From positions 1 to 25,611 of IMG/VR virus record IMGVR_UViG_3300027963_000309: a stretch of DNA of 25,611 bases. One strand, written 5' to 3'. Source of the stretch: a virus. Below, in pieces: positions 1 to 25,611 of this stretch. Numbering within the stretch: the first letter of the stretch is position 1; each line of letters opens with the position of its first letter. The notes beneath the pieces were generated by a model. That model had not been told where the DNA came from. It saw only the letters and a program-made list of their open reading frames with translations, and ran no database searches. The position numbers and the translations under genes are program-made.

Positions 1-29
1 ATCATATATACAGAATATATTCCTTACAA
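1..29 (-). promoter_or_regulatory. Putative sigma70-type promoter at left edge, with palindromes
   Basis: Read on the minus strand, TTGTAA (24-29) is followed after exactly 17 nt by TATGAT (1-6). These match the -35 and -10 consensus at 4/6 and 5/6. It lies just beyond the terminator at 130-165, so it would start the next transcription unit to the left of the window. A perfect palindrome GAATATATTC (13-22) fills the spacer, and CTTAC-AAA-GTAAG (23-35) covers the -35 box, so either could be an operator. The start point would be outside the window. Confidence 0.4.
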
Positions 30-92
30 AGTAAGAAGGATGGATTTTTCTGGATTTTCAACACAAGGGGTGGTGGTGCTGGTTTGGCTAGG

Positions 93-108
93 CCACAAGC
101 GGTTGTGG
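93..108. repeat. Small perfect inverted repeat CCACAA-GCGG-TTGTGG
   Basis: A 6-bp perfect stem with a 4-nt loop lies between the terminator at 130-165 and the putative promoter at 1-29. It has no T-run, so it is not itself a terminator. It could be a 5' structure, an operator or a read-through barrier. No function can be assigned. Confidence 0.35.
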
Positions 109-129
109 TTGCATTAGGCATCTAGGCAC

Positions 130-165
130 AAAAAAACGGGGGAAGGGATTGGAACCCCGCCCCCG
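130..165 (-). terminator. Rho-independent terminator of the early-type operon
   Basis: On the minus strand a GC-rich stem (arms 155-165 and 137-147) has six perfect outer C-G/G-C pairs, one mismatch, then a G-U and three G-C pairs. It closes a 7-nt loop and is followed directly by seven Ts (130-136). It lies 22 nt past the stop codon of the 96-aa gene and fits the end of the unit that starts at 2594. Confidence 0.85.
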
Positions 166-186
166 CTTGTTGCATCTGATTAGGGT

Positions 187-477
187 TTACCCCCCGCAAC
201 CGCACCCGCAGAAGCCAACATTCTCCAAAGCAACCGCACATTTTTTGTTTTCACATACGGCCACATGATCGGCTTTAGGTTGCATCATTCGATGAACCGC
301 AGTTGACGGGACATAGTGGAAAGACCATTTTGCATCTTCACCACATACCGCACACACCCCAGTACCAGAATTGAGACCCCGTTTTTTAATCGGGCGAGTA
401 TCCCGCAAATCTGGCTCCCAAGGGTTAGAAGCAAACCGCCAACCCCATTTATCAATTCTTGTTTTTTTGTATTTCAT
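187..477 (-). CDS. Zinc-ribbon-like small protein with CGCGCGG C-terminus
   Basis: This 96-aa protein has no family I recognise. Visible are a basic, Trp-rich N-terminus (WGWRF, NPWEP), a CAVCG knuckle near residues 42-46, two histidines (54 and 62), and a second pair CENKKC near 75-80, which together could bind one zinc. The tail FCGCGCGG is striking: alternating Cys-Gly ending in Gly-Gly, which could be another metal site or a processed or conjugated end. A good Shine-Dalgarno (GGGGAGA) precedes the ATG inside the end of the upstream 52-aa gene. It is the last gene before the terminator at 130-165, so it belongs to the amidoligase operon. Confidence 0.75.
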   Translation of the reverse strand: MKYKKTRIDKWGWRFASNPWEPDLRDTRPIKKRGLNSGTGVCAVCGEDAKWSFHYVPSTAVHRMMQPKADHVAVCENKKCAVALENVGFCGCGCGG

Positions 478-479
478 GT

Positions 480-638
480 TTAATTCTCCCCAGCCCAGAC
501 CGCTTCAAAGCACGGCTGGCAAGATATGTAGGACATTCTTAATGCCTCATCTTTTTCCGCTATGTTCGGGAAACGGCGAGTACCTTCAGCTTTTTTGCAA
601 GTTTCGCAGATTCCTGCTTGTTGTTTTTTGTCGTCCAT
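480..638 (-). CDS. Tiny zinc-ribbon protein (52 aa)
   Basis: The 52-aa reading frame starts at 638 with a clear AGGAG Shine-Dalgarno 10 nt upstream and ends 2 nt before the next ATG. The protein begins MDDKKQQAGICETCKKAEGT and carries two CxxC knuckles, CETC (residues 11-14) and CQPC (40-43), spaced as in a small treble-clef or zinc-ribbon fold. There is no signal peptide or membrane segment. A role in binding DNA, RNA or a protein partner is typical of such phage miniproteins, but none can be assigned. It is co-directional and nearly gapless with the neighbouring Cys-rich gene. Confidence 0.7.
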   Translation of the reverse strand: MDDKKQQAGICETCKKAEGTRRFPNIAEKDEALRMSYISCQPCFEAVWAGEN

Positions 639-656
639 TTGTGTTTTCTCCTTTTT

Positions 657-761
657 TTATTTGTTGTTGTTTTTAATATAGCTGACCAGCCCTAGAAAGA
701 GCCATCCCAGCACAATTAAAACTTTGACCCCTGCCCATAGGTCGTTCTGATTTTGTTGCAT
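657..761 (-). CDS. 34-aa single-pass membrane peptide
   Basis: The stop of the amidotransferase gene and this ATG share one base (TAATG), so translation is probably coupled. The peptide has a polar N-terminus (MQQNQNDLW), one hydrophobic segment around residues 11-29 (VKVLIVLGWLFLGLVSYI) and a polar Asn/Lys tail, as expected of a one-pass inner-membrane peptide. A purine-rich AAGGGG lies upstream. A second peptide of the same size and plan stands at the head of the operon (2493-2594), so two membrane peptides bracket the two enzymes. Function unknown. Confidence 0.6.
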   Translation of the reverse strand: MQQNQNDLWAGVKVLIVLGWLFLGLVSYIKNNNK

Positions 762-1486
762 TATTCCCAAGCCCCTTCTGTATTGTGAAAGGATTGCTGT
801 TCCCATTTCTTAATAGAATCAGCTTCTATTAGCCTTTCTACGGCATCGTCATCGTCAATCGGGACAACGCCCCCAGAGGACGGAATGATTTGTACGGGCG
901 AGCGTCCGTAGTAAGAGGGTGGGCAAGTGTAGGAACCAGTTTTCCACCAATCGTTTGAGTTTTTGTAGGAGCTGTTAGAGTACCAAACTCCCCCAGACCA
1001 ATGCCCCGCCGTTTCATTTATGATGATGAATTTCCCAGTATAATTGAGAAAACATAGCTTAGACCCCTTAGCATACTCGTGAAGCATTTCGACAAGTGCG
1101 GGAGTGATCGCCCCCGTGTCCCGTACTAGTGGTTGCATCACTTTTTGATTGAAGTGCCAAGTGTCTGAGCGTGTTGGCTTGTCGGCGGTGGAGATGGGAA
1201 GGCATCCATTGTGAATGAAAGCCATTCCCTTACTCACTCGGAACGGGTGGCAGTTTTCCAAGTCTGTCGCCCCGTGCGTAGTGATACGGGCGTGAATGAT
1301 AGCGGTGCATTTCTCCAGCGTCATCACCTTGTCAATCCATTCGCCAGCCTTCATCGTCTTAAAGGTGCGTAGGCGTTTACCATCTGTCCACGCTATGCCG
1401 AACCCGTCTGGATTACTTTCGGCTGAATTTTCAAGGTGCTTACGGCTGATTCTTGCGTTCTTAGTTTTTACGATTGCTATGCACAT
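761..1486 (-). CDS. Class II glutamine amidotransferase (Ntn hydrolase)
   Basis: This 241-aa protein matches the class II glutamine amidotransferase fold, which releases ammonia from glutamine. Cys2 directly follows the initiator Met and would become the N-terminal nucleophile. Other family motifs are NPDGFG (25-30), HARITTHG (65-72, with the glutamine-binding Arg67), CHPF (79-82) and the oxyanion-hole motif HNGCLP (92-97), followed by SDT (107-109). The core ends near residue 170; the C-terminal 70 residues are rich in Ser, Tyr and Trp and unfamiliar. No synthase domain is fused, so the ammonia acceptor must be a partner, and the amidoligase 32 nt upstream is the obvious one. Cytoplasmic. 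The upstream region is A-rich with only a weak Shine-Dalgarno. Confidence 0.85.
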   Translation of the reverse strand: MCIAIVKTKNARISRKHLENSAESNPDGFGIAWTDGKRLRTFKTMKAGEWIDKVMTLEKCTAIIHARITTHGATDLENCHPFRVSKGMAFIHNGCLPISTADKPTRSDTWHFNQKVMQPLVRDTGAITPALVEMLHEYAKGSKLCFLNYTGKFIIINETAGHWSGGVWYSNSSYKNSNDWWKTGSYTCPPSYYGRSPVQIIPSSGGVVPIDDDDAVERLIEADSIKKWEQQSFHNTEGAWE

Positions 1487-1518
1487 AATGTTTTTTTCTT
1501 TCTTGGTTGGTTGTTTAC

Positions 1519-2484
1519 TTACTCTTCTGAGCCTTCTTCATTCATTCCGCTTGCGGTGTTGTCGGGATAGAATTTCCGCTTGCGAGCCATAAACCACTCT
1601 TTCGCCTCCCGTGGGATTTCGTTGCAATTCATCATAGCGTCAATCGTGGGAAGTGTGTTCCTGCTCGCACCTACGCAAAGGGAAACCCAATGCTTAATCT
1701 TGTCGGCTGAAGTTGTCCCGTTTAATAGGCGTACTTCAATCGTCCCGTGTTCGGCATAGGCTTTCCAGTTGATTGCCATATAGCGGTCATAGTTTTCGGG
1801 ATTCTCCCCTGCCACATTTAAACGGCAGTAACTATTCCCAATTCTAGAGGGAGGTACGGCAAGTTTGAGCCAAGGGAGAGCAGAAACAAGGCGATGGTAT
1901 CTCCTCCAAGCGGTTGCACGGCTGACATTCCGCTGATCAAGGTGAAGGTGCAAACCGCAGGATTTATTTACCTGTGCTTGTGATAGTGATAGTTTTTCGC
2001 AGAATGTTTCTAGGCGATTCTCTGAGACTCCACGGACATAAACCACGTTAGCCTCTAGGCCGATGAAACCGCTAGGAGGACAAATAGAGCCATCACTAGT
2101 AAGGGCGATAAACTTGCTAGTGCGTATGGTCGAAGAATTGACTTGTCTTGGTAGTAAAAACTCCAATTCAACTCCTACGAACTCACCCCGATGGCTCTGA
2201 ATGTTTAGCAGGTCACGGATACCCAGCTCCCGTTGCATCACGGGAAGGAGTGGGCGGTGTGTCTTTCTCTTCTCCTGCATAGCAGACCAGAGCCACACGG
2301 CAGAGCGTTGAAAGTTGCCTAGTTGTTTTACGGGAACGCCCGCAGGGAAGTCCGTAGTATCTAGGCGGGATTGCCTAGCCATAAATTTGAGTTTACGGCC
2401 TATGGTCATTTTAGTTGGAGTATCAAAGGAGGACATATCCAAGCCTCCCCAGCGTAGTGCTTTTTTGTATAGTGTGTTTTTCAT
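1519..2484 (-). CDS. Amidoligase_2-family enzyme (glutamine-synthetase-like fold)
   Basis: This 321-aa protein carries the hallmarks of the phage and bacterial amidoligase family (Pfam Amidoligase_2), a COOH-NH2 ligase clade with the glutamine synthetase fold. They are GVELEF (104-109, metal-binding glutamates), DGS (131-133) followed by GLEANV, the GLHLHLD strand (177-183), an Arg/Asn-rich stretch (214-240) and HGTIEVRLLNGT (246-257). The family is predicted to use ATP to join an amine or ammonia to a carboxylate, probably on a peptide or protein. Pairing with a class II amidotransferase (next gene) was noted for such systems in comparative genomics. Residues 1-100 are not obviously part of the core. 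A start at Met17 (2436) has a much better Shine-Dalgarno (GGGGAGG, 7 nt away) than the one given. Confidence 0.85.
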   Translation of the reverse strand: MKNTLYKKALRWGGLDMSSFDTPTKMTIGRKLKFMARQSRLDTTDFPAGVPVKQLGNFQRSAVWLWSAMQEKRKTHRPLLPVMQRELGIRDLLNIQSHRGEFVGVELEFLLPRQVNSSTIRTSKFIALTSDGSICPPSGFIGLEANVVYVRGVSENRLETFCEKLSLSQAQVNKSCGLHLHLDQRNVSRATAWRRYHRLVSALPWLKLAVPPSRIGNSYCRLNVAGENPENYDRYMAINWKAYAEHGTIEVRLLNGTTSADKIKHWVSLCVGASRNTLPTIDAMMNCNEIPREAKEWFMARKRKFYPDNTASGMNEEGSEE

Positions 2485-2492
2485 TTGTGTTT

Positions 2493-2594
2493 TTATTTCT
2501 TTCTATTTGTTAGGACGTAAACCGCACCCCAGAAGAATCCTGCCACACAGCAGAGAATCCCGAAGGAGAGGAGCGTCCAGATTTCGTTTTGCAT
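2493..2594 (-). CDS. 33-aa single-pass membrane peptide, leaderless start
   Basis: A 33-aa frame ends 8 nt before the amidoligase ATG. It encodes a short polar start (MQNEIW), one hydrophobic segment with two cysteines (about residues 7-28, LLSFGILCCVAGFFWGAVYVL) and a basic TNRKK tail, predicting an inner-membrane peptide with its C-terminus in the cytoplasm. There is no Shine-Dalgarno. Instead the -10 box of a good promoter lies 6 nt upstream, so the transcript would begin at or next to this ATG. It heads the amidoligase operon and resembles in design the 34-aa peptide at 657-761. Confidence 0.55.
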   Translation of the reverse strand: MQNEIWTLLSFGILCCVAGFFWGAVYVLTNRKK

Positions 2595-2600
2595 AAGGTG

Positions 2601-2629
2601 AAGATACTGGAGAGCGTGAAGAGTGTCAA
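2601..2629 (-). promoter_or_regulatory. Sigma70-type promoter of the amidoligase operon
   Basis: The minus strand reads TTGACA (2624-2629, perfect -35), a 17-nt spacer, then TATCTT (2601-2606, 4/6 to the -10 consensus). The expected start point, about 7 nt further on, is at 2594, the A of the first ATG of the operon. This is the best host-polymerase promoter in the window and fits an early gene block transcribed before any phage polymerase is made. Confidence 0.7.
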
Positions 2630-2889
2630 GGGATATTTATCTGTTTAAAAAAAGATTTTAAATGCGTTTTTAGATAGAGGATAGCGGGAAGCGGTGTCGA
2701 GCGTTTCTAAGGCCATTTACGGCTCACCTTGTCGATTTGAGTTTTTGGCAAGCGAAAAAGAGTGATAGAGAATGATAGTAGGTGTGCTAATGGTTGGCTT
2801 ATGCTTTTCTAATAGTTACAAGGTATAATAAAAAAACACTAAAAAGTTTTTTATGCGTCACGATTGCGAGCGTTGCACTATAAGCAAAG

Positions 2890-2925
2890 CCCAGGGAAAT
2901 TTTCGGGCCGTCAAACGGGCCTGGG
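2890..2925. other. Nested hairpin
   Basis: An outer stem CCCAGG/CCTGGG (2890-2895 with 2920-2925) encloses an inner hairpin CCGT-CAA-ACGG (2908-2918). The surroundings carry three further GGCC/GGGCC words that allow alternative pairings. On the plus strand it is followed by TTTATTT, only a weak T-run. It could be a terminator, a structured RNA or a polymerase pause at the genome end. Confidence 0.35.
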
Positions 2926-3029
2926 TTTGGGCCTTTATTTGGTTGCGTGTAGGTGTAAACATTCTTAATCTCTTTACCTACGAGGGAGAGCCTGTCCAGA
3001 TTGCCCGATTCTAGCCCGATCTTTTTTTG

Positions 3030-3048
3030 GTTGCATCAATCGTGCAAC
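3030..3048. promoter_or_regulatory. Dyad GTTGCA-N7-TGCAAC, operator-like
   Basis: A perfect 6-bp inverted repeat with a 7-nt spacer lies in the gene-free region, preceded by seven Ts. Its left half is an instance of GTTGCATC, an octamer unusually frequent and strand-biased in this window. It could be a dimeric repressor site or a small hairpin. Confidence 0.35.
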
Positions 3049-3062
3049 GGCTGGAGCTGATA

Positions 3063-3097
3063 GAGTTTCGACACGGCTTCGACCGCTGGAAAAACTC
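3063..3097. other. Stem-loop in the gene-free region
   Basis: GAGTTT (3063-3068) pairs with AAACTC (3092-3097), and flanking TA/TA can extend the stem with one bulge. A short CGG/CCG helix sits inside. The sequence TTCGAC occurs twice between them. Function unknown; a structured RNA or packaging-site element is possible. Confidence 0.25.
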
Positions 3098-3443
3098 CTA
3101 AAAAAGTCGATGGGGGAAAACGCACCAGTAATTCACGTTAATACTCTCTCAGATTTTTTCACCAAAATCTTAAGCCACCCTAACAAGAGCATTAAACAAC
3201 CCCACTAAAAAGACCTTCTCTCTTATGGCCAACCTTTGCCAACTTCAATCAATCTCTATTAAGCCTCTGCTCTACAACAGGAAACCTTGTCCATCCTCAA
3301 CGCCTCCAAATAGCCCCTACGACACCCCTATGGCATCCCCCATCCCTCCCTATTATACGTTTTATATCCCCTTTAAATTACTACCTATAAACAAAAAAGC
3401 CTTTATATTGACTATAAGCTACCCTTCTAACTTACAGCACCCC

Positions 3444-3472
3444 TTTACAAACCCGTTTGTACCTAGTATTCT
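3444..3472 (+). promoter_or_regulatory. Sigma70-type promoter of the plus-strand gene pair
   Basis: TTTACA (3444-3449, 5/6), a 17-nt spacer and TATTCT (3467-3472, 4/6) end 6 nt before the ATG at 3479. The expected start point coincides with the start codon, exactly the geometry seen at 2601-2629. No Shine-Dalgarno is present, so a leaderless message is likely. Confidence 0.55.
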
Positions 3473-3478
3473 ATCCGT

Positions 3479-3751
3479 ATGAAAACACTATTATTAATCT
3501 TAACTTTCCTAACCGCAACCCTACAGGCTGAAGATAACTGGTCTGAGTTCTTAGGTGTGTCCCATCAGTCCAGAGGCACAACTACAATCGTCAACAACAC
3601 AGCCTTTACCAGCACAGGTGTAGTGACTAAAGTTCGTGATTCTTATTTCGGTGCTGGTGGAATCACCATTAAGCAGGGCGACAGCTACTACGGGCCTAAA
3701 ACCTATACAACCAAGGTAGGTAATGACTACTTTAGTAGTGGCTCTAGGTAG
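3479..3751 (+). CDS. Small secreted protein of four 14-residue repeats
   Basis: This 90-aa protein has a clear Sec signal peptide: Lys2, hydrophobic LLLILTFLTATL and a likely signal peptidase I site after LQA (residue 17). The mature 73 residues contain four repeats with an exact 14-residue period, counted on the aromatic pairs (TAF, SYF, SYY, DYF). Each repeat is roughly T-x-[KI]-[VQ]-x-[DN]-[ST]-[YF]-[FY] followed by Gly and Thr. Such short Gly/Thr/aromatic repeats suggest a beta-rich periplasmic or surface protein. I do not recognise the family. It is one of only two plus-strand genes, has its own promoter, and could act on the host envelope, for example in superinfection exclusion. That role is inferred from its address and position only. 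Confidence 0.65.
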   Translation: MKTLLLILTFLTATLQAEDNWSEFLGVSHQSRGTTTIVNNTAFTSTGVVTKVRDSYFGAGGITIKQGDSYYGPKTYTTKVGNDYFSSGSR

Positions 3752-3752
3752 T

Positions 3753-3908
3753 ATGCGTACAGCTTTATCTTGGCTTCTGTACCATCTAGGAGACCTTGTA
3801 AGCCGTACTAGCCTTCAATATGGCTACGGGTACAGGCTTTACAATAAGCTTATGTGCTGGTCGGTTAAGCTGGATGTGGATTATGCGGTCTGGAAGTCGA
3901 TTAATTAA
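3753..3908 (+). CDS. Small conserved-looking phage protein (51 aa)
   Basis: It starts one base after the stop of the secreted-protein gene (TAGT-ATG), so the two form a plus-strand operon. An upstream in-frame ATG at 3723 would add 10 residues but overlaps the previous gene. The protein has an N-terminal amphipathic or hydrophobic segment (ALSWLLYHLGDLVS) and ends ...LYNKLMCWSVKLDVDYAVWKSIN. From memory, tiny proteins with an LM-x-WS-x-x-LD-x(4)-[IV]WK ending occur in many aquatic phages, without known function. Its stop overlaps the stop of the minus-strand metallopeptidase-like gene tail to tail (3901-3908), with no terminator between. Confidence 0.55.
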   Translation: MRTALSWLLYHLGDLVSRTSLQYGYGYRLYNKLMCWSVKLDVDYAVWKSIN

Positions 3909-4209
3909 TAAATCCCTTAGTAAAGCTAGGGTTGTCCTTAAGCACTTGCCCTAGTGTTGCCTCAAGGGTCTTTATGTCCCGTTCTGACAGCTTGACCTCG
4001 TAAAGAAAGTTAATAGCCTCAAGCACTTCATGGAGCAAAGTCAGTTGCTTGCTTTGTGGGTCTTGAAGGCTGTTAATGAGAATCTGAGTCTTGGGGTATG
4101 TCTGGCAGATACCGAACATATCAGAGGAACCTTCGTTCCCCATAAGCTTTTTATAAGCTGAAGTAGAGTCGTACTCTACGACCTCAAACTCCAACGGGCC
4201 AATCTTCAC
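3901..4209 (-). CDS. Metallopeptidase-like small protein (HEVLEAI motif)
   Basis: This 102-aa protein starts with GTG overlapping the upstream stop (GTGA). Residues 58-66 read LLHEVLEAI, resembling the zinc-binding helix HExxH of gluzincin and ImmA/IrrE-like peptidases, but with Glu64 where the second His is expected. Small proteins with an LLHE-x-x-EA-x helix followed by a VLKDNP-type ending are common near phage terminases and are often annotated as putative metallopeptidases. No protease activity is established for them to my knowledge. No signal peptide or membrane segment. It is last in a three-gene run of coupled tiny genes. Catalytic status uncertain. Confidence 0.65.
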   Translation of the reverse strand: MKIGPLEFEVVEYDSTSAYKKLMGNEGSSDMFGICQTYPKTQILINSLQDPQSKQLTLLHEVLEAINFLYEVKLSERDIKTLEATLGQVLKDNPSFTKGFIN

Positions 4210-4343
4210 TTGCCTTCAGCAAACCCACCAGACTTGTTCTTCATCTTTTTATAAATCTTAAGGTCAATCGTAGAGTTCTTTTTGCTACGGCTAATGCCTA
4301 GCTTCTTGCGTCTGTTGATATTGTAGTAAAGACCTTTTTTCAT
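4206..4343 (-). CDS. Tiny basic protein, KKGLYYNINRRKK type (45 aa)
   Basis: The 45-aa frame begins at an ATGA overlap with the preceding tiny gene and ends in a GTGA overlap with the following one, so all three are probably translated as a chain. The sequence opens MKKGLYYNINRRKKLGISRS and is very Lys/Arg-rich. A small phage family starting K-K-G-L-Y-x-N-I-x-x-[KR]-[KR] is common in marine and freshwater phages, from my recollection, and has no known function. The charge suggests nucleic-acid binding. It is downstream of the late operon, where T7 encodes small accessory proteins. Confidence 0.7.
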   Translation of the reverse strand: MKKGLYYNINRRKKLGISRSKKNSTIDLKIYKKMKNKSGGFAEGK

Positions 4344-4486
4344 TTACTACGACCTTTTGAGTAAGCAATAGCAAGAATCTGAGCCATGCTACGTTTCTTA
4401 CCATTAGCACCTCTGGCTTTACCTTTTTTCTTATTGTCAGCCATAAGTTCTTTGATGTTCTTTTGAATGTTGAGTCCTAAAGGCAT
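4340..4486 (-). CDS. Tiny basic protein (48 aa)
   Basis: The first of three coupled small genes. The 48-aa protein has a Lys/Gly-rich centre (DNKKKGKARGANGKKR) and a C-terminal helix SMAQILAIAYSKGRSK, reminiscent of small phage proteins with a KQAIAIALS-type ending. No catalytic motif, signal or membrane segment. It starts at an ATG preceded by an A-rich stretch without a clear Shine-Dalgarno, just after the AT-rich spacer at 4487-4829, which probably supplies its promoter. Function unknown; nucleic-acid binding is a reasonable guess from charge alone. Confidence 0.6.
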   Translation of the reverse strand: MPLGLNIQKNIKELMADNKKKGKARGANGKKRSMAQILAIAYSKGRSK

Positions 4487-4829
4487 TTAAGTTTTTTAAA
4501 TAACTTTATTCATTTTGTAAAGGACATATATCATACATTGGTTATGTAAGTGTTATTATAGAAGTTTAGAATAGGTTATTACTTACTAGTATTTTTTAAA
4601 GAATGTATATCTATGATTAATCTCATTATTCTAATATATGATTAATACTATATATACCCCCTTACCCCCATAAAGTGACCTTAAACTATACCCCCTTAAG
4701 ATTCGTTTAAGTAAGGAGAATCAGATCGTCTCCCTCTACTATACAGACAATTCCCATAAGGGAAAACTATAAACTATTAAGTATAAACAACTTAAGTCTA
4801 GGCTTGTAACAACTCTTCTTTATATTGTG
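4487..4829. other. AT-rich intergenic regulatory region
   Basis: 343 nt without a gene, much more AT-rich than its surroundings. It holds a tandem 12-mer (4653-4698), a perfect hairpin TTCCC-ATAA-GGGAA (4751-4764), the dyad CTTAA-N7-TTAAG (4695-4711), and on the minus strand TATAGTAGAGGGAGA (4729-4743), whose GAGGGAGA end recalls the start region of T7-family polymerase promoters. It lies between the last late gene and the downstream tiny-gene chain, and probably carries that chain's promoter. Confidence 0.5.
4653..4698. repeat. Tandem 12-mer TATACCCCCTTA, two copies
   Basis: Identical 12-mers occupy 4653-4664 and 4687-4698, 34 bp apart. A third partial G-tract copy (TTACCCCCATA, 4662-4672) overlaps the first. 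On the minus strand they read TAAGGGGGTATA and lie upstream of the tiny genes at 4486 and below. Paired copies three helical turns apart suggest protein-binding sites or duplicated promoter elements. Confidence 0.5.
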
Positions 4830-5621
4830 TTACCCCGTAGGGGAGCCACCAGATAGCCTACTGAAAGTCTTATATTCATCATTGTATCGGTTGATAAGCC
4901 CTTTACCAAATAGGTCACCCCATCTACCTGTTTGGGTGTTACCATTAGCCATCTTGATGCTGTCTGTCTTGTTCCAGTAATGGGTCTTGTCATACAGCTC
5001 TCTGGCTTGCCGTAGCTTGGTGTGGAACTCTCCAGCACTCATCCCATTAAGAACTTTAAGGGCTTCTGGTGAGATGTCTTTACGGCTGTATTCGATCTTG
5101 TCAGAGCCTGTACCGATTGAGTTAAGAATAGCCCTAGCACCAGAATCACCCCTCATGTGTGCAACAGACATAATGGCTCCAATCATGCCAGCATCGGTAA
5201 CATTGGGTAGCCCTACAACCTTTAGCTTTGAAGAAAGCTGGTTAGCTACAGCATTGGTGGCCTGTTCGCTAGTTGCTCCATATTGCTTTACAGCGTTGGT
5301 TACTTCTTGGTATCCTGGGTTACCTTCTCTAAAACCATAAGTTTCTTTACGTCCAGATTGGATGGTAGATACTCCTTCTGCACTCATAATGGCTTTTGCT
5401 GAGTCTTTAATGATGCCTGTAATGGAATCTATTTGGTCGCTATTTAAGTTCATTTTAAAGGCCATTGTAGGCTCATTTTGAGGCATTGTAGAGCTTTTTT
5501 GGGAAGCCTGTGGTTGGGTAGGGGTAGTTTGAGGGGCTTTGGGGGTGGGTAAAGGAGCACTAAAAGAAGGAGCAGGTCGTTCCCACTTCATCGTTGATCT
5601 GTTAAGAGTCCAATCTGACAT
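4830..5621 (-). CDS. Putative lysozyme-like or virion-associated protein
   Basis: This 263-aa protein follows the large terminase by 5 nt. Residues 1-52 are a low-complexity Pro/Gln/Ser/Thr region. Residues 53-255 look globular and mostly helical: IIKDSAKAIMSAEG, then GRKETYGFREGNPGYQEV, then AGMIGAIMSVAHMRGDSGARAIL, and finally RWGDLFGKGLINRYNDEYKTF. The alternation of an N-terminal Glu-Gly helix, a TYGF turn, an A..L-rich core and a KGLINR-type end resembles phage muramidase-like domains, but the match is not decisive. No other endolysin candidate is visible in the late operon, and the gp16-like protein lacks a transglycosylase domain, which makes a cell-wall role plausible. Treat as a hypothesis. 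Confidence 0.45.
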   Translation of the reverse strand: MSDWTLNRSTMKWERPAPSFSAPLPTPKAPQTTPTQPQASQKSSTMPQNEPTMAFKMNLNSDQIDSITGIIKDSAKAIMSAEGVSTIQSGRKETYGFREGNPGYQEVTNAVKQYGATSEQATNAVANQLSSKLKVVGLPNVTDAGMIGAIMSVAHMRGDSGARAILNSIGTGSDKIEYSRKDISPEALKVLNGMSAGEFHTKLRQARELYDKTHYWNKTDSIKMANGNTQTGRWGDLFGKGLINRYNDEYKTFSRLSGGSPTG

Positions 5622-5626
5622 AGCCG

Positions 5627-7303
5627 TTATCTTGTTATCCAGTTAGATTGTTTAAGTTTTTTGCCAAATACTCCTTCAGCAAATTTAGCCAGCTCTTCGT
5701 CTAAAAGTCGATCTTTTTGTTCTACCAACGCCAAGTCTGTATCTCTGCCCATTTGCTCTACCCAGTACTGGACAGCCATAGCTAAAGCATCGAGTCGGTC
5801 ATCATTGGATAAAGCACCCCTATCCCTTGTGATACGGCTCATCTGGTAGAATAGGCTGTATTTGAGGGCGGTGTCTAATCCTCTGGTATCACAATCTGCA
5901 TAGTCCTTTCGTACTAAATCAGAGTCTACTACTAGCTTGTGGCTACTCATAACAGGCTCCAAGACATCAATAATACGAGCTTCTTTCTGTTTGCTATGAC
6001 GAACTTCTTCTATGTTGCACGGGTGTATACGGGCAAACACGGGTTTGATGAGGCTGGTAAACATACCGCCACCAAAGTTTTCTTCGATGATTACAGCATT
6101 TACACCATGCTTTTTGGCTACTTCAGCTAGAGCCTCTAGGCTTTTAGGGCTATAACCCTCCATTAAACCGCCTATTTCAGCCAAGAATAGCTGTCCGTGA
6201 AGCATCTTTACTACTGCATAGGCTGTCTCATCCCTGCCTTTACCAGATGGGTCAATGCTCATGCAACATCCATCGTACTTAACCCAAGGCTCTACGATGC
6301 TCATTGGCCTGTAGAACCTGTCTCCGTTAAGGCCGACATTGGGTAATTCGTTCCATGCCAGTTCTGGACTAGATGCCCATACAGCTTTTTGTGGCCCCAT
6401 ATCTGGGTTAAGGGTCATCACAATCAAGTCAGACAGCTTGAGGGGATACCTATTGTGGTCGGATAGGCTGGTGTTTAGCTGGAACTGCAAAGCAAACCCA
6501 GAACGACCATAGCTGGCCTCACGTTCCATAAGGTCGGCCTCACTAAACCGCTGGGGGTCTGTGGGCTTGCCTAATAGTGCGGGGTCGTTATGCAGTTCGT
6601 CACGCAGATCAACAGCAAAAGAATCACCATAAGCTATGCGTTCTGTTTCTGTAGGGTAACGGCTAGGCCATACGCAAGTTTTAAAGCCTCGCTCTGGAAG
6701 CATCTTGTAAATACTATTGTAGCTCTGCGGGGTTCCCAAGTAGATCACCTTGCTGGTCTCCAGAGGCTTGATAACCGCATCAAACTCCTTGATTGTTTCC
6801 GACAACTTGTGACGCATCCCCTCGGTAGCAGAGTTGTTAAGAACTTCTACGTCATCTGCAATAATTACATCAGCTCGGCTACCTGTAATCTGCCCTGTAA
6901 TACCGATGCTCTTGACGCTAGGAGCCTGTGAAGCAGGAGCACCATTAATATCAAAGGCAACCTTGGAGCAACGCTGTTCTTCGGTGGGCTTTAGGTGTTC
7001 GAGCAGGGGCATCTCGCTTAAGAGACGTAAACAGAAAGTTGAGAAATCGTCAGAACGGCTTTTGCTGGCTGAAATAACCAAGAAGTTCAGTTTGGGGTCA
7101 AGAAGAAGCCTCCATAAGACATACCCAGCAGATACATAGCTTTTACCACACCCTCGGAAGGCTTGGATAACGCACCGCTTTGGCCCGTGCTGAAGGTACT
7201 CTGCAATCTGGTATTGAACCTTTGTAGGAGTAGGGAGACCTAGATGTCCCCAAGCCATGTATAAAAAATTACGAAAGTCCTTTAATCTAGGGTCTAGTTG
7301 CAT
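5627..7303 (-). CDS. Terminase large subunit (T7 gp19-like)
   Basis: The 558-aa packaging motor is close in length to T7 gp19 (586 aa). The ATPase half has Walker A FRGCGKS (49-55), Walker B VIIADD (146-151) and coupling motif KVIYLGTPQS (185-194). The nuclease half has the first acidic motif MSIDPSGKGRDET (348-360), VIIEENFGGG (404-413) and the final NDDRLDALAMAV (500-511). It translocates DNA into the prohead through the portal and cuts the concatemer. An AAGGCGG Shine-Dalgarno stands 4 nt before the ATG. The gene follows the small subunit and the HNH gene, as expected for a packaging module. Confidence 0.95.
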   Translation of the reverse strand: MQLDPRLKDFRNFLYMAWGHLGLPTPTKVQYQIAEYLQHGPKRCVIQAFRGCGKSYVSAGYVLWRLLLDPKLNFLVISASKSRSDDFSTFCLRLLSEMPLLEHLKPTEEQRCSKVAFDINGAPASQAPSVKSIGITGQITGSRADVIIADDVEVLNNSATEGMRHKLSETIKEFDAVIKPLETSKVIYLGTPQSYNSIYKMLPERGFKTCVWPSRYPTETERIAYGDSFAVDLRDELHNDPALLGKPTDPQRFSEADLMEREASYGRSGFALQFQLNTSLSDHNRYPLKLSDLIVMTLNPDMGPQKAVWASSPELAWNELPNVGLNGDRFYRPMSIVEPWVKYDGCCMSIDPSGKGRDETAYAVVKMLHGQLFLAEIGGLMEGYSPKSLEALAEVAKKHGVNAVIIEENFGGGMFTSLIKPVFARIHPCNIEEVRHSKQKEARIIDVLEPVMSSHKLVVDSDLVRKDYADCDTRGLDTALKYSLFYQMSRITRDRGALSNDDRLDALAMAVQYWVEQMGRDTDLALVEQKDRLLDEELAKFAEGVFGKKLKQSNWITR

Positions 7304-7327
7304 GAACCGCCTTGTGTTTTACTGAGC

Positions 7328-7552
7328 CTAGTGTTTGGCTCTGTTGTATTTAATAGAAGTAATCCTAAGATTGGAGCTAGAGTTATTCATAGGGTTTCCG
7401 TCTTTGTGGTCAATATCTTTGCCTTTAACCTTTGATTTACCATACTTACGAATCATTAATCTTCGAGCAGAATTGCGTTTAGCCCTATGTTTAATCTGCA
7501 AAGGGTTGCCGTGGTAGTCTCTATATTCTTTCTTATAATCCCGTGCTTTCAT
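7328..7552 (-). CDS. HNH endonuclease between the terminase subunits
   Basis: This 74-aa single-domain HNH protein has DIDHKDGNPMNN (residues 47-58) carrying the Asp-His pair, then NLRITS (61-66) and a terminal N-RAKH. The N-terminal 45 residues are strongly basic. The start overlaps the small terminase stop (ATGA), so it is made together with the packaging proteins. In several phages an HNH protein next to the terminase stimulates specific cleavage during packaging (HK97 gp74 type). A free-standing homing nuclease is the alternative, but the tight coupling argues for an integrated role. T7 carries the Rz gene at this position instead. Confidence 0.85.
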   Translation of the reverse strand: MKARDYKKEYRDYHGNPLQIKHRAKRNSARRLMIRKYGKSKVKGKDIDHKDGNPMNNSSSNLRITSIKYNRAKH

Positions 7553-7833
7553 ACTGCAACAGCCTTATCTACTTGATAGGGTGCTGGCAAGCTGAAAGTT
7601 TTTGCTGGAGCTTCTATTACTTGTTGTTCTTCAAACGGCAATACCATAGCTAGTTTTTGAAGTGGCGACCCACGCATAGCTACAGCGTCAATCCCATTGT
7701 CTCTTAAAAACTGCCTTGCTCCGTTAAGGTCGGCTGGCGTTGCATCACCCATTTTGACTCTCCTCAAGAACTCATTGGCAAGCTCAACGTGAAGCTCTTC
7801 CATTACTCTTGTTACCTCGTCTTGTTGTCTCAT
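7549..7833 (-). CDS. Terminase small subunit (T7 gp18-like)
   Basis: The preferred start is the ATG at 7833, which overlaps the stop of the preceding 69-aa gene (ATGA) and gives 94 aa, close to T7 gp18 (89 aa). An extension to 7863 would run through that gene. The protein is helical (MRQQDEVTRVMEELHVELAN) and contains the stretch GDATPADLNGARQFLRDNGID, the usual core of T7-like and related small terminases. It recognises or positions the genome end for the large subunit. The C-terminal third is Pro/Ala-rich and probably flexible. Confidence 0.8.
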   Translation of the reverse strand: MRQQDEVTRVMEELHVELANEFLRRVKMGDATPADLNGARQFLRDNGIDAVAMRGSPLQKLAMVLPFEEQQVIEAPAKTFSLPAPYQVDKAVAV

Positions 7834-8039
7834 AACTTTTGTTTTATTACATCCCATGCCCAATTACAAAATACCATAATAGTACCAAAAAAACCTAAAG
7901 CTTTCATGTGTTGACCTTCTAACTTTCGTAAACGTTCATCGTGCTTAGAAAAAGTAGCTTTAAACTCATCTTGGTTTACAAGTATGGTGTCAATTTTGCC
8001 TTCAAGACGGCCTATTGCTCTGTTAAGTTGTTGGCTCAT
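7830..8039 (-). CDS. XhlA-like holin/lysis membrane protein
   Basis: This 69-aa protein has an N-terminal coiled coil (RAIGRLEGKIDTILVNQDEF through KHDERLRKLEGQ) followed by one C-terminal membrane segment (ALGFFGTIMVFCNWAWDVI) and a short Lys tail. This is the plan of the XhlA family of phage lysis-associated proteins. T7 places its holin gp17.5 at this same point, between tail fibre and small terminase. It starts on a TAATG overlap with the fibre stop and ends on an ATGA overlap with the small terminase. It would act in the inner membrane at lysis. A second holin candidate lies at 22905-23099. Confidence 0.7.
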   Translation of the reverse strand: MSQQLNRAIGRLEGKIDTILVNQDEFKATFSKHDERLRKLEGQHMKALGFFGTIMVFCNWAWDVIKQKL

Positions 8040-10096
8040 TAAATTCTTTCTATTAATAAATCAACTATAGAATCGTTAAAATTTACTCTGTTATTTGTCC
8101 ACTCTTCGGGAGCACGAAGGGCAGTACTTGACCCTGGTATTGTACCTAATGGGAATCCAAATCCTAATTCTACTGATTGGGCTGGAGTGTTTCCGTTTGA
8201 ATCAGTATAATAATACTCACAAGCAAATGTTCCCATACTATTTGCTCCTACAGTAAATATTGATTTTATGTTAAATGAATAGGTAGCTCTAGCAGTTTGA
8301 TCAAATTTTAAATAATATACGCTTTTAGGTGCAACAGCCGATGATACTGAGTATTCATCACATAGTGGCTTTATATATAAATATCCTAGACGACCAGAAG
8401 AATCTATAACAAATCCAGATAGGGTAATTAAAAATGTTTTAGCTGGTTGATTTGTATTATTAATAATTATTCTTCCAGAATTTGCTAAAGGAGTTATTTC
8501 TAACCCGTCTAGCGAAAATATTGGATTTTGATTTATTGCTGTTACATTAAAAGGAATGTTGGCTTTAGTTCGGTAAAAAAATTGAGAATAGTGTACTGAA
8601 CTAAAGTCGCTTCCTAGTCCATTCCCAGCATTTTGTCCTCCCCTACGTTGCCACTTAAAAAGAGTTTTTCCATACCTAGAACCTGCAACACTTGGTTTTG
8701 TTAGTCTTATATCAAATGAGTAAAATCCGTTACTTGGAGAATACCAATCAAAAAAAACTTCGGGTGTTGTGGTCTCTAATTCTTTTAAAGAATTCTGACT
8801 TGGTGTGTTTGAAGAATCAAATTTTACGCTCCCAGAAAATAAATTTATATAGCCTTCATTTACAAAATCACTATTAGTTTCCAAATAAGTAAGGGTTTTA
8901 TTTTGAATAAATTTTGAAGCAGTAAGAGTGGCATTAGGAGCTTCTATAGAAGTTGCAGTTGAGGTGATCTTTGCTGATGTTAAATTAATATCGTTTGTAG
9001 TCCAGTTACCATTAAAATCTTGAAGTTTAGTATATGGAAGAGTATTATTAGTTATAAGTGAATTCCCATTTAAACCAGAAACAACTAGTTTTTCAGCAGT
9101 AATAGTACCATCTAAAATTTTATCATTTGTTACAGCTCCCGTACCAAGTTTTGTATTTGTTACAGCTCCAGTTCCTATTTTATCTTCTATTATTGCTCCA
9201 TTATTTATAGCTGTAGAAGTTACAGCATTTTGGGCTATTTTTGAAGTAGTTACTGCCCCACTATTTATTTTTACACTTGTTACTGCATTTGAAACAAGTT
9301 TATCTGCGGTTACAGAATTTGAATTTAATTTTGTAGAAGTTACTGCTCCAGTTCTAATTGCAGTAGAAGTTACGGCCTCTTCTCCAACTACTTTCCTTAA
9401 AAGTTCTGATGTAATTGAATCATTCGCTATTACAGGCTGGCTTCCACCGCTTAAAGTAAGCCCATCTACATAAGCCTTATTAACTGCATCGGTATTATAA
9501 GCAGGTGTAGGAACATTTCTAATAGTTCCACCTTGAAGTTGTACTTGCGGTGCAAGTATTCCTTGACCTGTATCTGTAAGAGCTAAATATGTTACACCAC
9601 TTAATGCACCAGTTAAATTATCTCCAGTTTTAGATACTTTATTATTAAGTTCAGAAATTACTTTAAAAATACTAACAGAATCTACAGCTTCAATAGTTTC
9701 CTCTATGCTATATGCACTTTGTAAAAGAATAGAATTTAAATCAGAAGCTTGAATTGGACTTCCATTTGAAAAATAGGTTGTATTTAAATAAGGAGTCCTT
9801 CTATATATTGTAACATTAAGTGTTTGATTTGCAGAAATTGGAGCATATTTAATTTTATTAACTCCATTTTCAAAAACAACAGAATAAGTTCCAAATGGGT
9901 AACTAGTTTCTCCGTCTACTAAATTGTTGTTCCAAGTTAATATAGGAATATAATTCCATAAGTAAGGATTACTTAAACCATTTGTATTAGCTGAAGATAC
10001 TTTTATATGTTCTGGGTTTAAAAAATTAAAAGGAATTGTATATTCAGTTTTACCACTTCCAGTATAATCAAGAAAAGTAACGTATGAATTAGCCAC
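8039..10096 (-). CDS. Tail fibre protein with T7-type N-terminal domain
   Basis: The 685-aa protein begins with the Phage_T7_tail attachment domain (MANSYVTFLDYTGSGKTEYT, to about residue 150), including IYRRTP and the IQASDLN motif that docks the fibre on the tail. Residues 226-337 are an array of about ten 10-residue repeats (AVTSTKL type), typical of a trimeric shaft. The remaining 350 residues are a Ser/Asn/aromatic-rich beta region that should hold the receptor-binding tip; I recognise no enzyme motif in it. The start is GTG, with GGGAG in the last codons of the upstream gene. The coding sequence is AT-rich relative to the terminase genes, which is common for adhesins. Confidence 0.9.
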   Translation of the reverse strand: MANSYVTFLDYTGSGKTEYTIPFNFLNPEHIKVSSANTNGLSNPYLWNYIPILTWNNNLVDGETSYPFGTYSVVFENGVNKIKYAPISANQTLNVTIYRRTPYLNTTYFSNGSPIQASDLNSILLQSAYSIEETIEAVDSVSIFKVISELNNKVSKTGDNLTGALSGVTYLALTDTGQGILAPQVQLQGGTIRNVPTPAYNTDAVNKAYVDGLTLSGGSQPVIANDSITSELLRKVVGEEAVTSTAIRTGAVTSTKLNSNSVTADKLVSNAVTSVKINSGAVTTSKIAQNAVTSTAINNGAIIEDKIGTGAVTNTKLGTGAVTNDKILDGTITAEKLVVSGLNGNSLITNNTLPYTKLQDFNGNWTTNDINLTSAKITSTATSIEAPNATLTASKFIQNKTLTYLETNSDFVNEGYINLFSGSVKFDSSNTPSQNSLKELETTTPEVFFDWYSPSNGFYSFDIRLTKPSVAGSRYGKTLFKWQRRGGQNAGNGLGSDFSSVHYSQFFYRTKANIPFNVTAINQNPIFSLDGLEITPLANSGRIIINNTNQPAKTFLITLSGFVIDSSGRLGYLYIKPLCDEYSVSSAVAPKSVYYLKFDQTARATYSFNIKSIFTVGANSMGTFACEYYYTDSNGNTPAQSVELGFGFPLGTIPGSSTALRAPEEWTNNRVNFNDSIVDLLIERI
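9086..9421 (-). repeat. Tail-fibre decapeptide repeat array
   Basis: Within the fibre gene about ten degenerate 30-nt units encode a 10-residue pattern, roughly [GN]-[AS]-[VI]-[TI]-x-[TDE]-[KA]-[LI]-x-x. At DNA level the word GTAACAGCTCC or close variants recurs on the plus strand every 30 nt. Such arrays change length by slippage and could vary fibre length between isolates. Confidence 0.75.
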
Positions 10097-10099
10097 AAC

Positions 10100-13000
10100 T
10101 TAAACTCCCTGTAGAGACTGAATCAAACCTTCAACACTCCTACCAGACCTTCTTCCTTCCTTAATTTGCTCCACAACTCGAAGTTGCTGTTTGACTTTTG
10201 GAAGTTCACGTTGTAGTTGAAGCCTAGCTTGTTGGCGGTACTTGTTGACTACTTTCTTGATTTCAGAAATACGAGGGGAATCATCAACAGAATAAAGCCT
10301 ATCTTCTGGTAACCTCTGGTACTGAGTGCTTTTGATTAGCTTGTCTAGGCTTTGTCGTAGCGTCTTGCCAGCTAGTTTAACTTGCCCAGTAAGTTCCATG
10401 TATCGGTCATAAGCAGTCTGTCCGTTTTGCATAGAATAATCTAGTAGTTCAAGCCCGTTTAGCTTTGTGCTTGGGTTTCTAAATCCGTGCTGAAGTCTCG
10501 AAAGTTCATTCATTACTGCGTCATTCTTATCTTTAGATACAGCAGTAGGAACAAGATAATCAACAACAGAAGGAGAGTTTCTGGTTATTTTTTCTCCAAG
10601 CATATTCCGCTTACTCTCTACAGCGTTGGCTCCTGGGATTCTAGAAAGAATAGCGTCACCGATAGTACGAACTTCAGCCAGCTCTTCGTTGTTAAACAAC
10701 GGGGCCAAGCCTCCAACAGCAGAAGGAACCAACGACCCGACTTTTGTTTGCACAAACTTTTCCATAAACCGATCTGGTTGCGAGATGGCTTCGTCAAACT
10801 GCTTAAGGGACGCTAGGTAGGTCTTGTTGGTGACGTTCTTAGCAAAAGCAATACCGATAGCTGTAGCAAACATTTGTAATCCGTCTTGCCTGTGGTTCTC
10901 ACTTAGCTGGCTCATTTTGTCCACAAAATCAGCCGTGAGTCCAAGGAAACTGGCAAACGGGTCTAGCTTGGCGTAGGAAATGTAAGTATCACCATTAGGA
11001 GTGGGGATGCGGAAAGAGTTCGGTTGCCAGCCAGTTTGAGTAAGAAGCTTAAGTTCCTCTGGGTCTCTTGGGCCAGAACCAGTAATTGCACCAGAACCAG
11101 CGGTCATCAACGCTCCTACAGACAGAAGGTTGCCCATAATAATGCGTCCCTCTGCTGATGCCATTCTAGCTGAATCTCCAGAAGCCAGATCGTTAATTAA
11201 TTGTTTATGAAATCCTCTAATTCCAGGAATATTTGTAGTGATGCTAGGAAACAACCTTTGTCCAACCATTTTCATTAGATTCATTGGCGTATTAACAAAA
11301 GGAAGTGCAACAAGGCGAACCAAAGGAGAAGAACTTGCAATATTACTTACTAACTGCGAAAAACCTTTTTCATAGGTCTTACCATCAGCACTCAATACGC
11401 CTTGCCTAGTAAATGTGGCTTCTTGGCTAAAATCTTTAGCTAGGCTTTCAATCCTAGAAAGTTTAGGTTGGTATTCAGCAACCATATTGTTTTCTAAGTC
11501 TGCGATGTCAAACTTGTTAAGCCCCCTAGCTTTGCCGATACGCTGGGCTTGTTGACGGATAGCCAGTTCGCTATTTAATGCCCCCTCTTGTGTAACTAAC
11601 TTTGCTAGTCCTTCTTCAACATACGAAACAATCTGAGCAGGGTCTTTAATTCCTTTTTCTAAAGCCTCGCCATGAAGGTAAGCAGAAGCAGACGCACGGA
11701 CATGAAGTTGTTTAAAGCCTTCATCTACCGCTTGCATAAATCTAGTAGGGCTGGTTAGCAACACATCAATACCATTTAGAGCTTTGGCAAGCATGGGAGC
11801 GTTGGTTTCGAGATACTTCACGCCACCCAAAACTTGTTGTTTACCTGCTTCAGCAACAGAACTCTGAGAACCAATAAAGCTTTGTCCTTCTTTAAGAGAC
11901 TTTACAAACCAGTTACGGGCTTCCCCAGCTAAACGATTGTAATAACCAATTACTCGTAAAGAGTTTTTTGACTCGGCTAGGTCACCCCTAAACAAAGCTC
12001 CTGTTGCACGTTCCAAAGGTAAATAAAGGCTTGTAAGGCTGTTACTGGCAAACTGAATAGTAGCAAATGTGCTTACCTTGCTTAACATGGCGTTGATTGT
12101 GTAGGTAGCCAGTCTGTCTAAACCAGTACGAGTACCATCTACAAGCTTTGTAAATGCAACCTCGTTGTCGCCAGCCAGCTTAATTTTAATAGCCAAATCC
12201 TCAAGTCTTTTTAAACCGCCTTTTGAGTTCACAGCTCCCATCAAGGCTTGAGCATCCTTACCAATAAACTCTCTTCCAGAACCAAGAATCTCTTCTATAG
12301 CTTGAGCTGTGTTGTCTTTTCTAAACACCCGCAACGTCCTAGAAGCTCCAGCACCAATCTGCTTGATATATCCAGACATAGCTTTCTGGGCTTCCAAAAT
12401 CTGAAGAAAACTGCGAGCAGAAGGAGGAAGTTCACCAGCTAGAGCCTTGGCTGTGCCAGCAAAACCCTTAAAGTTAGGCATTTCAGCCAGAAACTCATCA
12501 ACAGCGTTCTTTGAAGCGGTGTGGAATAGGGTGTTTGCTACCTTGTAAGCCTCTGTTAGCACGGGCAACTGGCTGGCAAACTGGGCAGACGACCTCGCAC
12601 CTCCTAGAATAGTCTCAAAACCACGGGCATCTAGAGTTTCTTTAAGGTAGTTTAGCCCCTTTTCAGCCCTTACTGCGTCTGGGAGTACCCCGCCTTTGCG
12701 GTTCTTAAGAAAACCTTCAAAAGCCGAAGCAAACGAACCAAACCACTCTTCAGCTTCTTTCCCCGTCTTTAAATTCTTGATGCTTGTAATAATCTCTGGG
12801 GCTTCACGGGCAATATCTTCACCCACTAAGTCTCCGTTACCCGACAAGTACACATTAAACAACTTTCCTAGCTGGGCTTCACTAATAGGAGCAGAAGTAA
12901 CAGGTACAGGGACAGCGTTAGCACCAAGTTCTCTGTCTGGTCTTGTACCTTTCTTCATGTTTGGTTGCATCTCGGTAGCCAAGGCAGGAACAGCCTTTGA

Positions 13001-13744
13001 TTTAGTTAAAGCTTCCTCTTCAGCAGTACGTAGAATATTAATTGACCCTTGGATAGACGGGTCTTTTTTAAGAACCTCTACAACCTCTTTGGCAGACTTA
13101 CCAGCCAGCTTCATTTTGTTAGCCGTAAACAAGGCTTTAGCAGAACCCATGAATAGTTCTGTTGCACCACCAAGAAGAACCCCCTCTGAAGCCGATTTTA
13201 GTCGTGCAACAAACTCGCTGTCAGAATCGCTTTGGGCCAAGATGTCTGCAAAGGGAATTCCAGCCTCTTCAGCAATATTCGATAGCCGTTTAGTATGCTC
13301 ATCAAAGAATCCAAAGTCAGTTATAGCTCCAGCGATTGTTCCTTTTAAAAACTTGTTAGAAAGAGCAGACCCCACGGCTTCTGCCATAGCCACGCCTTTA
13401 AGTGCTTTAGTGGCTGTAGCAACCTTACCCAATACTCCCACAGCAGGGAGAAAGCCTACAGCAAAGTTACCAATGCCTTCAGCCAATTCCTCGCCTCCAG
13501 TCTGGCTTTCACCAAACACATTCAAGAAATTGTCATCAATCTTGCCGAAAGAGGCTAATTGGGCTATTTCACCAATACCTTTAGCTCCACCTCGTAAAAA
13601 AGCCGTTCCAAGTCTATTTGCTGTCCCTAAAACACCCTCTTTTGCGTCTGGGGCTGGAGCCATAGGTACTTCGGTTTCTGTTGTACCCATAGGAGGTACT
13701 GGTGCATTTAAGGAGGGCAGTTCGTCAAATGAAGGTAGAGCCAT
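10100..13744 (-). CDS. Internal virion protein D (T7 gp16-like), no transglycosylase domain
   Basis: This 1214-aa protein sits where T7 has gp16 (1318 aa), a core protein ejected to form the DNA-translocating channel. The N-terminus is Pro-rich (residues 1-35), then hydrophobic Gly/Ala helices (80-150), and a long mostly helical body. The motifs of the soluble lytic transglycosylase domain found at the N-terminus of T7 gp16 are not visible, so wall digestion on entry may lie elsewhere. The C-terminal 150 residues are highly charged and helical (RQQARLQLQRELPKVKQQLR). The start has an AGGA Shine-Dalgarno overlapping the preceding stop region. Identity rests on size, order and composition. Confidence 0.8.
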   Translation of the reverse strand: MALPSFDELPSLNAPVPPMGTTETEVPMAPAPDAKEGVLGTANRLGTAFLRGGAKGIGEIAQLASFGKIDDNFLNVFGESQTGGEELAEGIGNFAVGFLPAVGVLGKVATATKALKGVAMAEAVGSALSNKFLKGTIAGAITDFGFFDEHTKRLSNIAEEAGIPFADILAQSDSDSEFVARLKSASEGVLLGGATELFMGSAKALFTANKMKLAGKSAKEVVEVLKKDPSIQGSINILRTAEEEALTKSKAVPALATEMQPNMKKGTRPDRELGANAVPVPVTSAPISEAQLGKLFNVYLSGNGDLVGEDIAREAPEIITSIKNLKTGKEAEEWFGSFASAFEGFLKNRKGGVLPDAVRAEKGLNYLKETLDARGFETILGGARSSAQFASQLPVLTEAYKVANTLFHTASKNAVDEFLAEMPNFKGFAGTAKALAGELPPSARSFLQILEAQKAMSGYIKQIGAGASRTLRVFRKDNTAQAIEEILGSGREFIGKDAQALMGAVNSKGGLKRLEDLAIKIKLAGDNEVAFTKLVDGTRTGLDRLATYTINAMLSKVSTFATIQFASNSLTSLYLPLERATGALFRGDLAESKNSLRVIGYYNRLAGEARNWFVKSLKEGQSFIGSQSSVAEAGKQQVLGGVKYLETNAPMLAKALNGIDVLLTSPTRFMQAVDEGFKQLHVRASASAYLHGEALEKGIKDPAQIVSYVEEGLAKLVTQEGALNSELAIRQQAQRIGKARGLNKFDIADLENNMVAEYQPKLSRIESLAKDFSQEATFTRQGVLSADGKTYEKGFSQLVSNIASSSPLVRLVALPFVNTPMNLMKMVGQRLFPSITTNIPGIRGFHKQLINDLASGDSARMASAEGRIIMGNLLSVGALMTAGSGAITGSGPRDPEELKLLTQTGWQPNSFRIPTPNGDTYISYAKLDPFASFLGLTADFVDKMSQLSENHRQDGLQMFATAIGIAFAKNVTNKTYLASLKQFDEAISQPDRFMEKFVQTKVGSLVPSAVGGLAPLFNNEELAEVRTIGDAILSRIPGANAVESKRNMLGEKITRNSPSVVDYLVPTAVSKDKNDAVMNELSRLQHGFRNPSTKLNGLELLDYSMQNGQTAYDRYMELTGQVKLAGKTLRQSLDKLIKSTQYQRLPEDRLYSVDDSPRISEIKKVVNKYRQQARLQLQRELPKVKQQLRVVEQIKEGRRSGRSVEGLIQSLQGV

Positions 13745-13745
13745 A

Positions 13746-16103
13746 TTATTTTCCTAGTAGCTGTAGCTTGAGTTTTTGGTTACTCATAAACGCTGTTAAA
13801 GCATCTTCGTCTTTTATCCCATATAAGTCAACCAAAGTCTGAATATAATATCCTTGAGCAGAGCCTTCAAAAGTAGTGAATCCGTTAGCATCCGTCTTGA
13901 TTGCGTTCTTATAGTCATCAAATGCTTTTCTGGCTTCAGCGGTAGACTTGAAGAATAGTGTAGAATCAGTCGAAAGGGTCTTAGGGTCGAACTTAATCCC
14001 GTCTGAAGTAATACCGCTGGAAAGCTCGGTAGACGAAAAGCCTATCCGACTCTTGATTTTAAAATAGTCGGCATTGTACTTTTCAGCTTGTTCTGGCGTG
14101 TTAGTATAAAATTCAGAGTTGTTTTCATCGCCAAACACACGACTTACCTCAGAACCACCAGCCTTGATGATATTAGCGACCTCCGTTAAGTAAGTTTGCG
14201 ACTTATTAGCCATAAACTGCTTAAGTTCATTTTGTTCCCTTAACGCTTGTTCTGGCTTAAATCCTTCGAGCTTTGTTTTTTCGGCTGTGACATCTAGCTG
14301 ATTTTGTAGTTGTTCAAGCCTACCCAGCCTAGACAAAAGAAGCTCGGTGGGGTTTGGGTTATAACTAGGAAATACAAGAGATGAAATTGTCCACTCGGCT
14401 ACTGGGTTTACTTTAGGGTCTGTAGCACCAGTTTTAATTTCATTTGCCATTCGAGAACTTAAATAAGCTTGTGTTTCTAAAGCTTTTTGGTTCTGCACCT
14501 TAAACAAATCGTTTTTGGTTTTCTCTGTAATTTTAGGAAGCTCTTGACGCAATAACTTATTGACTTCTGTGTTGGGCATCGCTGGGTCAAGACTTTCAAT
14601 AAATGAGGCCACGTTAGAATCAAAAACAGCCCTAGAGTTGAAAACAAATACTTCTTGTTCAGATTCCGTCATAGAATTAAACATTGTATTTGTTTTAAAG
14701 CCGTCAGACAGCAGTTTATAATACGAATTAGAAGCTGGGCTGTTAATTAATTGCAAGTTGTCGTTAGCCTTTACTAAAGATTGTTGTAGCTGTTTACTGG
14801 CTTCCCAAGAAATAGTTTCTCCTTCTGCATCTTTGACAAACTGAAGTGCTTCCTCTGGGTTTGTTTTGGCCAATTTGTAAACGTGGTTAATTACTTGTTG
14901 TTGGTCTACTGCTGAAACAACGGCAAGCTTCTTTGTAGTCATTTCAACAACTTCTTGTCTGCTTACTCCTTCAAATCTTTTCATCACATCTTCTACAATG
15001 CTAGGAATAATAGCATCATCTAATAGCGTAAGCGTTGCGTTTGGTTTTCGTGTTTCTTCTACAAATTTTTCAATATTTTCATCAATAGCAATACCAGCTT
15101 TAAAGGTTTTCTCCCTATAATTACGTTCCCAGTTACGCCCGTTCCTATCCTTTGCTGAATCAATAAGATTCTGAAGGTCGTCTACTACTGGAGTAAGCAC
15201 TTCGCCAAAAGAAGCTGTGCTTCCATCCCTCCGAGTAATAACCATAGTAGTAATCTCATCCAGCACTTGACCTGCTTTATCTGGGTCGTCTTTAGCAATA
15301 GACCTAATTGCATTACCAACATCTCTAGCTGTTAAGGCATTTACATTAGGAGCATATTGCGACCTGTTGTTGTAAAGTTCTTTCAAGCTAGTTAGAGCAT
15401 TGGCTTTATCCTCTGGGGTTATCGCTAGTTTTAATGAAGAAATTGTTTTGGTGATAGCTAGAGCGTCTTTTTCTTCAGTTACGACTTGAGTGAATTTAGC
15501 TTTTTCGCTGATAACAGCATTTTTAAAGCTCTGTTCAGCTTGATTAGCTTCCGAAAGAAAACCCTGCTGTGCATAGAAGTTTTCACCTACCTGTTCCGCA
15601 AACTTCTGACGCTCTTGAGCGATAAGCTGATCTTCCGTAATCTTTGAATAAGGGCTGTTTACTTCATCCCTACGATTGAGAAGGGCTTCACGATATTCTT
15701 GCCCTGCGATCTTTCCCGTAGTCTCATAAAGACCCAACCGCATATAAGGGTTGGCTCCAGGGTCGATCAAGCCTTGCTCTGAAGCTTTCTTAAAACCTAG
15801 CTTTGTGATCTGTCTAGCTTTAGCCATGTCCTCCATAGCCATTTGCTGACCTTGTTCTAAATTTTCTTTATTAGAGATTCGTGTGTATACCGAACCCAAA
15901 CTAAAAAGGTTTTCGTTAAAGAAACCTAAAGAATTAGCAATCTGTCCTAGTTCGCTCTGCTCTGGACGTACTGGCCTTACAGCTTCCGCTGGGGCTGTTG
16001 CTTTAGGAGTAGCTACTTGAACAATTGGAGCAGGAGCAGGGATGTTAGGGGCAGGTAATCGTCCTACACTTACACCCCGCCTATTAACTAATTCTACGGC
16101 CAT
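13746..16103 (-). CDS. Internal virion protein C (T7 gp15-like)
   Basis: This 785-aa protein is close to T7 gp15 (747 aa) in size and sits in the same position between the gp14-like and gp16-like genes. The first 45 residues are Pro/Ala/Val-rich and disordered (after MAVELVNRRGVSVG). The rest is an alpha-helical, Glu/Lys/Gln-rich protein without membrane segments, as expected for the periplasm-spanning tube of the ejectosome. The start is 5 nt after the preceding stop with no recognisable Shine-Dalgarno, so it probably depends on coupling. It ends 1 nt before the gp16-like ATG. Confidence 0.8.
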   Translation of the reverse strand: MAVELVNRRGVSVGRLPAPNIPAPAPIVQVATPKATAPAEAVRPVRPEQSELGQIANSLGFFNENLFSLGSVYTRISNKENLEQGQQMAMEDMAKARQITKLGFKKASEQGLIDPGANPYMRLGLYETTGKIAGQEYREALLNRRDEVNSPYSKITEDQLIAQERQKFAEQVGENFYAQQGFLSEANQAEQSFKNAVISEKAKFTQVVTEEKDALAITKTISSLKLAITPEDKANALTSLKELYNNRSQYAPNVNALTARDVGNAIRSIAKDDPDKAGQVLDEITTMVITRRDGSTASFGEVLTPVVDDLQNLIDSAKDRNGRNWERNYREKTFKAGIAIDENIEKFVEETRKPNATLTLLDDAIIPSIVEDVMKRFEGVSRQEVVEMTTKKLAVVSAVDQQQVINHVYKLAKTNPEEALQFVKDAEGETISWEASKQLQQSLVKANDNLQLINSPASNSYYKLLSDGFKTNTMFNSMTESEQEVFVFNSRAVFDSNVASFIESLDPAMPNTEVNKLLRQELPKITEKTKNDLFKVQNQKALETQAYLSSRMANEIKTGATDPKVNPVAEWTISSLVFPSYNPNPTELLLSRLGRLEQLQNQLDVTAEKTKLEGFKPEQALREQNELKQFMANKSQTYLTEVANIIKAGGSEVSRVFGDENNSEFYTNTPEQAEKYNADYFKIKSRIGFSSTELSSGITSDGIKFDPKTLSTDSTLFFKSTAEARKAFDDYKNAIKTDANGFTTFEGSAQGYYIQTLVDLYGIKDEDALTAFMSNQKLKLQLLGK

Positions 16104-16108
16104 ATAAA

Positions 16109-16744
16109 TTAGCTAGGAATTGCTAGTACAGACCTTGGGGTACTGCGTTCTGGCCTCATGCCACCGCCGTAATTTAAATAGTTGCCATAAGCACCCACAC
16201 CCTTACCAGCTATCTCAAGACCAAGAGCAACACCGCTAGGACGAGCAATAGGCTGTGATGTAATAGGTCTGTTCATTTCAGCCATTGTAAAAGCAGAAGC
16301 TATTCTATTTTGACGAAGTTGTTCATTATAGTAAGCATCTTTATTTTGCTGTTCCCTTAATATACCTTCTTGGTAGCCAAGCTCTTGTCTAGTAAAATCA
16401 GCCAAAAGAGCATCAACAGAAAGACCAGTAACTCCCGACTCACCAGACTGCACTAAAGCGGTTGCCTGTGCTGACCTAACTTCTTTAGAAGCCTGTCCCT
16501 GCTGTCTGGCAAGAGCCTGTTGTTCTTGAAGCTGTCTAGTTCTTACAGCGTTACTTTCAGCTTGAAATCTTTCACCTTCTAGTTGAATAAGGCGATTCTG
16601 ATATTCTTGTTGCTGTCTGATTGCATCGCTCTGAGCTTGAGCTTGCTGATTAGCAAAGTCACTTTGAGACTGATACTGGGCAACGCTCTGGGCAATCCCA
16701 ACAGCTAGGCCGACACCTGCAAAAGCTAAAGCTGGACTACACAT
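16109..16744 (-). CDS. Internal virion protein B (T7 gp14-like)
   Basis: This 211-aa protein (T7 gp14 is 196 aa) has an N-terminal hydrophobic segment beginning MCSPALAFAGVGLAVGIAQS, the typical start of gp14 homologues. A long Gln/Ala/Arg-rich helix follows (residues 20-120), then a Gly/Tyr-rich tail. gp14 forms the outer-membrane pore of the ejected channel. Its ATG lies 8 nt inside the end of the gp13-like gene, with GAGG 9 nt upstream. Confidence 0.85.
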   Translation of the reverse strand: MCSPALAFAGVGLAVGIAQSVAQYQSQSDFANQQAQAQSDAIRQQQEYQNRLIQLEGERFQAESNAVRTRQLQEQQALARQQGQASKEVRSAQATALVQSGESGVTGLSVDALLADFTRQELGYQEGILREQQNKDAYYNEQLRQNRIASAFTMAEMNRPITSQPIARPSGVALGLEIAGKGVGAYGNYLNYGGGMRPERSTPRSVLAIPS

Positions 16745-17171
16745 TATTTTTTATCCTCACAAACTCGTAAAATGTTTCTCCATTTATACCAAAATTTTCC
16801 TTTTTGCTTATAATTGAAAAGCCCAACCAACGCAACCACTTAATGTGTAGGGTGTTCTTTTCGTGTATAAAGTTAAATAAAACTGGCTTTAATTCAAGCA
16901 AATAGTTAAGCCATTCCTTAGAAGCCTTCAGAAAAGTATGTTTTATCTGTAAAACCTTGTCAGTACCCATCATCCATACAACTCCTACGTCCTTTTGAGG
17001 GCATAAACCGAACAAACCAATAGGTTCGCCGTACACACAAATGGTATAACAAGGGTTACTTAGCCAAACACTAGTCATTAAGGCAATATCTGGTTTGGCT
17101 AAGGAGTTAGCTTTAAGTTCTCGAAGGTCTGCTTTGCGAAGTCTAGGGGCTATATACTTTACGTCTGGCAT
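16737..17171 (-). CDS. Internal virion protein A (T7 gp13-like, GNAT-like fold)
   Basis: From the ATG at 17171 the protein has 144 aa, matching T7 gp13 (138 aa). An upstream ATG at 17252 would overlap the tail tubular B gene by 47 nt and is less likely. The sequence shows a GNAT-like pattern: ADLRELKANS near the start, CYTICVYGEPIGLFGL in the middle and HEKNTLHIKWLRWLGFSI near the end, the signature of gp13 homologues (DUF2833). gp13 is needed for stable assembly of internal proteins rather than known to acetylate. It overlaps the gp14-like gene by 8 nt. Confidence 0.8.
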   Translation of the reverse strand: MPDVKYIAPRLRKADLRELKANSLAKPDIALMTSVWLSNPCYTICVYGEPIGLFGLCPQKDVGVVWMMGTDKVLQIKHTFLKASKEWLNYLLELKPVLFNFIHEKNTLHIKWLRWLGFSIISKKENFGINGETFYEFVRIKNNV

Positions 17172-17205
17172 TAAAGTCTTTCTAACAACGATCCCATTAG
17201 AATAA

Positions 17206-20200
17206 CTAGCCAATACGTTTTGATCTTGCACTATACAGAGCCTCCCACTCAAGGCTTAACAATGAACAGGGATAAGGAGATTCGTTTAAAATACTAACTT
17301 TAACATCATCTGTACGGCAGAACACAGGGAACTTAAAAGCACCATCTTCCATGTGCATATAGTCAAGATTTGTGGGGCCAACTCCTAAATAATTAGGAAC
17401 AAAGTTATATAAATAAGTGTAATTATAGGTATCCCTATATTTAGGAGTTACGAGTACTTGAAAGAATCTGCTATTGTCGTAAAGAAGAATCCCGTTCTTA
17501 AGTTGCAGTCTACCATCGGCAACCGCAGATTGACCCTTACCAGAAGCAGAGCGAAGAACTGGACGGCCTAGCTCATAAACCATTGGATAAGGAATTCCTA
17601 TTACACCACTAGCATTAGTTAAATTAGCCTTAACAAACAATTTATTATTGGAGCAGTACCCAAGAGAACCCGATACAGGTACTCCAGCTACACCAGAAGT
17701 ATTGTAAATGGCGTAGTAAGTGTCGTAAGCTACTCCAGAGTTGCTTATAAATTGATAAGGGCTTTTATTATACATTAATCCTGTAGTACCAAAATTAAGA
17801 GAAGAAGCACTTATGTAACTAGAAAATAAATAACCATTTAAAACTGGATTTGTTGCGTTTCTTTCAAAAGAGAACGTTTTACTCACAGAAGAATGAAAAG
17901 TAAGTCTAAAGTAATAAGTTTTTTCTTCAGCACCTCCTTTTAGCTCAAGAGAAGAGGCTAAAGCTATTGTAGAGCCTGTACCGCTTAGTCCTTGAGTACC
18001 TATTTGAGAGTAATCTGAATTATTACTACTATAAAATAGAGTTGCTGTTGAACTAGAAGATTCACTATGACTCAGTAAAAAATTAGAAAAACTAATCAAA
18101 TTAAAACTTTTATATTTTCCTAAGGTAATTGAAAATTCAACAAATTGGCTATTACTTAAAGCTAATGCCGAGCTAGTGGCAAAAGTCCCAGACGGAGTTA
18201 AATTGTATCTAAATTGTGAAGCATTTGTAGTTGTTGTGCTAGTAAATCCAGACCCTATTTTAAAATTATTAAATGTTATGTCTGGTGATGTAAAAAAAGA
18301 ATAATCAGTAGTTGTCGTAGTAGAAAAACCAGTAGTTAAAGAAAAAGGAGCAATATATCCATTGTAAGGGTTAGTAATTTTTACTTGGGATTGAGTTAAT
18401 GGAATAAAATTTCTATTATTAAGAGTTATAAGAGAAAATGTTCCATCTCCATTAGTTAAAGTGGATGATAAAGTAAAATTAGATGATTTATAGTCTACAA
18501 GAGCTTGAATATTTGGAGTACCAATTGCATCTTTTTTAGTAGTATCTAAATCAAGGGATACCATAGACAACTTTGTATCGCTAGTACCAATACTTTCTAT
18601 AATAAAGTATATTTTATCTCGTTTAATATAAGCTATTTTTACATTGTTATTTACTCCAAAAGACCATTTTGACCAAGCAGACTGAACTTTTTCGTCTCCT
18701 GAATAAAAGAACTTGTAAACCCCAACTTCGTGCTTTTTAGTTGTGCTCAAACAAAGCAATAAAGATGATATATCAGAACCAGCAAATTTTTGGATTCCCC
18801 CATTTAAATAACTAGGGACATTGGCACTAATATCATTTCCGTCCAATAAAATCGTATTTGGATTAATAAAGTATTCTTGTACACCAGAATAATCTGTTTT
18901 TCTGTAAGAAAAGTATATTTTATTACCTATAGCTATTGGGTCTGCTGAAACATCTACATTAAAAGAAGTTGTTTGCTGTAATGATACAGATTTTGGGGTC
19001 ATTTCTCCGTCCGATTGTAGTGAGAATTGAATGCCATCTGCAAATAGTACTACTCGATCATAAAATGGAATAGCATGGTAAAGAGTTCCAATTTCAGTTG
19101 TAGATGAAGTAATATCAATGGGGTCAGAATCTAAAATCTGTGAAGTAGTGGATTTAAAGAAATTAAAAAACTCTCCAGCTTGACTCATTATTACAGCTTC
19201 TCCAGCTAGAAATCCTAATCTGTTTTTAAAAAAGAATAAGTTATTAATTCCTTTTCCTACAAAACTTGGGTTTGGGTTGCTTTCTTCATCACCTGCATCT
19301 CTACTCCCCCAAGAAGGGGAGGTATAAGCCTTAGTCCCACTACTCCCTCCTCCAAGTGTGTAGGTTGCTGTAACTCCATTTAAAGGAGTGAATAAAAAAT
19401 TATTATCATCCAACTTAACAATAGCAGAGGGCATTGTGGATGAATCTAATTTATATTGGATACCAGCTCCACGAGTTTCAGACCAAGTACCTTCGTTTAC
19501 TGCAAACACACCAATAGGAGAAGATGAACTACTTCCAATTAAATATTCTCCAGTATAATTACTATTATGTTTTACATAATATTCATCTCCAGTAGAGTCT
19601 GGAATACCAGTAATTTTAGCTATAAAGCTATGAGGAGCAATAATAGGAAGATCAGTAAAGTTCTGTACATCATCTTTTATGCTATAAAATAAAGTACCAG
19701 CATATCCATCTTCTACTATAATTTTAAAATTTACTGAAGAATTTTGAATTATCACATTAGACCCAGAAACTACTATTCTACCATAAGTACCAAAAGAATT
19801 TTGCATACCAGCAGACAATTTAGTAGCGATGTCTGAAGCAATAGTTGAAGGCGTTCCTCCAACAAGACTAGCATTTGAAGAAGGATTATTTGGATTCCAA
19901 GCATCGCTATCCCCACTAGCAGTAGCATAAAGAAAATTATTAGTACCTACAACTTTAGCTGACCAGCTTATTTTTCCGCTAGGGTTTGACCTACTATTTC
20001 CAGTATATCCAGTTTTAACAACAATCATTCCTTGAAATACTTCTGGGCCACCAATACCAGCAGTAGCCTTCGGAGAGACATCAGCAGATAAAGCTGTTGT
20101 TTTAGCACTATTGACTAAAAAGGTGTAATCAGCTATTGAAAGAGTTTTAATATTTTGGCCTAGAGTTTCTGTAGTAAGGCCAGTTAAATAAGAGTTTATA

Positions 20201-20619
20201 GCTGTTTGATTATTACCATAATAGAGGATATTTTTTTCGTTACCAGCAAGATCAAAAATCTTAATTGTTTTATCGTTTGTAGCTGGATTATTAAATGCAA
20301 TCCCAAAATAATCAGTAAACTCTCCAGAAGAAATCGTAAAGTATTTGATGGGCGTTAGTTTAGGGTATACCGCATTACCGCTAGCTCCATACGGGTAGCT
20401 GGCCGAACCTGCAGGTTGATTAAAAGCAATCTCTTTAAGTAGTTCCGTAGATGGACGCTTAATTAAGCCATCTACAACGCTGGAAACACCATTAATTTGC
20501 TCATAAGCTTGTGTAGTAAGCTTAAAAGAATCAGCTTGTTGTGAAACACCAGAAATTAGATTAGGTACACTTGTCCTAATAAGGCTCCGTGAGGCTCCTT
20601 TAACGTCTGCTATTGCCAT
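17206..20619 (-). CDS. Tail tubular protein B / nozzle (T7 gp12-like), enlarged
   Basis: At 1137 aa this is far longer than T7 gp12 (794 aa). The N-terminus (NLISGVSQQADSFKLTTQAY, then VDGLIKRPSTELL) is the standard gp12 start. The C-terminus (VFCRTDDVKVSILNESPYPC, then LLSLEWEALY) is the standard end that completes the beta-propeller nozzle. The extra length lies partly around residues 770-930, a Ser/Thr-rich beta-sandwich-like insertion (GFSTTTTTDYSFF to KTFSFERNAT) resembling bacterial surface or carbohydrate-binding modules. The nozzle sits below the portal and adaptor and carries the fibres. No Shine-Dalgarno; it starts 3 nt after the tubular A stop. Confidence 0.9.
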   Translation of the reverse strand: MAIADVKGASRSLIRTSVPNLISGVSQQADSFKLTTQAYEQINGVSSVVDGLIKRPSTELLKEIAFNQPAGSASYPYGASGNAVYPKLTPIKYFTISSGEFTDYFGIAFNNPATNDKTIKIFDLAGNEKNILYYGNNQTAINSYLTGLTTETLGQNIKTLSIADYTFLVNSAKTTALSADVSPKATAGIGGPEVFQGMIVVKTGYTGNSRSNPSGKISWSAKVVGTNNFLYATASGDSDAWNPNNPSSNASLVGGTPSTIASDIATKLSAGMQNSFGTYGRIVVSGSNVIIQNSSVNFKIIVEDGYAGTLFYSIKDDVQNFTDLPIIAPHSFIAKITGIPDSTGDEYYVKHNSNYTGEYLIGSSSSSPIGVFAVNEGTWSETRGAGIQYKLDSSTMPSAIVKLDDNNFLFTPLNGVTATYTLGGGSSGTKAYTSPSWGSRDAGDEESNPNPSFVGKGINNLFFFKNRLGFLAGEAVIMSQAGEFFNFFKSTTSQILDSDPIDITSSTTEIGTLYHAIPFYDRVVLFADGIQFSLQSDGEMTPKSVSLQQTTSFNVDVSADPIAIGNKIYFSYRKTDYSGVQEYFINPNTILLDGNDISANVPSYLNGGIQKFAGSDISSLLLCLSTTKKHEVGVYKFFYSGDEKVQSAWSKWSFGVNNNVKIAYIKRDKIYFIIESIGTSDTKLSMVSLDLDTTKKDAIGTPNIQALVDYKSSNFTLSSTLTNGDGTFSLITLNNRNFIPLTQSQVKITNPYNGYIAPFSLTTGFSTTTTTDYSFFTSPDITFNNFKIGSGFTSTTTTNASQFRYNLTPSGTFATSSALALSNSQFVEFSITLGKYKSFNLISFSNFLLSHSESSSSTATLFYSSNNSDYSQIGTQGLSGTGSTIALASSLELKGGAEEKTYYFRLTFHSSVSKTFSFERNATNPVLNGYLFSSYISASSLNFGTTGLMYNKSPYQFISNSGVAYDTYYAIYNTSGVAGVPVSGSLGYCSNNKLFVKANLTNASGVIGIPYPMVYELGRPVLRSASGKGQSAVADGRLQLKNGILLYDNSRFFQVLVTPKYRDTYNYTYLYNFVPNYLGVGPTNLDYMHMEDGAFKFPVFCRTDDVKVSILNESPYPCSLLSLEWEALYSARSKRIG

Positions 20620-20622
20620 AAA

Positions 20623-21216
20623 TTAAACTAGATAACGCCTGTAGGCGGTTACTTTAGATACATCGTACTGATCAAAAATGTTGTGGTTTGCTGTTTCATC
20701 TTCTGAATCTTGTAAAGCCATGAGAGCCGTTGTTTCTTCTTCAGCACTAAAGGCCGACCCTGTTGAATCCCCAATCATTCTCTGCTGAAATAGCCTAGCA
20801 GACCTAACTACAATGTAGTATCTGGCTTGTTCTGGAAGGTCTGTAAAAGGGAGTAAGGATACAACTTCGGCTTTAATAGCTGAAGAAAACTGAAAGGTCT
20901 TATTTTTCTTATCGTAAAGCCGTGTCCCACGCTGTACAACATCAATATCAGTATATGTTCGTTTATCAATGCTGATGCGTACAACATTGTTTGCTAGGGT
21001 AATTTCTTTAGTACTTCCATTAGGAGTAAGAACTACATCTGTTTCCGTATTCCAATTCCACCCCTTGATCTGAGTTGCACGATCTACTTCTTGAAGTATA
21101 AGCTGAGCAATCCGAGTATCAGCTGTAGAGGCACTAATGCTGTTGACAGGAGACTCACCAATGGTGGTCAGCATCGTGTTGATTGCATCTAGCTCTGTGG
21201 AGGCAATTACTGGCAT
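20623..21216 (-). CDS. Tail tubular protein A / adaptor (T7 gp11-like)
   Basis: The 197-aa protein equals T7 gp11 in length (196 aa). It opens with the family signature TELDAINTMLTTIGESPVNS and ends in DVSKVTAYRRYL. Between them are the strand-rich IKGWNWNTETDVVLTPN core and a helical bundle that binds the portal. It forms the 12-mer ring linking portal and nozzle. It is the first gene after the terminator at 21238-21334, with only 21 nt between the stem and the ATG and no Shine-Dalgarno, so its translation may rely on read-through transcripts that are unstructured upstream. Confidence 0.92.
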   Translation of the reverse strand: MPVIASTELDAINTMLTTIGESPVNSISASTADTRIAQLILQEVDRATQIKGWNWNTETDVVLTPNGSTKEITLANNVVRISIDKRTYTDIDVVQRGTRLYDKKNKTFQFSSAIKAEVVSLLPFTDLPEQARYYIVVRSARLFQQRMIGDSTGSAFSAEEETTALMALQDSEDETANHNIFDQYDVSKVTAYRRYLV

Positions 21217-21237
21217 AAGGGTAATTTAGACAAAAAA

Positions 21238-21334
21238 GAGACCGCCAGCCAAGCTTAAATTCACTTCACTCGCCAAAGGGAAACACAATAACCTTTGGTT
21301 TGCCGAGGATGTGACAAGCTTGACTGACGGCCCC
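21238..21334 (-). terminator. Strong terminator after the capsid gene (T-phi-like), nested hairpin
   Basis: On the minus strand, positions 21334-21316 pair without a mismatch to 21256-21238: a 19-bp RNA stem with four G-U wobbles, directly followed by TTTTTT (21237-21232). The 59-nt loop contains its own hairpin, CCAAAGG (21298-21292) with CCTTTGG (21279-21273). It begins 16 nt past the capsid stop. T7 has its single late terminator, T-phi, at the same place after gene 10, where partial read-through sets the capsid to tail ratio. Confidence 0.9.
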
Positions 21335-21349
21335 TAGAGTACCTAATTA

Positions 21350-22372
21350 TTAGGCAGACTTGACTTCGTAAGACGCTTCGGGACGGAGAACTCCGTGTCC
21401 AACTGCGTACTTAGCAACCATCAAGGTCGCCTGTCGCTCAATCTGGTATTCGCTCTCAACGCCAACGTCTAGGAGCTTAACGCAACCAGTCGAGGCAGGA
21501 TGGAACACAATCGCTTGCGTTCCAGAATAATCAAGACGGCGAGACCCACCAGTAGCCTGTGCAGGAATGGTGGTGTCACTCGACAAGTCCGTAGAAGGAA
21601 TGTTGTTGCTCTTCACGATGGTTGCACCACCGATCATAGCGACTTTTCCATTCTCGAACACGCCAGAATTGCTAGTATAAGGAGCCTTGAAGTCGCCCTT
21701 TGTCAGAGCATCAATCAAGAGCCAATACTGGGCAGGGCGAACAGCGATGTATCGGCTATCCGAAGGTACATCACGCTCGTCAAGCTTACGTAATCCAGTT
21801 AGAACAGCACCCGCAAGAACAGAACCATCTGTTCCAGAGTTAGATGTCACAACTGAATGGTTACCAGCAGTCCAAGTATCGGAGGTTCCCGAATCTCCGT
21901 CTGGGCCGTTGGTTCCGAAGCTGTTAGCTTGTCTCGAAGCAGAAATGATCGTTTGTGCAACTGCCTTATCAAAGGCTTTTGCCAATGCACGACCAATTTC
22001 GCTTGAGTAGATAGAACGCACATCAAAGTGGTTCATCGCTTCGTCAATGTTTGCCAACAACACAGAGGAGGTCAGCAATCCTTCGATTGTGATAACCTTC
22101 TCAACGTGCGACATATTGTTGAGGTAGCTAGACCCTTCGATGACTGAGTCACCAGGGGTATGATATTTGGTCACAGCCGTTCCGACCACGGGGAACTGAG
22201 CAGATTTGCCGTTCTCAATGGTGCGGGTCGTTGTGAGGTCTTTAAATAAAGCTTCAGTCTCAAAAGTCGTCAGCACTTCGCCAGCGAACTTCTTAAGAAA
22301 AAGCTCCGTTTTGTCGCTTCCTGCTGGTAGATTAGAACCAGGGCGAGCGAGAGTATTAGTAGCTAGAGCCAT
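21350..22372 (-). CDS. Major capsid protein (T7 gp10-like)
   Basis: The 340-aa protein matches T7 gp10A (345 aa). After a short N-arm, ELFLKKFAGEVLTTFETEA and GKSAQFPVVGTAVTKYHTPGDSV reproduce the conserved N-terminal block of T7-like capsids. The C-terminus ERQATLMVAKYAVGHGVLRPEASYEV is the typical HK97-fold end strand. No frameshift extension (10B) is apparent, since the stop is followed directly by the terminator. Base use is more GC-rich and regular than the fibre genes, consistent with high expression. An AAAGGG Shine-Dalgarno stands about 9 nt before the ATG, behind a 166-nt leader holding an 8-bp inverted repeat. Confidence 0.95.
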   Translation of the reverse strand: MALATNTLARPGSNLPAGSDKTELFLKKFAGEVLTTFETEALFKDLTTTRTIENGKSAQFPVVGTAVTKYHTPGDSVIEGSSYLNNMSHVEKVITIEGLLTSSVLLANIDEAMNHFDVRSIYSSEIGRALAKAFDKAVAQTIISASRQANSFGTNGPDGDSGTSDTWTAGNHSVVTSNSGTDGSVLAGAVLTGLRKLDERDVPSDSRYIAVRPAQYWLLIDALTKGDFKAPYTSNSGVFENGKVAMIGGATIVKSNNIPSTDLSSDTTIPAQATGGSRRLDYSGTQAIVFHPASTGCVKLLDVGVESEYQIERQATLMVAKYAVGHGVLRPEASYEVKSA

Positions 22373-22398
22373 ATTAGTAGCCCTTTCTTTTGTTGTGT

Positions 22399-22513
22399 CG
22401 AAGCCCGATTAAATCACACGATTCAAAACGAACTCCAACAATTCTTGGTTGTTCGCTCTGGTATATCAATCTGTTGCACCAGCGATTGTCCTCCGCAGAG
22501 GGTCGGGGCTTCG
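22399..22513 (-). promoter_or_regulatory. Capsid leader with 8-bp inverted repeat
   Basis: The 166-nt gap between the lipoprotein stop and the capsid ATG is the largest in the late operon right of 21350. CGAAGCCC (22399-22406) and GGGCTTCG (22506-22513) are perfect complements that can fold the leader into one domain. Inside are CCTC-TGCG-GAGG (22489-22500) and next to it GGAAA-AGC-TTTCC. A late promoter or an mRNA stabiliser before the capsid gene is expected by analogy with T7 phi10. I see no clear promoter consensus. Confidence 0.4.
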
Positions 22514-22538
22514 GAAAGCTTTTCCAAAACTTGAGTGT

Positions 22539-22823
22539 TTATTTACTAGACTGCGGAGCTTTGTCAAGCCCTTCTTTAGCGTCAGCCCCTACAGAACCTG
22601 TATACCATCCTTCGGGAATCTTTATTTTGTTCTGGCTTAATGCCCAATGCTCACCATCCCAAACATAAACTTGTCCAGTTACATTAGGCCCAATACGGAC
22701 AAACCCACCAGACTCATCTACGAATACTACCTTTTTTGAGTCGGTTAAACTCGCACACCCTGTCGTTAAAAGCCCTACGAATATAGAGAGGCGGGGGAGA
22801 GCCATCAGAAGCTTTAACTTCAC
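22539..22823 (-). CDS. Small lipoprotein, o-spanin candidate
   Basis: The 94-aa protein starts at GTG 22823 with a strong GGGAGGG Shine-Dalgarno 6 nt away. It has a basic N-terminus, a hydrophobic stretch and the lipobox-like LLTTGC, predicting lipidation at Cys23. The mature part reads VVFVDESGGFVRIGPNVTGQ then VYVWDGEHWALSQNKIKIPEGWYTGSV. I recall similar small lipoprotein domains in aquatic phages next to holins, without proven function. It overlaps out of frame with a small TM ORF (22714-22899), the arrangement of Rz/Rz1 spanin genes. It has no coiled coil or Pro-rich segment typical of Rz1, so spanin function is only a suggestion. Confidence 0.7.
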   Translation of the reverse strand: MKLKLLMALPRLSIFVGLLTTGCASLTDSKKVVFVDESGGFVRIGPNVTGQVYVWDGEHWALSQNKIKIPEGWYTGSVGADAKEGLDKAPQSSK

Positions 22824-22899
22824 GGACAGCCCTCCCCGCCAACGTGGATACCCAAGCTTGCACTAGATAGGCAAGGGCTTGAAATATCGCCAACCACAC
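22714..22899 (-). CDS. Small membrane protein overlapping the lipoprotein gene
   Basis: An open frame without an internal ATG can start at GTG 22899, giving 61 aa and filling the gap between the holin-like gene and the lipoprotein gene. It has one hydrophobic segment at the N-terminus (VWLAIFQALAYLVQAWVSTL), then a basic, Pro-containing tail. It overlaps the lipoprotein gene by 110 nt in another frame, as i-spanin genes do with o-spanin genes. The Shine-Dalgarno is weak and the tail is too short for a typical i-spanin coiled coil, so it may be a holin or antiholin component instead, or only a fortuitous frame. Confidence 0.45.
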   Translation of the reverse strand: MWLAIFQALAYLVQAWVSTLAGRAVREVKASDGSPPPLYIRRAFNDRVCEFNRLKKGSIRR

Positions 22900-22904
22900 T
22901 ATTG

Positions 22905-23099
22905 TTACTCTTTGTTCTTGAGGGACAACCTTGCACCAGTATATCCAAGTGCAACAAGGGCAGTAGTGGCTACCCCTAGAATCTGTTGCCAAGCTCCTTC
23001 TGCGGGAATGAGACCGCTGGCTGATACAGCACCAATAATCATGGCGACTACGGACAACCAGAACTCTGTAGTTTTATAACCTGCTTTTTTATTTTCCAT
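22905..23099 (-). CDS. Two-TM holin-like protein
   Basis: The 64-aa protein has an excellent AGGAGAT Shine-Dalgarno. After the polar MENKKAGYKTTEFW come two hydrophobic segments, LSVVAMIIGAVSASGLI (15-31) and ILGVATTALVALGYTGA (40-56), and a basic end LSLKNKE. This small class II-like holin plan (KTTEFWLS, two TM helices, charged tail) is common in phages. It would permeabilise the inner membrane at lysis. Its place between scaffold and capsid genes is unlike T7, where lysis genes cluster near the terminase. Confidence 0.7.
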   Translation of the reverse strand: MENKKAGYKTTEFWLSVVAMIIGAVSASGLIPAEGAWQQILGVATTALVALGYTGARLSLKNKE

Positions 23100-23108
23100 A
23101 TATCTCCT

Positions 23109-23867
23109 TTAGTTGAATACATTAGACCTGCCAAGCTTTTCTTCAACATCCTTTCGGTATGCCTTGTCAGATTTATACTTGGGGTTCTTCATGGCTTCAA
23201 CGACTTCTGCTGTGCTTCTGTATACATCACTAGGGCCAGAAATCCTAGTATCTCCAGCTAGGAGCCTTGGTTCCCGACCACCAATACCGCTTTTAAATCG
23301 AGCATACATACCTTTAACAGCAAAAGAGGCTTGCTCTTTATTACCGCTAGATACTGCTTGATTATAGATATTTAAGTCATCTTCAGACAGATTTTCACTT
23401 GCCCATTCACTCATGGCTTTAAATTCAGATTCACCGCCAACATCAGCAATAATCGCATTAGACTCAGCTTGCTGGGTTGCTTCAAATCCCTTCATATACT
23501 GATCGACATACTCTTTAGGAATACCTTTAGAGGCCAATTCAGTATAAGTCTCATCAGAGAGCTTCCCATTAGAGAAGTACTCTTCGCTGTACTTTTGAAA
23601 GCCAGCTACGGGCTGTTGAGTGCCATCTTGAGGCTGTTCTGTCTTGGTTGCATCTTGTTTAGGCTGGCTGAATCTCTTCTCCAATTCAGAGTAGGATTTA
23701 GCCATTTCTTCTGGAGATTTAAACTTCTCTGGAAGCCAAGTAGGACGAACCTCTTGAGTGGTTGTTTGGTTATCCTGCTGAATCAAACCGCCACCTCTAG
23801 GGTCAGCAATAGGCTGATTAGGTGCGTCAGCAGGTACTTGAGTTACGGGTGTGCTAACTGCTTGCAT
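23109..23867 (-). CDS. Capsid assembly scaffolding protein (T7 gp9-like)
   Basis: The 252-aa protein lies between portal and capsid genes, as in T7 (gp9, 307 aa). It is acidic and rich in Gln, Glu, Ser and Pro. A disordered first third (TPVTQVPADAPNQPIADPRG) leads into WLPEKFKSPEEMAKSYSELEKRF, a motif shared by T7-like scaffold proteins. The C-terminal part is helical and basic (NPKYKSDKAYRKDVEEKLGR), as needed to grip the capsid subunits. It is removed from the prohead during maturation. Good AGGAG Shine-Dalgarno. Confidence 0.9.
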   Translation of the reverse strand: MQAVSTPVTQVPADAPNQPIADPRGGGLIQQDNQTTTQEVRPTWLPEKFKSPEEMAKSYSELEKRFSQPKQDATKTEQPQDGTQQPVAGFQKYSEEYFSNGKLSDETYTELASKGIPKEYVDQYMKGFEATQQAESNAIIADVGGESEFKAMSEWASENLSEDDLNIYNQAVSSGNKEQASFAVKGMYARFKSGIGGREPRLLAGDTRISGPSDVYRSTAEVVEAMKNPKYKSDKAYRKDVEEKLGRSNVFN

Positions 23868-23894
23868 TGTGTGTTTACTCCTTTGTTGTGTTGT

Positions 23895-25481
23895 TTACTG
23901 ACTAGATTGAGGCTGTTGCTGATACTGGCTAAAGGCTTGGGCTAGTCCAGCTTTAAATTCTGGGCTGTTGTTAGCAATCTGACCAGCAGTTGAAATAGCT
24001 TGTGGGCCAAGAGCTTCCGTCATACGAGCCATCATCTCATTCTGGTTAGCTCCTTGAGTTTCTTGGGCTACTGCTTGTTGATCTTTAATCAACCCTTCAG
24101 TATCAATACCAAGGCTTGTAGCCCTTCTGGTAAGGTAGTTGTCCATGTTAATGAACTGAGCCAGCCCTTGTGGGCCTAGAATCGAAGCGATGCCCTGTAC
24201 AAACAGGTCTAGCTTATTCAAGTCACTAGCCCTGCCTAAAGCGTCCACACCAGTAGTAACGACTGGTCTAATGATCTTATTGTCGATCTTAGGAAGCCTG
24301 TTCTGTCGTTGCATCCTATCCATAATTCGTGAAACCAAGGGTAGCTGAAACTCTTGGGAAAGGACGCTGTAAGCACCGCCAAGGGCTGTTTCAATCTCAT
24401 TGGAAAGATAACGAATTTCTTCAGCAGTTACACGCTCTGCATTACGGACAGCAGAAGCATTAAGTAGGAAGGCGTATCCTAGACGCAAGGTAATAGCTTC
24501 CATTACGCTTTGAGCAATACGAAGGTCTGCTTGTTTCTCTACCTGCAAGCAAGATACGTCATTCCTGTCACCCGTAATAATTGCTCCGTTACGAGCCTCG
24601 GCCAGCATCTTCTTATTAGTTACTCCATTAGGACGCACCAAAAATACAACTTTAGCCGAAGCAGAAGAAGCCTCTACAACCGATTGGGTAAGGGCTTCAA
24701 GCGACCTTAAATCGCCCAAGTACTCCTCTACAAAGCCTCGGCCATAATCTTCACCATCGACCCGTATAAACCGCAAAGGAATCCAAGGTAGCTTGTCTAA
24801 GTCGTATTCCCCTTCAGACCCTGGAATAATTGCATCTTTAATTGTTTGATACACATACCACTTGTCATTTTTGCGGTGAATACAGGTAAACAACTCAATG
24901 TTTGGCTCGTTGGAGTCGCTTTTAGCAACAATGCTCCTTGCTTCTTCTGGTAGAGCCGTAACAGACAGCTTCTCACGGGTAACAATGTCCAAAACATTAC
25001 CGAATGAATCACGTTTAACAACATAGTTCTCTAGTCGGAATACACGCAACCCGCCAGAAGCAGGAAGATACAGCAAGCAGTTACCGCCGACTAGAAGATG
25101 CCTTAAAGCTTCAAAGGTAGCCACACGGACAGCAGAGGTTTCAATGTCAGTCATAATGGCTTTCTCAACGCCAGCCAAAGCTTTCTCCATTTCTGCTTTA
25201 AGAGTCTGGTCGCCTTGGAGCTTTTTAAACTTAAACTCATCAATAGAGAATTTAAAGAAGGGCTGGTTAGGCGGGAGCAGGGCTAAAAGAAGCTTACTAG
25301 CCAAGTTGTTGACTCCTCTAGCCCCAATGCCTTGAAACGGGGTGCTGTACTCTGTAGAAGAACCATGACCAGAGGGGGGAACTAAAGTAGGAATAGTCAA
25401 CTCAGAGCAATCCCTAGCACGATCTAGGTAAGTGCTACGAGCCAACTCCAATTCAGAATATAAAGATTTTCCTGTTTTCAT
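23895..25481 (-). CDS. Portal / head-tail connector protein (T7 gp8-like)
   Basis: The 528-aa protein agrees with T7 gp8 (536 aa). Recognisable parts are the start LYSELELARSTYLDRARDCS followed by LTIPTLVP, the region GARGVNNLASKLLLALLPPN, and EDYGRGFVEEYLGDLRSLEAL then RNAERVTAEEIRYLSNEIETAL, which are the hallmarks of T7-like connectors. The C-terminus is Gln-rich. Twelve copies form the ring at the portal vertex through which DNA passes. The ATG overlaps the upstream stop by one base (TAATG) and has no Shine-Dalgarno, so translation probably depends on the lectin-like gene upstream. Confidence 0.95.
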   Translation of the reverse strand: MKTGKSLYSELELARSTYLDRARDCSELTIPTLVPPSGHGSSTEYSTPFQGIGARGVNNLASKLLLALLPPNQPFFKFSIDEFKFKKLQGDQTLKAEMEKALAGVEKAIMTDIETSAVRVATFEALRHLLVGGNCLLYLPASGGLRVFRLENYVVKRDSFGNVLDIVTREKLSVTALPEEARSIVAKSDSNEPNIELFTCIHRKNDKWYVYQTIKDAIIPGSEGEYDLDKLPWIPLRFIRVDGEDYGRGFVEEYLGDLRSLEALTQSVVEASSASAKVVFLVRPNGVTNKKMLAEARNGAIITGDRNDVSCLQVEKQADLRIAQSVMEAITLRLGYAFLLNASAVRNAERVTAEEIRYLSNEIETALGGAYSVLSQEFQLPLVSRIMDRMQRQNRLPKIDNKIIRPVVTTGVDALGRASDLNKLDLFVQGIASILGPQGLAQFINMDNYLTRRATSLGIDTEGLIKDQQAVAQETQGANQNEMMARMTEALGPQAISTAGQIANNSPEFKAGLAQAFSQYQQQPQSSQ

Positions 25482-25611
25482 TAGTAAATAGCGTATTTAG
25501 TATTAAGATAGGTTTGCACAGCTTGTCTTTCTAGCGTTGTAAGCACTCGGCTGTAAACTAGAATTTCAGCAATTTTGCCCTTTAAATAGTGGTCTCCATT
25601 TTGATTATGAT
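25481..25611 (-). CDS. C-terminal end of a LamG-like (concanavalin-type) domain protein, partial
   Basis: The gene enters from the right edge; the last 42 codons and the stop are inside. The visible end reads DHYLKGKIAEILVYSRVLTT and then LERQAVQTYLNTKYAIY, the standard final strands of LamG or concanavalin-A-like lectin domains (G-x-I-A-E-I-L-[VI]-Y-x-R-x-L ... Y-L-x-x-K-Y-x-I). Such domains bind sugars or proteins. T7 has gp7.3, a tail protein affecting adsorption, immediately before gene 8, so this may be a virion adhesin. Its stop overlaps the portal ATG by one base. The rest of the protein, and any other domain, is outside the window. Confidence 0.75.
   Translation of the reverse strand, partial: HNQNGDHYLKGKIAEILVYSRVLTTLERQAVQTYLNTKYAIY

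Follow-up and report, generated by a model that had tools for sequence, protein, structure and literature searches.

The window analysed here, which is the entire 25,611 bp IMG/VR record IMGVR_UViG_3300027963_000309, carries at its low end, on the minus strand, an operon whose core is a predicted amidoligase gene followed by a predicted class II glutamine amidotransferase (GATase) gene, bracketed by genes for two membrane micropeptides. The window and seven close relatives (L002-L008), with ligases 73-95% identical, form a clade of eight full members, all of which (8/8) have these four genes in one order: a 33-aa transmembrane peptide, the ligase, the GATase and a 34-aa transmembrane peptide. 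What is new is this constant arrangement of four genes, two of them for micropeptides, next to an integrase; the enzyme pair itself is already known. The analysis establishes to which families the enzymes belong, that they are strictly paired and keep their active sites, that the micropeptides are under selection and that the gene order is conserved. The reading favoured here, with a probability of about 0.4, is that a membrane-associated ligase/GATase pair of a probably temperate T7-like phage amidates a carboxylate of the cell envelope and excludes competing phages.

The minus strand of the record codes for a T7-type terminase and a long series of structural genes, among which portal, capsid and tail genes were assigned by inspection and gene order. 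The first-pass annotation had described six same-strand genes in the operon region. Their ORFs were confirmed and all six frames are open; the one start that had to be corrected is that of the second membrane peptide: it lies at 761, and the longer frame opening at 806 is spurious. In almost all other particulars the first-pass observation was right. Purifying selection was measured for five of the six genes (dN/dS 0.05-0.14), the 96-aa Cys-rich gene being not measurable, and the six-gene region with its two enzymes is real. The idea that the six genes form a single constant unit was rejected: the survey of their co-occurrence found four constant genes in 8/8 full clade members, while the two genes for Cys-rich proteins come and go among relatives. 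A search of Rfam gave no match.

The ligase gene (1519..2484, minus strand) codes for a protein that scores 58.7 bits against PF12224 (Amidoligase_2; curated cut-off 22) and matches phrog_2443, named 'amidoligase enzyme', at 9e-17. The family belongs to the glutamine-synthetase superfamily, and the protein is organised in a helical N-terminal domain (residues 1-72) and a catalytic core (about 100-305). Residues G104, E106, E108, D131, H179, R214, E250 and R252 are invariant in 72 pairs, the metal-ligand residues among them showing no loss in the alignment, and the gene is under purifying selection in the clade (dN/dS 0.10). A structure model from 40 homologues (mean pLDDT 81.5), which replaced a weak first model from a mixed alignment (pLDDT 66.5), has YbdK and glutamine synthetases as its best PDB folds, at modest E-values of 2e-3 to 1.5e-2; YbdK is a carboxylate-amine ligase of the gamma-glutamyl-cysteine type. 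An earlier, weaker ligase model matched viral and phage amidoligases with E-values down to 2e-16. The protein as modelled thus combines a glutamine-synthetase-type fold with acidic and His active-site residues. It is a predicted Amidoligase_2 member that, judging from its family, would form amide bonds in an ATP-dependent reaction.

The GATase gene (761..1486, minus strand) follows. Its product scores 32.5 bits against PF13230 (GATase_4; curated cut-off 23); its top PHROG is one of unassigned function, and the matches to glutamine amidotransferase PHROGs are weak. The residues C2, R67, H80, N93, G94 and D108 are invariant (72/72 pairs) and provide the N-terminal Cys nucleophile of a class II GATase/Ntn hydrolase, the glutamine-binding Arg and Asp (R67, D108) and the oxyanion Asn-Gly (N93, G94); dN/dS in the clade is 0.06. 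Profile search, together with structure prediction for the ligase, thus bears out the two enzyme assignments of the first-pass annotation, a glutamine-synthetase-fold amidoligase (the fold as modelled) and a glutaminase-type enzyme with an N-terminal Cys. The motifs that it quoted were found, and the residues within them are conserved in distant relatives.

The two enzymes are closely tied to each other in phages. A GATase-seeded search of IMG/VR yielded 79 loci, 78 of them assessable, and in all 78 an amidoligase gene lies directly upstream on the same strand, its end within -200 to +150 nt of the GATase start, compared to 0/197 control ORFs. Locus L035 was discarded as a case of a GATase without ligase since its contig ends at the ligase position. 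Among 80 ligase-seeded loci, the seeds coming from the window's own ligase subfamily, a GATase is present in 63 and immediately downstream in 54, against 2/204 control ORFs. Adjacency in homologues, on which the suggestion of a functional pair depended, is therefore the rule. Ligase and GATase distances are correlated over 72 pairs (Mantel r 0.89, a value reached in 0/5000 permutations), a correlation to which shared descent contributes. Named phages with the adjacent genes are MEP401/402, Salgado, Ottawa, the uncultured podovirus MW202733 and Marvin, the ligase match of the latter being just under the Pfam cut-off, while phage C75C1 has a fusion of the GATase domain with a gamma-glutamyl cyclotransferase. 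The pair is near-universal in IMG/VR GATase loci and widespread in phages.

The ligase/GATase core is a known phage system, and the first reading of the sequence missed its link to the phage peptidoglycan-modification cassette. The pair of Amidoligase_2 and GATase was predicted in 2009 to alter the host cell surface, and the cassette goes back to work by Iyer et al. (2009) and Hardies et al. (2013), cited here through later papers (PMC5498523, PMC6256558, PMC3890496). For larger cassettes of this kind it was proposed that they change peptidoglycan and stop superinfection (PMC5498523, PMC10580990, PMC6256558). The cassette of phages phiEco32, RIO-1, PSA-HP1, LUZ24/tf/UFV-P2 and phiM6 shares with the operon an Amidoligase_2 and a class II GATase, there among early-region genes, and the same proposed chemistry. 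It differs in having an ATP-grasp ligase and a gamma-glutamyl cyclotransferase in place of the two membrane micropeptides; phmmer searches found neither of these genes within ~5 kb on either side in clade members, and none of the operon genes matches the COOH-NH2 ligase-type family PF14395.

The Methylophilales phages MEP401 and MEP402 (PMC10580990) and MW202733, also a podovirus and one with integrase, pair and RNA polymerase in one region, have the ligase directly followed by the GATase as here, and the MEP GATases are about 35-40% identical to that of the operon. Their ligases are longer (about 520-550 aa) and carry CxxC ribbons at the N terminus, and they have no conserved flanking micropeptide pair. 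The closest ligase subfamily by sequence is found in Arthrobacter phages Salgado (genes 98/99) and Ottawa (65/66) and in the uncultured L128, with identities to the operon ligase of 41-43% for L128 and about 27% for Salgado; these ligases lack a fused ribbon and have the GATase as next gene, like the operon, but lack the micropeptides and belong to different phage types and hosts. Among cellular enzymes, YbdK or EgtA with EgtC have the ligase fold, the GATase family and the two-enzyme logic in common with the operon, at about 10% identity and in a cellular pathway. MurT-GatD carries out ATP-dependent amidation of the cell wall with glutamine nitrogen by means of a Mur-ligase fold and a class I GATase; the likeness lies in that reaction, the sequences being unrelated to the operon enzymes. 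No phage amidoligase/GATase pair with a demonstrated substrate was found in the literature searched.

In the favoured reading, envelope amidation, the ligase would activate a carboxyl group with ATP while the GATase would split glutamine and pass the ammonia to the ligase, turning a small or peptide carboxylate into an amide. The two single-pass micropeptides might hold the enzyme complex at the inner membrane, where the likeliest substrate would be an envelope precursor, for example the carboxylate of a peptidoglycan stem peptide, peptidoglycan being favoured and not more than that. The operon would be expressed in lysogeny, and the likeliest benefit would be that the lysogen or infected cell keeps out competing phages. 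Counted in favour of this reading were the profile matches, the adjacency and correlated divergence of the two enzymes, their invariant active-site residues, the ligase folds nearest to YbdK and glutamine synthetase, the selected micropeptides, the integrase and RNA polymerase downstream in relatives, the absence of ATP-grasp and cyclotransferase genes beside the clade pair and the published peptidoglycan proposals. Counted against it were YbdK as nearest ligase fold, hydrolysis by EgtC-type GATase-II enzymes, the rarity of the micropeptides elsewhere and the failure to find, in the literature searched, a phage pair with a demonstrated substrate.

The main rival, which is doubtful, is an add-and-trim pathway as in ergothioneine synthesis. 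An EgtA/YbdK-like ligase would couple an amino acid, glutamate or a different one, to an amine and the GATase-like enzyme would act as an EgtC-like gamma-glutamyl hydrolase; no ammonia would be transferred, and the pair would make or unmask a small metabolite or a peptide tag. YbdK is the top PDB fold of the ligase model, albeit with an E-value of 2e-3. The EgtC model is among the NCBIfam matches of the GATase, where it is outscored by GlmS. EgtA and EgtC are a precedent for a ligase paired with a GATase-II hydrolase, EgtC being a free-standing GATase-II domain that hydrolyses gamma-glutamyl amides and does not donate ammonia (PMC9103826), and the C75C1 fusion ties the GATase to gamma-glutamyl bonds. 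The glutamine-binding residues are compatible with both roles; ammonia donation by the GATase is possible, and sequence cannot separate it from hydrolysis.

The micropeptides distinguish the clade operon from other pairs. The first, MQNEIWTLLSFGILCCVAGFFWGAVYVLTNRKK, coded at 2493..2594 (minus strand), has 33 aa, a single transmembrane segment and a positively charged carboxyl terminus, with a clade dN/dS of about 0.14. The second, MQQNQNDLWAGVKVLIVLGWLFLGLVSYIKNNNK, is a 34-aa single-pass peptide coded at 657..761 (minus strand), its dN/dS being about 0.09; its start overlaps the GATase stop codon (TAATG, ATGA in some relatives). Outside the clade lineage small membrane ORFs lie near only 7-8 of 40 pairs, and transmembrane peptides were thus rejected as a general feature of the ligase/GATase pair. 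Since most outside pairs lack them, the chemistry of the pair does not in general go with a membrane location. A more specific form of envelope amidation, bold and unlikely as it stands, is that the two micropeptides serve as subunits dedicated to docking the ligase/GATase pair on the inner membrane. The four genes would then be an exclusion module, expressed from the prophage, through which an envelope precursor would acquire an amide modification of a new kind.

Downstream of the core are two accessory genes, both on the minus strand. One (480..638) codes for a 52-aa CxxC...CxxC miniprotein present in four clade members (the window, L003, L004 and L005; dN/dS about 0.05) with no family match in Pfam, PHROGs or NCBIfam. 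The other (187..477) codes for a 96-aa Cys-rich protein ending in CGCGCGG, without family match in Pfam or PHROGs, and is replaced in relatives: L002, L003 and L004 have other Cys-rich genes in its place, L005 and L007 an unrelated 89-90-aa gene in the downstream slot, and L006 and L008 no such gene. Neither Cys-rich gene belongs to the fixed set, and both are exchangeable.

These proteins bear on a further alternative, modification of proteins or peptides for host takeover or counter-defence, in which the ligase would amidate or tag a host protein or one of the operon's own small Cys-rich proteins would be the substrate. It is quite unlikely. Ligases with the glutamine-synthetase fold such as PafA conjugate proteins, three different downstream Cys-rich proteins end in GG, and fused CxxC ribbons occur on most of the distant GATase partners. 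However, Cys-rich genes are absent from L006, L007 and L008, where both enzymes are intact, showing that these proteins are not obligate substrates, and the defence-family search gave no match. CxxC ribbons precede the core in most ligases of the GATase-seeded set, and the 52-aa protein had been considered as a split-off zinc ribbon of the ligase. This was downgraded, as the window's ligase subfamily is mostly without ribbon, which leaves no convincing case for the Cys proteins as detached ribbons, and as no Cys-rich gene at all occurs in three clade members.

The operon has its own probable promoter and a supported terminator. The sigma-70-type promoter TTGACA-17-TATCTT (2601..2629, minus strand) was part of the first-pass annotation; its -35 box and 17-nt spacing are kept in 7/8 clade members, while the -10 box is variable. 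A blind promoter scan of the region gave 8 such sites, against 8.4 expected by chance, and because of this lack of excess the evidence for the promoter is its conservation. With 6 nt between the end of the -10 box and the first ATG, the first message would be leaderless, provided that the promoter is correct. The strong terminator claimed at 130-165 holds well: a hairpin at 134..168 (minus strand; -26.7 kcal/mol, z = -3.2), followed by a T run to 130, is kept in relatives with G-U changes. Owing to its interrupted stem, it escaped a simple terminator scan.

An auxiliary role in nitrogen or amino-acid metabolism, the pair recycling glutamine nitrogen for phage growth, has little probability. 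Such a role was proposed for a chronic planctomycete phage with amidoligase, GATase, glutathione synthase and cyclotransferase (PMC10945688), but from growth effects of the whole phage, and the clade pair is flanked by membrane peptides with its own probable promoter and terminator. Hypermodification of phage DNA via an amide or amino-acid adduct is highly improbable: some pathways of DNA modification do include GATase and ligase enzymes, but no base-modification gene was evident on inspection of the listed ORFs from operon to polymerase in L002.

The record stops 130 nt after the terminator, and the downstream context was thus taken from relatives, where the operon is followed by the terminator, a TTACCYGTGCGTT repeat stretch, a 63-aa gene, a tyrosine integrase and a T7-type RNA polymerase. 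The integrase (PF00589, 99 bits) is found in seven relatives, the window ending before it; with this gene beside the operon the lineage is probably temperate, and the operon probably moron-like. The proposed T7 host-takeover slot is not supported by these neighbours, and a lysogeny or moron setting is more likely. No integrated copy was found by ligase and integrase scans: the ligase gave no match in 84,980 genomes, and the integrase gave distant relatives only, the best-scoring (39%, in a SAR324 MAG) being too distant to name a host.

Predictions of amidoligase/GATase pairs in phages date back to 2009, according to later citations, and such pairs are abundant in uncultured phages. The clade operon is a minimal version, two enzymes and two micropeptides with their own transcription signals, and because it is small enough for whole transfer to a laboratory strain, the question of what such pairs produce becomes testable.

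With regard to a possible attP, ARAGORN found no tRNA. The terminator loop resembles a tRNA T-arm in L003, L007 and L008, but was dropped as a candidate attP, its drift in other members fitting a plain hairpin. The base composition of the operon is 47.3%, versus 41.7% for the genome; the values for the capsid gene and the terminase are 49.5% and 46.6%, respectively.

The GATase encoded in the operon (window 761-1486) terminates in a tail of sequence FHxTEG. This tail is common to the GATases of the clade formed by the window and its close relatives and to that of L128 (4814-5626), an uncultured locus outside the clade, though the L128 ligase is only ~41% identical. The ligase may make contact with the GATase at this tail. 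The downstream Cys-rich proteins of the window and of the relatives L002, L003 and L004 differ from each other while all terminating in -GG, within the carboxyl-terminal ends CGCGCGG, CGCGG or GVCxIGG.

The operon is adjoined by a gene on the opposite strand (window 3479-3751, plus strand) that codes for a 90-amino-acid protein with an apparent signal peptide. The protein is kept in all eight relatives checked, including fragment L009, with 44-96% identity. The apparent signal peptide and this conservation make it a possible further candidate for an exported phage-host gene.

The 9-mer TGATGCAAC is found on the minus strand at window positions 3038, 2240, 1140 and 287, four copies within 3.2 kb around the operon, with one copy elsewhere on that strand and none on the plus strand of the window; it turns up again around the operon in relatives. 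The 7-nt loop of the operon's terminator hairpin (window 134-168, minus strand) resembles a tRNA T-loop (TTCRANT) in L003, L007 and L008, and this motif had no second instance in the loci searched. Three direct repeats of TTACCYGTGCGTT precede the 63-amino-acid gene and the integrase in L002 (12431-12521), likewise present in L003 and L005-L008, and may be arm-type sites of the integrase or repressor sites.

At L114 8642-11122, a SAR324 MAG has an integrase (39% identical) and a segment that shares 25% identity with the RNA polymerase, directly followed by a tRNA-Ser; this arrangement may be a T7-like prophage.
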